Positions 1 to 64,000 of a DNA stretch of 64,000 nt are shown piece after piece; position 1 is the stretch's first letter, and each line of letters begins with the position of its first letter. The DNA is from an uncultured Clostridia bacterium. Lineage in GTDB: Bacteria > Bacillota > Clostridia > Lachnospirales > CAG-274. A model generated the notes under the pieces. The model saw only the letters and a list, made by a program, of their open reading frames with translations, ran no database searches and was not told where the DNA came from. Position numbers and translations under genes: made by a program. The stretch is from assembly GCA_947630475.1 (NCBI GenBank), contig CANRHR010000005.1, forward strand, positions 107,026 through 171,025, in the 5' to 3' direction.

Positions 1-404
1 TTATCATGATAGCCTATAACATCATACATAGGAACAGTGCCTACCATAGCCGGGCTTATCTCAATAAGCCTTTGTCTGAATGCCCTTGTTTTTCCGTATG
101 AGCTTAAATCCATAATAGATTCAACTTTCATGGAAACGGCTGTTTTAACCTTTTCAATTTCTCTTTCTATATTTGCACAATCCTTTGAAATACCGAGATT
201 TACGTTTATTTTTGTTCTAAGAGAGCTTCCAACGCCCTCAGGAGATATTGATTTATGATTTTTGTTGCAGGGTATTATAACTTTTCCCTCGGCGATAAGT
301 TCTCTTAACTGCTCGGCGTTCATAAGCTCCTTTTCGGCTACAATTTTCATTTGCTCTGTTATTATGCCTTGTCTTGCGGCGTCCATTTGTGTTGTATAAT
401 TCAT
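1..404 (-). CDS. thiC: Phosphomethylpyrimidine synthase ThiC, N-terminal part (runs off the window)
   Basis: The first 134 codons are present; the rest lies before base 1. The protein begins [13 protein letters not shown] and continues with [12 protein letters not shown] and a [11 protein letters not shown] segment, as in the short clostridial ThiC form. ThiC is a radical-SAM enzyme that converts aminoimidazole ribotide to the hydroxymethylpyrimidine phosphate moiety of thiamine in the cytoplasm. The iron-sulfur cysteine motif would be in the missing C-terminal part. The ATG at 404 has a GGAGG ribosome site about 6 bases upstream. A TPP riboswitch directly upstream independently supports a thiamine role. 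Call is firm; completeness of the gene cannot be judged. Confidence 0.93.
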
Positions 405-444
405 ATTTTTCCTCCATTTTATTAATTTTTTGCATTTTTAATAA

Positions 445-546
445 AAATAGGCTTACCCCGGCAGGATAAGCCTAAAGCTCCCTACGGCAGCATTACCTGC
501 ATCAGGTTTACGGGTATGATCTCAGCCTGTTTAAAGCACCCCTGTT
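445..546 (-). promoter_or_regulatory. TPP (THI-box) riboswitch controlling thiC
   Basis: On the minus strand the conserved THI-box elements occur in order: GGGGTGC, CTGAGAT, ACCC, ACCTGATGCAGGTAAT and GCGTAGGGA-like TGCCGTAGGGA (about 477-544). They are followed by a hairpin with a 7-bp AGGCTTA/TAAGCCT stem (449-473) and a T-rich run, which looks like the expression platform. Thiamine pyrophosphate binding would shut off thiC. Confidence 0.95.
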
Positions 547-577
547 TTTGTATATTTTTTACATTCAGCTTATATTT

Positions 578-606
578 ATTATACTTCTCAAATAAAAAAT
601 AATCAA
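578..606 (-). promoter_or_regulatory. Sigma-A promoter for the TPP riboswitch-thiC transcript
   Basis: Minus strand TTGATT, 17-base spacer, TATAAT. It lies about 35 bases before the riboswitch, which gives a sensible leader start near 571. Confidence 0.7.
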
Positions 607-696
607 GACTATATTAATTATACGGTAGGGGAAAAGCAGTTGTTTTTTATCGACTGAGTAACAACGCAGCTTAAGAGGAGAGAACTTAATTATTGG

Positions 697-732
697 TAAA
701 AAAATATCCCTGATTGATACAGGGATATTTTA
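697..732 (-). terminator. Intrinsic terminator after the first secreted-protein gene
   Basis: Stem AAATATCCCTG/CAGGGATATTT with a short loop and a run of seven T on the minus strand, 15 bases after the stop of the gene ending at 748. Confidence 0.85.
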
Positions 733-747
733 AGTATTATTATCTGT

Positions 748-1446
748 TCACCTTACGGTAAGGTTAGGTGTTATTTTAAATACAGGCGTTATTTTTATTT
801 GATCTGATTCAAACCAATCAGCATTTGGATTAGCTGTTCCTATAACCCTAACGGGTGCAAACTCTCCGGGCTTTACCGTTACCTTTGGGCTGTCGTAAAG
901 CTTTTTATATACGGGATATTCGGCATCGGGATTATAATCCTCCGATGTTTTGCCTATCAATATTTCATCGGCTATAGGTGATGAAAACAGAGCATTAAAA
1001 TTTGCTTCGCTTAATCCCGTTGGATCTGAGGTCATGGAGCTGCCCACTTGCAGGGCAAAATACGCCTGTCTTGTTTTTGTCACTTGGTATGCCGATGCAG
1101 CTACTCTTTTGCTTTGTATAAGGATACTCTTTTGAGCGTCTATTGTAAGACTGTAGCCTACAAGCCCTACATCATAGGCAATAGAGGTATCGGAGCCATC
1201 AGGCTCATGTGTATTTTTAATAGCCTGAGGGTTATCGGCAGAGGTTATTTGCTCTTCGTTTCCATAGGGCTTCATAACAAATATACCTGTCGGGACTTCT
1301 ATATTTGTAAACTCTTCATCTCCCGACTGTATGCTGCCCTCCATACTGAAGCAGCCCAACTGAGCGCTATAGCAGGCCATAGCCCCAAGAAGGGTAATTG
1401 CAGCCGCTATACTTAAGGCTAAAAGGCATTTTATCCTTTTTTTCAT
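748..1446 (-). CDS. Secreted protein with C-terminal NPNAxW motif (paralogue 1), function unknown
   Basis: 232 residues. The N-terminus is a clear signal peptide: MKKR, then the hydrophobic stretch CLLALSIAAAITLLGAMA, with cleavage probably near CYSAQ. The mature part begins with a GSIQSG segment and IEVPTGIFVMKPYG. It ends with PVRVIGTANPNADW, then D-x-IKITPVFKITP. The same ending occurs in the next gene and, more weakly, in the large repeat protein. The ATG at 1446 has a GGGAGGG ribosome site. No sortase motif or further membrane segment is visible, so it is probably released or held in a surface assembly. It is last in the cluster downstream of flagellin. I do not recognise the family; a structural surface protein is an inference. 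Confidence 0.8.
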   Translation of the reverse strand: MKKRIKCLLALSIAAAITLLGAMACYSAQLGCFSMEGSIQSGDEEFTNIEVPTGIFVMKPYGNEEQITSADNPQAIKNTHEPDGSDTSIAYDVGLVGYSLTIDAQKSILIQSKRVAASAYQVTKTRQAYFALQVGSSMTSDPTGLSEANFNALFSSPIADEILIGKTSEDYNPDAEYPVYKKLYDSPKVTVKPGEFAPVRVIGTANPNADWFESDQIKITPVFKITPNLTVR

Positions 1447-1463
1447 ACTAACCCTCCCTTTTA

Positions 1464-1504
1464 ATAAAAAGGGTGCAAACCGTATAATACAATCTGCACC
1501 CTTG
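1464..1504 (-). terminator. Intrinsic terminator after secreted paralogue 2
   Basis: Minus strand stem AAGGGTGCA...TGCACCCTT followed by TTTTATT. It lies between the genes ending at 1566 and starting at 1446. Confidence 0.85.
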
Positions 1505-1565
1505 TGTTTAAGCTATATTAGGGTTGAATTTAAATTATTTCTATAATCAAGCGTCAGCAGATACA

Positions 1566-2351
1566 TCAGTCAGCAGATACATCAGGAGTAAGCTTGTAAA
1601 CAGGAACAACCTTTATAGCATCGCCTGTAGTCCATGTAGCGTTAGGATTCATAGTGCCTACAACTCTTACAGCTACTACGCCGCCTTCGCAGGTATCTTC
1701 AACTTTTGAAGCTGTAGAAAGAGTATCTCCCTGATCTGTATCTTTAGCCATAGTTATTTCAGTAGCAGTAGTGTCTGTAAGCTTTGTATAAGTGCTTTCA
1801 GCCTCTCCGGTATAGGCATCGCTTGCCTTAGTTAAATCAACTTTCTTAGCATCATCAAACTTTGCCTTAAGGGCACTAATATCTGCAACAATCATTGCTT
1901 TATCTTCGGAATTCTTATGAACATCGCTTAAAGCATTATATTTTCCAAGATCTGCCAATTGAATCTGCAATGAAACCTCTTTCTTAGTGCTTGTGCCGTA
2001 TTTGTCCATATCTGTGTAAGTTGTTTTTAATGAAATAGGGTTAAGCTCATCAGCTGATGTAAGAGTAGCAGTATAGCCTGCAACACAAACTTTCATCTTA
2101 GCATCTCTTGAGGTGTTTACAAACATAGGAATCTCGCCGGTTGATGCATCCAAAACTGTATCAATCTGAGTTGCGGCAAAAGGCTTAATCTGAAGCTTTC
2201 CTGTTGCAGGAAGCTTGATATTAACCTGCGCATCGTCTGCGGCGATAGAACCGCTGAAGTCAGTAACATCAGCGAAGCTTGCTGATGAAGCAGAGATTGC
2301 CATACCTATTGCTAAAGCAAAGCCTAATAATCCTCTTAAATTTTTTTTCAT
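1566..2351 (-). CDS. Secreted protein with C-terminal NPNAxW motif (paralogue 2), function unknown
   Basis: 261 residues from the ATG at 2351, which has GGAGG at the right distance; an in-frame ATG five codons earlier lacks one. Signal peptide MKKNLRGLLGFALAIGMAIS with cleavage near SASFA. The mature protein starts FSGSIAADDAQVNIKLPATG and LQIKPFA, matching the layout of paralogue 1, and ends VRVVGTMNPNATW, GDAIKVVPVYKLTP. The middle is rich in Asp, Lys and Thr and has no recognised fold. The last codons and the stop sit in a tandem copy of a 16-base unit (about 1551-1582), so the C-terminus has been locally duplicated. Function unknown; probably an extracellular structural protein. Confidence 0.82.
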   Translation of the reverse strand: MKKNLRGLLGFALAIGMAISASSASFADVTDFSGSIAADDAQVNIKLPATGKLQIKPFAATQIDTVLDASTGEIPMFVNTSRDAKMKVCVAGYTATLTSADELNPISLKTTYTDMDKYGTSTKKEVSLQIQLADLGKYNALSDVHKNSEDKAMIVADISALKAKFDDAKKVDLTKASDAYTGEAESTYTKLTDTTATEITMAKDTDQGDTLSTASKVEDTCEGGVVAVRVVGTMNPNATWTTGDAIKVVPVYKLTPDVSAD

Positions 2352-2411
2352 AATAAAAACCTCCATTTTTTCATTATTTTTTGTTGTAAATTTATGATAA
2401 AATCAAAAATT

Positions 2412-2987
2412 TCATTTCCTATCTGCAGCGTAAAAGACTTCCATATCCGTATTTAAGCCTGTAGAGCCTATATCAGTCCTATTATCTTTACCGCTTATCG
2501 CTGTAAAAATAACATTAACCGAATATGTCCCCGGCTCAAGCTCTTCATTTATGGGGATAGTTTCTATCTTTCCGCCCGGCGGAACAAGACCCGATGTATA
2601 AAGATCGGTGGTTTTGTCGTCTTCCACCAATACAAATTTTACGATGTATTGAAAATCATTGTCGTTTTGTACATTGACTCTTGCTATCCTGCTGCCGTCT
2701 TCTGTGATAGCACAGCTTATGCGCTGGTTCATATGCACCCCTATAGAGGATACCATATCTTTCATATACTCTTCGGCAGATTCATCATCAAAAAAGACAT
2801 TCGGTTCTTCCTTTATACCTGAATCCGCCTTGATTTCGTTTATATAATTCTTAAGGTATATACCGCCGCATACTAAAGCGCCGAGAATAACAACCGCCAA
2901 TACAACAATAATCACTTTAAAGCTTAATTTTTTCTTTTTTGTTTCCGGTAATTTCGTTTCCTTCTCTGAGATGTTGTTATCATCCAT
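2412..2987 (-). CDS. Membrane-anchored extracytoplasmic protein, function unknown
   Basis: 191 residues. A charged cytoplasmic stretch (1-22, EKETKLPETKKKK) precedes one membrane helix (about 23-46, VIIVVLAVVILGALVCGGIYL). An outward-facing domain follows. Its second half reads like a beta-sandwich: YIVKFVLVEDDK, LVPPGGKIETIPI and LEPGTYSVNVIF. No enzyme motif is visible. It sits between the large repeat protein and the two secreted paralogues, all on the same strand, so it may anchor or help assemble the secreted products; that is inference from position. Start ATG at 2987 with AGAGG upstream. Confidence 0.75.
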   Translation of the reverse strand: MDDNNISEKETKLPETKKKKLSFKVIIVVLAVVILGALVCGGIYLKNYINEIKADSGIKEEPNVFFDDESAEEYMKDMVSSIGVHMNQRISCAITEDGSRIARVNVQNDNDFQYIVKFVLVEDDKTTDLYTSGLVPPGGKIETIPINEELEPGTYSVNVIFTAISGKDNRTDIGSTGLNTDMEVFYAADRK

Positions 2988-3016
2988 AAGTAAACCTCTT
3001 AACCATCAGATAAATT

Positions 3017-3260
3017 TTATAATGAGCCGCTGTCAGAGCTGCTTGTATCTGAGCCGCTGTCTGAGCTGCTTGTATCCGAACTGCTGTCGGAGCTGCTTGT
3101 ATCCGAACTGCTGTCGGAGCTGCTTGTATCTGAGCTGCTGTCAGAACTGCTTGTATCTGAGCCGCTGTCGGAGCTGCTTGTATCTGAGCTGCTTGTATCC
3201 GAACTGCTGTCAGAACTGCTTGTATCTGAGCTGCTGTCAGAACTGCTTGTATCTGAATTA
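3017..3260 (-). repeat. Ser-Asp repeat tract in the large secreted protein
   Basis: Short tandem units coding SDTSSSDS and SDSSSDTS variants. On the plus strand they appear as repeated GAGCTGCTTGTATC blocks. Such a tract is prone to length change. Confidence 0.9.
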
Positions 3261-4699
3261 CTTTCGGAATCGGTTGTATCAGTTAAAACATCTGAATTAT
3301 TATCTTCATCAGATGAATCAGCCTTTTCAGCTTCATCAATGGAAGAATCAGAGTCTTTAACAGAACTTTCGGAATCGGTTGTATCACTTAAAACATCTGA
3401 ATTATTATCTTCATCAGATGAACCAGCCTTTTCAGCTTCATCAATGGAAGAATCAGAATCTTTAACAGAATTTTCGGAATCGGTTGTATCACTTAAAACA
3501 TCTGAATTATTATCTTTATCAGATGAATCAGCCTTTTCAGCTTCATCAATGGAAGAATCAGAATCTTTAACAGAACTTTCGGAATCGGTTGTATCAGTTA
3601 AAACATCTGAATTATTATCTTTATCAGATGAACCGACCTTTTCAGCTTCATCAATGGAAGAATCAGAGTCTTTAACAGAATTTTCGGAATCGGTTGTATC
3701 AGTTAAAACATCTGAATTATTATCTTCATCAGATGAACCGGCCTTTTCAGCTTCATTATCGGAAGAATCAGCTTTATTTGCTTCTTCTGAGCCGCCTGCC
3801 GGAATATTTTCAACAGCATTTTCAAGAACTGTTTCTTCGGCAATTTCTTCAATTTCTTTGGGCTCTTCCTCTATCGGTTCTTCAATAATAGGCTCATCGA
3901 TAGGTGCGCCAATAGGTGCGCCGCCCACAAATTCCATACTCAGATTTAAGCTGTCGCCTGTAAGCCATTGAGCCTTTGGATTCAGCTCACCGCAAAACTT
4001 AAGCGAAATCTCTTCGTTTGGTTCAAGCTCTGCTATCTCTGTTTTTTCCTCCCCATAGACAAGATATTTTTCACCTGTCAAGGGGTTTATTATATGAACA
4101 AACGCAGCTTTACTCTCACCAAAGTCATTAGAGATAACTGAGCTGTCACAAAGCATTATATCAGAATTTTTTTTACCCTTTAAGGCAAAATAAACTTTAC
4201 GTTTTGAATCTGATTCGTTTTTTATAATAAACTCATTGCTTGAGATTTGACCCTCATTTTCCAAATTTTCAAACGGCGTGAGGGAAAGGCTTCCGCCTCC
4301 GCTTACTCTTATGCCATCGTCGGCATCGGCAGGTTCATTGTTTAAGCTTTGAGCCGTGTTTTCCGGATTTTCAGCCGACGTATTGGAAAGACTCTCATTT
4401 TCGCTTGATTTTATGCCGTTGTCGGCATCGGCAGGTTCATTGTTTAAGCTTTGAGCCGTGTTTTCCGGATTTTCAGCCGACGTATTGGAAAGACTCCCAT
4501 TTTCGCTTGATTTTATGCCGTTGTCGGCATCGGCAGGTTCATTGTTTAAGCTTTGAGCCGTGTTTTCCGGATTTTCAGCCGACATATTAAAAAGACTCTC
4601 ATCTCCGTTTATTTTTATGCCGTCATCGGTATCGGCAAACACAGGAGCTGTAAGGCTGAGAATACTCATTACGGATACCATAAAAACAAATCTTTTCAA
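3017..4699 (-). CDS. Large secreted acidic protein with N-terminal 34-residue repeats and C-terminal Ser-Asp repeats
   Basis: About 560 residues. I start it at the TTG at 4699: GGGGG lies about 8 bases upstream and the product begins MKRFVFMVSVMSILSLTA-PVFA, a textbook signal peptide. A longer reading from 4777 would bury this peptide. Order after cleavage: about 3.3 copies of a 34-residue unit containing SAENPENTAQSLNNEPADAD; a globular part (about 120-270) ending LKFCGELNPKAQWLTGD, which echoes the motif of the two secreted paralogues; a Glu/Pro linker; five copies of a 35-residue acidic unit with VLTDTTDSENSVKDSD; and about 80 residues of (SD/TSSSDS) repeats. No LPxTG anchor. It resembles Ser-Asp stalks of surface adhesins in composition only. 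It directly follows flagellin (90 bases), with no strong terminator between. Confidence 0.85.
   Translation of the reverse strand: MKRFVFMVSVMSILSLTAPVFADTDDGIKINGDESLFNMSAENPENTAQSLNNEPADADNGIKSSENGSLSNTSAENPENTAQSLNNEPADADNGIKSSENESLSNTSAENPENTAQSLNNEPADADDGIRVSGGGSLSLTPFENLENEGQISSNEFIIKNESDSKRKVYFALKGKKNSDIMLCDSSVISNDFGESKAAFVHIINPLTGEKYLVYGEEKTEIAELEPNEEISLKFCGELNPKAQWLTGDSLNLSMEFVGGAPIGAPIDEPIIEEPIEEEPKEIEEIAEETVLENAVENIPAGGSEEANKADSSDNEAEKAGSSDEDNNSDVLTDTTDSENSVKDSDSSIDEAEKVGSSDKDNNSDVLTDTTDSESSVKDSDSSIDEAEKADSSDKDNNSDVLSDTTDSENSVKDSDSSIDEAEKAGSSDEDNNSDVLSDTTDSESSVKDSDSSIDEAEKADSSDEDNNSDVLTDTTDSESNSDTSSSDSSSDTSSSDSSSDTSSSDTSSSDSGSDTSSSDSSSDTSSSDSSSDTSSSDSSSDTSSSDSGSDTSSSDSGSL
3260..3770 (-). 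repeat. 105-bp tandem repeat (35-residue acidic unit, about five copies)
   Basis: Near-identical blocks recur every 105 bases. Examples are the plus-strand word TCTTTAACAGAA near 3355, 3460, 3565 and 3670. Differences between copies are mostly single bases. Confidence 0.9.
4310..4625 (-). repeat. 102-bp tandem repeat (34-residue unit, about three copies)
   Basis: The plus-strand word GGCATCGGCAGGTTCATTG recurs with a 102-base period at about 4322, 4424 and 4526, with almost perfect identity between copies. Confidence 0.9.
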
Positions 4700-4788
4700 A
4701 GCATCTACCCCCTTGGCCAAAATGCCTGTATTACTCCTGTCTGTTAAGCCCATCTCCCCAAAAGAGGAGAAAGGCAAGCTTTAAATTA

Positions 4789-6123
4789 TCAGCCTAAAAG
4801 CTGTAAGATATTCTGAGGAGCTTGGTTAGCCTGAGCAAGCATAGCAACTGCAGCCTGATTGATAACGTTAGCTGCTGTAAGGTTAGTCATTTCCTTAGCC
4901 ATATCAGCATCTTCAATTCTGGAATTTGCTTGATTCAAGTTTTCGCTTGATACCTGAAGGTTGTTAGCTGTGTATTCAAGTCTGTTTTGAATAGCACCAA
5001 GTTTTGAAACTTGTGATGTAACAACATCAAGGCCTGAATCAATAACGTCCAAAACAGCGGCAATATCATCTGCTGTAGAGGCATCGTTACGCAAAACATC
5101 TGATACAGCGCCTTGTGCATTTACAATGTTTCCTTCTTTATCAAGCTTCTGGAACAACTCATCGGCTGTAACAGACGCAAGATTCATAGTGATAGACTGC
5201 CTTGTCTGCTTAGCATCGTCAGATCTGTTGTTAGCGCCTACTTGGAATGTAAGAGAACTCTTATCATATAACAACTCATCTTTATTGTTTTTTAATAACG
5301 TATCAAGATCGGCTGCTCCAGTTGTTAAACTAAAATCCGCACTGTTAATACCGTATACTTTGCCGTCTCCTCCCTTAAAGTAAAGAACGCCGTCTTCACT
5401 TACTTTAAGGTCGTTAGATGTAAGAACCTTTATATCATCACTAAGATTACCATCAGGGTCATCAAGATAGCCTGCCAAAGTAGCCACATCTGTCACTTCA
5501 ACAACACCTCTTGAGTTAACGGTATAGAAACTTTCACCACCATCTAAGGATACAGCTTTGCCGCCTGTAAGTGTCTTACTGGCGCCTGAGGTAGACTCTT
5601 TTACAACTGTAGCAATATCTACTTGAGTAACGTTTGTAGCAACTGCCTTGCCGTCAACATCTACAGCATTAGCGCCTACAGCGTAATCACCTGTAGTAAG
5701 AACCTTTGTGTTGAACTCGGTTCTTCCTGCCATGTTAGTGATTTCTTCAAGGAGCTGATCAACTTCGTCAGCCATCTTAGCACGGTCGCTTGCTTCGCCG
5801 CCTGTGTTGGTATCTGTTGAAGCCTGAACGGTAAGTTCTCTGATTCTCTTAACCATGTTGTTGATTTCGGAAAGAGAACCTTCAGCTGTCTGAATAAGAG
5901 ATGTAGCATCCTGTGTATTTTTGTATGCCATATCAAGACCCATAATCTGAGCTTTCATCTTTGTGCTGATAGCAAGACCTGCTGCGTCATCGGCTGCAGA
6001 GTTGATTTTTTTACCGCTTGAAAGTCTTCTGCTTGCCTTATCCTGTCTTGAGCCAACGCCTGTTAAATTTCTGTGTGAATTTAAAGCTCTTACGTTTGTG
6101 TTAATTACTGTTGAACTACTCAT
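4789..6123 (-). CDS. hag: Flagellin
   Basis: 444 residues from the ATG at 6123, which has GGAGGG just upstream; the longer reading from 6153 has no ribosome site. The N-terminal D0/D1 region (about 1-140) shows SSSTVINTNVRALNSHRNL, ASRRLSSGKKINSAADDAAG and IRELTVQAS. The central 140-340 region is variable. The C-terminal D1/D0 region (about 345-444) ends with ANVINQAAVAMLAQANQ and NILQLLG. It polymerises outside the cell into the flagellar filament after export by the flagellar secretion system; there is no signal peptide, as expected. csrA lies 107 bases upstream in the same direction. The leader carries CsrA-type GGA sites, and an invertible segment lies further upstream. Confidence 0.97.
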   Translation of the reverse strand: MSSSTVINTNVRALNSHRNLTGVGSRQDKASRRLSSGKKINSAADDAAGLAISTKMKAQIMGLDMAYKNTQDATSLIQTAEGSLSEINNMVKRIRELTVQASTDTNTGGEASDRAKMADEVDQLLEEITNMAGRTEFNTKVLTTGDYAVGANAVDVDGKAVATNVTQVDIATVVKESTSGASKTLTGGKAVSLDGGESFYTVNSRGVVEVTDVATLAGYLDDPDGNLSDDIKVLTSNDLKVSEDGVLYFKGGDGKVYGINSADFSLTTGAADLDTLLKNNKDELLYDKSSLTFQVGANNRSDDAKQTRQSITMNLASVTADELFQKLDKEGNIVNAQGAVSDVLRNDASTADDIAAVLDVIDSGLDVVTSQVSKLGAIQNRLEYTANNLQVSSENLNQANSRIEDADMAKEMTNLTAANVINQAAVAMLAQANQAPQNILQLLG

Positions 6124-6230
6124 AATAAATCCCTCCGTTGATTTTTTTGCCACAAATCCATTTGTGGTTTGTTTTTAATTTTTTTATAATAAATCTTCTC
6201 CGCCCTAGCCGAAGAAGAAGTATTAACAAA
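6124..6230 (-). promoter_or_regulatory. Flagellin leader with two CsrA-type binding sites
   Basis: A perfect 7-bp hairpin CCACAAA/TTTGTGG (6150-6167) displays TGGA in a 4-base loop, the classic CsrA target. A second GGA lies in the ribosome site ACGGAGGGA (6132-6139). A further GGA occurs near 6199-6203 within a possible CTTCT/AGAAG stem. The two-site arrangement, upstream hairpin plus site over the Shine-Dalgarno, matches the Bacillus subtilis hag leader, where CsrA blocks translation. No clear flagellar-sigma promoter was seen here, so the transcript probably starts upstream of csrA. Confidence 0.75.
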
Positions 6231-6473
6231 TTACTTCTTTGAATACTTTCCTTTTAACCTTCTGGCTTTTTCAAGCTCCGGCATAAAAGAAATATCATCT
6301 TTGGCTTTAGCCTCCAAATTTCTTTCATAAACCTTAGATCTGGTTATTGGAATTTCTTTTGGCGCCTCTATCGAAAGGCTGATACTGTGGGAGCGAACAT
6401 TATTTGTGTATTTAACAAAAATGTTTTCGCCTATCTTGATATATTCACCTTCCTTGACTGTAACTGTAAGCAT
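6231..6473 (-). CDS. csrA: Carbon storage regulator CsrA (translational regulator)
   Basis: 80 residues. The family pattern is followed throughout: MLTVTVKEGEYIKIGENIFVK, then ISLSIEAPKEIPITRSKVYE, with the conserved Arg of the RNA-binding face at about position 45. CsrA dimers bind GGA motifs in RNA hairpin loops and usually block translation. The obvious target is flagellin immediately downstream. The C-terminal tail (about 55-80, basic) is longer than in E. coli CsrA. In most Gram-positive genomes the antagonist gene fliW is adjacent; none is visible here. The start at 6473 has an AAGGAGG ribosome site. Flagellin and its repressor would share one transcript. Confidence 0.95.
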   Translation of the reverse strand: MLTVTVKEGEYIKIGENIFVKYTNNVRSHSISLSIEAPKEIPITRSKVYERNLEAKAKDDISFMPELEKARRLKGKYSKK

Positions 6474-6561
6474 ATAAATTCCTCCTTGAAATTTTGGTTA
6501 TTTTTGGTTAAAATCAGATAATGCAAAGCCGTTTACGGGCTTTAGCACGGTTAGAGAACCG
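6474..6561 (-). promoter_or_regulatory. csrA leader between the inverted repeat and csrA
   Basis: Contains two small hairpins: CGGTT/AACCG (about 6549-6562) and AAAGCC/GGCTTT (about 6526-6544). There is no T-run, so neither is a convincing terminator. They may shape the 5' end of the csrA transcript. On the opposite strand TTGGTT, 17 bases, GATAAT (6493-6521) is a weak possible promoter into the invertible segment. Confidence 0.4.
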
Positions 6562-6594
6562 AAATGTAACAATTTAATGAGATTGTTACATTTT
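6562..6594 (+). repeat. Left inverted repeat of the switch (recombinase core site)
   Basis: Arms AAATGTAACAAT (6562-6573) and ATTGTTACATTT (6582-6593) flank core TTAATGAG (6574-6581). It is identical over 33 bases to the reverse complement of 7386-7418. Flanking bases on both sides differ, so identity ends sharply. Confidence 0.95.
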
Positions 6595-6608
6595 ATCTTA
6601 CACTTTAT

Positions 6609-6634
6609 ATATCGTCACATCAAAAAAAAACTTA
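6609..6634 (-). promoter_or_regulatory. Flagellar-sigma (SigD/FliA-type) promoter inside the invertible segment
   Basis: Minus strand TAAG (6631-6634), 14-base spacer, GACGATAT (6609-6616). The consensus is TAAA, 14-16 bases, GCCGATAT, so the -10 matches 7 of 8 and the -35 matches 3 of 4. Transcription would start near 6602, cross the left inverted repeat and reach csrA. The spacer contains nine consecutive T (A on the plus strand, 6622-6630), a tract that could also vary in length. Confidence 0.7.
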
Positions 6635-6776
6635 ACCCCCAAATTTAAAAAATTTTTAAAAATTTTTCCCATCACAAAAAAGACAGAGCAGCAACCCTAT
6701 CTTGAATAATACCATAGATTTAAAAATTTAATACTAACTGAGATTGTTTAAGGAATAATAAGTTAAATTTGTTTGG

Positions 6777-7364
6777 CTATATCACAAGCTCCAAGAATAT
6801 TTTGTCTTTTTCGTCCTGATCTATACCCACATATCGACGTGTTACGGCAAATGACGAATGATTAAAAAGCTCCATCAGCATCGCTGGCGAAACACCCGAT
6901 TTATAGGCGTTATATCCAAATGTTTTCCTTAATGAATGGCAGGAAATATTGCCGTCTATATTTAAAAATTTTGCTGCGGATTTAATTATTCTGTACATCT
7001 GGATACGGCTTATAGCCTTGTTCTTACCCTTTTGGCTCTTAAAAAGCACATCGTCCGGCGAAACTGCGCCCAGAAATTTCATAAGCAGTGAAAGGCTTTC
7101 AATTATAGCTCTGTTCATACGAATTTTAGTTAACTTTTTTGTCTTTTTTTCAATCAGCGTAATGTGTGATCTAAATCTTTTCATCTCAAAATCATAAACA
7201 TCATTCCACACAAGCGAAAGTATATCGCTGCATCTTAACGCAGTGTTCAAGCCTATAACTATAAGGGCATAATTGCGCATTTTACCGCTCTGCTGCCCCT
7301 TTTGCATAAAGTAAAGCTTAAGTTTCATTACATCGCTGGCTTTTCTCATCGGATCTGTTCTCAT
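6777..7364 (-). CDS. Small tyrosine site-specific recombinase (FimB/FimE size), probable invertase of the switch
   Basis: 195 residues from the ATG at 7364, which has AAGGAGG upstream; a longer reading to 7436 would start inside the inverted repeat without a ribosome site. Catalytic residues are all present: R44 in TALRCSDIL, a basic hairpin around K73-K77, H143 and R146 in CHSLRKTFG, H169 in FNHSS, and nucleophile Y178 in TRRYVGI. There is almost no N-terminal arm-binding domain, as in FimB, FimE and similar DNA invertases of about 200 residues. The gene lies wholly between the inverted repeats, 21 bases from the right one, so it would flip with the segment. Its own promoter is not clear. 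The function is an inference from family and position. Confidence 0.9.
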   Translation of the reverse strand: MRTDPMRKASDVMKLKLYFMQKGQQSGKMRNYALIVIGLNTALRCSDILSLVWNDVYDFEMKRFRSHITLIEKKTKKLTKIRMNRAIIESLSLLMKFLGAVSPDDVLFKSQKGKNKAISRIQMYRIIKSAAKFLNIDGNISCHSLRKTFGYNAYKSGVSPAMLMELFNHSSFAVTRRYVGIDQDEKDKIFLELVI

Positions 7365-7385
7365 TTTATATTCCTCCTTGAATTG

Positions 7386-7418
7386 AAAATGTAACAATCT
7401 CATTAAATTGTTACATTT
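7386..7418 (-). repeat. Right inverted repeat of the switch (recombinase core site)
   Basis: Arms AAATGTAACAAT (7387-7398) and ATTGTTACATTT (7407-7418) around core CTCATTAA (7399-7406). This is the exact reverse complement of the left site. Confidence 0.95.
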
Positions 7419-7598
7419 TTTATTTTTGGTTAACAAAAATATTATTATAATTTAATTTTCATAATATTTTTTTCATTTCTGTAAACTTTCCTTATAATTG
7501 AAATTTATTCAAATTTAAATAAAAAATTTTGTTTTCGTGTTTATTTCTATCCATTATTTTACTACGTCAAAAAATTGAAGTATATAAATTTTACACAT

Positions 7599-7630
7599 AA
7601 AAAAGCACTTACCAATGTAAGCGCTTTTTT
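7599..7630. terminator. Bidirectional intrinsic terminator between tsaD and the switch
   Basis: AAAAAAGC-A-CTTAC, loop CAAT, GTAAG-C-GCTTTTTT: T-rich on both strands. It ends tsaD leftward transcription. It would also stop a rightward transcript from the switch promoter in its inverted state before it reached tsaD. Confidence 0.9.
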
Positions 7631-7670
7631 ATCCTAAAATTTTGAAGCGTTAAAAATTTAAACAACAATT

Positions 7671-7720
7671 GACCGTTAGTTATTGGTATGCAGCGTAAGC
7701 GTATTACGAATATCATTGGC
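7671..7720 (+). repeat. Short interspersed repeat (about 45 bp) overlapping the end of tsaD
   Basis: Contains GGTATGCAGCGTAAGCG and ACGAATATCATTG. Relatives lie at 22331-22370, 38741-38786, 40708-40756, 42405-42449 and 55960-55990, in both orientations. The outer AATGA/TCATT pairing suggests a hairpin. Confidence 0.65.
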
Positions 7721-8770
7721 TTTAAAATCATTTGGTATATTTTCTCCGAGCCTTAACGATGGAAAAGCATTAAGAGAAAGTGAAGAAAAGTCGCCGTTTA
7801 ACATTCTGTAATATGCTGCCGAGCCTATCATTGCGGCATTATCCGTACATAATACAGGCTTTGGAACATTAAGCTCTATACCGTTTTTAAGACATAAATC
7901 TTCCATAGAACGTCTTAAAAATGAATTTGCGCAAACACCTCCCGCCATAGCAAGCTTTTTTAATGAATATTTTTTGCAGGCTTTAATGGCTTTATGGCAT
8001 AAAACATCCGTAATAGCCTGTTGAAGCGATGCCGCAACATCCGCCCTGTTAAAAGGCGTTTCTTTCATTTTGCATTTATTTATATAATTTAATACCGCCG
8101 ACTTAAGGCCGCTGAAGCTAAAATCAAAGTCATCAGAATCTATCATAACTCTTGGAAACGCTATAACATTGGGGTTTCCGTCATATGCAAGTTTTTCTAT
8201 CTGAGGGCCTCCCGGATAGCTTAGATTAAGGGCTCTTGCTGTTTTATCAAAAGCTTCTCCTGCCGCGTCATCTCTTGTGCTGCCTATTACCTCATATTTA
8301 TCATAGCTGTGAGCAATAACAATATTGGTATGTCCGCCGGAAACAACAAGACAAATAAAAGGAGGTTCCCATTTTGGATTCTCTATATAATTTGCTGCAA
8401 TATGTCCTTCTATGTGATGTACGCCTATTAAAGGTTTATCTATGGCAAATGACAGCGCTTTGGCGGTGCTTAATCCAACAAGCAGAGCGCCTACAAGCCC
8501 GGGGCCGCAGGTTACGGCAACACTATCGATATCATCAAGGCTTTTTGACGCACTGTCCAGAGCTTCTTTTATAACGGTATCTATTACCTCTATATGCTTT
8601 CTTGAGGCAATTTCCGGCACAACTCCTCCATAGCGTTTATGTATATTTATTTGAGATGAAATAATATTTGAAAGCACCTCTCTGCCATTTTTAACCAAAG
8701 CGGCTGAAGTTTCGTCACATGAACTTTCAACGGCAAGTATAATAATATCCTTTTTATTTGTCATTGTCAT
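7676..8770 (-). CDS. tsaD: tRNA N6-threonylcarbamoyladenosine biosynthesis protein TsaD
   Basis: 364 residues. ASKHA-fold protein of the t6A37 tRNA modification complex (with TsaB, TsaE and TsaC in bacteria). Signature features: [16 protein letters not shown] near the N-terminus, the metal-binding HHIEGH (about 115-120), VSGGHTNIV and the C-terminal [10 protein letters not shown] with a TDNAAMIG motif. The ATG at 8770 overlaps the upstream membrane-protein gene by 17 bases. A second ATG two codons in is equally possible. Oddity: the last 13 codons or so and the stop lie in a copy of a short interspersed repeat (about 7671-7720), so the tail has been rewritten by a repeat. Confidence 0.97.
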
Positions 8771-9545
8771 TTTTCTCCTTTCTGCCTGATATTATGATAC
8801 CACAAATTTTGTCTTTATCAAACATTATTTTTTTGTCTTTTTCTTTGTTGTTATTTTCTTTATAATATTTTTTGAGTATAAAAATATTATAACAATTTTG
8901 AAACATAATACCTAAAGATAAAATAGGCAGCAATATATTAAAGACAATGACATCAAGGTAAGGTATAAAATAAAAAACATTCGTAACAGTCATTCCCAAA
9001 AGCATATTTAAAAAAATATTTTTTTTGTTTGTAAGCTTGTTTCCAATATAAATACAAATAGCGGCCTTTCCGATTATAACAAAAAACATAAAAATAATAA
9101 TAAAGATAATAGCTGCGCCATAGCCTACAACAGAGAATATAAAAATTAATATTATTAAAGTAAAAATACCGCAGCAAAGTATTCCGGATTTAATTATGCT
9201 GATTTTTTCATGGCGAATCAACTCCTGCGATTGCATAAAAAAGCATTTGTATGTTTTTAATGCGGCAAGCAAAAAAACATATTCAAATAAAGCCATAATA
9301 AATTTGAGAGAATTTATATTTTTTATACCAAAAAAAGAAACAATACAGCTAAAAGCATTAATTTTAAAAAGGTTTTTAATAAGCTTAGGAACAGACTTAT
9401 TTTCTATATTAAAAAAAGACAGATTTTCGGCAATTATATTTTTATATAAAAATTTAAAAATTGATTCTTTAAAAAGAATAGCCGATATAAGAATTAAGAT
9501 TGTAAGCGTTAAAAGTATTAGCCGATTCCGTCTTTTTTTGTTCAT
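8754..9545 (-). CDS. Polytopic membrane protein of unknown function
   Basis: 263 residues, very rich in Ile, Phe and Lys. Hydrophobic stretches at about 8-26, 82-100, 121-145, 147-168, 176-200 and 203-222 suggest around six membrane helices, ending in a Lys/Asn-rich cytoplasmic tail. No motif identifies a family. It overlaps the anti-sigma gene by 4 bases upstream and tsaD by 17 bases downstream, so it is translated as part of a sigma/anti-sigma/membrane protein/tsaD transcript. It could be a partner or target of the ECF pair; that is only context. Confidence 0.75.
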
Positions 9546-10108
9546 TTTGCTTCTGCCCTGTCCTTTTTATAAATAATTATTTGAGCTAAAATCAAGGCAA
9601 TAAAAACGACAAGAGAAACCGGCTTAAAATTTTGAACATAAGAACTCAATATATCTATAAATGAGCTTATTATTTGTATTGCGTTTGCTTTAAATTGGAG
9701 TACAAAGCTTTCCACAGCGGCAAAATGTTCGGCATAGCCTTTCATAATAGGTATAGAATAAAGATAATCGGCAACAGCGTTTTTATTAAAATTTAACAAC
9801 ATTCCTATGCCGCATAAAGCGGAAGCAGAACCCCAAGCAGCATAAAGCATGACGTTTGTTTCTTTATATTTTTTATAAATATCTCCTATAGAATAAATTT
9901 TTTCCATAACGGCGGCTTCAAGCTCTTCCGGAGCGTTTATAATATTGTTTTGCGCCGAAAATTCGGTTAAAAGCTCATCATATATTAAAAAATCCTCATA
10001 GCAGCGTTCACATTTTTCAATATGCTCCTTAAGATTTAGGGCTTCAGCCTCGCTGATATTTTTATCCATATATTTCATCATTAAATCATTAGCTTTCCTG
10101 CAGTCCAA
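9542..10108 (-). CDS. Zinc-finger anti-sigma factor (zf-HC2 type), membrane-bound
   Basis: 188 residues. The N-terminal cytoplasmic domain carries the anti-sigma zinc motif: Cys at position 3 (MDCRKAND), then HIEKCERCYEDF (H-x3-C-x2-C, about 30-37). Two hydrophobic stretches (about 85-107, MLYAAWGSASALCGIGML; about 163-182, VSLVVFIALILAQIII) anchor it. The start is TTG at 10108 with GGAGGGCGG upstream and a 20-base overlap with the sigma gene, typical of translational coupling. Known role of the family: hold the cognate ECF sigma factor at the membrane until an envelope signal releases it. The signal is unknown here. Confidence 0.9.
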   Translation of the reverse strand: MDCRKANDLMMKYMDKNISEAEALNLKEHIEKCERCYEDFLIYDELLTEFSAQNNIINAPEELEAAVMEKIYSIGDIYKKYKETNVMLYAAWGSASALCGIGMLLNFNKNAVADYLYSIPIMKGYAEHFAAVESFVLQFKANAIQIISSFIDILSSYVQNFKPVSLVVFIALILAQIIIYKKDRAEAK

Positions 10109-10670
10109 GTTTTCCGCCCTCCTTTATTTTTAGCAAACTTTCCTTAAGCATTTTTCTGCCCCTGAAAATTCTGTTTTTGACCTTTGATAAAGGCTCGTTT
10201 ATAACTTCCGAAATTTCCTGATAGCTAAGACCTTGCTGATGATACAAAATAATAGGAATTTTATACATCTCGGGTAAAGAATAAATAAGTTTTTCAATAT
10301 CTTTTTTCTGTTCATTTTTTATATAAATTTCTTCCGGAGATGAGCCTGATGCAAGTTCATAATTAATTTCCTCAAAGGATACCGTTTCCTGCTTTTTCTT
10401 TCTTCTAAAATCTATAACATGATTTGTTGTTATTCTAATTATCCAGGTTGAGAATTTATAATCGGGAAAATATTTATCCAAATTTTTATAAACCTTAATA
10501 AAGACCTCTTGAGCCAAATCGTTAGCTTCTTCATTGTTAGCCGTCATTCTGAGTATAACGGAGTAAACAAGATTTTTGTATCTTTTTACAATTTCGCAAA
10601 ACGATTCTTTATCACCGTTTATGCAAAGTCTGATAATTTCATAATCATCAAGCTTGCTGTAATCGTTCAT
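10089..10670 (-). CDS. ECF-family RNA polymerase sigma factor (sigma-70 group 4)
   Basis: 193 residues. Region 2 (about 15-90) has IVKRYKNLVYSVILRM, DLAQEVFIKVYKNL and FSTWIIRITTNHVIDFRRKK. Region 4 (about 130-180) has LPEMYKIPIILYHQQGLSY, then QEISEVINEPLSKVKNRIFR, a complete helix-turn-helix. Length and lack of region 3 fit the SigW/RpoE group. The coupled anti-sigma gene follows immediately. Such systems usually autoregulate, but I could not assign an ECF promoter in the A+T-rich 150 bases upstream. Confidence 0.95.
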   Translation of the reverse strand: MNDYSKLDDYEIIRLCINGDKESFCEIVKRYKNLVYSVILRMTANNEEANDLAQEVFIKVYKNLDKYFPDYKFSTWIIRITTNHVIDFRRKKKQETVSFEEINYELASGSSPEEIYIKNEQKKDIEKLIYSLPEMYKIPIILYHQQGLSYQEISEVINEPLSKVKNRIFRGRKMLKESLLKIKEGGKLGLQES

Positions 10671-10815
10671 AATATTTTACACCACCCGAGTTTATCCGCT
10701 GTTTATTTTTAAGTTAAATATAAATATATATACGAAAACTTAAATAACAATGTCTGATGAGCCTTAAGGCTCAAAAAACAAAAAGTTTATTATAAGAGAT
10801 TATTTGGCGATAAAG

Positions 10816-10852
10816 AAAAAGGTGTTTCGGATAAATCCAAAACACCTTTTTA
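10816..10852 (-). terminator. Terminator of the tRNA-Thr transcript
   Basis: Stem AAAAAGGTGTTT/AAACACCTTTTT directly after the tRNA 3' end on the minus strand. Confidence 0.9.
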
Positions 10853-10924
10853 AGCTGATGAGCAGACTCGAACTGCCGATCTCTTCATTACCAATGAAGT
10901 GCTTTACCTCTAAGCCACATCAGC
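10853..10924 (-). tRNA. tRNA-Thr, anticodon GGU
   Basis: Full cloverleaf on the minus strand: acceptor GCTGATG/CATCAGC, D-arm GCTTAGAGGTAAAGC, anticodon arm CTTCA-TTGGTAA-TGAAG (anticodon GGT in DNA) and T-arm GGCAG-TTCGAGT-CTGCT. CCA is not encoded. Single tRNA with its own terminator. Confidence 0.93.
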
Positions 10925-11079
10925 ACATTAAAGTTATTATATAATTAATTTATAAGTTTGTCAACATTTTTTTTATTTATGAGCAATACTGACGCATTTT
11001 GAGCAATAAATACTTATTGTTATTTATCGCCTGCGCCCGCCGTTATAGGTATGCAGATTTCCTTGATTGGTTAAAAAAG

Positions 11080-11108
11080 TTGTTAAAATTAAAGCTTTAT
11101 GCTATAAT
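11080..11108 (+). promoter_or_regulatory. Sigma-A promoter for argR
   Basis: TTGTTA, 17 bases, TATAAT, ending 37 bases before the argR start. Confidence 0.65.
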
Positions 11109-11145
11109 TAAGCCATGATTATGAAAAAATAACGGAAGTGATTGT

Positions 11146-11613
11146 ATGAAAATTAGAAGACATTCTAAAATAATTGAGATCATAAAAGAAAATGATATAG
11201 AAACTCAGGAAGAGCTTGCCTTAAGACTTAAAGAAAAGGGCTTTGACGTTACTCAGGCAACGGTTTCAAGGGATATAAGAGAGCTTAATTTAACTAAAAT
11301 TACAGACGGCGCAGGAAGGCAGAAATATGCTGTTTTGGCTAAAAATTCTTCTGTTGCGGCAGCCAGGCTTAACAGTGTTTTCAGCACAGGCATCGAATCT
11401 ATAAATCATGCACAAAATATAATTGTAATAAAAACTCTTACCGGTATGGCTATGGCTGTTGCCGCCGCTTTGGATTCTATGCAAAACAGTGATATTCTTG
11501 GTTCTATTGCAGGGGACGACACTATTTTTTGTGTAACAAAAAATGAAGAAAAGGCTGTTAAATTAACAGAAAGCCTTAAAACAATCCTTAAAGAGCCTTT
11601 AGCCGATAAATAA
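11146..11613 (+). CDS. argR: Arginine repressor ArgR/AhrC
   Basis: 155 residues, the usual length. The N-terminal winged helix (about 1-70) has ETQEELALRLKEKGFDVTQA and TVSRDIRELNL, the DNA-recognition helix of the family. The C-terminal domain (about 80-150) has the arginine-binding GSIAGDDTIFCV segment used in hexamer formation. It represses arginine synthesis and activates catabolism when arginine is bound. It lies 52 bases before recN, the conserved argR-recN pairing of Firmicutes. Confidence 0.96.
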   Translation: MKIRRHSKIIEIIKENDIETQEELALRLKEKGFDVTQATVSRDIRELNLTKITDGAGRQKYAVLAKNSSVAAARLNSVFSTGIESINHAQNIIVIKTLTGMAMAVAAALDSMQNSDILGSIAGDDTIFCVTKNEEKAVKLTESLKTILKEPLADK

Positions 11614-11664
11614 AAGTGTTGATGTATTATTAATTGTTAAAAAATAAACAGGAGATGAAATGCT

Positions 11665-13356
11665 TTGTTAGAGAGGCTGTATATAAAGAATGTTGCTTTA
11701 ATTGATGAAATTTCTGTGGAATTTGGAGAAGGTCTTAATATTTTAAGCGGCGAAACAGGGGCGGGAAAATCAATAATTATAGATTCCATTAATTTTGTTC
11801 TGGGCGAAAAGGCTCATAAAGATTTTATACACAGAGGCGCAGATAAAGCCAATGTAGAGGCTTTAATTTATATCGATGGCAGCAACGTAAAAAAAGAAAT
11901 TGAAAATATAGGCATTGATATAGATGAAGATAATTCTATCTTGATATCGAGGACAATGCTTGCAAGCGGAAAAACAAGCTGCAGAATAAACGGAAAAGCG
12001 GTTACCGTAGGAATGCTTAAGGAAATTTCTTCATTGCTTATAGATATTCATGGTCAGCATGAGCATCAATCTCTTTTAAATCCCGAAAAGCATATAGTTT
12101 TATTGGATAGGTTTTGCCCCGAAAATTTAAATGATTTTAAGGCAAAGCTATTGAAAAAAATAAAAAAATATAAGCAGCTGTTAAAGGAAATTAATGAAAT
12201 AGACTTTAATTTGGAAGACAGAGAAGCTAAAATTGAGATTTATAAATATCAGATTGAAGAAATAAGAGCTGCCGATTTTAAAATTAACGAAGAGGAAAAG
12301 CTTTTAAGTGAAAGAAAGCTTCTTTTGGCTTCAGAAAAAATAAGGGGATATATAAACGCCTGTCTTGAGTTTTTGTACAGATCGGAAGAAATGTCTGCTG
12401 TGGATAAAATATCAAGCGCCCTTAATAATCTTTATGATATTTCTATGCTTGATAAAAGCCAGAAGAAAAATTATGAAAGGCTTGATGAAATTTATATTCA
12501 GCTTGACGAGCTTGTTTCTGATTTGATAACTTATTCCAATAATATCGAGGGTGAGCCTGAAAAGCTTGATAATATCGAAAAAAGACTGGATCTTATATAT
12601 AAATTTAAAAGAAAATACGGAAGCAGTATAAAGGATATACTTAAACACTGCATTGAAACCGAAAAAAAACTTGAAATTTTATTAAACAGCAGCGATAAAA
12701 TAAAAGAGCTTTCCGAAAAAAAATCTTCTCTTGAAATCGATATAAAAAAATTATGCGGTGAAATAACAGAATTAAGATGTAAAGCGGCTAAAAAAATCGA
12801 AAATGAAGTTGAATCTGTTTTAAAGGATTTGGGAATGATTAATGCTCAGTTTAAAATAAATATAGAGCAAAAATCATCATTTAATCAAAATGGATGGGAT
12901 AAAGCTGAATTTATAATAAGCCCCAACAAAGGAGAAGAATTAAAGCCTTTATCCAAAATAGCTTCCGGCGGCGAGATGAGCAGAGTTATGCTTTCTCTTA
13001 AGACGGTGCTTGCAAAGCAGGACAGTATAGAAACATTTATTTTTGATGAAATAGACACCGGCGTAAGCGGAAGAACAGCGCAGCAGGTTGCGCAAAAGCT
13101 TGCTTTTATCGGGAAAAGCCATCAAATTTTGTGCATTACTCATCTTCCGCAGATAGCCTCAATGGGAGATAATCATTATTTGATAGAAAAAAAATCCGAT
13201 GAAACAAAAACAATATCCACAATCAAAAAAATAGAAAAGGATGAAATTACAGATGAGCTTGCAAGGTTAATAGGAGGCGCTGAAATAACAGAGTCGACAA
13301 TTGCAGCCGCTGCCGATATGAAAAAAATGGCTGAGGAATTAAAAAATAATCTTTAG
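11665..13356 (+). CDS. recN: DNA repair protein RecN
   Basis: 563 residues from a TTG at 11665, with GGAG ten bases upstream. SMC-like ATPase that acts at double-strand breaks. Seen: Walker A SGETGAGKS (about 29-37), IDIHGQHEHQSLL, long coiled-coil arms (about 150-370), then the ABC signature LKPLSKIASGGEMSRVML and Walker B TFIFDEIDTGVSG with a D-loop and ITHLPQIA. All elements are in the family order and the length is normal. Cytoplasmic. Likely co-transcribed with argR; a hairpin terminator follows at 13371. Confidence 0.97.
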   Translation: MLERLYIKNVALIDEISVEFGEGLNILSGETGAGKSIIIDSINFVLGEKAHKDFIHRGADKANVEALIYIDGSNVKKEIENIGIDIDEDNSILISRTMLASGKTSCRINGKAVTVGMLKEISSLLIDIHGQHEHQSLLNPEKHIVLLDRFCPENLNDFKAKLLKKIKKYKQLLKEINEIDFNLEDREAKIEIYKYQIEEIRAADFKINEEEKLLSERKLLLASEKIRGYINACLEFLYRSEEMSAVDKISSALNNLYDISMLDKSQKKNYERLDEIYIQLDELVSDLITYSNNIEGEPEKLDNIEKRLDLIYKFKRKYGSSIKDILKHCIETEKKLEILLNSSDKIKELSEKKSSLEIDIKKLCGEITELRCKAAKKIENEVESVLKDLGMINAQFKINIEQKSSFNQNGWDKAEFIISPNKGEELKPLSKIASGGEMSRVMLSLKTVLAKQDSIETFIFDEIDTGVSGRTAQQVAQKLAFIGKSHQILCITHLPQIASMGDNHYLIEKKSDETKTISTIKKIEKDEITDELARLIGGAEITESTIAAAADMKKMAEELKNNL

Positions 13357-13370
13357 TTATAAGCTGAGCA

Positions 13371-13431
13371 TCGAAAAAGTCCGAATGGACTTTTTCGACA
13401 CTCAAAAGTACCCGTCGCCTAAGGCGGGTAC
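13371..13431. terminator. Two hairpins between recN and dpaB
   Basis: First hairpin TCGAAAAAGTCC/GGACTTTTTCGA (13371-13398) is T-rich on both strands and can terminate recN and dpaB. It is the same word found at one end of the larger intergenic element. Second hairpin GTACCCGTCGCC/GGCGGGTAC (13408-13431) is followed by ACTTACTTAGT, a suffix also seen next to hairpins near 42470, 50590 and 55920. Confidence 0.75.
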
Positions 13432-13443
13432 TTACTTAGTCAG

Positions 13444-14037
13444 TTAAGCAATAACGGCGGATTTTAAAATAGGCTGAATCTGTTCGCCGCCAAGGCATTT
13501 TTCAACAGTTTCTTTTATAAGAGAAAAATCTGCAACCATACTTTTTGGTTTTTTAACAAAATCATCCTGTCCGAAAGGAACGAAATAAATATTTTTTTTA
13601 TTTATAAGCCCTCCTATATTTTCGAGATTTGCGCCAAGCGCATCATTTGTAGCCAATGCTATAACCAAAGGCTTGTTGTTTCTGATATGCGCTTTAGCTG
13701 CCATCAATACCGGGCTGTCAGTTATTCCGAGGTTCAATTTTGCCATAGTGTTTCCTGTGCAGGGCGCCAAGACCAATACATCCAAAAAATTCTTAGGCCC
13801 TATGGGTTCTGCATCTTCTATGGTTGTAATAAGCTCTTTTCCTGTTATTGTTTTAATTGTATTTAAAATATCGGAAGCTTTTCCAAAGCGAGTGTCAATA
13901 TTTTGAACATTAAAAGAAACAATAGGAAAAACATTTATGCCAAGCTCTGTAAGAGCTTTAATTTCTTCGATAACAGCCTTTATTGTGCAAAACGAACCAC
14001 AGATTCCAATTCCTAAATTTAAATCTTTTAAGTCCAT
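13444..14037 (-). CDS. dpaB: Dipicolinate synthase subunit B (SpoVFB/DpaB)
   Basis: 197 residues from the ATG at 14037 with GGAGGTGAT just before it; an earlier in-frame start has no ribosome site. Flavoprotein-like fold: GIGICGSFCTIKAV near the N-terminus, then LVLAPCTGNTMAKLN, ITDSPVLMAAKAH and NKPLVIALATNDALG. With DpaA it oxidises the lysine-pathway intermediate dihydrodipicolinate to dipicolinic acid in the mother cell during sporulation. Paired 3' to dpaA (33-base gap), as in Bacillus. This is direct evidence of a spore-former or a recent descendant of one. Confidence 0.95.
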   Translation of the reverse strand: MDLKDLNLGIGICGSFCTIKAVIEEIKALTELGINVFPIVSFNVQNIDTRFGKASDILNTIKTITGKELITTIEDAEPIGPKNFLDVLVLAPCTGNTMAKLNLGITDSPVLMAAKAHIRNNKPLVIALATNDALGANLENIGGLINKKNIYFVPFGQDDFVKKPKSMVADFSLIKETVEKCLGGEQIQPILKSAVIA

Positions 14038-14069
14038 TTTATCACCTCCACATTTTATAATATGAAATA

Positions 14070-14930
14070 TTAGGCCAATTGTGAAAGACAAATATTTATT
14101 ATTGTTTTTTTAAGTATTTCTGCTGCGGTATATGGCGCTACTCTTCCGGGAAGACCGGGGCAATACAACGCTTTTAGGTTTGTATCTCTGGCAAAGCTGT
14201 AATCAATGCCTCCCGGAGCCTGTGCCAAATCTATTATAATTGTTTTTTTATTTACACGCTTTAAAAGATTTCTGTCTAAAATCATAGCAGGTATAGTATT
14301 AAAAATAAAATCGTATTTGTCGATAACGCATTTCAAATTTGACAGACAAATGCTTTTAAGCCCATATGCATGGATATATGCTTCGTCTTTTTCGTTTCTA
14401 AAGCTTACGGTAACATCGGCGCCTATTCCTTTAAGCATATTTGATAAAACCTTGCCGCATCTGCCGTATCCCAGCACAAGAGCTTTGCTGCTGAATATGC
14501 AGATTTCGCTTTCCTGCATAGCGGTTTGTATAGCGCCTTCAGCTGTTGGTATGGCATTTAAAACGGCAACCGGCTCTTGTTCAAAGTAATCGAAGCATTT
14601 TATATTGTATTTGGATGCTTTAATTTTTATTTCCTCCGGAATAACTCCCCCAAAAAACAGATGTATATTTTCTTTGTGCATAAGCTCAAACAGCTCGTCA
14701 TATTTGATTGTTGGTTCATCGTTTAAAAAAACGGTTTTGTTATCCTTTGTGCAGGGTATAGGAGCAATTACAGCATTTGTTGAGTCAAGCAGTTGATCTA
14801 AATTGTTTTTATTATTATCGATGTAAGTATTTAAATAGGCCTTTACTTCATAGCCTTCTTTTTTTATCATATCAAAAAGAATTTTGTATCTATAATCTCC
14901 GCCTAAAATTCCCAGTTTGATTTTGCTCAT
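14070..14930 (-). CDS. dpaA: Dipicolinate synthase subunit A (SpoVFA/DpaA)
   Basis: 286 residues. The N-terminal part starts KIKLGILGGDYRYKILFDM. The C-terminal Rossmann domain (about 140-285) has the nucleotide-binding VLGYGRCGKVLSNMLKGIG and FNTIPAMILDRNLL with LAQAPGGIDYSFA. Works with DpaB to make dipicolinic acid for the spore core. Start ATG at 14930 with GGAGAG upstream. Transcription is probably by mother-cell SigK or SigE, but no convincing promoter box was found in the short upstream region. Confidence 0.95.
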   Translation of the reverse strand: MSKIKLGILGGDYRYKILFDMIKKEGYEVKAYLNTYIDNNKNNLDQLLDSTNAVIAPIPCTKDNKTVFLNDEPTIKYDELFELMHKENIHLFFGGVIPEEIKIKASKYNIKCFDYFEQEPVAVLNAIPTAEGAIQTAMQESEICIFSSKALVLGYGRCGKVLSNMLKGIGADVTVSFRNEKDEAYIHAYGLKSICLSNLKCVIDKYDFIFNTIPAMILDRNLLKRVNKKTIIIDLAQAPGGIDYSFARDTNLKALYCPGLPGRVAPYTAAEILKKTIINICLSQLA

Positions 14931-15005
14931 TAATACACTCTCCGGTTTATTGTTATATTAAATATTATTCTGCATAAACAAAATTGGGAATATTTTTAAA
15001 GCAGC

Positions 15006-15043
15006 AAAAAAAGCTCTTAACACGGTGTTTTGTGTTAAGAGCT
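15006..15043 (-). terminator. Transketolase terminator
   Basis: Minus strand stem AGCTCTTAACACA/TGTGTTAAGAGCT followed by TTTTTT, immediately after the tkt stop. Confidence 0.93.
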
Positions 15044-15056
15044 GACTGACAAATTT

Positions 15057-17048
15057 TTAATGTTTTTGCATAAGCTTTTCGGCTCTTTTTACAACATTTT
15101 CAACCGTAAAGCCATAATTTTCAAACAGAACCTTAAACGGAGCGGAGGAGCCAAATTCATCCATACAGATGATATCCGAATCAAAGCCGAGATATTTATG
15201 CCAGCCAAAACTGCAGGCAGCTTCAACGGCAAGCCTTTTTGTGACATTTTTGGGAAGAACACTTTCTTTATATTCATCGCTTTGTTCTTCAAAAAGTTCA
15301 AAGCTTGGCATACTTACAACCCTTGAGTTTATGCCTTTTTCTTTTAAAATATCGTAAGCATCGTAAATAAGCTGAACCTCTGAGCCTGAAGCTATAAGAA
15401 TAATATCTGGAGTTGTATTACAGTCTTTTAAAATATATCCTCCTTTTAGAGCCTCTTTTGCGCTGCTGTTTAAAAGCTTTGTGCTTTGTCTTGTTAATAT
15501 AAGAGAGGTAGGAGAAGTTTTTCTTGTTAAAGCAGCATACCATCCGGCAGCGGTTTCATTTGTATCGCATGGCCTAAAAACTATATAATTTGGAATACTT
15601 CTTAGAGCAGCAAGCTGTTCGATTGGCTGATGGGTAGGCCCATCTTCACCTACTCCTATGCTGTCGTGAGTGAATATGCTTATAACCGGAAGCTTCATAA
15701 GGGCAGAAAGCCTTAAAGCAGGTTTCATATAATCACTGAAAACAAAAAAACCTGCTATATATGGAACAAGCCCGCCGTGAAGAGCCATACCGTTTGCCAT
15801 AGCTGTCATGGCGTGTTCTCTTACGCCAAAGTGAAAATTTGATCCCTGAGGGGTTTTGTAAGAGTAATATTGTCTTTCTTCCATAATGGATTTGTTTGAT
15901 GAAGCAAGATCGGCAGATCCTCCAAAAAGATTGGGAATTATTTTTTCTATTTTATTTAAAATAATGCCTGATGAATCTCTTGTTGCTCTGTCGCCCTCAT
16001 ATGACCAAAAGCTTTCATCATCGTAAAGTTTGGATGCAAAATCGTTTTTCATCCATTCGCAGTATTGTTTGTAATCATCGGGATATTTTTCGCTGTATTT
16101 TTTTAATGTTTCATTCCAATTTTTTTCTTCATCAACAAGAGATTTTTTAATTTCGTTTATATGCTGCCAAACCTCTTGCGGCACAAAAAATTCTTCGCTG
16201 TAATTCCAGCCTAAGTTTTTCTTTGTAAGCTTAAGCTCTTCTTCGCCAAGCGGTGCTCCGTGAGATGATGCCTTTCCGGCTTTATTTGGAGAGCCGTAGC
16301 CGATAACTGTTTTTATTTCTATTATAGAGGGCTTGTCCTTAACATCTTTTGCGGCTTGTATTGCGTTTTTAATAGCTTCAATATCGTTTCCGTCGTCTAC
16401 TCTTTGCGTATGCCAAGAATAAGCTTTGTATCTGTCTAAAATGTTTTCGGTAAAGGTAAGATCTGTACTTCCTTCGATTGTGATGTCGTTTGAATCATAG
16501 AGCAAAATAAGCTTGCCAAGCTTTAATGTTCCGGCAAGCGATGATGCTTCTGAGGAGATACCTTCCATAAGGCAGCCGTCACCGCATAAAACATAGGTGT
16601 AATGATCTACAATTTTTAAATCATCTTTATTAAACTTAGCTGCAAGGTGATTTTCGGCAACAGCCATGCCTACGGCATTTGCTATGCCCTGACCTAAAGG
16701 GCCTGTTGTAACCTCAACGCCCGAAGTTTGAGAATATTCAACATGACCGGGGGTCTTTGAGCCAAGCTGCCTAAAAGCTTTTATATCGTCAATGCTTAAA
16801 TCTCCGTAGCCAAAAAGGTAGAGCAGAGAATATAAAAGCATAGAACCATGACCTGCCGATAAAATAAATCTATCTCTGTTTTCCCAATTTGGATTTTCGG
16901 GATTATGTTTTAAAAAATTTGAAAAAAGAGTATATACTATAGGAGCTGAACCCATAACAACACCGGGATGACCTGATTTGGCTTTTTGAATTGCTTCTGC
17001 GCCAAGAATCCTTATAGTATTGATTGTAAGTTGTTCCTTAGAATCCAT
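15057..17048 (-). CDS. tkt: Transketolase
   Basis: 663 residues, full length. Thiamine-diphosphate enzyme of the pentose phosphate pathway that transfers two-carbon ketol units. N-terminal features: KSGHPGVVMGSAPIVYTLF, GHGSMLLYSLLYL and TTGPLGQGIANAVGMA. The ThDP motif is GDGCLMEGISSEA (about 150), with the DSNDITIEGSTD loop. The middle domain has FGVREHAMTAMANGMALHGG and SIGVGEDGPTHQPIEQLAALR. Start ATG with GAGGAGG upstream. Its upstream region holds intergenic element copy A, which splits and duplicates an A+T palindrome that could be part of its promoter. Confidence 0.97.
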   Translation of the reverse strand: MDSKEQLTINTIRILGAEAIQKAKSGHPGVVMGSAPIVYTLFSNFLKHNPENPNWENRDRFILSAGHGSMLLYSLLYLFGYGDLSIDDIKAFRQLGSKTPGHVEYSQTSGVEVTTGPLGQGIANAVGMAVAENHLAAKFNKDDLKIVDHYTYVLCGDGCLMEGISSEASSLAGTLKLGKLILLYDSNDITIEGSTDLTFTENILDRYKAYSWHTQRVDDGNDIEAIKNAIQAAKDVKDKPSIIEIKTVIGYGSPNKAGKASSHGAPLGEEELKLTKKNLGWNYSEEFFVPQEVWQHINEIKKSLVDEEKNWNETLKKYSEKYPDDYKQYCEWMKNDFASKLYDDESFWSYEGDRATRDSSGIILNKIEKIIPNLFGGSADLASSNKSIMEERQYYSYKTPQGSNFHFGVREHAMTAMANGMALHGGLVPYIAGFFVFSDYMKPALRLSALMKLPVISIFTHDSIGVGEDGPTHQPIEQLAALRSIPNYIVFRPCDTNETAAGWYAALTRKTSPTSLILTRQSTKLLNSSAKEALKGGYILKDCNTTPDIILIASGSEVQLIYDAYDILKEKGINSRVVSMPSFELFEEQSDEYKESVLPKNVTKRLAVEAACSFGWHKYLGFDSDIICMDEFGSSAPFKVLFENYGFTVENVVKRAEKLMQKH

Positions 17049-17071
17049 TTTTTTTAAATTCCTCCTCGATT

Positions 17072-17314
17072 GTCTGAAATATTATTATATAATAATTTTT
17101 GGCTGTCGAAAAAGTCCATTCGGACTTTTTCGAAGCTAAACAGATGAACAAAAGGCTCATTCCGGCGGCTTTAAAAGCCTTGAAATTCGCCTTTTTCCTC
17201 GGCGAAAATGCGGTTTTTATCTGCGGATTTGATGTCTGCAGCGCTCTTAAAAACTTATAAATTCAACAAAAGTTAGCTTTATTGACAGTCTGAAATATTA
17301 TTATATAATAATTT
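17072..17314 (+). repeat. Intergenic element copy A with 27-bp direct repeats
   Basis: The element (about 17099-17287) starts GGCTGTCGAAAAAGTCC and ends TTGACAGTC, giving GRCTGTC/GACAGTC ends. It contains an AAAAGGC...GCCTTTT nested hairpin (near 17150-17200). It is bracketed by an identical 27-bp sequence, at 17072-17098 and 17288-17314, whose centre is the palindrome ATTATTATATAATAAT. Confidence 0.85.
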
Positions 17315-17454
17315 GTAATTAACAATTTTATATAAATATTTCCCTAAAATTATTTATTATTTTTATTTTACCACAAAATTTTTAAAATGTCTTTATGTTT
17401 TTAAAATCTTTTATTTTTTATAAAAGAGGGGAGGGGAACAGATAAAAAAGCGGC
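17315..17454. other. A+T-rich gap, nothing recognised
   Basis: Between element copy A and the integrase terminator. No gene, RNA or repeat beyond A+T-rich runs is visible. Confidence 0.6.
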
Positions 17455-17490
17455 TGTATTATGCGAAAACTGAGATTTTCGCATAATACA
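17455..17490 (-). terminator. Strong hairpin after the integrase
   Basis: Perfect 15-bp stem TGTATTATGCGAAAA/TTTTCGCATAATACA. On the minus strand it is followed a few bases later by CTTTTTT. Confidence 0.75.
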
Positions 17491-17549
17491 AAATAAAACA
17501 TATATCGCCTGAAAGACAATATTTTTAAGCCTTTGGCAGCCTTTGACGG

Positions 17550-18679
17550 TTAAAAAAACTGAAGCATATTCATGTTCTTTTGCTTAAGCGTCATTGATGG
17601 ATGCACATATTTATTTAAAGTTATATTAACATTGGAATGTCCGAGTATTTCGCTTAAGCTCTTTATGTCAAATCCCAGCTCAACACAACGTGTGGCAAAA
17701 GTATGACGAAGAGTGTGGAAATTTACATTATCGATTTTGCAAATTTGCAAAACGGTTTTAAATTTGTTTTGCATTGTACGAGGTTCCAAATATTTATCTT
17801 CCTCTCCGGTCAGCAAAAAAGTATTGTCGCAGTGTTCCATATTAATCAAAAGGCTGTATATATTATCCGGTATTGGGATTTTTCTGTCAGAACTTAAGCT
17901 TTTGGGCTTGGTAATTATAACTTTTGTTTTAACGGTTCCGTTTTCGTCCGTTTGAAGTCTTTGCATTGTTTTGTTAACAGAAACAATATGTTCATCAAAA
18001 GATATATCACACCATTTTAAGGCGCACAGTTCTCCTATTCTCAGTCCTAAATACATTGACATAAGTATTCCTAAATTGCAGGGGGTTAAGTTATTGATTA
18101 AATAATTATTAAGTTTTTTCTGCTCCGAAATTGTAAGTATTTTTATAGGCGCAAAATTTTGTTTTACACCCAGGCGTTTAAAATAGTCCATATTGATTTT
18201 AAGCTGTTTATCGGCATACTCAAAAATTCTTTTTAAAACTGAAATTATGGAAGATATGGTATTTGAGGAAAGACCTTCGTTTTTAATGCCGCCATCCGCC
18301 AATAAACTTAATGCTAAGTCATATATATCTTCATCTGTAATATCATTTATTGGCTTTCCTTTGAATTTTGGGATAAGATATGATTTAATTATATTTTTAT
18401 ATTTAACAATGCTTGATTTTTTTAATCGGGATTTTGATAAGTTAAGCCATTCTTCTGCTATAATTTCAAAATTATCTTGTTTTTTTTTGATGAATCTTTT
18501 TTTGATAAATCCTTTGCTTTAAAATTATTAAAAGCTTCTGAGAGTTTTTCTTTTGTTTCTTTATAAGATTTTCCGTATACATAACCATATCTTATTTTGT
18601 TGTTATTCCTTTCTTTTATGTAGCGACCCTCCCATCTGCTGTCTTTTCTTTTATAAATATTTTCACCTCTTTTGGACAT
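17550..18679 (-). pseudogene. Phage-type tyrosine integrase, interrupted by a frameshift at an A9 run
   Basis: Two reading frames together give one normal integrase of about 375 residues. Frame 1 (18458-18679) codes the N-terminal MSKRGENIYKRKDSRWEGRY, with an AP2-like DNA-binding fold. Frame 2 (from about 18480 to 17550) continues with NFEIIAEEWLNLSKSR, then a catalytic domain with GLRIGELCALKW (Arg), HTLRHTFATR (His-x-x-Arg), LGHSNVNITLNKYVHPS (His, Tyr). The break is at nine consecutive A on the coding strand (18480-18488). Ten A would restore one frame. It could be a sequencing error, a decayed gene, or slippage expression. The start at 18679 has a GGAG site. No other genes of a mobile element are next to it. 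Confidence 0.85.
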
Positions 18680-18922
18680 AAATAATCTCCTTTCTGTTTA
18701 TTTTTTTGACGGCGATAAAATCCATTTTGAAATTTTATCACTATTTTAATTATATAAAAAAAGAAAAATTTATACAAAATAACTAAAATTTGCGGCGAGA
18801 TTGCGTGCTTTATTGACATAAGATTTCATTGCTGATATACTAAAATAGTTGTAAGTATTTGTTTTTTTGATTTAGCAGAATTATTTAATGTGCGAAAATT
18901 TTGTTTTCGAGGAGGAGTAATC

Positions 18923-19171
18923 ATGGAGAATGATAACAATAATGGGACAGTGACTACAGTGAATGATAACGGAGGATTTCTCTGGGGGCTTTTGGGTTGC
19001 TGTATTCCTATTGCAGGTCTTGTTTTATTTTTGGTATGGAAGGATACCAAACCAAAAACAGCTAAGGCTGCCGGAATAGGCGCGCTTGTAAGCGTTATTG
19101 CCTGTGTTGTATTTTATATAATATATTTTATTCTTATAGCGGTTATAGGCGCTTCTATGGCAACGATGTAA
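18923..19171 (+). CDS. Small membrane protein, tandem paralogue 1
   Basis: 82 residues from the ATG at 18923, with GAGGAGGAG upstream. Asn/Asp-rich start, then two hydrophobic helices (about 21-38, GFLWGLLGCCIPIAGLVLFL; about 53-78), separated by VWKDTKPKTAKAAGIGALV. The same VWKD..PKTAKAAGIGA segment appears in many small Firmicute membrane proteins, often behind a zinc ribbon, which is absent here. The next gene is a close copy, so the pair arose by duplication. Function unknown. Confidence 0.85.
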   Translation: MENDNNNGTVTTVNDNGGFLWGLLGCCIPIAGLVLFLVWKDTKPKTAKAAGIGALVSVIACVVFYIIYFILIAVIGASMATM

Positions 19172-19207
19172 TATGTTTTATAAAATAAATTTTAAGGAGG
19201 AGTAACT

Positions 19208-19450
19208 GTGGAAAACGATAACGGAGGATTTCTCTGGGGGCTTTTGGGCTGCTGTATTCCTGTTGTAGGTCTTATTTTATTTTTAGTATGGAAAGATACT
19301 AAGCCAAAAACAGCTAAGGCTGCCGGAATAGGCGCAATTGTAGGCGTTGTTATTGGTATTTTGATTTATGTAGTAATGATAGTTTTCAGCCTTGCTACAG
19401 GCATTGCTGCAGGCGGTATTGCCGCAGGTTCTGCCGCTGCAATTTATTAA
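19208..19450 (+). CDS. Small membrane protein, tandem paralogue 2
   Basis: 80 residues from a GTG at 19208 preceded by AAGGAGGAG. Residues 5-45 are nearly identical to the upstream paralogue, including GGFLWGLLGCCIPVVGLILF and KPKTAKAAGIGAIVG. The C-terminal part differs and is Ala/Gly-rich (LATGIAAGGIAAGSAAA). Two membrane helices predicted. Three bases separate its stop from the next gene, so they are likely co-translated. Function unknown. Confidence 0.85.
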   Translation: MENDNGGFLWGLLGCCIPVVGLILFLVWKDTKPKTAKAAGIGAIVGVVIGILIYVVMIVFSLATGIAAGGIAAGSAAAIY

Positions 19451-19453
19451 AAT

Positions 19454-19822
19454 ATGATTAAATGGCTTTATAAGTGGCTGCCGATTATATGCGGCTGCCA
19501 TTGTATGGACAGCAGGTCTTTTCATTACAAAGGCGTTAAGTTTCCCGTATGCGCAAGATGTACGGGAAACTTAATAGGTATGTTTATTTCATTTATTTTT
19601 ATTTTCTTTATAAATCCAAGTATTATTTTATGCATTGTTCTTATGATTCCCCTTATTGCAGACGGTCTTATACAAAGACTTACGCCATATGAAAGCGGAA
19701 ATATAAGAAGACTTATAAGCGGAATATTATTTGGCTATGCTTTAGTAAGCCTGTTTATTATTAAGCCCGGCGTATTCTTTTTTAATTATGGCTACAGCAT
19801 TGGTCAAAGTTTTAAGGCTTAA
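19454..19822 (+). CDS. DUF2085 family membrane protein
   Basis: 122 residues. Near the N-terminus it has the family cysteine signature CGCHCMDSRSFHYKGVKFP and VCARCTGNLIG (about 13-42). Three hydrophobic helices follow (about 40-58, 60-78, 92-108) with LIADGLIQRLTPYESGN between. The conserved C-H-x-x-x-R-S-F and C-x-x-C-T-G residues suggest metal binding at the membrane, but no function is established. It probably forms a transcript with the two small membrane proteins upstream. Confidence 0.85.
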   Translation: MIKWLYKWLPIICGCHCMDSRSFHYKGVKFPVCARCTGNLIGMFISFIFIFFINPSIILCIVLMIPLIADGLIQRLTPYESGNIRRLISGILFGYALVSLFIIKPGVFFFNYGYSIGQSFKA

Positions 19823-19823
19823 A

Positions 19824-19858
19824 TGCCGATGTATTGGTAATCCAATATATCGGCATTA
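19824..19858 (+). terminator. Terminator after the DUF2085 gene
   Basis: Stem ATGCCGATGTATTGG/CCAATATATCGGCAT followed by TATTTATTTT. Confidence 0.85.
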
Positions 19859-19913
19859 TTTATTTTGTGTTGCATTTAAGCTTTTTTATCCATAATAATA
19901 TGAGGTGGTCTTT

Positions 19914-20441
19914 TTGGATAAAAATGAATTTTTTAATAAAGTATGCAGTCAATATTACGAAAAGATTTTAAAGTATTGTTATATATCATTAAATAATGAA
20001 GAAAATGCAAAGGATATTACCCAGGAGGTTTTTATTTTATTATTTAAAAAAGCCGACAAGCTTTATAAGCATCCCAATATAGGAGGATTTTTATTTAAAA
20101 GCGCTCAAAACCTTATTAAGGAGCATAAAAGAGAGCTGTACAGGAGGCTTATAAAAGAAATAGATTCTAAAAACGGCATAGAGTTTCTTGCAGATAATAA
20201 AAATGACATATTTGCCGTTATGGATAAAAGGATAAACGAATATGACTATATAGATGAAGTTATAGACAAGCTTAGTGAGGATAAAAAAAGTCTTTATAAA
20301 ATGTATTACATAGATAAAATATCAATGGCTCAAATTGCAGATATGCTCGGCATAAAGCCGTCTGCGCTCAGAATGAGGTTTACAAGGCTAAGAAGAGAGA
20401 TTATAAAAAACGTTAAAAAGCTTGCTAAAGAAAAATTTTAA
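19914..20441 (+). CDS. ECF-family RNA polymerase sigma factor (second pair)
   Basis: 175 residues from the TTG at 19914, five bases after GAGGTGG; the GTG at 19905 overlaps that ribosome site and is less likely. Region 2: KVCSQYYEKILKYCYISL, AKDITQEVFILLFKKA, GGFLFKSAQNLIKEHKREL. Region 4: VIDKLSEDKKSLYKMYYIDK, then ISMAQIADMLGIKPSALRMR with the helix-turn-helix. The following gene has the layout of an anti-sigma factor. The pair resembles Firmicute ECF systems whose anti-sigma has a large outer domain. Target genes unknown. Confidence 0.9.
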   Translation: MDKNEFFNKVCSQYYEKILKYCYISLNNEENAKDITQEVFILLFKKADKLYKHPNIGGFLFKSAQNLIKEHKRELYRRLIKEIDSKNGIEFLADNKNDIFAVMDKRINEYDYIDEVIDKLSEDKKSLYKMYYIDKISMAQIADMLGIKPSALRMRFTRLRREIIKNVKKLAKEKF

Positions 20442-20530
20442 AAAATTTATGTTGCATATTTTATTAATCAGACATATTAAGGCGTAAGAGTTAAGCGCTT
20501 AACTTTACAGCCATAAGGAGGTTACGGCTT

Positions 20531-21376
20531 ATGGATAGGCATGAAATGATAAGAAAGCTTGAAAATGCCGTTAATAAAGGAGATATAAAAGAAATAGATA
20601 AAATATTGGCTGATTTTAAACCTGATATTTCTTTTGACCCCACTGAAGTGTTTGCGGCAAAAATAAAACAAAAAGCAAAAGGAGAGATTGTTATGAAGAA
20701 AAAATTAAATTTAATAAAAACAACAGTTATTGCAGGCGGCATAGCCGCTGTGAGCTGCGTATCTGTATGTGCGGCATATACTTATAAAAATTATGCTTTT
20801 GAAAAGAATGGAAACTTTTATACAATTACATCTAATAAAGAAATGGAAAATGAAGAATATATTGATGCGGTTAATGATTTTGAAGCCAATGAAAAGCCTG
20901 ATGATGCAGATATCCATTTTGTGACTCCCGATGAATATGACAGATTTGAAAGCATAGAGGAGGCTGAAAAAAAATATAATATGAATATTTGTATGCCATC
21001 TGTTATGCCTGATTTGGCGCTTGATGATATAACAGGGCTTCAAAAATTTTACTCTAAAGGCTCTTGCGCAAGCAGTGTATGGATAAATTACGGAAACGTA
21101 GGTTCAAAGGAAATGTGCATTTTTGTAGAAAAAAAAGATATAAAAGACAGTGATGATTTAACTTTAATTACAAAAGATGATGTTGACGAAGGAACATTAA
21201 AAGAATATAAATCAAAAAACGGGCTTAGCTTTAAAATGTTTGATGAAAGCAAAGATGACAAAAGCGAGATTGCAAAAGTTGCTTATATCTCAAAAGGCAG
21301 CTATGAATATGCATTATCATTTTTAGGCTTTGATGAAAATGAGATAATTAAGATAATTGACAGCATTGATATTTAA
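20531..21376 (+). CDS. Probable membrane-bound anti-sigma factor with extracytoplasmic sensor domain
   Basis: 281 residues. Residues 1-52 are cytoplasmic and contain no zinc motif. One membrane helix at about 60-85 (LIKTTVIAGGIAAVSCVSVCAA) leads to a 195-residue outer domain, acidic and rich in Asp, Glu and Lys, with GSYEYALSFLGF near the end. The architecture matches one-helix anti-sigma factors with DUF4367-like outer domains; I infer this from position after the sigma gene. Oddity: an internal ATG at 20693 is preceded by AAAGGAGAG and would give a product starting with a signal-peptide-like MKKKLNLIKTT, so a second, secreted form is possible. Confidence 0.75.
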   Translation: MDRHEMIRKLENAVNKGDIKEIDKILADFKPDISFDPTEVFAAKIKQKAKGEIVMKKKLNLIKTTVIAGGIAAVSCVSVCAAYTYKNYAFEKNGNFYTITSNKEMENEEYIDAVNDFEANEKPDDADIHFVTPDEYDRFESIEEAEKKYNMNICMPSVMPDLALDDITGLQKFYSKGSCASSVWINYGNVGSKEMCIFVEKKDIKDSDDLTLITKDDVDEGTLKEYKSKNGLSFKMFDESKDDKSEIAKVAYISKGSYEYALSFLGFDENEIIKIIDSIDI

Positions 21377-21382
21377 TTGTTA

Positions 21383-21622
21383 AGGCTTCCGCTATTAAAG
21401 CGGAAGCCTTTGACTGTCGAAAAGTCCAAGTGGACTTTTTCGAAGTCAAACAGATGAACAAAAGGCTCATTCCGGCGGCTTTAAAAGCCTTGAAACTCGC
21501 CTTTTTCCTCGGCGAAAATGCGATTTCCGCCTGCGGATTTTAGTCTGCGACGCTTTAAGTTACTTGGTCAAAATAGGGTTTATTGACAGTCTGAGGCTTC
21601 TGCTATTAAAGCGGAAGCCTTT
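21383..21622 (+). repeat. Intergenic element copy B inserted between duplicated terminators
   Basis: The hairpin AGGCTTCCGC/GCGGAAGCCT occurs twice, at 21383-21411 and 21594-21622, as 29-bp direct repeats with one mismatch. Between them lies the element (GACTGTCGAAAAGTCC ... TTGACAGTC), about 180 bp and closely similar to copy A across its whole length. Both hairpins are T-rich downstream, so each can terminate the anti-sigma transcript. Confidence 0.9.
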
Positions 21623-21728
21623 TTTAAATTAATTAATTTTTTAGCCCAAAAATGATTTCTTTTAAACTTTTATTTTATTACATTGACAAAGTCTTTTTGC
21701 AGTATTAAAATTTTAATAGAATAAATTG

Positions 21729-21742
21729 ACTGAACGGTCAGT
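21729..21742. promoter_or_regulatory. TetR-type operator upstream of the efflux regulator
   Basis: ACTGA-ACGG-TCAGT, a near-perfect palindrome of the sequence often bound by TetR/AcrR-like proteins. It lies 20 bases before the regulator start, so the gene is probably autoregulated. Confidence 0.75.
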
Positions 21743-21761
21743 AAAAATGGGAGGCTGAGCC

Positions 21762-22295
21762 GTGATAAAGCAAAAGGATACAAAAAATAAAATACTGGAT
21801 GCCGCAAAAACCATATTTACATCAAAAGGTTTTGACGGCGCAAGCATAGACAGCATAGCTTTGGAGGCGGGAGTCACAAAGTCGCTTTTGTATTATTATT
21901 TTGAAAACAAGGATGCTGTTTTTTATGAAGTAATAAAAAAAACTATGCAAAATTTAATTATAAGGCTTGAGGAGGAAAGAAAAATAAAGATTCCCCAAAA
22001 CAGAGAAGAAAGCTTTATATGTGGCATAAATATTCTTAAAAATGAAATAGATGTGCTTAGGATCGCTTTATCCGAAGCGCTTAAATCTCCTCAAAAAACA
22101 AATATTATCTTTCAGCTTCCTGCCTTGGTTTTTGATGAATTTAAAGATGAATACAGTTTTGAAAACGAGGAAAAAGCAAAATTTTGTATAGATGCAATTA
22201 ATATAATTACATATATTTCATTTAAAGAAAAATTAAAAGAAACTTTTTTTTTGGATGATGAAAAAATATATGAAATTTTTAACAAAAGTATTTAG
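21762..22295 (+). CDS. TetR/AcrR family transcriptional regulator of the efflux genes
   Basis: 177 residues from the GTG at 21762, with GGGAGG upstream. N-terminal helix-turn-helix (about 5-52): KNKILDAAKTIFTSKGFDG, then ASIDSIALEAGVTKSLLYYY and FENKDAVF. The C-terminal ligand-binding part (about 55-177) is helical and not conserved. It precedes the RND pump genes in the same direction and has its own palindromic operator. Likely represses the pump until a substrate binds; the ligand is unknown. Confidence 0.93.
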   Translation: MIKQKDTKNKILDAAKTIFTSKGFDGASIDSIALEAGVTKSLLYYYFENKDAVFYEVIKKTMQNLIIRLEEERKIKIPQNREESFICGINILKNEIDVLRIALSEALKSPQKTNIIFQLPALVFDEFKDEYSFENEEKAKFCIDAINIITYISFKEKLKETFFLDDEKIYEIFNKSI

Positions 22296-22436
22296 CAATT
22301 AAGCTCATGCTTTATATGCGGCGGATATTTACCGTTGGCTATCGGTACGCAGCGTAAGCGGAAATAGCATTTATCCAAAACAAAAGGTGCATATAATTAC
22401 TGTTATTGATTTTACGGATTTACGGAGGGTTTTAAT
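22296..22436. other. Gap with a partial short interspersed repeat
   Basis: 22331-22370 contains TATCGGTACGCAGCGTAAGCG, half of the roughly 45-bp repeat. No clear promoter seen, so the pump genes may depend on the regulator promoter. Confidence 0.5.
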
Positions 22437-23822
22437 ATGAAAAAAAATATTTTATGCTTATTGATTGGCTCGGTATTAATTTTAACCTCCGGCTGCTCTT
22501 CAAAGGAGAGTGCCGAGATAACAGATGATACTGTAAAGACTGTTTCTGTTATAAATGCCGAAAATAAAGATTATGCCGAATATGTTAAGTATTCGGGCTT
22601 TGTCAGCGCAGATGAATTAAAGCGATTCAGTTTTGAATTGAGCGGCAAAATAAGCGATGTCACCGTTGAAGAGGGGCAGCAGGTTAGGGCAGGAGATGTG
22701 CTTGCAAAGCTTGATACGACAAGCGTTCAAATGGCTGTGGATAATGCCAATGAAAATATAAAGCTTGCAAATAATCAGATAGCCCAGATAGACAGCTCTA
22801 TAGAAAAGCTTAATATAGGCTTGGATGCCGAAAATTTGACCCTTGAAAAGGCACAGACAGGCCTTGATGCCGAAAAACTGACTCTTTCAAAAATAGAGCA
22901 GAGTTATAATTCGAATCTTGCCAAGCTTCAGCTTCAGTATGACAACGCAAAGGAAACCTATGATAATATAAGCTCTTTGTATAACAGCGGCGTTGCCACC
23001 AAAACCGATTATGACAACGCAAAGCTTGCCTTTGATACTGTTCAGGAGGAGCTTGACAATGCTCAAAAGAGTATGAATAATGATATTGATTTGCAGAATA
23101 AAAAAATTTCATCTATGGAAAGTGACTGTCAGCTTCAGCAGACCAGCATAAAGAATATGCAAAATGATATACAAGCCGCAAAGGTTAAAAGACAGGCAGC
23201 CGAAATTTCTCTGGAGCAGGCAAAAATAAGCCTTGAACAAAACAACAAATATTTGACGGATTCCGTACTTAAATCCACAATAGACGGTTATGTTATGAGC
23301 GTAGTGCTTAACGCCGGAGAGATTACAAGCGCAGGCACTCCCGTGGTGGTTGTTAAAAGCGGCAAAGAGGTTGTAAATGTTGGCATACCGGTTGAAGATT
23401 ACGGCAAACTGAGTGTCGGTATGCAGGCAAAAATAACTTCAGACGGCAAAGAAAGCTATGGAAGCATTACAAATATTTCACTTTATCCCGATGAAGCCAC
23501 AAGAACATATAACCTTGAGATTACTCCGGAGGATCAAAGCTTGGCTATGGGCTCTCTTGTTGATATTCAGGTAGATATTAACCAAAAAAACGGCTGCTTT
23601 ATTCCGATAAGCTCGGTTGAAAATATTGATGGCGTAGATTATGTATATACCGTTGAAGAAAATGAACAGTCTGATACATATAAGCTTGTTAAGACGGAGG
23701 TAACCCTTGGAGAGGAAAAAGGAGAAAATGTTTTGGTGACAGATCTTCCTGTGGGAACAAAAATTGTATCAAAGGGAATAAAAGATGTATATGAAAATCA
23801 GATTGTACGCATTGCCGAATAG
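22437..23822 (+). CDS. RND efflux periplasmic-adaptor-like subunit (lipoprotein)
   Basis: 461 residues. Lipoprotein signal peptide with lipobox LTSGCSS (Cys about 20). Then the HlyD-family layout: a split lipoyl motif FELSGKISDVTVEEGQQVRAG (first half, about 65-90), a long coiled-coil hairpin rich in Gln, Asp and Lys (about 95-265), and the second half STIDGYVMSVVLNAGE. Beta-barrel and membrane-proximal domains follow. It presumably links the RND pump to the cell exterior; in a Gram-positive there is no outer-membrane channel partner. Twelve bases separate it from the pump gene. Confidence 0.92.
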   Translation: MKKNILCLLIGSVLILTSGCSSKESAEITDDTVKTVSVINAENKDYAEYVKYSGFVSADELKRFSFELSGKISDVTVEEGQQVRAGDVLAKLDTTSVQMAVDNANENIKLANNQIAQIDSSIEKLNIGLDAENLTLEKAQTGLDAEKLTLSKIEQSYNSNLAKLQLQYDNAKETYDNISSLYNSGVATKTDYDNAKLAFDTVQEELDNAQKSMNNDIDLQNKKISSMESDCQLQQTSIKNMQNDIQAAKVKRQAAEISLEQAKISLEQNNKYLTDSVLKSTIDGYVMSVVLNAGEITSAGTPVVVVKSGKEVVNVGIPVEDYGKLSVGMQAKITSDGKESYGSITNISLYPDEATRTYNLEITPEDQSLAMGSLVDIQVDINQKNGCFIPISSVENIDGVDYVYTVEENEQSDTYKLVKTEVTLGEEKGENVLVTDLPVGTKIVSKGIKDVYENQIVRIAE

Positions 23823-23834
23823 GAGTTGATATAA

Positions 23835-26800
23835 TTGGAAAATAAAAAGGGTATAATTTATACAGTTTTATCAAAGAGGAATATAACAATTTTTATTATT
23901 GCCATTATTTTTATAACCGGCATATTCAGCTATATTTCTCTTCCTAAGCAGCAGTATCCTGTTATCCAGCTGCCTATGGTTATTATATATACTCTTTGCC
24001 CGGGAGCAAGCCCGCAGGATATGGAAGAGCTTGTAACAGAAAAAATTGAAGATGAATGTATGAAAGCTGACGGATTTGACAGCGTAAGAAGCGACTCATA
24101 CAACAGCACAAGCGTGGTAAGGGTAAGTTTTGACAGAAACTTAAGCGAACAAGAGCTTAAGGCATCTATGGATAAGCTTAGAAATGACATTGAAGCATTA
24201 AGAGAAAACGAGCTTCCAAGTACAGTAACAAGCCTCGTTTACAATGATAATGCCTTTGAAACAAGCGGGCTTGTTTTGGCGTTTTATTCGGATGGAGATA
24301 TAAGCAATGAAGAGCTTATTCAAAATGCTCAGCAGCTTAAGGATCAGCTTGCCATAATGGAGGGCGTAAGCAAGGCGGAGGTTGAAGGAGAGCTTGACAG
24401 AGAGGTTAAAATAACGGTTGATGAAGATAAGCTAAGCAGGCTTAACGTATCTCTTGCCGAATTAAGCTCTATAATAGATTATCAAAATACAATGCTTCCG
24501 GTAGGTTCGATGGAGTTTGAAAACGATAAGCTTTTTGTAAACACCTCTGGAAAGCTTAAAGATATTGATGAAATTAAAGATATTATAATCTCGGTAGATT
24601 CGGATTCGGGCGCTGTGGTAAAGCTAAGCGACGTAGCCGAAGTTGAGATGGGTATCGATGAAGAAAGCAAAAAATACTCTTTTAACGGAAAGCCTGCCGT
24701 AATTTTGAGCCTTTATTTTAAAGACGGCGTAAATGTTTTGGATATAGGCGAGGAAGTTTTTAAAACAATAGATGAATATAAATTAACTCTTCCCGAAAAT
24801 ATACATATGGATAAGGTTGTTTATCTGCCTGATGATGTTTCATCTTCAATTAATGATTTTATAGTAAACCTTATTGAAAGCATAGTTATTGTTCTGCTTG
24901 TTGTTATGATTGGTATGAGCATAAGAAACGGCGCAATAACATCGGTTGTTATTCCTCTTACGATTTTTGTAACATTTGTATTTATGAGGGCTTTTGGCAT
25001 GGATATTCAATTTGTATCCCTTGCTTCTCTTATACTTACATTAGGTATGATGGTTTCAAACGCAATAGTTGTAAGCGATGCAATACAAGTAAGAATAGAT
25101 AATGATGAAGACAGATTTTATGCCTGTATAAACGGCGCAAAGGAAGTTGCCGTACCTGTTTTAACATCTACGCTTACAACGGTGGTTATTTTTGCTGTCT
25201 TTTATGTGCTTCCGGGCACTATGAAGAGATTTGTTTTCTCTCTTCCCACAATAGTTATAGTGGCTCTTTGTGCTTCATATATTATTTCAATGCTTGTTAC
25301 TCCCGTTATGTGCTTTATGCTTATGAAGAAAACCAAGCCGAAAAAGCAAAAAAAAGAAAGAATAAAAAATTTGTTTTCCGCTCTTTTAAGAGGATGTTTA
25401 AGGCACAGGTTATTGACAATTGCCTTTTCATTTTTAGCCGTTGCATTATCCTGCCTTCTTTTGGCTTCAAATACTCTGGAGCTTGTGCCGAATGCCGATA
25501 AAATGCTTTTGGATATTACCGTAACAGGCAACAATTTATATGATATAAGGCAGACCGAATCCTCTGTAACGGCGATAGAGGATATTTTAAAAAGCCACAG
25601 TGAGATAGAGTATTATTTAAGCGCATCAGGAGGAAGAATACCAAAATATGAATTTACAACAACACCCGGAACGGATGCCGTTCATATAGGCAATATTGTT
25701 GTTAAGCTGAATCTTGCTGAAAGTGAAATCACACAGGATAAGGGCGAGTTTTGCCAATATTTAAGCAACGAAATAAATTCAAGGCTTACGGGGGTAAGGG
25801 TAGTTGTTAAAGAGATGGGAATTATTCCAAAATCAAGCGAGCCTGTTCAAATAAATATATGCGGCGATGATTTTAATGATCTTAATGCGGCAGGGCTTAG
25901 GGCTGAAGAAATATTAAAAGAATTTGACGGCATGAAAGATATATATTCAGACAGAAAAATTAAAACCTATGATTACTATATAGATTTAAAAAATAACTCT
26001 TTAAATGCAGCCGGACTTACAAAAGCGGAGATTCAAAACGAGCTTAATATTGCGGTTATGGGCAGAGAGGCGACGGTTTTAAGAAAGGATGGAAAGGAAT
26101 ATCCCGTTGTTGTTAAGGCTGATATAAACAGCATCGAAGATCTTAAAAATCTTAAGGCAAAATCAAGCATAACCGCTAACAAACATTCCATAAGCCAAGT
26201 GGCTGATATTTATATTAAAAATGATTATTCTTCAATTTCACGCTACAACGGCAAAAGGTGCGTAACGGTATCCTGCAGCACAACGGGAGGAGCAAGCCCC
26301 GTTGAAGCACAAATGGAGCTTATGAAAAGACTCCAAGGCGAGCAGCTTGGTAATATAACCATAGATTATGAGGGCGATTATGATATGTTTACAGAGCTTA
26401 TGGGTTCGCTTGGCGTAGGCGCTGCCGCAGGAACGCTGGTTGTTTTCCTTATACTTTATATGCAGTTTTATTCATTTAAAAGAAGTCTTATTGTTCTTGT
26501 TTCCGTTCCGTTTGCATTGATCGGTTCGGCTATCGGGCTTTTTGTTACGGGACAAAATCTTTCTTTGTTTGCGATTATCGGTATGATAAGCCTGATAGGT
26601 GTTGTTGTTAATAATGCCATTGTGCTTATAGATTATATGGATAATGAGCTTGAATCGGGGCGAAGTGTTGTTGATGCCTGCAAAACTGCTGTTGATATGA
26701 GATTCAGACCAATTATGCTAAGCTCTGTAACTACAATTTTGGGTCTTATACCTCTTGCCTTTGGCGGCAACATATTATTTAAAGGGCTTTCTATATCATT

Positions 26801-26882
26801 TATGAGTGGTCTTACTACATCACTTTTCTTTACTCTTGTTGTAATACCTGTTGTATATTCGTTTGTAATAAAGGATAAATAA
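23835..26882 (+). CDS. RND family efflux transporter permease (HAE1/AcrB-like)
   Basis: 1015 residues from a TTG at 23835 with AGGAG nine bases upstream. Standard RND layout: helix 1 (about 15-33), a large outer loop with the FVNTSGKLKD region, helices 2-6 (about 335-500), second outer loop, helices 8-12 (about 830-1010). Motifs: PKQQYPVIQLP near the start, LGMMVSNAIVVSDAI in helix 4 and GVVVNNAIVLIDYM in helix 10, RFRPIMLSSVTTILGLIPLA. Oddity: the helix-4 site normally carries Asp (V-D-D/N-A-I-V) for proton transport and here reads V-S-N. The helix-10 Lys of AcrB is Asn. Substrate unknown. Confidence 0.93.
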   Translation: MENKKGIIYTVLSKRNITIFIIAIIFITGIFSYISLPKQQYPVIQLPMVIIYTLCPGASPQDMEELVTEKIEDECMKADGFDSVRSDSYNSTSVVRVSFDRNLSEQELKASMDKLRNDIEALRENELPSTVTSLVYNDNAFETSGLVLAFYSDGDISNEELIQNAQQLKDQLAIMEGVSKAEVEGELDREVKITVDEDKLSRLNVSLAELSSIIDYQNTMLPVGSMEFENDKLFVNTSGKLKDIDEIKDIIISVDSDSGAVVKLSDVAEVEMGIDEESKKYSFNGKPAVILSLYFKDGVNVLDIGEEVFKTIDEYKLTLPENIHMDKVVYLPDDVSSSINDFIVNLIESIVIVLLVVMIGMSIRNGAITSVVIPLTIFVTFVFMRAFGMDIQFVSLASLILTLGMMVSNAIVVSDAIQVRIDNDEDRFYACINGAKEVAVPVLTSTLTTVVIFAVFYVLPGTMKRFVFSLPTIVIVALCASYIISMLVTPVMCFMLMKKTKPKKQKKERIKNLFSALLRGCLRHRLLTIAFSFLAVALSCLLLASNTLELVPNADKMLLDITVTGNNLYDIRQTESSVTAIEDILKSHSEIEYYLSASGGRIPKYEFTTTPGTDAVHIGNIVVKLNLAESEITQDKGEFCQYLSNEINSRLTGVRVVVKEMGIIPKSSEPVQINICGDDFNDLNAAGLRAEEILKEFDGMKDIYSDRKIKTYDYYIDLKNNSLNAAGLTKAEIQNELNIAVMGREATVLRKDGKEYPVVVKADINSIEDLKNLKAKSSITANKHSISQVADIYIKNDYSSISRYNGKRCVTVSCSTTGGASPVEAQMELMKRLQGEQLGNITIDYEGDYDMFTELMGSLGVGAAAGTLVVFLILYMQFYSFKRSLIVLVSVPFALIGSAIGLFVTGQNLSLFAIIGMISLIGVVVNNAIVLIDYMDNELESGRSVVDACKTAVDMRFRPIMLSSVTTILGLIPLAFGGNILFKGLSISFMSGLTTSLFFTLVVIPVVYSFVIKDK

Positions 26883-27114
26883 AAACCCACGTCTAAAAGA
26901 CGTGGATTCAGAATGTCAAAAAAACTACTAACAAGTAACTTAAAGCCGCAGACTTTTAATCCGCAGCAGGAATTCATTTCCGCCGAGGAAAAAGGTGAGT
27001 TTCAAGGGATTTTTAATCCCGATGGAACGAACCTTTTATACCTCTGTTTCCCTTCTAAAAAGTCCGAATGGACTTTTTAGACAGTAAAACCCCACGTCTA
27101 AAAGACGTGGGGTT
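26881..27114 (-). repeat. Intergenic element copy C (reversed) between duplicated terminators
   Basis: The hairpin CCCACGTCT-AAA-AGACGTGG occurs at 26884-26904 and, one base longer on each side, at 27090-27112. The roughly 180-bp element between them is the reverse complement of copies A and B. It shares AACAAGTAACTTAAAG, the TTTCCGCCGAGGAAAAAGG word and the AAAAGTCC/GGACTTTTT hairpin. Confidence 0.88.
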
Positions 27115-27122
27115 TATTATGG

Positions 27123-30100
27123 TTAATGCATATGAACCTGAGCCTTAAGGCTATGGATAAGCCCTCTGTCAGAAGCCTTTGCACTGATTTTCATATTTTT
27201 TTGAGCTACGCTAAGCATAAGCTTTATACGGTTAAGCTGGTTAACTTCACTTGCACCCGGATCATAATCTATGGCAACAATATTTGAAAGGGCATATTGC
27301 CTTTTAAGCTCCTTAATAATTCCTTTGCCCGTAACATGATTTGGTAGACAGGCAAACGGCTGCATACAAATATTATTATAAACACCCATATGAATAAGTT
27401 CCACAAGCTCGGCTGTTAAAAACCACCCTTCGCCGGTTTGGTTGCATAATGATACGATTGGTTCGGCAAGTTCGCCCAAGCGTTTTATATCACATGGCGG
27501 TTCAAACCTTTTGCTCTTTTCAAGAGCATCGCACATATCTTTGCGATAGCCCTCAATAAATTTTATGGCTATATCTGTCAAAAGCCTTACACTCTTTTTT
27601 GCGCCGAAATATTTTTCTTTAAATGTTGAATTATACAAACAGTAAAGCATAAAGTTTGTAAGATCCGGCACAACCGCTTCGGCTCCCTCTTCCTCAAGCA
27701 AAGCCACAACATCGTTATTTGCTGTTGGGTGAAACTTAACAAGTATCTCGCCAACAACGCCTACTCTCGGTTTTTCGATATCAAGAAGAGGCAGATTATC
27801 AAATTCATTTACTATTTCATATACATTTTTCTTAAAGGTTTTAAAGGAGCCTTTTTTAACATCAGATTTTACTTTTTCATTCCATTTTTCGTAAAGAGCA
27901 TTTGCAGAGCCTTTTTCAGCCTCATATGGTCTTGTTCTGTAAAGAACGTGCATAAACAAATCGCCGTAAAGTGCGCCCTGAAGCATACGGCTTATAAGGG
28001 AGTAGCTGTATTTCCAGCCCGGATTTTTTTCTATATTTGCTGCCGAAACAGAAATAACCGGAATATGCTCCATATTAACTTTTTTAAGAGCACGCCTTAT
28101 AAAACCTATATAATTTGAGGCACGGCATCCTCCGCCTGTTTGGCTGATTAATACAGAAAGGTTGTTTGTATCGTATTTTCCGCTTTGTATTGCCTTTAAA
28201 ATCTGCCCCACAACTATAAGGGCGGGATAACAGGCATCGTTGTTTACATATTTAAGCCCTATATCAACACATTCTTTATCTATGGCCGGCAGCACATCTA
28301 TGTTGTAGCCGCATGAAGCAATAGCTTCCCTCATTATATCAAAGTGAATGGGCGACATTTGCGGACAAAGTATAGTATGATTTTTTTTCATTTCTTTTGT
28401 AAATATAACTCTGCTGTTTTTAGGCTCGGGCGATGTATGAACAATATTTTTTCTTCTTCTTTCATCTAAGGCGGCAAAAAGAGAACGAATCCTTATTCTT
28501 GCAGAGCCTAAATTGCTGACTTCATCTATTTTAAGAAGAGTATAAATTTTTCCGCATGATGTTAAAATATCATGAACCTCATCGGTGGTAACTGCATCAA
28601 GCCCACAGCCGAATGAATTAAGCTGGATAAGCTCTATATCATCTCTTGATGCGACATAGCTTGCGGCGGCATAAAGCCTTGAATGATAAGCCCATTGATC
28701 TCTTACATTAAGGGGCCTTTCAACCTTGCCCAAATGGGCAATGCTGTCTTCGGTTAAAACCGCAACGCCATAGCCCGTTATAAGCTCCGGTATGCCGTGA
28801 TTGATTTCGGGATCTACATGATAAGGACGCCCGGCAACTACTATTGCCGTAAGGTTATTTTGGGCGATATATTTAAGCGTTTCTTCTCCCTTTTTTCTTA
28901 TATCATCCCTAAATCTTTGCTGTTCATGCCAAGCTTTTACGGCAGCGTCTTTTACCTCTGCCGGATCTATATCGGGAAATTCCTCTTGAAGTCTTTTTAT
29001 AAAAAACTCCATATTGTTAAGGCTAAAAAACGGATTTCTAAAATCAATATTTTTTTCTCTTATTTCTTCAACGTTATTTTTTATATTTTCAGGATAGCTT
29101 GTTACAATAGGGCAGTTATAATTGCTGTCGGCGGAAGCTATTTCTTTATTTTCATATGCGATGCAGGGATAAAAAATAAATTTTGCTCCGTTATCTATAA
29201 GCCATTTTATATGACCGTGAACAAGCTTTGCGGGATAGCACGCCGATTCACTTGGGATGGATTCTACGCCAAGCTCGTAAATTTTTCGTGCAGACCTCGG
29301 CGAAAGCATAACTCTGAAGCCAAGTTCGTTAAAAAACGTAAACCAAAGAGGATAATTTTCATACATATTTAAAACTCTCGGTATACCTACAACGCCTCTT
29401 TTTGCGTGCTCCTCATCGATAGGCATATATTCAAAAAGTCTTTTATATTTATAATCGAACAAGTTTGGGACGCAGTTGTCGGAAATATCCTTTCCCAGCC
29501 CTCTTTCGCAGCGGTTGCCGCTTATAAACCGTCTTGAGCCGGAGAATTTGTTTACAGTTAAAAGGCAGTTGTTTTGACAGCCCTTGCATCTTGTAAGAGA
29601 TGATGTTATCTCAAGGCTGTTAAGCTCATCAATTTTTAGTATTGTAGATTTTTCACCCTCGTTATATTTTTCCTTTGCAATAACAGCCGCTCCGAATGCT
29701 CCCATAATGCCTGATATATCCGGTCTTACAGCTTCTCTTGTTGAAATATATTCAAAGGCTCTTAATACGGCTTCATTGTAAAATGTTCCGCCCTGAACAA
29801 CAATATGATTGCCCATTTCGGCAGGGTCTGTGATTTTGATAACCTTTTGAAGAGCATTTTTTATAACGGAATAAGCAAGCCCGGCAGAAATATCCGAAAC
29901 ATCGGCGCCTTCCTTTTGAGCCTGTTTTACTCTTGAATTCATAAAAACAGTGCATCTTGAGCCTAAATCAATAGGGCTTTGTGCAAATAAAGCCTCCTTT
30001 GCAAAATCCTCAACCTTGAAGCTTAAGCTTTTTGCAAAGGTTTCGATGAACGAACCGCAGCCGGCTGAACAGGCTTCATTTAATAAAACGCTGTCTATAA

Positions 30101-31394
30101 CGCCGTTTTTGATTCTTATGCATTTCATATCCTGACCGCCGATATCAAGTATAAAATCAACATCGGGATCAAAAAAAGCAGCGGCTTTGTAGTGGGCAAC
30201 GGTTTCTATTTCGCCCAAATCAACCAAAAGAGCCGCCTTTATAAGACCCTCTCCGTAACCTGTTACACAACTGTTTTTTATTTCGGTATCTTTGGGCATA
30301 ATTTTATATATATCCTTAAGGGCATTTATAATGGTTTTAAGAGGATTGCCCTCATTACCGGCATAAAATGAGTGAAGAAGAGAGCCGTCTTCGCCTATAA
30401 CGGCAATTTTAGATGTAGTAGAGCCTGCATCTATGCCGATAAAAACATTGCCGCTGTAGGTTTTAAGATCGCCTTTTTTAATTATATCTTTGTTGTGTCT
30501 TAATTTAAATTCATTATAATCGTCTTTTGTTTTAAATAATGGTTCAAGACGGTTTATTTCCATAGAAAGATGTTTTTCGCTTTTAAGATTTTTTATAAGA
30601 GTTTCAAAGTCGAACTCCTTTTCCTCAGCCGAAAAGGCAGCGCCAATAGCGGCAAAAAGGTGTGAATTTTTTGTTTCTATTACTTCATTGGGACTTAAGC
30701 CCAAAACATCTATAAATCTTGACTTAAGCTCTGTTAAAAAATGAAGAGGACCGCCCAAAAAGGCAACATTGCCTCTTATGGGCTTTCCGCAGGCAAGACC
30801 GCTTATTGTCTGGTTAACTATTGCCTGAAATATAGAAACGGCTAAATCTTCCTTTGCGGCGCCCTCATTAATAAGCGGCTGAATATCGCTTTTTGCAAAA
30901 ACACCGCATCTTGCGGCTATGGGATAAATAACCTCATAATTTTTGGCAAGCTCGTTAAGCCCACCGGCATCTGTCTGCAAAAGAGAAGCCATCTGATCTA
31001 TAAATGAGCCTGTGCCGCCGGCACATACGCCATTCATTCTCTGCTCTATGCCGTTTGTAAAATAAATTATTTTGGCGTCTTCACCGCCTATTTCTATTGC
31101 AACGTCTGTTTTTGGCGCTATAATATCTATGGCATTTGAAACTGCCACTACTTCTTGTATAAACGGCATACCAAGCCAATTCGATATTGAAAGCCCTCCG
31201 GAGCCTGTTATCATAGCATAAAATTTAACGTTTCCCAACTTATCGGCTGCCGATTCAACAAGCCCTGAAAGAGTTTGCTGAATATTGGATAAATGCCTTT
31301 TGTAGTCGCTGAAAACAAGCTGACCTTTTTCATCGGCGACAACAAGCTTAATTGTAGTTGAGCCAATATCAATGCCAACCCTATAATAATTCAT
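27123..31394 (-). CDS. Acyl-CoA dehydratase activase-related protein (two ASKHA domains plus DUF2229)
   Basis: 1423 residues. Two HgdC/BadF-type ATPase domains lie in tandem: first about 1-260 ([34 protein letters not shown]), second about 315-575 ([35 protein letters not shown]). The GxCxxGxGSF cysteines would hold a shared 4Fe-4S cluster. A CxxC segment ([13 protein letters not shown], about 605) leads to a DUF2229 domain with [17 protein letters not shown], and a C-terminal half with [12 protein letters not shown] and [12 protein letters not shown]. The family activates or resembles radical 2-hydroxyacyl-CoA dehydratases of amino acid fermenters. The dehydratase genes themselves are not adjacent. 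Single gene; its exact substrate cannot be read. Confidence 0.92.
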
Positions 31395-31633
31395 TTTAAT
31401 TACTCCTTTTGTTTAAGCACTTTAATCGAAATAAAAAGCTTTATAATTGTTTTATAATATTAAAGCAATTTCAGCTTTATAGCCGATATATAAAAAAATA
31501 TAACAACAATATATGATTTATTTCTTTTATATTTTATTCAACAAAATATATTATATAATAAATCGACATTTTATTCAACTCAAAGATTTTATGGCAATAC
31601 GACGGGCTTTGATGAAGTTTTTTGTGCCGGAAA
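31395..31633. other. A+T-rich intergenic region, presumed activase promoter
   Basis: About 240 bases with several TATAAT-like words on the minus strand. No pairing with a good -35 and no RNA motif recognised. Confidence 0.4.
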
Positions 31634-31687
31634 AAATAAAAGGCTAATTTCTATGGTTTAAAACCTTGAAATTTGCCTTTTATTTTT
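31634..31687 (-). terminator. Long nested hairpin terminating clpX
   Basis: AAAATAAAAGGC...GCCTTTTATTTT with an inner GGTTTTAAACC stem, right after the clpX stop. It has the same plan as the central hairpin of the intergenic element. Confidence 0.85.
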
Positions 31688-31691
31688 AAAG

Positions 31692-32993
31692 TTATGCTAA
31701 GTTATCCTCTGTATGGACAACTTTCTTTTTTCTGCTTTTTTTAATGGGCGTTCTGTTTTCGTTGTAAATATATTTGGGCTTTGCTCCGTCTTTAATTACC
31801 GCTTCGGTAATTATGCATTTTTCAATATTTTCGTTTGATGGTATTTCATACATTATATCGGTCATAAAGCTTTCTATTATAGCCCTTAATCCTCTTGCGC
31901 CCGTTTCCTGCTCAACAGCCTTTTTTGCGATGGCTTTTAATGCATCATCATCAAATTCAAGCTCGACATTATCAAGCTCAAATAAATATTTATACTGCTT
32001 TGTAAGGGCGTTTTTAGGCTCGGTTAAAATGGAAATAAGAGAATCTTCATCAAGATTTTCGAGGGTAACAACAACGGGCATACGTCCTATAAGCTCGGGT
32101 ATAATACCGTATTTATGAAGATCTTGAGGCGTAACCTCTTTAAGTATTGCTCCGGAACGAAGCTCTTTTTTTGATATGACATCAGAGCCGAAGCCTATAA
32201 CCTTATTGCTTATGCGCCTTTCTATTATTTTTTCAAGCCCGCTGAAAGCACCGCCGCAGATAAATAAAATATTGGTTGTATCAATTTGTATAAACTCTTG
32301 GTGAGGATGCTTTCTTCCTCCCTGAGGAGGAACGGAAGCAACAGTTCCTTCCAGAATTTTAAGAAGCGCCTGCTGAACGCCTTCACCGCTTACATCACGA
32401 GTTATCGAAGGATTATCTGATTTTTTTGAAATTTTATCTATCTCATCTATATATATTATTCCGTTTTGAGCTCTTTCAATATCAAAATCAGCCGCTTGAA
32501 TAAGTCTTAAAAGTATGTTTTCAACATCTTCGCCGACATAGCCGGCTTCGGTTAATGAGGTTGCATCAACTATAGTAAACGGAACATTAATTAATTTTGC
32601 CATAGTTTGAGCAAGGAAAGTCTTTCCCACACCGGTAGGGCCTATTAAAAGGATGTTGCTTTTTTGAAGCTCTATATCTTGAGCATCGGTGCCTGATAAT
32701 ATTCTTTTATAGTGGTTGTAAACGGCAACCGAAAGAGCTTTTTTTGCTTCATTTTGTCCGATAACATAATCGTCTAATATTCTTCTTATCTCGGATGGCT
32801 TGGGAATATTAAGATTGCCGCTCTTTTCAGGCTCTGAGCTACTTACAAAATCTTCATCAACAATCTGATAGCACAAATCCACACATTCATCACAAATATA
32901 TACATTAGGCCCGGCTATAAGCTTTCTGACCTGATCATTGCTCTTTCCGCAGAATGAGCATTTTAATTTTCTCTCATCGCTTTTGGAAGCCAT
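31692..32993 (-). CDS. clpX: ATP-dependent Clp protease ATP-binding subunit ClpX
   Basis: 433 residues. The N-terminal C4 zinc finger ([17 protein letters not shown], then CDECVDLC; about 12-40) recognises adaptors and substrates. AAA+ domain: Walker [15 protein letters not shown] (about 115-125), Walker [11 protein letters not shown], pore loop GYVGEDVE, sensor LIGRMPVVV, arginine-finger region and the IGF loop (KVIGFGSD) that docks on ClpP. Unfolds proteins for ClpP in the cytoplasm. It follows clpP by 12 bases, with tig upstream, the conserved tig-clpP-clpX order. Confidence 0.98.
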
Positions 32994-33005
32994 TGATTCA
33001 TCTCC

Positions 33006-33596
33006 TTATTTTACTATAGCTCTTGTTATAACCTCATCGATTAATCCGTATTCCTTTGCCTGCTCGGCGCTCATATAGTTATCTCTTTCGGTATCGGCTT
33101 TAATTACATCAATAGGCTTTCCTGTGTTTTCGGAAAGTATTGTATTCATTTTTTCTTTTATTTTTAAAATGTGTTCAGCCTGAATTTTGATATCGGTAGC
33201 CTGTCCTTTTGCGCCGCCGAGAGGCTGATGGATCATAATTTCTGAATTTGGCAGCGCAAACCTTTTGCCCTTTGCGCCTCCTGCCAGCAGGAATGCGCCC
33301 ATACTTGCTGCAAGGCCTATGCAGATGGTGGAAACATCGGGCTTGATGTAATTCATTGTATCGTAAATAGCCATACCTGCCGTAATTGCCCCTCCGGGGC
33401 TGTTTATATAAAGGCTTATATCCTTATCGGGATCTTCAGCGGCTAAAAATAAAAGCTGTGCAACTACAAGATTGGCGCTTACATCAGTTACCTCTTCACC
33501 CAAAAATATAATTCTGTCTTTTAATAGCCTTGAAAAAATATCATAAGAACGTTCTGTGTGATTAGATTGGTCTACAACCATAGGTACTAAGCTCAT
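33006..33596 (-). CDS. clpP: ATP-dependent Clp protease proteolytic subunit ClpP
   Basis: 196 residues from the ATG at 33596 with GGAGGG upstream; a longer reading to 33656 lacks a ribosome site. Catalytic triad visible: S98 in [12 protein letters not shown]123 in [12 protein letters not shown]172 in [11 protein letters not shown]. The substrate-binding [18 protein letters not shown] stretch is intact. Forms the tetradecameric protease chamber used by ClpX (next gene) and ClpC. Twelve bases from clpX, so co-transcribed. Confidence 0.98.
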
Positions 33597-33734
33597 AAAA
33601 TACCCTCCAACAATATAATAAATTTTAAAAATGAACTCAGATAAATTATATAACAAATAAAGATAAATAAAACAGTTTTCAAAACAGAAAAAATTTAAAT
33701 ATTCGACATACTTTATGTTATATAATACAAAATG

Positions 33735-33763
33735 ACTGCCGGCTTAACAATTTAAGCCGACAG
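33735..33763 (-). terminator. Hairpin after tig
   Basis: Stem CTGTCGGCTTAA/TTAAGCCGGCAG on the minus strand, followed by TCATTTTGT. Probably a partial terminator between tig and clpP. Confidence 0.6.
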
Positions 33764-33779
33764 CCGAAAAGCAATGTAA

Positions 33780-35069
33780 TTATGCCTCAACGGCATTATC
33801 GGTAACAAGCTTGAAAGCCTTTTGAACAATAACGTCTTTTTCAATAGCTTTCTTTGATTTGCTTTCATTGCCAAAGAAAGACAAAACTCTATCTTTATCC
33901 ATTCCGTAGGCTTCGGCAATACGCCCAACCTCAGCGTCAATTTCTTCTTCGTTTGCAACGATATTTTCGTTTTTGGCTACAGCTTCGAGAACAAGTCTTG
34001 CTTTAACTTGCTTTTCACTTATAATTCTGTAAGCCTCTCTCATATTTTCCATGCTCTGACCCATATACTTTAAGTATGTTTCAAGGCTGACACCTTGGCG
34101 TTCAATACCGTTTTTAAAGTCAGTTATTCTGTTGTCTATTTCGCTTTCAATCATAGCCTGAGGAACGATCATTTCAGCTTTTTCAATTAATTTTTCAATC
34201 AGTTCATCCTGTTTTTCGGCTTCAATTTGATTGTTTTTGTTAGTAAGAAGTTTTGATTTTATGTCGTTTTTATATTCATCAACGCTTTCAAATTCTGATG
34301 TATCCTGAACAAATTCATCATTAAGCTCCGGAATCTCTTCATATGAAGCGCTTTTAATTTTAACCTTAAATAATGCAGGCTTGCCTGAAAGATTAGCGTC
34401 GTGATACTCTTCGGGGAAAGTGACGTTTACATCAACATCTTCACCTATATTTTTGCCTATGAGCTGATCCTCAAAGCCCGGAATAAATGTGCCGGAGCCA
34501 AGCTTAAGCTGATAATCGGTTCCTTTTCCGCCCTCGAATGCAACTCCGTCGGTAAATCCTTCAAAATCAATGCATACAGTATCATCATTTTGAACGGCTC
34601 TGTCTGTTATAGTAATTGTTCTGGAATGTTTTGCAAGTTCTTTTTTAATTTCATCGTTCAATTCTTCGTCGGTAACATCAGATTCTTTTTTTGTAAATGT
34701 AAGACCTTTGTAGTCGCTTACTTTTACTTCGGGCTTAACATAAACTTCAGCCTCAAAGGTAGCCCCGTTTTCAGCGCTGATCTCTTTAACGCTTATGTTG
34801 GGATCGGAAACAACCTCAAGCCCGCTTTCATCAACTGCCGCAGGATAAGCATCCTGAAGCACAAAGTTTACGGCATCATCATAAAGAATCTCCTTGCCGT
34901 ATTTTGCTTCAACAATTTTCCTTGGCGCTTTACCTTTTCTAAAGCCGGGAACGTTAAAATAATTTTTGTTTTTATTATAGGAATAAGCCAAACCCTCTTC
35001 CAATCTTTTTGCATCAACGGAAAATGTCAGCTTGTACTTATTTACATCAATGTTTTCTACAGTGCTCAT
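33780..35069 (-). CDS. tig: Trigger factor (ribosome-associated chaperone and prolyl isomerase)
   Basis: 429 residues. N-terminal ribosome-binding domain with the signature NVPGFRKGKAPRKIVEAKYG (about 38-57). Middle FKBP-type isomerase domain (about 150-245) with DTVCIDFEGFTDGVAFEGGK, SGTFIPGFEDQLIG and VNVTFPEEYH. The C-terminal helical chaperone arms follow (about 250-429). Binds near the ribosome exit tunnel and folds nascent chains. Starts 184 bases before clpP; a good sigma-A promoter lies upstream. Confidence 0.97.
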   Translation of the reverse strand: MSTVENIDVNKYKLTFSVDAKRLEEGLAYSYNKNKNYFNVPGFRKGKAPRKIVEAKYGKEILYDDAVNFVLQDAYPAAVDESGLEVVSDPNISVKEISAENGATFEAEVYVKPEVKVSDYKGLTFTKKESDVTDEELNDEIKKELAKHSRTITITDRAVQNDDTVCIDFEGFTDGVAFEGGKGTDYQLKLGSGTFIPGFEDQLIGKNIGEDVDVNVTFPEEYHDANLSGKPALFKVKIKSASYEEIPELNDEFVQDTSEFESVDEYKNDIKSKLLTNKNNQIEAEKQDELIEKLIEKAEMIVPQAMIESEIDNRITDFKNGIERQGVSLETYLKYMGQSMENMREAYRIISEKQVKARLVLEAVAKNENIVANEEEIDAEVGRIAEAYGMDKDRVLSFFGNESKSKKAIEKDVIVQKAFKLVTDNAVEA

Positions 35070-35198
35070 TAAAAATCCTCCTTAGCGTTAGGTGAACTGC
35101 CCGTTTAATGGGCTTCCTGCTTTATAGTCTTAGCTTATTAACTCACAGGCATAAATTCGGGCTGAACCGTCCCTATATATTTTTATGTTATCTGTACA

Positions 35199-35227
35199 AG
35201 TATAACACAAACTGTTATTTTTGTCTA
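35199..35227 (-). promoter_or_regulatory. Sigma-A promoter for tig (clpP-clpX)
   Basis: Minus strand TAGACA, 17 bases, TATACT, about 130 bases before the tig start. Confidence 0.6.
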
Positions 35228-35403
35228 CCTTAACCAACGTCTTGAACCGATGTGATTTAGGCAGCCTTAATTTCAACTGCATATAAAATCATTATAGCAC
35301 ATATAAAAATAAAAATCCAGTAATTTATTTATTTTTTATATATCAATTATTAAAGGTTTTAAAGCAAGAGTCAATTTAACAGGCGAGGGGGGCTATTGCC
35401 GAA
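35228..35403. other. tig-topA intergenic region
   Basis: A+T-rich with a second TATAAT-like word on the minus strand near 35293. No clear topA terminator or RNA element seen. Confidence 0.4.
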
Positions 35404-37521
35404 TTAATCAGCCGCCGGTTTTTCGATGCTGTATCCACATTCGCTGTTGCTGCAGCAGATTCTTATTTTTTTTACGCCTTTTTCAATTAAGTATTTGCCG
35501 CATTTGGGGCATTTATCGCCTGTCGGTTTGTCCCAAGAGATAAAGCTGCATTCGGGATTGTTTTCACAGCCGAAATATTTTCTGCCTTTTTTTGTTTTTT
35601 TGATAAGAACCCTAGCTCCACATTCGGGGCATTTAACATTTGCATCCTCAAAAAACGGTTTTGTGTTTTTGCAGTCGGGAAAGCCCGGACAGGCAAGAAA
35701 TTTGCCGAATTTTCCGTATTTTATTACCATGTTCCTGCCGCACTGCTCACAAATAATGTCTGTTTTTTCATCTTCTATATCAACCTGAGTTATTTTTTGT
35801 TCGGCTTCATTAAGCTTTTTTTCAAAGCCCGGGTAAAACTCTCTTAAAACCGTTTTCCATTCTAATTTTCCCTCTTCAACCTCATCAAGCTCTTCTTCCA
35901 TTTTTGCGGTAAAATCAACGTTTATTATATCATCAAAATTATTTTTTATGATATCGTTTACGATTTCACCAAGCTCTGTGGTGTAAAAAACTTTATTTTC
36001 TTTTGTAACATAATTCCTTGATGTTAAAATTGAGATTGTAGGAGCATAGGTACTCGGTCTGCCAACGCCTATTTCTTCAAGCGTTTTTATAAGCATAGCT
36101 TCGCTGTATCTCGGCGGCGGCTGAGTAAAATGCTGAATCGAATCGATTTTTTCGTTTGTAAGAATTTCATTTACACTAAGTTCGGGCATACTTATTTCTT
36201 CTTCTTTTTCTTCGTTTTTTCGATAAACAGCCAAATAGCCGTCAAATTTAAGCTTAGATCCTCCCGCCTTAAAAAAATAATCTCCGGCTTTAAGCTTTAC
36301 AGAAATCACATCATATTCTGCGCTTGACATTTGGCTTGCGGTAAATCTTTCCCAGATAAGCTTGTAAAGTCTGTATTGATCCCTTGAGAGAGAATCTTTA
36401 ATGCTTTCGGGAGTCCTTGCGCTTGAGGTTGGTCTTATAGCTTCATGAGCATCCTGACTTCTTGCGCCTATTTTATATTGTTTTCTTTCTTTTGCCGTGT
36501 ATTTATCGGAAAAGTTATTTAAAATCCAATTTTTGCAGTCCTCATATGCTTCATCGGATACACGAACGGAATCTGTACGTATATAAGAAACCAAACCGAC
36601 AGTGCCTTCTCCGGCTATATTTATTCCCTCATAAAGCTGCTGAGCTATGCTCATGGTTTTTGCCGAAGCAAAGCCCAATATCTTTGAAGCCTCCTGCTGC
36701 ATTGTGCTTGTTGTAAAGGGAGGATGAGGATTTTTTACCCTTGTGGATTTTTTAATATCTTCAATTTTAAAATCCTTTGATTTTATATTGTTTTCAACCT
36801 TTTCAACATCTTGTTTGCTTTTAAGCTCTATCTTCTTTTTTTCATCTCCGTAAAACTTTGCTTTAAATCTTTTGGAGTCTTTTGTTTTAAGATTTGCTTC
36901 AATGCTCCAGTATTCATCAGGGACAAAGCTTTGTATTTCTTCTTCTCTGTCGAATATAAGCCTTAATGCAACAGACTGTACACGTCCTGCGCTAAGCCCT
37001 TTTTTAACCTTTTTCCATAAAAGAGGGCTTATTTTATAACCGACTATGCGATCTAGGGCACGTCTTGCCTGCTGAGCGTTTACAAGGTCCATGTCTATTT
37101 CTCTTGCCTCGGATATGGATCTTTTTACGGCAGTTTTTGTTATTTCGTTAAATGTTATTCTTTCGGCTTTTTTTTCATCAAGCTTAAGGGCTGAGATTAG
37201 ATGCCAGCTTATAGCCTCTCCTTCACGGTCGGGGTCGGTTGCAAGGTATACTTTATCGGCTGCTTTAACTTCTTTTCTCAGTTTTGCCAAAAGTTCTCCT
37301 TTGCCTCTTATTGTTATATATTTAGGCTCGTAGTCATTTTCGATATTGATACCAAGCTCACTTTTGGGAAGATCTCTTACATGCCCCATGGATGCTTCTA
37401 TTTTATAGCCGCTGCCCAAGAATTTTTTAAGAGTGGCTGCCTTAGCAGGTGATTCCACTATAACTAATTTTTTTGCGGATTGCTTTTTTTTTGCCGCTTT
37501 TGTGCTTTTATTGGCGGTCAT
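35404..37521 (-). CDS. topA: DNA topoisomerase I (type IA)
   Basis: 705 residues. TOPRIM domain at the N-terminus: KLVIVESPAKAATLKKFLG and YLATDPDREGEAISWHL with the metal-binding acidic residues. The active-site Tyr lies in GLVSYIRTDSVRVSDEAY (about 310). The C-terminal tail has three C4 zinc ribbons (CEQCGRNMVIKYGKFG; CPECGARVLIKKTKKG; CPKCGKYLIEKG, about 585-700). Relaxes negative supercoils. The dprA stop is 14 bases upstream, the conserved dprA-topA pair, so they are co-transcribed. The Lys/Ala-rich start (ANKSTKAAKKKQSAKK) is an extra leader found in some clostridia. Confidence 0.97.
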   Translation of the reverse strand: MTANKSTKAAKKKQSAKKLVIVESPAKAATLKKFLGSGYKIEASMGHVRDLPKSELGINIENDYEPKYITIRGKGELLAKLRKEVKAADKVYLATDPDREGEAISWHLISALKLDEKKAERITFNEITKTAVKRSISEAREIDMDLVNAQQARRALDRIVGYKISPLLWKKVKKGLSAGRVQSVALRLIFDREEEIQSFVPDEYWSIEANLKTKDSKRFKAKFYGDEKKKIELKSKQDVEKVENNIKSKDFKIEDIKKSTRVKNPHPPFTTSTMQQEASKILGFASAKTMSIAQQLYEGINIAGEGTVGLVSYIRTDSVRVSDEAYEDCKNWILNNFSDKYTAKERKQYKIGARSQDAHEAIRPTSSARTPESIKDSLSRDQYRLYKLIWERFTASQMSSAEYDVISVKLKAGDYFFKAGGSKLKFDGYLAVYRKNEEKEEEISMPELSVNEILTNEKIDSIQHFTQPPPRYSEAMLIKTLEEIGVGRPSTYAPTISILTSRNYVTKENKVFYTTELGEIVNDIIKNNFDDIINVDFTAKMEEELDEVEEGKLEWKTVLREFYPGFEKKLNEAEQKITQVDIEDEKTDIICEQCGRNMVIKYGKFGKFLACPGFPDCKNTKPFFEDANVKCPECGARVLIKKTKKGRKYFGCENNPECSFISWDKPTGDKCPKCGKYLIEKGVKKIRICCSNSECGYSIEKPAAD

Positions 37522-37534
37522 TTAAATTTCCCCC

Positions 37535-38716
37535 TTATAAAGAGCGTACATATTTTTGCCCGGGAAGCTTTACAATATAGCTTTTTAGCTCAAGCATAAT
37601 CAAAATATACTGTATAGTTTGAATTTGCGAATTTGTAAGCTCTGCAAGCTTTTCAACCGTAACAGGTTCAAAGCCTATACAATCATATACCATTTTTTCG
37701 TCTGCCGCAAGAGAATCATTATTATTTTTATAATTATCCTTAGAGCTTTTTTTATTATTGTCTTCTTTTTTATTTATTTTGGTATTTTTTTTGGTTTTAC
37801 TGATATTTTTTTCTTTCCTTTTTGTTTCTTTTTTTACGACAAAATCCATAACTTCATACAAATCAAAGGGATCGGTAAGAGGGTGTGCGCCGGATTTAAT
37901 CAGATCATTGCAGCCTATGCTTAAGGCGCTTGTAATGTTTCCGGGAACGGAGAATACCTCTTTGCCCTGCTCAAGAGCATGATTTATTGTATGAAGGGAT
38001 CCGCTTTTTTTTGTTGCCTCTATTACACAAACGGCATCGCTTAAGCCGCTTATAATCCTGTTGCGGATAGGAAAATGACACCTTAGCGGCATAACGCCCG
38101 GCGCATATTCGCTTATAATGCAGCCTGTTTCTATAATTTTTTCTCGAATTTCGATATTTTCAGACGGATAGATAACATCAACGCCGTTTCCCAAAACAGC
38201 TATTGTTTTTCCGTTTGCATCTATTGCCCCCAGATGGGCTTTTGCATCTATGCCTTTTGCCAAGCCGCTTACTATTGTCATGCCGTTTGAGGCAAAATGA
38301 TTTGCAAAGCTGTATGCCTGTGATGCTCCGTATTTGCTGCAGGCTCTTGATCCTACTATGGCAATATTTGGCAGGCTGTAATCGGGAAGAGTGCCGATAA
38401 TAAACAGCCCTAAGGGAGGATCGGAAATTTTAAGCAATTTTTGAGGATATTTATTATTTTCTATGGAAATAAACTCTATTTCTTTTTTTAAGCATTGTTC
38501 AATAGTGTTTTCGACATTATTGCTGTTTTTGTAATCGATAAGTTTTTGGCTTGCATATTCAGTTAAAAATCCCGTTGATAAAAGCTCAGACAGATTGGCT
38601 TCGTAAACAGCCTTTGCAGATTCAAAATATTTATACAGGTCAAATTTTTTTAAAGCGGATAATCCCTCAAAAATCGACAGCCATAATATATATTTATCAT
38701 CTTCTCGCAAAAACAC
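37535..38716 (-). CDS. dprA: DNA processing protein DprA (Smf)
   Basis: 393 residues. Rossmann-like single-stranded-DNA-binding domain (about 105-290): IAIVGSRACSKYGASQAYSF, GMTIVSGLAKGIDAKAHLGA, GKTIAVLGNGVDVIYPSEN, IISEYAPGVMPLRCHFPIRN, RNRIISGLSDAVCVIEA. A very Lys/Asn-rich linker (about 295-335) leads to a C-terminal winged helix with LAELTNSQIQTIQYILIMLEL. Loads RecA on incoming single-stranded DNA during transformation; present also in non-competent bacteria. Followed by topA with a 14-base gap. Confidence 0.96.
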   Translation of the reverse strand: MFLREDDKYILWLSIFEGLSALKKFDLYKYFESAKAVYEANLSELLSTGFLTEYASQKLIDYKNSNNVENTIEQCLKKEIEFISIENNKYPQKLLKISDPPLGLFIIGTLPDYSLPNIAIVGSRACSKYGASQAYSFANHFASNGMTIVSGLAKGIDAKAHLGAIDANGKTIAVLGNGVDVIYPSENIEIREKIIETGCIISEYAPGVMPLRCHFPIRNRIISGLSDAVCVIEATKKSGSLHTINHALEQGKEVFSVPGNITSALSIGCNDLIKSGAHPLTDPFDLYEVMDFVVKKETKRKEKNISKTKKNTKINKKEDNNKKSSKDNYKNNNDSLAADEKMVYDCIGFEPVTVEKLAELTNSQIQTIQYILIMLELKSYIVKLPGQKYVRSL

Positions 38717-38740
38717 ACCCCCTAACTTATATGCCGATTA

Positions 38741-38786
38741 TAGTTAATGATATTCATACTTTGCTTATGCCCTGTATTCATTAATA
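38741..38786 (-). repeat. Short interspersed repeat copy between comM and dprA
   Basis: On the minus strand ATTAATGAATACAGGGCATA and AGTATGAATATCATTAACT. Same family as 7671-7720 and 42405-42449. Confidence 0.65.
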
Positions 38787-38818
38787 ATTTTTACAAACTG
38801 CGCTATTGACTTAATATA

Positions 38819-40345
38819 TCAAAAAAAATAATTCCTGTCAAGATTTCTGAGCTGAAGAGCTTCGGCTATATGTTCAACCTTTATATTTTCGCATTGAGCA
38901 AGGTCTGCTATCGTTCTTGATATTTTTAAAATTTTGTGATAAGCTCTTGCGCTGAAATTAAGCTTGTCAAAAGCCGCCTTTAAAATCATTTTTTCACTAT
39001 TGCCAAGGCGGCAGTATTTTTTTATTGCTGATGGGGAAAGCTGAGAATTAAAGTAAATTCCATCGTTTATGTATCTTTGCTTTTGTATATTATGGGCAGC
39101 CAAAACTCTTTTTTTTATGCTTGCCGAGCTTTCTGTCGGGGCATTGTTTTCAAGATCGCTGAAATCAACGGCCGCCGCTTCAATTTGGATATCTATCCTA
39201 TCCAGCAAAGGTCCGGAAATTTTGTTCATGTATTTGTTAATTTCCTTTTGTGAACACTTACATTTATCGGAATAGCCATAATAACCGCAAGGGCAGGGGT
39301 TCATGGATGCAACCAGCATAATATTTGACGGAAATGTCATTGTTCCGTTTACTCTTGATATCGTTACTTCCATATCCTCCATGGGCTGTCTTAGCTCTTC
39401 AAGCACATTTCTTTTAAATTCCGGCATTTCATCCAAAAATAAAACTCCGTTATGAGCAAGGCTTACTTCTCCGGGCTTAGGGAATCTTCCTCCGCCAACC
39501 ATTGCAGAGTTTGAAATGCTGTGATGAGGAGAACGAAACGGCCTTGTTGTGATAAGGGCGTTTTTTGAAGAAAGCATACCGCTTACGCTGTATATTTTTG
39601 TTATTTCCATACTTTCTTCAAAGCTGAGATCCGGAAGTATTGTCGCTATTCTTTTTGCGCTCATAGTTTTGCCTGAGCCGGGAGGTCCTATCATTATTAT
39701 ATTATGCATACCGGCAGCGGCAATTTCTATAGCCCTTTTAACATTTTCCTGACCTTTTACATCGGAGAAATCAATATTATAATTTTCTTTATTTTTAAAT
39801 AATTCGTCTATATCGGTTTTAAACGGTTCAAATTTTTTGCCTGCTGCGTAATCTATAACATCACAAAGGCTTTTAACTCCTATAACTTCCATGCCTTTAA
39901 CAAGAGCCGCTTCCTGCGCATTTTCGTAAGGTACGATACATTTTTTTATTCCGTTTTGATACGCACTGTGTATCATAGGCAGAACACCGTTTATTCCTCT
40001 CACAGAGCCATCTAAGGAAAGTTCGCCTATTATAAGCGTATCGCTTATTTTTTCTGTTTTTAAAGCCCCTAAACAGCCTAAAATACCTGCCGCAATAGGC
40101 AAATCAAAGCCGGAGCCTTCTTTTCTCAGATTAGCCGGAGCAAGGTTTACCGTTATTCTTTGAACGGGAAATTTTAAGCCGGAGTTTTTTATTGCCGTCC
40201 TTACTCTTTCTTTTGCTTCCTTTACAGATGAATCGGGAAGCCCCACAATATCAAAAGCGGGAAGCCCGTTTCCCAAATCAACTTCAACATATATTAAATA
40301 ACCGCTTATGCCGTTTAAAGCACAGGAAATAGTTCTCTTAAGCAT
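38819..40345 (-). CDS. comM: YifB/ComM family magnesium-chelatase-like AAA+ ATPase
   Basis: 508 residues. N-terminal Lon-protease-like fold (about 1-170: GLPAFDIVGLPDSSVKEAKE, VNLAPANLRKEGSGFDLPIA). AAA+ core: Walker A MIGPPGSGKTMSAKRI (about 215), Walker B NGVLFLDEMPEF, FRSPHHSISNSAMVGGG; a zinc motif CPCGYYGYSDKCKCSQ; the C-terminal YHKILKISRTIADL. ComM in Gram-negatives is a branch-migration helicase in transformation. Its Firmicute homologues (YifB) are less studied. Next to dprA, the usual neighbour. Confidence 0.94.
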   Translation of the reverse strand: MLKRTISCALNGISGYLIYVEVDLGNGLPAFDIVGLPDSSVKEAKERVRTAIKNSGLKFPVQRITVNLAPANLRKEGSGFDLPIAAGILGCLGALKTEKISDTLIIGELSLDGSVRGINGVLPMIHSAYQNGIKKCIVPYENAQEAALVKGMEVIGVKSLCDVIDYAAGKKFEPFKTDIDELFKNKENYNIDFSDVKGQENVKRAIEIAAAGMHNIIMIGPPGSGKTMSAKRIATILPDLSFEESMEITKIYSVSGMLSSKNALITTRPFRSPHHSISNSAMVGGGRFPKPGEVSLAHNGVLFLDEMPEFKRNVLEELRQPMEDMEVTISRVNGTMTFPSNIMLVASMNPCPCGYYGYSDKCKCSQKEINKYMNKISGPLLDRIDIQIEAAAVDFSDLENNAPTESSASIKKRVLAAHNIQKQRYINDGIYFNSQLSPSAIKKYCRLGNSEKMILKAAFDKLNFSARAYHKILKISRTIADLAQCENIKVEHIAEALQLRNLDRNYFF

Positions 40346-40471
40346 AAAAGTTCACCAACCTATCACAAGCCAATAAAATGACTTTGTTTTTTATTTTGTT
40401 TAACCGACAAATTTTTTATACAAAAAATTCAGATACAAAATTATTCTATATAATCATAAGATATTAATTCA

Positions 40472-40501
40472 ATTATATCATAGCAGAAAAATATACTACA
40501 A
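40472..40501 (-). promoter_or_regulatory. Putative sigma-A promoter for the comM-dprA-topA run
   Basis: Minus strand TTGTAG, 18 bases, TATAAT, about 125 bases before comM. Confidence 0.5.
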
Positions 40502-40625
40502 TAAAAAGAAACAAAATATCTAAAAATAAAATATATCTGTTTGACCGATTTTATAAAATTTATTTTTAACAAAGATTAACAAATTTTACATAGCTCTGTT
40601 TTTTGTTATTCTTTATTATTGATAC

Positions 40626-40654
40626 TTGACATAAATAAAAGCAAGTGATAACAT
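40626..40654 (+). promoter_or_regulatory. Sigma-A promoter for lepB with an inverted repeat over the -10
   Basis: TTGACA, 17 bases, TAACAT. An 8-bp inverted repeat AAGCAAGT...ACTTGCTT (40639-40666) overlaps the -10, a candidate repressor operator or a 5' hairpin. Confidence 0.65.
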
Positions 40655-40707
40655 TTTACTTGCTTATTAATTGCTGTAAGATTAAAGATATGTGATAACC
40701 CTTTTTG

Positions 40708-40756
40708 AGTCAATGATATTCGTATTCTGCTGTTATGTATGCTTATGCAGTCGGTT
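40708..40756 (+). repeat. Degenerate copy of the short interspersed repeat upstream of lepB
   Basis: GTCAATGATATTCGTATTCT followed by TATGTATGCTTATGCAGTC, a weaker match to the family. Confidence 0.5.
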
Positions 40757-40785
40757 AAAAATTTATTTTAAAAGAGGTAATTTAA

Positions 40786-41289
40786 ATGAAAAAATTTCAT
40801 ATCCTTGACTGGGTCAAATCTTTTTTGGAAGCAGCGGTAATAGCTGCCGTTTTATTTATTTTGTTTTGGCCCTTTTTAATCAGCGGCGCTTCGATGGAAG
40901 ATACTTTTAAATCGGGCGATAGGGTTATTATTTCAAGGGTAATGGCATATTACGGCGATATAAAAAATGGAGATATAGTGGTTTGCCGTTTAAAAAACGA
41001 AAGTGATCCCGTTATTAAGAGAGTTATTGCATCAAACGGTGATAAAATATCGATTTCAAATAATAAGGTTAGGGTAAACGGCGCTTTGCTTAACGAGCCT
41101 TATATAAAAACAAACAAAACCTCCGGAAATATAAATGTTTCATTGGGGGAAGATGAATATTTTGTTTTGGGTGATAATCGTGTTTTAAGCTATGACAGCC
41201 GTAGGGCAGGCATTGTAAAAAAGGATGATATTATAGGAAGGGTTATTTTAAAATGGTATCCGTTTAATGAATTTAAGCTTTTATTATAA
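40786..41289 (+). CDS. lepB: Signal peptidase I
   Basis: 167 residues. One N-terminal membrane helix (about 10-32, SFLEAAVIAAVLFILFWPF), then the outward-facing protease domain. Catalytic Ser36 in ISGASMEDTF and Lys78 in DPVIKRVIAS, with the conserved GDNRVLSYDSR box (about 135). Removes Sec signal peptides at the outer face of the membrane; the secreted proteins in this window are candidate substrates. Small size is typical of Gram-positive SipS/SipT types. Single gene with its own promoter. Confidence 0.95.
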   Translation: MKKFHILDWVKSFLEAAVIAAVLFILFWPFLISGASMEDTFKSGDRVIISRVMAYYGDIKNGDIVVCRLKNESDPVIKRVIASNGDKISISNNKVRVNGALLNEPYIKTNKTSGNINVSLGEDEYFVLGDNRVLSYDSRRAGIVKKDDIIGRVILKWYPFNEFKLLL

Positions 41290-41300
41290 AATAACATTAA

Positions 41301-41350
41301 TAAAAAAGGCGAGTTCCATTGGCTTTGAAAAAGCCCAGAAACTCGCCTTA
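41301..41350. terminator. Bidirectional terminator between lepB and the copper-amine-oxidase-like gene
   Basis: AAAAAAGGCGAGTT...AACTCGCCTTA with an inner GGCTTT/AAAGCC stem. Same plan as the hairpins at 31634 and 45895. Confidence 0.8.
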
Positions 41351-41381
41351 TCACTATAAGTTTTTGCAAAGAATAACCCTG

Positions 41382-42347
41382 TTAATAGCTTATGATTATA
41401 TTTTTACTTTTTGTATTGTATGCAATATCTGCGCCCAAAGCTTCACTTGCCACACGAAGCGGAATATAAATTTTATCGTTATATATTTGCAAAGCCGTAT
41501 CAAGATTATAAATTTCATCATTAACGCTGAAGCAGTTTTCACCGACTGTAAATTTAATGCTTATGTCATTTCTTTTTATATAAACAGCCTTTGCGCTGCT
41601 ATCCCAATCTACAATACAATCCCCAATCAGCTCAGCTATGTTTCTTAATGGCACAAAAAGCCTGTTGTCTTTGTTTATTGCTCCAAGCTCATCGGCATTT
41701 ATTAATAAAACCGATTTTTGATTAATTCGGGCGTTTTCAAAAATTTCCTTTTCTTCTTGAGTTTGAGGTATTACAGAAGAGGTATCGACATCAATAGGCT
41801 CTTTTATATTAACGATTTTTGTTTCTTTGCCGGAATATGCGCTATAATCAATAGGATAATCGGGGTCAGATCTTAATATTACAGAGTCGTTATCCGAAAC
41901 GGCAAATTGATTCCCGTTTTTATCGGTTACAAGAGCATAAGCATTTCCGTTTCTTAATTGAGTTAAATCGGATTCGTTATCAAAAAATTTGGCTGTCGCC
42001 CAACTCACAACTCCATCCTCCATAACTGTTTGTTCTACATAAGATATTATTTCACCATCTCTAATTATAGGAAAGTAAAATAAATATGTATTGGTGTCAT
42101 CGGAGAGTTTTTCCTGATATTCCATAGAAAACGGAGTGCCTATATATGAATTTTCCGAAAAGCCGGCTCTTGAAAGCATACCGCTTTCCTGCGGCAGCTT
42201 TTTTTTGAAGATTTCTATCGCCTCTGTATTATCTATGGTTTTGATTAATATTTTATTTTCGGAATCCTCGGCAAATGAAACTGTTTGATATCCTAAAGCA
42301 AATATAGTTGTAAATAAAACTGCAAAAAGTAAAAATATTTTTTTCAT
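41382..42347 (-). CDS. Secreted protein with copper amine oxidase N-terminal-like domain
   Basis: 321 residues. Signal peptide MKKIFLLFAVLFTTIFALGY, cleavage near VSFAEDS. Residues 30-190 are unrecognised, with YLFYFPIIRDGEIISYVEQT. The C-terminal 110 residues form the repeated beta module of the family: INKDNRLFVPLRNIAELIGD, VDWDSSAKAVYIKRND, then YNDKIYIPLRVASEALGADI. In Firmicutes this domain is a wall- or matrix-associated module, not an oxidase. No other anchor. Role unknown; monocistronic. Confidence 0.88.
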   Translation of the reverse strand: MKKIFLLFAVLFTTIFALGYQTVSFAEDSENKILIKTIDNTEAIEIFKKKLPQESGMLSRAGFSENSYIGTPFSMEYQEKLSDDTNTYLFYFPIIRDGEIISYVEQTVMEDGVVSWATAKFFDNESDLTQLRNGNAYALVTDKNGNQFAVSDNDSVILRSDPDYPIDYSAYSGKETKIVNIKEPIDVDTSSVIPQTQEEKEIFENARINQKSVLLINADELGAINKDNRLFVPLRNIAELIGDCIVDWDSSAKAVYIKRNDISIKFTVGENCFSVNDEIYNLDTALQIYNDKIYIPLRVASEALGADIAYNTKSKNIIISY

Positions 42348-42404
42348 GTAAAATCCTCCTTAATTAAAATTCATTCTCGAAAAAGCTTGAGTTTTTCAGA
42401 GAAT

Positions 42405-42476
42405 AGTCAATGATGCTCGTACTCAGCTTACGCTGCGTACTCATTAATCCCTGCCGCCTAAAAGGCGGGGGGGGGA
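42405..42476. repeat. Short interspersed repeat plus G-rich hairpin after ilvB
   Basis: 42405-42449 is a reversed copy of the 45-bp repeat (GCTTACGCTGCGTACTCATT). It is followed by CCGCCTAAAAGGCGG running into nine G, then ACTTACTTGTT. The hairpin may end the ilv operon. Confidence 0.65.
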
Positions 42477-42488
42477 CTTACTTGTTAA

Positions 42489-44168
42489 TTAATTTTCAAA
42501 ATCATCGAGAGTTATCATATTATCAACAGCTTTGCCTGCCGGTATCATAGGAAATACCATTTCATCAGTTCCGATTTCAAAATTTATAACACAGGTTTTT
42601 CCCGAATCGATCGCCTTTATAATGGCTTCGTCAACCTCTTCGGGTTTTGTTACGTTTATCGCCAAAGCTTTATACGCCTGCGCAAGCTTTATAAAGTCGG
42701 TTGCTTTATCGAGATTTGTATTTGAATATCTGGCGTCATAAAAAATATTCTGCCACTGCCTTACCATGCCCAAAACATGGTTGTTAATTAATATAACTAT
42801 AACGGGCAGATCATTTGCCACACTTGTTGAAAGCTCGATATTATTCATATAAAAGCAGCCGTCACCTGCAATATTAAATACAACTTTATCGGGATTTCCT
42901 GCCTTAGCGCCGATAGCTGCCCCAAGTCCAAAGCCCATCGTGCCAAGGCCGCCTGATGTCAGCATATACCTTGGGTATTTAAAATCAAGAAATTGACACG
43001 CCCACATCTGGTGCTGTCCAACCTCGGTGGCAATAATTGCTTCTCCCTTTGTTATGGCGTTTATTCTTTCCATAATATACTGCGGCTTAAGGCTTCCGTC
43101 ATGGTGGTATTTAAGAGGATATTTATATTTAAGATCCAAGGCGGTATTCATCCATTCAGTTCTGGTTTGCTTTTTAAGCCTTTCGTTAAATTTTGCAAGT
43201 ATTATTTTGCAGTCGCCTATTACGCTTTGATATGCCTTTATGTTTTTATTAATTTCAGCGGCATCTATATCTATATGAAGAACTTTTGCATTTGGGGCAA
43301 ATTTTGATATATTTGTGGCGACCCTGTCGCTGAATCTTGCTCCTATAGCTATTAAAAGGTCACATTTGTCTGCAAGCAGATTTGAAGCTTTTGTTCCGTG
43401 CATTCCGATCATACCGGTGCAATGGGGGTGCTTTGAAGGAATCCCTCCAAGGCCCATAGCTGTAAGACAAATAGGAGCGTCTATTTTTTCAACAAATTCC
43501 AGAAGTTCTGCTTCCGCCTCGGAGGATATTATGCCTCCGCCCGCATAAATAAAAGGCTTTTCAGACTCTTCTATAAGTTTGATTGCGCTTTCAATATCTT
43601 CTTCACGAATGCGATCGACAGATCTTTTTATTTTTTTAGGCTCAACAGGAGTATATTCGCATACATTTGCCGTAACATCCTTTGTTATATCAATTAAAAC
43701 AGGGCCCGGTCTTCCGCTTTGCGCAATATGAAATGCTTTTCTTATTACCTCTGCAAGATCCTCAACATCTTTAACTATAAAATTATGCTTTGTTATAGGC
43801 ATTGTAATGCCTGTTATATCGACTTCCTGAAAGCTGTCTTTTCCTAAAAGATCAAGAGAAACATTGCCTGTTATGGCAACCACAGGAACACTGTCCATAT
43901 AAGCCGTAGCAATGCCCGTAACAAGATTTGTGGCGCCCGGACCGCTTGTGGCAAGACATACGCCAACCTTTCCCGTTGACCTTGCATAGCCGTCGGCGGC
44001 ATGAGCTGCGCCCTGCTCATGAGATGTAAGATAATGTTTGATTTCGTTTTGATGCTTATATAATGCATCATATATGTTTAAAACAGCGCCGCCGGGGTAG
44101 CCGAATATTGTGTCTACCCCTTGCTCTTTCAAACATTCAACCAAAATTTCAGAACCGTTTAAAAGCAT
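42489..44168 (-). CDS. ilvB: Acetolactate synthase, large (catalytic) subunit
   Basis: 559 residues. ThDP enzyme condensing two pyruvates, or pyruvate with 2-oxobutyrate, in valine/leucine/isoleucine synthesis. Seen: VDTIFGYPGGAVLNIYDAL with the catalytic Glu in SHEQGAAHAADGYAR (about 50), GRPGPVLIDITKDV, and the ThDP/Mg motif GDGCFYMNNIELSTSVANDL (about 430) with ILINNHVLGMVRQWQ. FAD region GARFSDRVATN present. Last gene of the branched-chain operon, 15 bases after ilvD. The regulatory subunit ilvN is eight genes away at the front of the same operon. Confidence 0.97.
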   Translation of the reverse strand: MLLNGSEILVECLKEQGVDTIFGYPGGAVLNIYDALYKHQNEIKHYLTSHEQGAAHAADGYARSTGKVGVCLATSGPGATNLVTGIATAYMDSVPVVAITGNVSLDLLGKDSFQEVDITGITMPITKHNFIVKDVEDLAEVIRKAFHIAQSGRPGPVLIDITKDVTANVCEYTPVEPKKIKRSVDRIREEDIESAIKLIEESEKPFIYAGGGIISSEAEAELLEFVEKIDAPICLTAMGLGGIPSKHPHCTGMIGMHGTKASNLLADKCDLLIAIGARFSDRVATNISKFAPNAKVLHIDIDAAEINKNIKAYQSVIGDCKIILAKFNERLKKQTRTEWMNTALDLKYKYPLKYHHDGSLKPQYIMERINAITKGEAIIATEVGQHQMWACQFLDFKYPRYMLTSGGLGTMGFGLGAAIGAKAGNPDKVVFNIAGDGCFYMNNIELSTSVANDLPVIVILINNHVLGMVRQWQNIFYDARYSNTNLDKATDFIKLAQAYKALAINVTKPEEVDEAIIKAIDSGKTCVINFEIGTDEMVFPMIPAGKAVDNMITLDDFEN

Positions 44169-44183
44169 TTTGTTCCTCCTTTT

Positions 44184-45854
44184 CTATTCAAGAATTGCAC
44201 CCTTATCGGCGCTTGAAACAAGCTTTGCATATCTTAAAAGATATCCGTTTTTAATTTTTGGCTCGGGAGCGCTCCAGTTTTCTCTTCTTTGTGCCAAAAC
44301 TTCATCGGAAACTCTTACATTAAGGGTGCCTGCATTGATATCTATATCTATAATATCACCTTCACATACAAGAGCTATATTGCCGCCTGCCGCAGCTTCC
44401 GGAGAAACGTGTCCTATGCTTGCCCCTCTTGAGGCGCCGCTGAAGCGTCCGTCGGTTATAAGGGCAACCTCTTTGTCGAGCTTCATGCCGGCAAGCGCTG
44501 AGGTAGGAGAGAGCATTTCTCTCATTCCGGGGCCTCCCTTGGGGCCTTCATATCTTATAACGACAACATCTCCGCCTACGATTTTGCCGGAGAAAATAGC
44601 CTTTATAGCATCTTCTTCAGATTCAAAAACTCTTGCAGGGCCGCTGTGCTTGAGCATTTCATCAGCTACGGCGCTTCTTTTTACAACAGCTCCGTTTAAT
44701 GCAATGTTGCCCTTTAAAACAGCTATGCCGCCTGTTTTTGAATATGGATTTTCAACAGGCCTGATAATATTATGATTTTTATTAACGGCGCAGGCAATAT
44801 TTTCACCAACGGTTTTTAAGGTTACCGTAGGATTATCAAGCTCAAGAAGCCCAAGTTTTTTGATTTCGCTCATAACTGCCGGTATTCCGCCTGCTTCGTT
44901 AAGCTCTTCTATATAATTTGGCCCTGCGGGAGCAAGGTGACAAAGGTTTGGAGTTTTTGAGCTTATTTCGTTTGCTATGTCAAGATTAAGCTCAACGCCT
45001 GCCTCGTGGGCGATAGCGGGAAGATGGAGCATTGAATTTGTGGAGCAGCCCAATGCCATATCCATTGTAAGGGCATTTCTGAATGACTTTTCGTTCATAA
45101 TATCTCTTGGCTTTATATCTTTTTCAACAAGCTTCATAATTTGCATTCCGGCGTGCTTTGCAAGAGCAATTCTTTCGCCGTAAACAGACGGAACAGTACC
45201 GTTTCCGGGCAGAGCCATTCCTATTACTTCGCTTAAGCAGTTCATAGAATTTGCAGTATACATACCTGAGCATGAGCCGCAGCTTGGGCAGGATTTATTT
45301 TCATATTCTTTAAGCTCTTCTTCGTTTATTATTCCTGCTTCATATGCTCCGACAGCCTCAAATGTTTTGGAAAGACTTAAATTTTCTCTTTGCTCGCCGC
45401 ACTTTAAATGACCTGCAAGCATAGGACCTCCGCTGCATACTATGGCAGGAATATTAAGCCTTGCCGCAGCCATAAGCATACCGGGAACAATTTTATCGCA
45501 GTTTGGTATTAAAACAAGCCCGTCAAAGCCATGTGCCAAAGCAAGGCATTCAACAGAATCTGCAATCAATTCTCTTGTGGGGAGGGAATAATGCATACCT
45601 ATATGTCCCATTGCTATTCCGTCGCATACGCCTATTGCAGGAACTTCTATGGGTGTTCCTCCTGCGGCAAGCACTCCTGCCTTAACAGCCTTTGCTATAT
45701 TATCGAGGTGTATATGCCCGGGGATTATTTCGCTTTGAGCATTTACAACTCCTATAAGAGGCCTTGAAAGCTCTTCATCTGTATAACCCATCGCCTTAAA
45801 AAGCGAACGGTGAGGAGTTTTATCAGGGCCTTTTTTAACTCTGTCGCTTATCAT
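44184..45854 (-). CDS. ilvD: Dihydroxy-acid dehydratase
   Basis: 556 residues from the ATG at 45854 with GGAGG upstream; the longer reading to 45953 runs through an intergenic hairpin. Iron-sulfur cysteines: [16 protein letters not shown] (about 115) and [20 protein letters not shown] (about 185). C-terminal [15 protein letters not shown] and [20 protein letters not shown]. Dehydrates dihydroxy-isovalerate and -methylvalerate to the 2-oxo acids; oxygen-sensitive cluster. Between leuB and ilvB. Confidence 0.97.
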
Positions 45855-45894
45855 TTTATATACCTCCATTTTATTTTTTAAGTTACCCAAGGAA

Positions 45895-45943
45895 TAAAAG
45901 GCTCGTTTCCGAGGCTTTAAAAAACCCTGAAACTTGCCTTTTA
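45895..45943. terminator. Nested hairpin inside the operon, between leuB and ilvD
   Basis: AAAAGGCTCGTTTC...GAAACTTGCCTTTT with an inner GGCTTT/AAACCC stem. It has a T-run on the minus strand and could reduce transcription into ilvD-ilvB or stabilise a processed end. Confidence 0.6.
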
Positions 45944-45972
45944 AGAGAAACAAAGAGTTATTTTTTTACTCT

Positions 45973-47043
45973 TTAAAGATTTTCTATAATAAGTCTGCCC
46001 ATTTCTTTGCAGCCTACCTTTTTCATTCCATCACTCATAATATCGCCTGTTCTGTAACCTAAATTCAAAACTTTGGTTACGGCATCTTCAATACATTTGG
46101 CTTCATCGGCAAGACCAAAGCTATATTTTAACATCATTGCGCCTGAAAGTATTGTAGCTATAGGATTAACAATATCCTTTCCGGCTATATCGGGAGCAGA
46201 ACCGTGAACGGGCTCGTACATTCCCAAAGAACCGTCGCCCAAGCTTGCTGACGGCAGCATTCCTATTGAGCCTGTCATTTGGCTTGCCTCATCAGAGAGT
46301 ATATCGCCAAAAATATTTCCCGTTACAATAACATCAAATGTTGAGGGACGCATAATAAGCTGCATAGAAGCATTATCAACATAGAGATGATCAAGCTCTA
46401 CATCAGGATAGTCTTTTGCAACATCTAAAACTACGCTTCTCCAAAGCCTTGATGATTCAAGAACGTTTTGTTTATCTACATTTGTAAGATGTTTTTTTCT
46501 TTTTCTTGCTATTTCAAATGCCTGTCTTGTTATTCTTTCAACCTCTTTTACGGAATATTGCTCAACATCATATGCGGCTTCTCCCATTTCGGTTTGCTTT
46601 CTTCCTTTATCGCCAAAGTACATACCGCCTGTAAGTTCCCTTACAACCATTATGTCAACGCCATCCTTAACCAACTCGGGTTTTAATGGGCAGGCGTCTT
46701 TTAATGCATCATGAAGAGTTGCGGGCCTTAAGTTTGCATAAAGGCCGAGAGCACCTCTTAAGCCAAGCAATGCCCTTTCGGGGCGCTTATCTCCGGGAAG
46801 AGTATCCCACTGCCAGCCGCCTACGGCGCCCAAAAGCACAGAATCGCTTGCTTTGCATACGTCTATGGTTTCTTGCGGAAGAGGTTCGCCAAATTTGTCG
46901 ATAGCACAGCCCCCGCCTAAAACATGAGTATAATCAAATGTATGAGAAAATTTCTTTCCCACTTCGTTTAAAACAAGAATATTTTGTTCCATAACCTCCG
47001 GACCTACGCCATCTCCGGCTACAACTGCTATTTTATAATTCAT
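45973..47043 (-). CDS. leuB: 3-isopropylmalate dehydrogenase
   Basis: 356 residues from the ATG at 47043 with GAGGGTGAT upstream. NAD-dependent oxidative decarboxylase: KIAVVAGDGVGPEVMEQ, the substrate-specificity stretch ALLGLRGALGLYANLRPATLH, VVRELTGGMYFGD (family Y), DNASMQLIMRPSTFDVIVTG and the NAD motif EPVHGSAPDIAGKDIVNP. Acts after LeuCD in leucine synthesis and, on methylmalate, in the citramalate route to isoleucine. Stop is 119 bases before ilvD. Confidence 0.97.
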   Translation of the reverse strand: MNYKIAVVAGDGVGPEVMEQNILVLNEVGKKFSHTFDYTHVLGGGCAIDKFGEPLPQETIDVCKASDSVLLGAVGGWQWDTLPGDKRPERALLGLRGALGLYANLRPATLHDALKDACPLKPELVKDGVDIMVVRELTGGMYFGDKGRKQTEMGEAAYDVEQYSVKEVERITRQAFEIARKRKKHLTNVDKQNVLESSRLWRSVVLDVAKDYPDVELDHLYVDNASMQLIMRPSTFDVIVTGNIFGDILSDEASQMTGSIGMLPSASLGDGSLGMYEPVHGSAPDIAGKDIVNPIATILSGAMMLKYSFGLADEAKCIEDAVTKVLNLGYRTGDIMSDGMKKVGCKEMGRLIIENL

Positions 47044-47096
47044 TTTTATCACCCTCTGCAATTATTAAAATCTTTTTATCGATAAAAAATATTTTT

Positions 47097-47606
47097 TCAG
47101 CTTTTTAAGCCAAGCTTTATTTTAGTCTGCTCTATAAGACCTCCTGCCGCCATCATTTCCTGCATAAACTCGGGGAACGGCTGCGCCTGATATGTCTTTG
47201 ATTTGGTTATATTTGTTATAACGCCTGTTGCAAAATCAACTTCAACCTTATCGCCCATATCTATATCGGAAGCGGCGTCTTCACATTCAAGTATAGGCAG
47301 GCCTATATTAATGGCATTGCGATAAAAAATTCTTGCAAATGTTTTTGCTATGACACAAGAAATACCGCTTGCTTTAATTGCAATTGGAGCGTGCTCTCTT
47401 GATGAGCCGCAGCCGAAATTTTTTTCGGCAACGATAATATCGCCTTCTTTTACGTTTTCAACAAAGTTTACGGAAGAATGAATCGCATCTTCCATACAAT
47501 GCTTTGCAAGCTCCTTTGGGTCGGAAGAATTTAAGTATCTTGCAGGTATAATAACATCGGTGTCAATGTTGTCGCCGTATTTAAAAACAGTGCCGTTTGC
47601 TTTCAT
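47097..47606 (-). CDS. leuD: 3-isopropylmalate dehydratase small subunit (isopropylmalate/citramalate isomerase)
   Basis: 169 residues, the short archaeal/clostridial form. Swivel domain: [57 protein letters not shown]. Partners LeuC. With cimA in the operon the enzyme probably also isomerises citramalate. 15 bases from leuC. Confidence 0.96.
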
Positions 47607-47621
47607 TTTAAAACCTCCTAA

Positions 47622-48881
47622 TCAGACATTTTCCGGATTTGTAATTTTTCCTGTCAAAGCGGATGCTGCCGCAACAGCCGGGCTGCAAAGATAAACCTCG
47701 GACTCGGGGTGTCCCATACGGCCTATAAAGTTACGGTTTGTTGTGGATAATGCTCTTTCGCCCTTGGCAAGAATACCCATATGTCCGCCAAGGCATGGGC
47801 CGCAGGTTGGGGTTGAAAATACACAGCCGGCTTCAACAAATATCTTTGCAATTCCTTCTTCTATACATTGAAGATATATGTTTTGAGTTCCCGGAAGAAT
47901 TATAACTCTAAGCTTAGGATTAACCTTTTTATCCTTAAGTATTTGCGCTGCTATTCTCAAATCGTCCATTCTTCCGTTTGTACAAGAGCCTATTACAACC
48001 TGATCTATTTCAATATCCGATGCTTCGTCAACAGTTTTTGTATTTTCGGGAAGGTGAGGAAATGCAACAACAGGCTTTAAAGATGATAAATCTATCTCAT
48101 AAACCTCATCATATTCGGCGTCGTCATCCGCCTTAAAAATTGTATACTGCTTTGTTGAATGAGCCGAAACATATTCAAGAGTTTTTTCATCAACAGGGAA
48201 TATGCCGTTTTTTCCGCCGGCTTCAATTGCCATGTTTGCAATTGTAAATCTGTCGTCCATTGATAAATATTTAAGCCCGTCGCCGTCAAATTCCATAGAT
48301 TTGTATAATGCTCCGTCAACGCCTATCATTCCTATTATATGGAGTATGATATCCTTGCCGCTTATCCATTTTGCAGGCTTATTTTTAAGCACAAATTTTA
48401 AAGCGGACGGAACCTTAAACCAAGCCACTCCTCTTGCCATTCCGACTGCCATATCGGTGCTTCCCACACCTGTTGAAAAAGCGCCCAACGCACCGTAAGT
48501 GCAGGTATGAGAATCGGCGCCTATTACAACATCGCCGGGCACAACAAGACCTGCTTCGGGAAGCAGGCAGTGCTCGATGCCCATCTGACCAACCTCAAAA
48601 TAATTTTTTATATCTTTTTCACGAGCAAACTCTCTTATTATTTTACAGTGTTCTGCAGATTTTATGTCTTTATTTGGCGTAAAATGATCGGGAACGATTG
48701 TAACTTTATTTTTATCAAATACTTCTTTAACACCTATTTTGTTAAATTCCTTAACGGCAACAGGCGTTGTGACATCGTTGCCATGAACGATATCAAGCTT
48801 AGCTTCGATAAGCTGACCTGCCTTAACGGATTCAAGACCGGCGTGTGCAGCCAAAATTTTTTGAGTCATTGTCATACCCAT
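47622..48881 (-). CDS. leuC: 3-isopropylmalate dehydratase large subunit
   Basis: 419 residues. Aconitase-type 4Fe-4S protein: [20 protein letters not shown], cluster cysteines in [17 protein letters not shown] and the [19 protein letters not shown] motif, [20 protein letters not shown]. The 3-isopropylmalate-type shorter large subunit used with a separate small subunit. Start at 48881 has AGGAGG about 8 bases upstream; a second ATG three codons in is possible. Confidence 0.96.
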
Positions 48882-48893
48882 GGCTTTATCCTC

Positions 48894-50486
48894 CTATAAA
48901 TAAGCTTTAAATTTGTTTTCTATATCTTTTATTAATTTATATTCGATTGAATCTACCAAAGCAATCCAGCTTGCTTCAATAATATCGTTTGAAACCCCGA
49001 CAGTAGTCCACATATCAACTCCATCTCCGGATTCTATCAAAACTCTTACTTTAGATGCCGTAGCTGTTTTTCCATCCAAAACCCTAACCTTATAATCGGT
49101 AAGATGCACCTGAGAAAGACTGGGGTAAAATACCTCCAAGGCTTTTCTTAAAGCTTTGTCAAGAGCATTTACGGGACCGCTGCCTTCGGCGGCTGTAATT
49201 TCGGTTTTTCCGTCGACTATAATTTTTATCAGCGCAGAAGCGCTTTGACCTTCGGCATAAGGCTGTTCGCCTATTATTTTAAAATTAACAAGCTCAAAAA
49301 ACGGCTTGTACTTTCCTATTGTTTTTCTTACTAAAAGCTCAAATCCTCCGTCGGCATCCTCAAATTGATACCCCTCGTATTCAAGCTGCTTAAGCCTTTC
49401 TATAACCATATCCGCTTCGGGAGAGTTTTTTTCGATATTAGGCATAATTTTTTGAAGCATTGAAAGAATGGTAGTTCTTCCGGCAACCTCGCTTGTTAAA
49501 AATTTGCGTCTGTTTCCCACAATTTCAGGGTCTATATGCTCAAAGCTGCGAGGAGCTTTGCTTACTCCGTCTATATGCATTCCGCCTTTATGAGCAAATG
49601 CATTTCTTCCTACAAATGGAGCGCATTCGCTTAGCTTATAGTTTGCAATTTCGGCAATTTTTCTTGCAACGTGGGTAAGAGATTTGATTTGAGATTGAGG
49701 TATGCATAGATAATTTCTTTTTGCCTGAAGATTGGCTATTATTGCACATAATGCCGCATTGCCGCATCTTTCGCCGAAGCCCACAAATGTGCCCTGAATC
49801 TGTCTGACGCCTGCCTTAACGGCAATAACGGTGTTTGCAACAGCCATAGCGCAGTCATTGTGACAATGTATGCCTATGGTTACATCAGGAAATTTTTCAC
49901 ATACTTTTTTGCAGATTTCATAAATTTCATCGGGAAAGCAGCCCCCATTTGTATCACACAGGCAAATACAAACAGCGCCGGCATCTTTTGCGGTTTCTAT
50001 GGTTTTTAGAGCATAGATTTCATTTTCTTTAAAGCCGTCAAAAAAATGTTCCGCATCAAAAATAACTTCTTTGCCGCATGAAACAAGATAACTTATAGTA
50101 TCTTTAATCATTTCGATGTTTTCTTCAAGCGTAGTATTTATTATATCTTTAACATGAAAATCCCAGCTTTTGCCAAAGACAGCTATTGTTTCTGCGCCGG
50201 AAGAAAGCAGAGAAATAACATTTTTGTCATCTTTGGCTTCTATATTTCTTCTTCTGGTACTTCCGAATGCCACAACCTTGGCATTTTCAAGCTTAACGTC
50301 TTTAATTCGCTCAAAAAACTCCAGATCTTTTGGATTAGAGCCGGGATTGCCGGCTTCAATATAAGTTATGCCGAGCTTATCGAGAGCTTTAACTATTTTA
50401 ATTTTATCCTCAACAGAAAATGAAATTCCCACAGCCTGCGCCCCATCTCTGAGGGTAGAATCAAAAACAGCTATTTTATTATTCAT
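48894..50486 (-). CDS. cimA: Citramalate synthase
   Basis: 530 residues. Homologue of 2-isopropylmalate synthase: catalytic FDSTLRDGAQAVGISFSVED at the N-terminus and the metal-binding GIHCHNDCAMAVANTVIAVK (about 210). The stretch KSWDFHVKDIINTTLEENIE with VIFDAEHFFDGFKEN marks the CimA branch and not LeuA. The C-terminal regulatory LeuA-dimer domain (about 390-525) is present. Condenses pyruvate with acetyl-CoA to (R)-citramalate, a threonine-independent route to 2-oxobutyrate and isoleucine. 12 bases from leuC. No leuA in the window. Confidence 0.93.
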   Translation of the reverse strand: MNNKIAVFDSTLRDGAQAVGISFSVEDKIKIVKALDKLGITYIEAGNPGSNPKDLEFFERIKDVKLENAKVVAFGSTRRRNIEAKDDKNVISLLSSGAETIAVFGKSWDFHVKDIINTTLEENIEMIKDTISYLVSCGKEVIFDAEHFFDGFKENEIYALKTIETAKDAGAVCICLCDTNGGCFPDEIYEICKKVCEKFPDVTIGIHCHNDCAMAVANTVIAVKAGVRQIQGTFVGFGERCGNAALCAIIANLQAKRNYLCIPQSQIKSLTHVARKIAEIANYKLSECAPFVGRNAFAHKGGMHIDGVSKAPRSFEHIDPEIVGNRRKFLTSEVAGRTTILSMLQKIMPNIEKNSPEADMVIERLKQLEYEGYQFEDADGGFELLVRKTIGKYKPFFELVNFKIIGEQPYAEGQSASALIKIIVDGKTEITAAEGSGPVNALDKALRKALEVFYPSLSQVHLTDYKVRVLDGKTATASKVRVLIESGDGVDMWTTVGVSNDIIEASWIALVDSIEYKLIKDIENKFKAYL

Positions 50487-50528
50487 TATTCTCCTCCTTC
50501 CGTTTTAAGCTGTATAAATTTACAAACT

Positions 50529-50557
50529 CGCCTTATCACCGCTATGATGATAAGGCG
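50529..50557. terminator. Hairpin between ilvC and cimA
   Basis: CGCCTTATC/GATAAGGCG stem, followed toward ilvC by another G-rich hairpin (CCTGC/GCAGG) and ATTTACTTGG. No T-run on the operon strand, so it may be a processing or stability element. Confidence 0.5.
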
Positions 50558-50607
50558 AATACAACATAACCGCCTGCCGACTGAAAGCAGGGGATTTACT
50601 TGGCTGA

Positions 50608-51633
50608 TTAGATTTCTCTTTCGGTATTGAGCCAGCTCATGCACTTTCTAAGCTCTTTGCCGACAATTTCAATCTGATGCTCGGATTCAAGTCTTCTTCT
50701 TGCGTTGAAGTGAGCACGGCCGTTTTTGTTTTCGGCAATCCACTTTGATGCAAAGGTTCCGTCTTGAATTTCTCTGAGAACCTTTCTCATTTCATTTTTT
50801 GTATCCTCGGTGATGATTCTTCTTCCTGTTTCGTAATCGCCAAACTCAGCAGTATCTGAAATAGAGTGACGCATAAGAGTAAGACCGCCCTCTATGCAAA
50901 GATCTATTATAAGCTTCATTTCGTGGAAACATTCAAAATAAGCGTTTTCAGGAGAATAACCTGCCTCAACAAGAACCTCAAAGCCGCATTTCATAAGCTC
51001 TGCAACACCGCCGCAAAGAACAGCCTGCTCACCAAAAAGATCTGTTTCGGTTTCTACCCTGAAAGTAGTTTCCATAATACCTGCTCTGGCGCCGCCTATG
51101 CCTTTTCCGTAAGCAAGAGCTATGTCTAAAGTATCGCCGGAAGGATCCTGCTCAACGGCAACAAGGCAGGGAACGCCGCAGCCGCCTACATACTGATCTC
51201 TTACAGTGTGGCCGGGGCCTTTTGGAGCAATCATAAAAATATTAATATCATCATTTGGAACGATTTGCTTGAAGTTAATGTTAAAGCCATGAGCAAAAGC
51301 AAGATATTTTCCTGATGTTAAATTTGGAGCAATTGATTTTTTATACAAATCAGCCTGCTTTTCATCAGGCACAAGTATCATAATAACATCGGCAGCCTTA
51401 ACGGCTTCCTCAGTTGTTGCAACCTTTAAGCCGTGGCTTTCAGCCTTTTTCCAAGACTTGCTGCCCTCATAAAGACCTACAATAACATCTACGCCGGAAT
51501 CATGGAGATTCAGAGCATGAGCATGACCCTGGCTTCCGTAGCCTATTACGGCAACAGTTTTGCCCTTGAGCATACCTAAATCACAGTCTTCATCGTAATA
51601 TCTTTTTAATTGACCCATTTCAACTTTTTCCAT
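50608..51633 (-). CDS. ilvC: Ketol-acid reductoisomerase (class I)
   Basis: 341 residues. Rossmann domain with [20 protein letters not shown] and the cofactor-selecting loop [12 protein letters not shown] (about 50). [18 protein letters not shown] and the helical knotted domain with the Mg-binding [14 protein letters not shown] and [11 protein letters not shown]. The SKSWK loop favours NADPH by family knowledge. Isomerises and reduces acetolactate and acetohydroxybutyrate. 20 bases after ilvN; 121 bases before cimA. Confidence 0.97.
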
Positions 51634-51653
51634 TTTTAAATCCTCCTAAAATA

Positions 51654-52160
51654 TTATTGTAATTTAAGTTTTTTTATCGGATTATTGCCCCTGCAAAGAG
51701 CAGTAAGTCCGGTACGAACGATTTCTTTAATGCCAAAAGGCTCCATAAGATTTTTGAGAGCTTCTATTTTAGATTCGTCACCTGTAATTTCAATTGTTAA
51801 GGATTCTGTTGCAACATCTATTATATTAGCTCTGAAAATGTCAACAATGCTTATAATCTGTGCTCTTGTTGCCGCTGTGGTTTCAACCTTGATTAATGCA
51901 AGTTCTCTGAATACCGCTCTTTGAGTATTAAGCTCTACAACTCTTATAACATCGCAAAGCTTTTCAACCTGCTTTATGATTTGCTCTATAGAGTCATCGT
52001 CACAGTAAACAACAACGGTAATCCTTGAATTTTCAGGATTTTCGGTAACACCTACGCTTAATGAATCAATGTTGTAGCCTCTTCTTGAAAAAAGACCTGT
52101 TACCCTGCTTAATACACCTGCATGATTTTCTACCAAAATAGATAAAACGTGTCTGTTCAT
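51654..52160 (-). CDS. ilvN: Acetolactate synthase, small (regulatory) subunit
   Basis: 168 residues. N-terminal ACT domain: LSILVENHAGVLSRVTGLFS, RRGYNIDSLSVG, then a second ACT-like C-terminal domain (about 80-155). Binds valine and confers feedback inhibition on the IlvB subunit. First structural gene after the T-box leader, whereas ilvB is last; the two subunits are at opposite ends of the operon. Confidence 0.96.
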   Translation of the reverse strand: MNRHVLSILVENHAGVLSRVTGLFSRRGYNIDSLSVGVTENPENSRITVVVYCDDDSIEQIIKQVEKLCDVIRVVELNTQRAVFRELALIKVETTAATRAQIISIVDIFRANIIDVATESLTIEITGDESKIEALKNLMEPFGIKEIVRTGLTALCRGNNPIKKLKLQ

Positions 52161-52189
52161 GGCATTCCCTCTTTCCGTAAAATTCCGTC

Positions 52190-52488
52190 AACAACAGATT
52201 AACAGGATTAAAAAACCCGTCCCGGCAAAAAGCCAAGGGACGGGGAAATCCACGTGTTACCACCCTAATTCAAGTCATACGACTCCTCATTGAGGTTCAA
52301 ACAAACCTTTGCCTTTAACGGGGCTGCCGATTATCTCTTACTGAAAAGCTTTCAGAGAAACTGCTCCTGAGTGATAGATAAGATTATAATTTATCGCCTC
52401 GCACCAAACGGCGACTCTCTGAAAAATTAGCCTAATCAAACCCGAATCTCAATCTTAGCATTTGAGTACTGCATATTGACTTGGGATT
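52190..52488 (-). promoter_or_regulatory. T-box leader of the branched-chain amino acid operon
   Basis: The conserved T-box sequence AGGGTGGTAACACGTGG (52250-52266) is followed by a strong terminator: CCCCGTCCC...GGGACGGG then TTTTTT (52208-52246). Stem I has AGAGA/TCTCT closure. The specifier loop reads CTATCACTCAGG, so the codon is ATC (isoleucine, 52373-52375) or CTC (leucine, 52369-52371). Uncharged tRNA would favour the antiterminator and allow transcription. Confidence 0.93.
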
Positions 52489-52517
52489 ATTTTATCAAAA
52501 TCGCATAAGATTGTCAA
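52489..52517 (-). promoter_or_regulatory. Sigma-A promoter of the branched-chain operon
   Basis: Minus strand TTGACA, 17 bases, TAAAAT, immediately before the T-box leader. Confidence 0.8.
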
Positions 52518-52693
52518 CAATTTTTTAACTTAAATTTAGAGGATGAAAAAATGTTATAAATTGAAATATTTATGGCAAAAATAAGCAGGCGCAAGGTTAT
52601 AAAATCATTAAAAATTTATTTGCAATAATCAAGTTTGAATACTTAAAAATAAAATCCTGCAATTTTTGTGTTAAAAATAAAGTAAACTATAAT

Positions 52694-52722
52694 TTGACAA
52701 AAGGGCGAAAATAGTGTAATAT
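52694..52722 (+). promoter_or_regulatory. Sigma-A promoter of citrate synthase
   Basis: TTGACA, 17 bases, TAATAT, 31 bases before the start codon. Confidence 0.75.
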
Positions 52723-52753
52723 TTTTATATCTTAAGCTAAAGGAAGTGAATTG

Positions 52754-54121
52754 ATGAGTGAGCAAATAAACGTATCTATGAATGATGTTATAGATGATTT
52801 ATGCAAAAATTATAGGGACTTAAAAAATATAAATTCAGATCTGTATACAAAATACGGCATAAAAAGAGGATTGAGAAACTCTGACGGAACGGGTGTTCTT
52901 GCCGGAATAACTCAGGTGAGCAACGTTCATGGTTATGTAGTAAGCGAGGGAGAACGTGAGCCTGCCGAAGGAAGGCTGACCTACAGAGGATATAACCTTT
53001 ATGATCTTATAAAAGGCTTTACAGGCGACAAGCGCTTTGGTTTTGAAGAAATCGCATATCTTCTTATTTCCGGAAAGCTTCCCACAAAAGAAGAGCTTGA
53101 TCAATTTTATGAAATAATAGGCAATTTAAGAGAACTTCCCGATAATTTTACAGAGGATATGATAATGAAAGCCCCCAGCCGCAACATAATGAACAAGCTG
53201 GCAAGCTCTACTCTAAATCTCTATTCCTACGATGATAATCCCGATGACAACAGCATAGAAAATATAATGAGCCAAGGAATAAGCTTAGTTTCAAAATTTC
53301 CTGTTATAATAACTCATGCTTATCAGGCAAAAAGAAGATATTTTGACAATAAGAGTATGTTCCTTCATCGTCCCGTAAAATCAAAATCCACGGCGGAAAA
53401 TATTCTTATGCTAACAAGGCATGACGGAGCCTATGAAGATATAGAAGCAAGACTTCTAGATATGTGCCTTGTAATTCACGCAGAGCATGGCGGCGGAAAC
53501 AATTCGGCGTTTTCTGCCAGAGTTTTATCTTCATCAGGAACTGACACTTATTCTGCAATAGCCGCTTCCGTAGGCGCATTAAAGGGCCCTAAGCATGGCG
53601 GGGCAAATCTTAAGGTTATTCAAATGTTTGACAACATAAGAGAAAACGTTAAGGATTATACCAATAGAAAAGCCGTATATGATTATCTTATAAAAATACT
53701 TAAAAAAGAAGCAAACGACGGCTCGGGTCTTATATACGGAATGGGACACGCTGTATATACATTAAGCGATCCGAGAGCTATATCTCTTAAAAGAAGCGCC
53801 GATTTGCTTGCCAAAAAAAAGGGATATGAAGATGAATTTCATCTTCTTAATTTGGTTGAAGAGCTTACGCCAAAGGCTTTTGCCGAGGTTAAGGGCATAG
53901 AAAAAATAATGTGCGCAAATGTAGACTTATATTCCGGATTGGTATACAGAATGCTTAATATACCGCAGGAGCTTTTTACTCCTATTTTTGCCGCTTCACG
54001 TATTGTAGGCTGGATTGCGCACCGTCTTGAAGAGGTTTCAACAAGCAAAAAAATTATAAGGCCTGCATATAAGCCTCTTACAAATCCAAATTTAAAATAT
54101 AAGCCAATGTCAGAACGATAA
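52754..54121 (+). CDS. gltA: Citrate synthase
   Basis: 455 residues from the ATG at 52754 (AGGA nine bases upstream; the TTG just before it is in frame but not needed). Catalytic features: HAEHGGGNNSAFSARV (His about 241), LKGPKHGGAN, IYGMGHAVYTLSDPRA (second His) and a late Asp in NVDLYSGLVY. Condenses oxaloacetate and acetyl-CoA. The long N-terminal part with GVLAGITQVSNVHGYVV fits the clostridial Si-type enzymes. No aconitase or isocitrate dehydrogenase genes follow, so it probably serves glutamate synthesis. Confidence 0.95.
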   Translation: MSEQINVSMNDVIDDLCKNYRDLKNINSDLYTKYGIKRGLRNSDGTGVLAGITQVSNVHGYVVSEGEREPAEGRLTYRGYNLYDLIKGFTGDKRFGFEEIAYLLISGKLPTKEELDQFYEIIGNLRELPDNFTEDMIMKAPSRNIMNKLASSTLNLYSYDDNPDDNSIENIMSQGISLVSKFPVIITHAYQAKRRYFDNKSMFLHRPVKSKSTAENILMLTRHDGAYEDIEARLLDMCLVIHAEHGGGNNSAFSARVLSSSGTDTYSAIAASVGALKGPKHGGANLKVIQMFDNIRENVKDYTNRKAVYDYLIKILKKEANDGSGLIYGMGHAVYTLSDPRAISLKRSADLLAKKKGYEDEFHLLNLVEELTPKAFAEVKGIEKIMCANVDLYSGLVYRMLNIPQELFTPIFAASRIVGWIAHRLEEVSTSKKIIRPAYKPLTNPNLKYKPMSER

Positions 54122-54272
54122 AAATTTAAATAAATTTAACAAAATAAATTCTATGATTTAGCCGGAAAGTAAGTTCGTTTCTTGGTATGCTTGCTTGTCG
54201 GCTCGCTGCTCAGCTGAAGCAGCAATATCATTGAATATAAATTATAAAAAAATACAAAAAGGAGGATATATT

Positions 54273-54914
54273 ATGAAAATTGCTTTAATAAATGAAAACA
54301 GCCAAGCTTCAAAAAATTCTATGATCTATGAAACACTTAAAAAAACAGTTGAACCATTAGGTCACGAGGTTGTGAACTACGGTATGTATTCATCTGATGA
54401 CAAAGCTCAGCTTACTTATGTTCAGTGTGGAATATTAACTGCAATTCTTATAAACAGCGGCGCTGCCGATTATGTTGTAACAGGCTGCGGAACGGGAGAG
54501 GGCGCAATGCTTGCCTGCAATTCGTTTCCTAATGTGCTCTGCGGACATATTGTAGATCCTTCAGATGGATATATGTTTGCTCAGATAAATGACGGAAACG
54601 CTATTGCTCTTCCGTTTGCAAAGGGCTTTGGCTGGGGCGCCGAGCTTAATCTGGAATATATATTCAAAAATATTTTTTCATCTCAAAGCGGACAAGGCTA
54701 TCCAAAGGAAAGAGCTGTTCCGGAGCAGAGAAACAAAAAAATTCTTGATGAAGTTAAAAAGGTTACTCATACCGATATGCTTACGATACTTAAAAATATA
54801 GATCAGGATTTATTAAAAGGCGCTGTAAGCGGTGAAAATTTCTCAAAGCTTTTCTTTGAAAGCTGCAAATGCGAAGAAATTTCAAATTATATTAAATCAG
54901 TCCTTGAAATGTAA
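54273..54914 (+). CDS. RpiB/LacA/LacB family sugar-phosphate isomerase
   Basis: 213 residues from the ATG at 54273 with GGAGG upstream. Family motifs: KIALINENSQASKNSMIYE, HEVVNYGMYSSDD, then TGCGTGEGAMLACNSFPNV and GHIVDPSDGYMFAQINDGNA. The catalytic-cysteine loop of RpiB is replaced by this longer version. The C-terminal extension (about 140-213) is longer than in RpiB (about 150 residues). It could be a ribose-5-phosphate isomerase variant or act on another sugar phosphate; the substrate is not readable. Confidence 0.88.
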   Translation: MKIALINENSQASKNSMIYETLKKTVEPLGHEVVNYGMYSSDDKAQLTYVQCGILTAILINSGAADYVVTGCGTGEGAMLACNSFPNVLCGHIVDPSDGYMFAQINDGNAIALPFAKGFGWGAELNLEYIFKNIFSSQSGQGYPKERAVPEQRNKKILDEVKKVTHTDMLTILKNIDQDLLKGAVSGENFSKLFFESCKCEEISNYIKSVLEM

Positions 54915-54921
54915 ATTTTCT

Positions 54922-54977
54922 TTGAAAAAATCCGAAAGGATTTTTTCGATAATTAAAAATCGGGTTTTAAAGCCCGA
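54922..54977 (+). terminator. Two terminator hairpins after the isomerase
   Basis: GAAAAAATCC/GGATTTTTTC (about 54924-54949), then AATCGGG-TTTTAAAG-CCCGATT followed by seven T (54950-54977). Confidence 0.88.
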
Positions 54978-55097
54978 TTTTTTTATGATTTTTTTGTATA
55001 AATGTTTTTTATTGATTGTGTTCGTATTTAAGCTCTTATCGCCTAACGGTCGGGAGCTTTATCGATAAAATAATTAAAAAAAGATTTATTAAATCAC

Positions 55098-55126
55098 TTG
55101 ATGTTTTTATAATATATTGTTAAAAT
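55098..55126 (+). promoter_or_regulatory. Sigma-A promoter for the chemoreceptor-tip gene
   Basis: TTGATG, 17 bases, TAAAAT, 33 bases before the start. Confidence 0.6.
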
Positions 55127-55158
55127 AGATTATAAGCATAAACTAAGGAGGTTTCAAA

Positions 55159-55635
55159 ATGGAAAACGATAATTTAAAAATAGATTTAAAGAAAAAGCTC
55201 TCTTCCATAACAAAAGAAATTGATCAATTTAAAACAGCAACAAAAAGCATAACAGAAAAAACAACCAAATTAACCGAAGTATTGGGCGTTGTTAAAGAAA
55301 AAACAAAGGCTATAAGCACAACAACAGGAGAAATAAAAACTATTTCAGAAACTACAAATATTCTTTCTGTAAACGCTTCTATTGAGGCAGCAAGAGCGGG
55401 CGAAGCCGGAAAGGGCTTTTCTGTTGTTGCACAGGAAATGTACAGCCTTGCAAACACAACAAAGGGAGCTTCAGAGCAGGTATTTCTTCTTCTTAAAGAG
55501 CTTATAAAAAAGGTAGATACTATTTCAGAAGAAATTATAGATTTGACAAACTTACATAAAGAGCAAAATGAAATTATAAATAAAATAATCTCAAATGTTG
55601 AGGATATTGAAAAAGAAGCCGAAATAGATAAATAA
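55159..55635 (+). CDS. Stand-alone chemoreceptor signalling-domain protein (no sensor, no membrane segment)
   Basis: 158 residues from an ATG with AAGGAGG upstream. The whole protein is an alpha-helical coiled coil. Its centre carries the highly conserved tip that contacts CheA and Che[21 protein letters not shown] and [20 protein letters not shown] (about 74-115). Flanks of about 70 and 45 residues replace the usual long methylation helices. HAMP, sensor and membrane parts are absent. Its own promoter, ribosome site and terminator suggest a real gene and not a fragment. It could assemble as a cytoplasmic receptor, titrate CheA/CheW or scaffold arrays; I cannot tell which. Confidence 0.85.
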
Positions 55636-55650
55636 AAACTTAACTAAATG

Positions 55651-55882
55651 AAGTCCTTGCTTTTTAGGCAAGGCTCATACTGTTAAAAAACCTTATTTTT
55701 AACAAGTAACTTAAAGCGTCGCAGACTTATAATCCGCAGGCGGAATTTATTTCCGCCGAGGAAAAAGGCGAGTTTCAAGGCTTTTAAAGCCGCGGAATGA
55801 GCCTTTTGTTCATATGTTTAACTTCGAAAAAGTCCGAATGGACTTTTTCGACACTTAAGTCATTGCTTTTTAAGCAATGACT
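55651..55882 (-). repeat. Intergenic element copy D (reversed) between duplicated terminators
   Basis: A terminator-like palindrome occurs on both sides: AGTCCTTGCTTTTTAGGCAA (55652-55671 and on) and AGTCATTGCTTTTTAAGCAA (55858-55877 and on). They differ at paired positions, so the hairpins are conserved. Between them is the element in the same orientation as copy C, with AACAAGTAACTTAAAG, the TTTCCGCCGAGGAAAAAGG word and the TCGAAAAAGTCC hairpin. Confidence 0.88.
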
Positions 55883-55891
55883 TTTTTAACG

Positions 55892-55990
55892 ACTAAGTAA
55901 GTCCCCGCCAAGAGGCGGGGACTTACTGTTGTGTTAGGTAGTAGTTTATGACTAACACAAGGCTATCGGAGTACGAATATCATTGACTGT
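55892..55990. repeat. G-rich hairpin and short interspersed repeat after carB
   Basis: AAGTCCCCGCC-AAGA-GGCGGGGACTT (about 55897-55923) is a strong hairpin. 55960-55990 has GAGTACGAATATCATTGACTG of the 45-bp repeat family. Confidence 0.65.
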
Positions 55991-55998
55991 TAAAATTT

Positions 55999-58900
55999 TT
56001 ATTTTAAATCTTTTGCAATATCAAAAATTTTAAGCTCGTCTTGATTAATATTTTTTTCCATTACGTCAATAAGTGCATTTAAGGTATCGAGAGATGTAAT
56101 AAGTGTAACTTTGCTTTCTACTGCAGTTCTTCTTATTTTAAATCCATCGGATTTTATGTTGTTTCCCTTTTCGGGTATGTCAACAATTAAATCTATAACT
56201 CCGCTTCTTATGATATCGAGTATGTTTGGTACGCCTTCACTTATTTTTTTAACGGTTTGAACGTGCATTCCGCTGTTGTTAAGAACTTTTGCCGTTCCGG
56301 ATGTGGCAAGGAATTTGCAGCCAAGCCTGTCAAATCTTTTGGCTATCTCAACAAAGCTTTCCTGATCATGCTTTCTTATGGTTGCGACTATAGCGCTTCC
56401 CGCCCTGGGTATAGTCATTCCTGCCGCAATAAAGCCCTTGTAAAGTGCGTTTTCAAGGCTATAGCCGACCCCCAGTACTTCGCCTGTCGATCTCATCTCA
56501 GGCCCAAGGCTAACCTCAACCTGAGGAAGTTTTTCTGTTGAAAATACAGGAACTTTTACGGCAATAACTTTTGATTCTTCTCCTATGCCTGTTCCGTATC
56601 CCAAATCGGAAAGCTTAGAGCCAAGCATAACTTTGGTAGCGAGATCTATTACACCAACGCCTGTAACTTTGCTTATATAAGGCACTGTTCTTGATGAACG
56701 TGGATTCACCTCGATAATGTTAAGCTCGCCTTTAAATTCGATAAACTGAATGTTTATCATGCCTATAACTTTGAGGGCAAGCGCAATTTTTTTTGTAACA
56801 TCCATAATTTGAGATTTCATATCATCGGAAATATTTTGAGGCGGATATATGGATATAGAATCTCCTGAATGGACGCCGGCTCTTTCAAGATGCTCCATAA
56901 TGCCGGGAATAAAAACATCTGTTCCGTCACAAATAGCATCTACCTCAATTTCTCTTCCTCCAAGATATCTGTCAATAAGAACAGGATTTTTGGAATCCTT
57001 TCCAAATGCTTCGGAAAGATATTTAATAAGCTGCTTTTCATTATAGGTAATTTCCATACCCTGACCGCCAAGCACATATGATGGCCTTACAAGAACGGGA
57101 AATTTAAGCTCATTTGCAACCTTAACGCCCTCTTCAACGCTCCATACGCCCTTTCCCTTAGGACGCCTTATGCCAAGGCTTTCAAGAAGCTCATCAAATT
57201 TTTCTCTGTCTTCGGCTGCATCTATCTGCTCCGGCTTTGTTCCGTAAATGGGTATGTTCATTTCATCAAAGAAATTGGCAAGCTTAATTGCCGTCTGTCC
57301 GCCAAACTGCAATATTACGCCGTCAGGCTTTTCCTGCTCAACAATATTTAGAACGTCCTCTTCGGTTAAAGGCTCGAAGAAGAGCTTATCGGAGGTATCA
57401 AAATCAGTACTTACGGTTTCCGGATTGTTATTTACTATAATAGTTTCTATACCTGCTCTTTTAAGAGCCATAATGGAATGAACCGAACAATAATCAAATT
57501 CTATTCCCTGACCGATTCTTATAGGGCCTGAGCCTATAACCATAACTTTCTTTTTATTTGAAGGCTTAAGCTCATTTTCTTCATCATAGGTAGAATAATA
57601 ATATGGCGTAACAGCCTCAAATTCTCCTGCGCAGGTATCAACCATTTTATAAACGGGCATTATGTTAAATTTTTTCCTTAAGTTATATACATCGGGCGGG
57701 GTACAGTTTAAAAATTTTGCCAAAGCTTTATCCGAGAAGCCTTTTTTCTTTAAATATCTTAAATGGCTTTCATCAAGCTCATCTATAGATAATGTTTTAA
57801 TCCATTCTTCTGTATCAACAAGCCCCTTTATTTTGTTTACAAAGAAAGGATCCATTCCTGTTATTTGGCAAAGCTTTTCAACTCTGTAATTGCGCCTAAG
57901 CATTTCGGCAAGATCGAAAAGCCTTTCATCATCAGGAAACTGCACTCTTTTTTTAAGCTCCTCCAAATCTCTCTTTTTTGAAGATGCCCTTTCTAAGCCA
58001 TACTGACCTATTTCAAGCGAGCGTATTCCTTTTAAAAGGGCGGACTCGAAGCTTGTGCCTATGGACATAACCTCGCCTGTTGCCATCATCTTAGTGCCGA
58101 GAGTTCTTTTTGCCGCAAAAAATTTATCAAACGGCCATCTTGGAAATTTTAACACAACATAATCTATAGTCGGCTCAAAGCAGGCAAATGTTTTTTCTGT
58201 AACGGCATTTTTAATTTCATCAAGATTATAGCCGAGGGCGATTTTTGCAGCAACCTTGGCGATAGGATATCCCGTTGCTTTGGAGGCAAGCGCTGAAGAA
58301 CGGCTTACTCTTGGGTTTATCTCTATAACCGCATAATTGTAGCTGTTTGGATCGAGGGCAAACTGCACGTTGCAGCCGCCTTTGATTTCTATTGAGTTGA
58401 TTATGTTTATTGCCGCACTCCTAAGCATTTGATATTCCCTGTCGGATAACGTTTGAGCGGGGGCCACAACAATACTGTCGCCGGTATGAACGCCTACAGG
58501 GTCGACGTTTTCCATGGAACATACCGTTATGCAGTTTCCGGCGCCGTCACGCATAACCTCAAATTCAATTTCTTTCCAGCCCTTAATGCTTTTTTCAACC
58601 AGAACTTGTCCTACTCTGCTTAAATGGAGCCCTTGAGAACATATTTGCCTAAATTCATCTTCATTTTCCGCAATTCCTCCGCCTGTTCCCCCTAAGGTAT
58701 AGGCAGGCCTTATAATAACAGGATAGCCTATATTCTGAGCAAAAGCTAACCCATCTTCAATATCCGTTATTATCTCGCTTTCGACAATGGGCTGATTGGT
58801 CCTTTCCATAAGTCGTTTAAAACTGTCTCTGTCTTCGCCCTCTTTGATTGAATCTATAGAGGTTCCTATAACTCTTACATTATATTTATCCAAAATACCT

Positions 58901-59214
58901 CTGTCATAAAGCTCACAGCTTAAATTAAGCCCTGTTTGACCGCCCATTCCGGCTATAATGCTGTCGGGTCTTTCCTTGGCGATAACCTTTTCGATAAAAT
59001 CTATGGTAAGAGGCTCAATGTAGGTATAATGCGCCATACCTATATCCGTCATAATGGTTGCCGGGTTTGAATTTACAAGAACAACCTCAACGCCTTCCTC
59101 TTTAAGCGACTGGACTGCCTGCGTACCGGAGTAATCAAACTCGGCTGCCTGTCCGATAACAATAGGCCCTGAGCCTATTACAAGAACCTTTTTTATTGAT
59201 ATATCCTTAGGCAT
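55999..59214 (-). CDS. carB: Carbamoyl-phosphate synthase, large subunit
   Basis: 1071 residues. Duplicated ATP-grasp halves: first [20 protein letters not shown] with [20 protein letters not shown] (1-400), second [20 protein letters not shown] with [20 protein letters not shown] (about 550-930). The oligomerisation domain and C-terminal allosteric domain (about 935-1071) with [18 protein letters not shown] and [14 protein letters not shown] complete it. Makes carbamoyl phosphate with CarA. Its start is two bases from the carA stop. In this operon it presumably serves pyrimidines; no arginine genes adjoin. Confidence 0.98.
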
Positions 59215-59216
59215 AA

Positions 59217-60296
59217 CTATTTAACCTCCTCAATAATCTTCAAAAATCTGTCGAATAAACTCTGAGTATCCAAAGGGCCAGGGGATGCCTCGGGATGGAA
59301 CTGAACACTGTAAACAGGCTTTGTTTTATGTCTGATCCCTTCTATGCTTCCGTCATTTACGTTTATAAATGAAGCCTCTACATCATCGGAAAGATCACAT
59401 ACAACAAAGTTATGATTTTGAGATGTTATATAAACTCTTCCGGTTTTTAGATCCTTAACGGGATGATTTCCTCCGTGATGACCAAATTTCAGCCTTTTGG
59501 TATTGCAGCTGAGAGCAAGCGATATAAGCTGATGGCCAAGACAGATACCAAGCACGGGTATGCCGGAATCTATAAGTTTTTTGACTGTCTGTATTACTGT
59601 GGGAATATCCTTTGGATTTCCGGGGCCGTTTCCGAGGAAAACAGCATCGGGCTTACATTCGAGCATTTCTTGTGCATCTGTAAAGGCAGGAAAAACAGTG
59701 AGCTTGCAGCCTCTTTTATTGAGATCTCTTAATATGCCTCTTTTTATCCCGCAGTCTAAAACGGCAAGATGAGTGCCTTTGCCGTTTATAACATATTTTT
59801 CATCTATAGTAACTTCTTTAACCGCAAATTCATTTGTATAAGTATCAAACTTTTGCTTAATCTGGCTTGGAGTAAGATCATCAACTCTTGTTGTAATAAT
59901 GCCTTTCATAGTTCCTTTTTGCCTTAAAACTCTTGTAAGAGCTCTTGTATCTATTCCCTCAAGACCCATAACTTTATGCTGCTTAAGGAAACCATCAAGA
60001 TCCATTTCGCAGCGCCAATTGCTTGGCATATCGCATTTTTCCCTAACTATAAAGCCCTTAAGAAACGGCCTTGAGCTTTCCATATCATCAAGATTTATGC
60101 CATAATTGCCTATAAGAGGATAAGTCATTACAACAATCTGACCTGCAAATGACGGATCGGTTAAAGTTTCCTGATATCCTGTCATACCTGTTGTAAAAAC
60201 TACCTCGCCCACAGTTTCTTTGATCCTGCCAAAAGCATTTGCCTTAAATTTCATACCATTTTCAAGTATCAGTTCTGCCTTAACAGTTTTCTCCAT
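59217..60296 (-). CDS. carA: Carbamoyl-phosphate synthase, small (glutaminase) subunit
   Basis: 359 residues. N-terminal domain: [20 protein letters not shown] and [13 protein letters not shown]. The class I glutamine amidotransferase domain has [26 protein letters not shown], nucleophile Cys in [16 protein letters not shown] (about 245) and [19 protein letters not shown]. Supplies ammonia to CarB. Three bases from pyrF. Confidence 0.98.
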
Positions 60297-60299
60297 AAT

Positions 60300-61229
60300 T
60301 TAAATGCATCTCCTTAAATCGTTTTTCATATCAATAACAGCTTGACGGGCAGCTTTTGCAAAGTTTTCTTCACCATTAAAGCTTTCTTTGTATTTATCAT
60401 TCATATGTGCGGCAATAATGCCCCTGGAAGAATTTACAATAGCGCCTATACCGTCTTTATTGAAGCAAACGGCAAGATCTTCAGCCTTTCCGCCTTGCGC
60501 CCCGTATCCCGGAACAAGAAAGAAAGTATGAGGCATAATTTCTCTTAAGCGTTTAGCCTGATCGGGATGCGTTGCGCCAACTACTGCGCCAACTTCGCTG
60601 AAACCGTTTTCACCGATAAGCTCTTCGCTCCATTTTGAAATAAGTTCTCCAACCTTTTCGTAAAGAGGGACACCGTCTGTAATTAAATCTTGAATTTCCC
60701 CGCTGTTGGGATTGGAGGTTTTGGCAAGCACAAAAATTCCTTTTTCGAATTTTTTGCAGTCTTTCAGAAATGGATTGATTCCATCCGAGCCAAGGTAGGG
60801 GTTGAGGGTTATAAAGTCGTGATCGAATGACTTAATTTTATTTGCGAATACATCTGCTTCGCCAAGATGCCCGTCTGAGTATGCCTCCGCCGTTGATGCT
60901 ATATCGCTTCTTTTAACATCGCCTATTACTATAAGACCTTTTTGCTTTGCATATTTAATTGTTTTAACATAAGCCTTAAGACCATACAGCCCAAATCTTT
61001 CATACATTGCAATTTGAGGTTTGACCGCCGGAACAATATCATATATTTCATCTATAATTTTTTTATTGAAAGCATAAAGAGATTTAGAGGCTGCCTTTAA
61101 GGTTGCGCCGTATTTATCACAGTATTTTTTTGAAATAAAATCGGGAATATATTCAAGCCTTGGATCAAGCCCAACTACAGTGGGATTGCCTGTCTGTTTT
61201 ATTTTATCGATAAGCTTATCTATCATCAT
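60300..61229 (-). CDS. pyrF: Orotidine 5'-phosphate decarboxylase (long form)
   Basis: 309 residues, the subfamily of about 300 residues. N-terminal NPTVVGLDPRLEYIPDFISK, catalytic IVIGDVKRSDIASTAEAYSD (D-x-K-x-x-D), ITLNPYLGSDGINPFL and VVGATHPDQAKRLREIMP with FLVPGYGAQGGKAEDL. Last step to UMP. The start overlaps the pyrC stop by 4 bases. Confidence 0.97.
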   Translation of the reverse strand: MMIDKLIDKIKQTGNPTVVGLDPRLEYIPDFISKKYCDKYGATLKAASKSLYAFNKKIIDEIYDIVPAVKPQIAMYERFGLYGLKAYVKTIKYAKQKGLIVIGDVKRSDIASTAEAYSDGHLGEADVFANKIKSFDHDFITLNPYLGSDGINPFLKDCKKFEKGIFVLAKTSNPNSGEIQDLITDGVPLYEKVGELISKWSEELIGENGFSEVGAVVGATHPDQAKRLREIMPHTFFLVPGYGAQGGKAEDLAVCFNKDGIGAIVNSSRGIIAAHMNDKYKESFNGEENFAKAARQAVIDMKNDLRRCI

Positions 61230-62527
61230 AATGTAAATTCCTCCTTAAGTTTTGCATTTTCAACTATAATTCTTCCGTCTACAATAGTATAAACGGCACG
61301 ACCTTTAACTTTTCTGCCGCCAAACGGACTGTTTTTAGCCTTTGAAACAAATTTTGACACATCTATATTGTATTCGGTTTCTGCATCTATTACAGTTATG
61401 TCAGCTTTTGAACCTACAGTTAATGTACCCATATCATTGCCTAAAATTTTGGCGGGATTTAGCGACATCTTTTCAATAAGCTGCATAGGGGTAAGTATTC
61501 CTTTATCAACAAGCTCGGTTATAGAGAGCGCAAGCGATGTTTCAAGGCCGATAATTCCGTTTGCGGCTCTTTCAAGTTCGCAATTTTTTTCATCTGTGTG
61601 ATGAGGCGCATGATCCGTTGCTATTGCCTGTATTATATTATCTCTAAGAGCCTGCTTAAGCGCTTGAACATCTTCAGCCGTTCTTAAAGGAGGGTTCATT
61701 TTAAAGTTTGAATCGTAGTCTTCTATATCATCTTGAGTTAATGTAAAATGATGAGGAGTAACCTCAGCCGTAACATTGATTCCTCTCTTTTTTGCCTCTC
61801 TTATAAGCTCAACGCTGCCTTTTGTGCTTATATGGCAGAGATGAAGCTTTGCATTAACGCTTCCGGCTAAAATAATATCTCTTGAAACAATAACTTCCTC
61901 GGAATCGTTTGATATTCCCTTAAGGCCTAAAAGAGAAGCTTTTTCACCTGCATTTATAATGCCTTTTCCGGCAAGATCCGCATCTTCACAATGATCGAAA
62001 ATAGGAAGATTAAACATACTTGCATATTTTAATGCTGTTTTCATTAAAGCGGCATTTTTTACAGAATGTCCGTCTTCTGAAATGGCGCAGGCGCCGACGG
62101 CAGCCATTTTGCCTATATCGGCAAGCTCTTCTCCCTGTTGATTTTTGGTAATTGCGCCTATGGGCAAAACCTTAACCACTCCCTCACGCTCGGCCTTAAG
62201 CTTTATATATTCTATTAAAATTTCATTATCGGCAACGGGCTTTGTATTAGGCATACAGCAAACCGCAGTAAAGCCCCCTACGGCAGCGCTTCTTGTTCCG
62301 GTTGCGATGGTTTCTTTATGTTCATAACCCGGCTCTCTTAGGTGAACGTGCAAATCTATAAGCCCCGGCACAACCCATTTACCCGATGCATCGATAATTT
62401 TTTCGGCATTTTCATCAATATTTTTTTCTACTTTTTTTATAGTATCACCGCTTATAAAAACATCCATAATATCGTCAATATTATTGGCGGGATCTATTAC
62501 TCTTCCGTTTTTAATTAAAATATCCAT
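61226..62527 (-). CDS. pyrC: Dihydroorotase
   Basis: 433 residues from the ATG at 62527 (AAAGGCGG upstream); the reading to 62551 is longer without a ribosome site. Type I amidohydrolase: zinc ligands in GLIDLHVHLREPGYEHKET (about 60), HCHIS-type LHLCHISTKGSVELIREA, AEVTPHHFTLTQDDI and IATDHAPHHTDEKN. Cyclises carbamoyl aspartate. The second gene of the operon; coupled to pyrF by a 4-base overlap. Confidence 0.97.
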   Translation of the reverse strand: MDILIKNGRVIDPANNIDDIMDVFISGDTIKKVEKNIDENAEKIIDASGKWVVPGLIDLHVHLREPGYEHKETIATGTRSAAVGGFTAVCCMPNTKPVADNEILIEYIKLKAEREGVVKVLPIGAITKNQQGEELADIGKMAAVGACAISEDGHSVKNAALMKTALKYASMFNLPIFDHCEDADLAGKGIINAGEKASLLGLKGISNDSEEVIVSRDIILAGSVNAKLHLCHISTKGSVELIREAKKRGINVTAEVTPHHFTLTQDDIEDYDSNFKMNPPLRTAEDVQALKQALRDNIIQAIATDHAPHHTDEKNCELERAANGIIGLETSLALSITELVDKGILTPMQLIEKMSLNPAKILGNDMGTLTVGSKADITVIDAETEYNIDVSKFVSKAKNSPFGGRKVKGRAVYTIVDGRIIVENAKLKEEFTL

Positions 62528-62565
62528 ATTTGTCCGCCTTTCTTTGAGCAAAGATTTTAAAGCCT

Positions 62566-63486
62566 TTACTGTCTGTTTTCGCTGAGAAGCTTTAGAATTG
62601 CCATCCTTACCGCAACACCGTTTTTAACCTGAATATTTATAACCGAATTTTTGCCGTCCACAATATCTGTGCTTAGCTCAACCCCTCTGTTTACAGGGCC
62701 GGGATGCATAACAAGCACATCTTTTTTGGCGTATTTTAAAACCTTTGAATTGATTCCGAAAAGGTTTGAATATTCCCTTAAATTTGGAAACGGCATATTT
62801 TTTTGCCTTTCAAACTGAATCCTAAGCCCCATAACAACATCAGAATTTTCTATTGCTTTTTGAATATTGCTTGTAACATCAACCCCAAGAGATTTCATAC
62901 TGTTTGAAATAAGTGTTGACGGGCCTGCAAGGGTTACTTTTGCACCAAGCTTTGTAAGGGCAAATACATTGCTTCTTGCAACCCTGCTGTGGGCTATATC
63001 ACCGAGTATTGTTACATTTAGACCGTCAAAATGTCCCTTATAATCCAGTATTGTGAATAAATCCAAAAGCGCCTGTGTGGGATGTTCGTTTGTTCCGTCG
63101 CCTGCGTTTATAACGCTTGCTTTTACATTCTTTGCAAGAATATGAGCAGCTCCCGTCATAGAATGACGTATAATCATTATATTAGGTCCCATTTGATCAA
63201 GATTTACACCTGTATCTATAAGGTTTTCTCCTTTATTTACACTGCTTGTAGAAACGCCGAGATCCTTAACTATTGCGCCCAAATAATCTCCTGCCAGCAT
63301 AAAGCTCATTTTTGTCCTTGTGCTGTTTTCGTAAAATAAAGTAACAATGCTGGTGTTTTTAAGCTCTTGAGTTCTGAGAAGAGGGTTGTCTATTTTTGCC
63401 TTCATGCTTTTTGCGGTTTCAAGGATAGACATGATTTCATCCTCGCTTAAATTTCTCAGCCCAAGTAAATCCTTTTTTTTAAACAT
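62566..63486 (-). CDS. pyrB: Aspartate carbamoyltransferase, catalytic subunit
   Basis: 306 residues. Carbamoyl-phosphate-binding FYENSTRTKMSFMLAGDYLG (about 52), HPTQALLDLFTILDYKG, VTILGDIAHSRVARSN and HPGPVNRGVELSTDI at the end. First committed step of pyrimidine synthesis. No pyrI regulatory-subunit gene follows, so it is likely the unregulated trimer as in Bacillus. First structural gene after an attenuator leader; the AGAGGTG ribosome site is 4-5 bases before the ATG. Confidence 0.97.
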   Translation of the reverse strand: MFKKKDLLGLRNLSEDEIMSILETAKSMKAKIDNPLLRTQELKNTSIVTLFYENSTRTKMSFMLAGDYLGAIVKDLGVSTSSVNKGENLIDTGVNLDQMGPNIMIIRHSMTGAAHILAKNVKASVINAGDGTNEHPTQALLDLFTILDYKGHFDGLNVTILGDIAHSRVARSNVFALTKLGAKVTLAGPSTLISNSMKSLGVDVTSNIQKAIENSDVVMGLRIQFERQKNMPFPNLREYSNLFGINSKVLKYAKKDVLVMHPGPVNRGVELSTDIVDGKNSVINIQVKNGVAVRMAILKLLSENRQ

Positions 63487-63523
63487 TTAATCACCTCTTA
63501 AAATTATCCGTTTTGCCGTCGCA

Positions 63524-63571
63524 TAAAAAAAGACAACAAAAAGCATAAGTAAAAATACTTTCTATTGTCTT
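63524..63571 (-). terminator. Attenuator (intrinsic terminator) in the pyr leader
   Basis: Minus strand stem AAGACAATAGAAAG/CTTTTTGTTGTCTT, 14 pairs with two G-T, loop of 14, followed by TTTTTT. It lies 40 bases upstream of pyrB and so must be bypassed for expression. Confidence 0.88.
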
Positions 63572-63650
63572 ATTTATAAAAATCAAATAAAAGAAGAGGC
63601 CAAAAACCATAATTGTCAAAAGTATGTTTTTTGCAGCAAAAATACCACAT
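63570..63650 (-). CDS. Putative pyr operon leader peptide (26 residues)
   Basis: ATG at 63650 preceded by AAAGGGGG at a 9-base spacing. The peptide begins MWYFCCKKHTF and ends WPLLLFDFYK. Its stop codon overlaps the first base of the attenuator stem, so a ribosome finishing it would cover that stem. The transcript through codons 16-26 is very U-rich (UUU, CUU, UUA, AUUUUU), where RNA polymerase would pause at low UTP. This is the arrangement of the enterobacterial pyrBI leader. Not a protein-function gene; the peptide itself is probably unimportant. Confidence 0.65.
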   Translation of the reverse strand: MWYFCCKKHTFDNYGFWPLLLFDFYK

Positions 63651-63690
63651 ACCCAAAAGCCCCCTTTAACTCTGTCCATGCATTTTATCA

Positions 63691-63719
63691 ATTATATCAT
63701 TTTGGAAATTGTATGTCAA
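63691..63719 (-). promoter_or_regulatory. Sigma-A promoter of the pyr operon
   Basis: Minus strand TTGACA, 17 bases, TATAAT: a perfect consensus. The start point near 63684 gives a leader of about 200 bases to pyrB. Confidence 0.9.
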
Positions 63720-63931
63720 TGAATTAATTAAAAATAAATGATTAAGTTTTATTGAGTTATATTATAGATAGCCGGTAACTTTAAATTATCCTTATTACTG
63801 CATATATTTTTTGGTTTTATGATACACTAATAATAAATAAGTAAAGATTTTGCTAAAAACCGTTTTTTATGAGTACGCAGCTATATTATTGATAAAGATA
63901 AATATTTTTTAGAAAATATTATAAAAAACAG
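63720..63931. other. Divergent intergenic region
   Basis: A+T-rich. Contains only a fragment like the 45-bp repeat (GAGTACGCAGCTAT near 63870). No gene seen. Confidence 0.5.
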
Positions 63932-63960
63932 TTGACATCGGTCGAAAAATCTGATAAGAT
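63932..63960 (+). promoter_or_regulatory. Sigma-A promoter for a gene beyond the right edge
   Basis: TTGACA, 17 bases, TAAGAT, followed by a small CCGCT/AGCGG hairpin. The gene it serves lies outside the window. Confidence 0.7.
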
Positions 63961-64000
63961 ACATTTTGCCGCTGATAAGCGGGAGTAATTAAACAGAAAA

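Follow-up and report, generated by a model that had tools for sequence, protein, structure and literature searches.

Salmonella hin lies within the inverting segment, the RecV recombinase of Clostridioides difficile is encoded away from its switch, and the E. coli recombinase genes fimB and fimE lie outside the fim switch. According to excerpts of two papers, Salmonella inverts a segment of about 1 kb that holds a flagellin promoter (PMC3798978), and the repressor gene fljA is co-transcribed with the flagellin (PMC8306008). In the flagellar (Cdi4) switch of C. difficile, RecV inverts a regulatory segment of flagellar genes, and segments of 154-230 bp are given in the available part of that report (PMC5903667). 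Inversions of about 120 bp with a FliA promoter, located beside hin and upstream of fliC-linked csrA-tldR loci, are described for Oscillibacter and Flavonifractor plautii, with four loci in one Oscillibacter (PMC13418256, 2026, excerpts), so that the concept of a flipping flagellar promoter ahead of csrA in gut bacteria is already in print, together with a serine invertase and TldR. The presence of csrA in the motility loci of Roseburia and Eubacterium is noted in a paper which also cites CsrA control of flagellin, and in the available sections of which the words "recombinase" and "phase" occur 0 times (PMC3720852); the available sections of another paper contain zero mentions of flagell, Lachnospir, Roseburia or csrA (PMC10939037). 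The tyrosine, self-encoded form was not found reported in our literature search, and the 2019 survey of gut invertible promoters may tabulate such loci.

The DNA analysed here, called the window, is a stretch of 64,000 nucleotides from an uncultured Clostridia bacterium. Its 857-bp segment 6562-7418 is very probably a self-contained invertible promoter cassette that toggles a csrA-like gene and a flagellin gene, as judged from the anatomy of the segment and from comparison with its family. The features of the locus are:

6562-6594, no strand: csrA-side recombination site, 12-bp arms AAATGTAACAAT flanking an asymmetric core
7386-7418, no strand: distal recombination site, exact inverse of 6562-6594
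6777-7364, minus strand: tyrosine recombinase, 195 aa, ATG start, intact, within the segment (Pfam PF00589, E 1.2e-25)
6609-6634, minus strand: SigD-type promoter motif TAAG-N14-GACGATAT (motif match), directed toward csrA (ON)
6680-6703, minus strand: predicted terminator in the gap between recombinase and SigD promoter (-11.4 kcal/mol, U tract)
7597-7632, plus strand: terminator hairpin ahead of the convergent tsaD gene, in the path of a flipped transcript (-14.6 kcal/mol, z -8.6, U tract)
7419-7500, minus strand: distal flank, from which the recombinase is presumed to be transcribed in the present orientation
6231-6473, minus strand: csrA-like gene of the unit, 80 aa, Val at position 6 (Pfam CsrA domain)
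6150-6167, minus strand: predicted hairpin presenting AUGGA at its loop, a CsrA-type site of the flagellin leader
6132-6138, minus strand: Shine-Dalgarno sequence ACGGAGG, overlapping a second ANGGA
4789-6123, minus strand: flagellin, 444 aa (profile match)
748-4777, minus strand: four ORFs 3' of the flagellin (586, 191, 266 and 232 aa; ORF list)

An earlier note on this DNA had claimed two identical 33-base sites in opposite orientation, a complete recombinase gene of 195 codons between them and a SigD-type promoter pointing at csrA-flagellin (ON), and all three were found again at the positions listed. The sites form a 33-nt inverted repeat that is 100% complementary, with 791 nt between the copies, and each copy consists of 12-bp arms and 8 nt in the middle; when units are compared, 6-7 bp of the 8-bp core prove invariant. 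In 64 kb, chance would not be expected to yield a perfect 33-nt inverted repeat that also has internally palindromic arms. The residues R44, K74, H143, R146, H169 and Y178 of the recombinase, which we take to be the catalytic positions, are invariant in an alignment of 10 sequences, and the enzyme matches the XerA, XerD and XerH structures by sequence. Against the two tyrosine-type DNA invertase models of NCBIfam, presumably the FimE and FimB types, it scores 39.6 and 31.6 bits, far under the cut-offs of 222 and 221, and membership in these families was rejected. Of the features that define an inverton, four are present: an intact tyrosine recombinase, two inverted sites with identical core, a promoter inside the segment in the form of the SigD-type motif match, and related copies both ways round, the last among paralogous units and between MAGs.

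The SigD motif has 7 exact matches in the 2.18 Mb of the genome to which the window belongs (48 contigs), where a FliA gene was also found. Five of the 7 lie within recombinase-bearing segments (the window, the units U2, U3 and U4 described below, and the left end of contig C23), and the remaining two are placed before a fixed flagellin on contig C10 and on contig C3. With one mismatch at most the motif is little commoner than its control (24 vs 19). The match on C3 (L173 3955-4003; C3:177955-178003) stands outside the flagellin units, ahead of a minus-strand gene that looks like an acyltransferase.

In the proposed mechanism, the encoded tyrosine recombinase would flip the 857-bp segment at its own two sites, the 6-7-bp core being the probable strand-exchange region. 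The promoter directed toward csrA-flagellin, as assembled, would be the ON state and the promoter directed away the OFF state, in which a csrA-flagellin transcript would presumably be absent. The terminator that the earlier note placed in the path of the flipped transcript was recovered, followed by the convergent tsaD gene. Only 21 bp separate the right site from the recombinase start, ribosome site included, so that the recombinase transcript has to start either within the site itself or beyond the segment; with no promoter room inside, the recombinase dose would depend on the flank that the gene faces. The distal flank is resembled at both ends of C23, with 93% and 82%. The terminator-like hairpin at 6680-6703 was absent from the list of the earlier note.

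Like Salmonella hin/fljBA, the locus has a flagellin promoter on a segment that would invert, and a partner regulator gene (PMC3798978, PMC8306008, excerpts). Unlike it, the partner is of the CsrA family, several cassettes occur per genome, and a tyrosine recombinase with cores of 6-7 bp takes the place of Hin, which belongs to the serine recombinases and works with Fis and an enhancer; the serine recombinase of Hin-type flagellar switches is thus lacking here, and the window cassette would work like a Hin-type switch without being a member. With Cdi4/RecV of C. difficile it shares a tyrosine recombinase and a regulatory segment for flagellar genes, predicted here to invert (PMC5903667, excerpt), and differs in carrying the recombinase within the segment and in acting on flagellin instead of the flgB operon. 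The E. coli fim system (FimB/FimE) is similar in having a tyrosine recombinase of about 200 aa and promoter inversion, and different in that its recombinase genes lie outside the switch and that the window protein stays below the NCBIfam invertase cut-offs. As in the csrA-tldR-fliC loci, a FliA-type promoter, here predicted to be invertible, stands before csrA and flagellin, several loci occur per genome, and a CsrA motif lies in a leader stem-loop; those loci, as far as the excerpts describe them, have the serine invertase hin beside inversions of about 120 bp and the RNA-guided TldR (PMC13418256), whereas here a tyrosine recombinase lies inside an 857-bp segment. The TldR/TnpB-type family PF07282 has 0 matches in the genome of the window, which sets the unit apart from the csrA-tldR-fliC module, and when 147 ORFs from 43 linked loci were scanned crudely for CxxC pairs, one in L118 matched. 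The view of the earlier note that the layout was not a described one goes too far, since Salmonella hin-fljBA and the csrA-tldR-fliC loci with hin (PMC13418256, excerpts) precede it; what is new is the tyrosine recombinase inside the segment, a genome with no tldR-type gene, and the breadth of occurrence.

A different arrangement was seen in L066 (870-1704), where csrA-flagellin lies behind an inverted pair of about 180 bp that has unrelated arms and encloses a SigD-like motif, and a 214-aa resolvase-like ORF adjoins the pair (both by eye). This looks like the hin-csrA kind as it is described in excerpts of PMC13418256.

The earlier note treated the switch as a single locus, and the genome of the window (G000) contains four complete units: the window unit, U2 (C5:37 kb), U3 (C6:136 kb) and U4 (C13:3 kb). 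Besides one weak match, the genome has four such recombinases without stops, the one in the window and three paralogues; each of the four is enclosed by a site pair and adjoined by a csrA-like gene and a flagellin. The promoter motif is directed toward csrA in the window unit only and away from it in U2, U3 and U4 (OFF), and the window segment aligns with these three in reverse at about 69-70%. Both ends of C23 (19 kb) consist of the promoter end of such a segment, with the promoter inward and flanks like the window distal flank. The right end overlaps the own left part of C23 by exactly 77 bp, and the left end has exactly 77 bp in common with the window unit, a pattern expected where assembly stops inside almost identical repeats; we read the two ends as two further units, probably OFF and incompletely assembled. 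A flagellin at the end of contig C25, 99% identical to that of the window over 76 bp (start and leader), may belong to one of them. The C10 flagellin has the same SigD motif in a fixed position and a leader with a stem-changed AUGGA hairpin, without csrA and without a site pair. Pairwise identity among the six flagellins (U1-U4, C25 and C10) is 62-94% at the ends and 22-52% in the middles, so that the switch would alter the variable part of the filament; with several cassettes per genome and differing flagellin middles, cells could vary their filament.

Inverted sites with the same core were also seen in C23 at L019 242-267 and 18980-19005, bounding an 18.7-kb stretch with genes that are presumably rpoB and rpoC. 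Recombination between the two C23-end units would invert this stretch.

The recombinase was detected at E up to 1e-15 in 24 of 61 genomes (own included), and csrA as query reached 12 of 392 (own included), the recombinase alignment being the more productive. A scan of a genome collection gave at least 573 confirmed recombinase relatives, of which the best 80 were kept; in 36 of these best 80 the recombinase lies no more than 700 bp from csrA or 1100 bp from flagellin, and 26 of the 36 are titled Lachnospiraceae. Fifteen genomes chosen from these relatives contain 1-6 recombinases each (36 matches, 0 internal stops), and csrA or flagellin adjoins the recombinase in 28 of 30 loci taken from them. 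In L050 the recombinase lies inside the switch, and also in L071 and L074, where it is ahead of csrA; L041 (G058) has the order csrA-csrA-flagellin with the recombinase outside (by eye). An inverted pair wholly upstream of the recombinase, with arms of 16-31 nt and starts 132-175 nt apart, was found in 16 of 28 relative loci scanned, some of which could be chance, and the recombinase is therefore outside the switch there. On the evidence of these sequences the loci form a conserved family of apparently self-encoded flagellin switches that is Hin-like in logic, not in parts.

Recombinase relatives are also carried by viral contigs (L228-L307; best 80 kept, top 46-47% identity), and in L052-L055 they adjoin terminase-looking genes. 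The start of contig L100 (1-137) is the reversed distal flank (915-1051), across a recombinase-bearing segment that is not a csrA unit, as if both inversion junctions had been assembled together.

A comparison of the two site copies within each unit separates core from arms. Over 35 site pairs, mismatches number 0 of 227 within 3 positions of the centre and 56 of 604 further out (Fisher p 1e-8, which is nominal because the loci are related), and most arm mismatches (44 of 56) cluster at 4-7 positions from the centre rather than at the ends of the compared stretch. This count left out L041, L073, L141 and pairs below 20 of 26, and a few sites have a poorly defined centre. Strand exchange by tyrosine recombinases requires a matching overlap, and the identity of the core within units is therefore the mark of a switch that works or did so until recently. 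Cores are equal within a unit and mostly unequal between units, and they differ among themselves in the units of G392, G394, G395 and G396. A core unique to each unit does not hold as a rule, as TATAAT is common to U2 and U3, TAATGA to the window unit and the C23 sites, and TAGATA to L195 and L219 of one genome.

Orientation was scored for 43 distinct linked loci, made up of 4 of the own genome, L041, L071 and L074, and the 36 from the best-80 relatives. These loci contain 44 recombinase matches in stop-free frames of 558-591 nt. An earlier site finder had returned none at 44 of 80 loci, and an ungapped 26-mer search requiring at least 20 of 26 matches was used instead, which left 7 of 43 without a clear pair. 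The state was defined by the direction of the promoter and not by that of the recombinase; in L133, L146, L154 and L158 the promoter motif is at the recombinase start, not its end, and the recombinase gene runs toward csrA. Two loci are ON (the window unit and L134), 30 are OFF, 4 are ambiguous (L114, L141, L142 and L150) and 7 lack clear sites (L113, L110, L115, L119, L129, L131 and L041). L073 was dropped as a duplicate of L041, and the 30 loci from the fifteen chosen genomes, whose places partly overlap, were kept out of the count; among them L196 scored slightly higher for toward than for away. Opposite promoter directions were seen among paralogous units of the own genome and between different MAGs or species. 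L134 (986-1742) matches L136, from a different MAG, in reverse (72.9% over 763), and their flanks match directly (53 bp at 87% and 301 bp at 76%); the core TGGGGGA is common to both, and the two may be orthologues or paralogues. The outcome that the earlier note named as speaking against a switch, one constant orientation with a dead recombinase, was not encountered, as both promoter directions occur among related loci and the recombinase frames are open. On the OFF side of the 30 loci, 24 have a convergent ORF as nearest neighbour, 5 a codirectional one and 1 the contig end, and OFF is therefore mostly without a target.

The hag leader of B. subtilis has a two-site CsrA anatomy. The flagellin leaders analysed here are like those of the CsrA-FliW/hag system in having a hairpin with ANGGA and ANGGA at the Shine-Dalgarno site, and the loci are unlike hag in the extra, divergent csrA ahead of each switching flagellin. 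The ANGGA hairpin is present in 29 of 42 flagellin leaders, against a mean of 0.3 and a maximum of 3 in 300 letter shuffles, and in the register tested the other 13 are without it. A looser count of 36 of 43 (shuffle mean 1.1) took in Shine-Dalgarno hairpins and one duplicate locus, and the stricter count is preferred; the spread of base-pair types over 16 distinct stems is no independent test because the stems were picked for pairing. The combination of hairpin and ANGGA at the Shine-Dalgarno site makes it likely that a CsrA controls flagellin translation. By the logic of B. subtilis hag, the CsrA paralogue of the unit most likely acts on translation of flagellin mRNAs via the leader hairpin and the Shine-Dalgarno site.

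Arg6 and Arg44 of CsrA contact RNA. Arg6 is missing in 40 of 40 unit CsrA proteins examined and present in the CsrA adjoining FliW in the own genome, which encodes FliA, FliW and a canonical CsrA. The window CsrA belongs to the CsrA superfamily (Pfam CsrA domain, 52 bits, cut-off 27) and reaches 37.4 bits on the NCBIfam equivalog TIGR00202, under the cut-off of 70.1, on which the fliW-linked CsrA scores 79.1 bits. The designation of the unit gene as a repressor of flagellin translation in the earlier note cannot be kept as worded in view of the missing Arg6, the score under the NCBIfam cut-off and the fliW-csrA pair elsewhere.

A reading in which the segment is a small mobile element, with a recombinase between terminal inverted repeats that landed by chance before csrA, would fit the basic layout of recombinase and repeats and the occurrence of the recombinase family in viral contigs and next to what look like terminase genes. 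We consider it highly improbable: the repeats are not element ends where the pair lies wholly upstream of the recombinase (16 of 28), cores that are equal within a unit and mostly unequal between units argue against it, a promoter motif is carried and the position before csrA-flagellin recurs, and no target duplication was seen by eye at the window sites. It was rejected on the upstream repeats and the lacking duplication. As ON is rare (2 of 32 scored), the switch may in many loci be locked or turn very slowly, and the strong OFF bias (30 of 32) would suit a switch that has lost its function, leaving csrA-flagellin permanently ON here and the other units permanently OFF. We consider this reading very unlikely, given the open recombinase frames at linked loci, the invariance of the presumed catalytic residues in an alignment of 10 sequences, the identical cores kept within each site pair, and the related switch inverted between the two MAGs of L134 and L136.

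The invertible cassette thus remains the preferred reading, and it can be extended rather than opposed by the idea that its main output is exclusive expression. By analogy with FljA of Salmonella, the CsrA of an active unit could silence other flagellins, those of the other units and the fixed one on C10. One unit ON of four complete units would agree with this, as would the C10 flagellin with the same SigD motif and AUGGA hairpin and without csrA or site pair, and excerpts of PMC13418256 are counted as support; one of four could also arise by chance, the flagellin of the same unit has these leader sites too, which would lead one to expect self-repression as well, and Arg6 is missing in all 40 unit CsrA proteins. 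On balance we regard exclusive expression as a possibility that leans to the doubtful side.

It is tempting to speculate further, tentatively and with slightly more doubt than belief, that gut Clostridia, Lachnospiraceae above all, keep sets of flagellin cassettes that switch themselves, each having a CsrA paralogue and, inside the flipping segment, a tyrosine invertase of its own, mostly OFF and with one variant expressed at a time, so that Hin-type variation would be rebuilt from other parts and would cover the flagellins of a bacterial group targeted by Crohn's disease antibodies. Antibodies to gut flagellins, some of them from Lachnospiraceae, have been studied in that disease (PMC11285207 and other papers, excerpts). 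If the inversion is true, the choice of flagellin in many gut commensals would be a stochastic DNA switch with parts unlike those of Salmonella, and antigen exposure would depend on the switch state, measurable from metagenome reads. The cassette family is also a comparative set for core diversification that keeps neighbouring switches from recombining, and for the question of why a CsrA paralogue accompanies each flagellin.

A stable hairpin with a U-rich tail lies in the gap between csrA and flagellin (6194-6218) and could separate the two genes, as an attenuator or processing site. The four ORFs at 748-4777 possibly share the flagellin transcript. Look-alikes of them follow the C25 flagellin in the same order (L174 6938-10207; by eye), some of the window set have signal-peptide-like starts, and a Pfam scan of six such ORFs, four in the window and two behind the C25 flagellin, gave zero matches. 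In the cultured Eubacterium xylanophilum ATCC 35991 (L141), a recombinase-bearing segment (3871-4719; sites 3871-3895 and 4695-4719) lies between two divergent flagellins with its SigD-type motif facing the right one, and a single promoter would therefore alternate between both.
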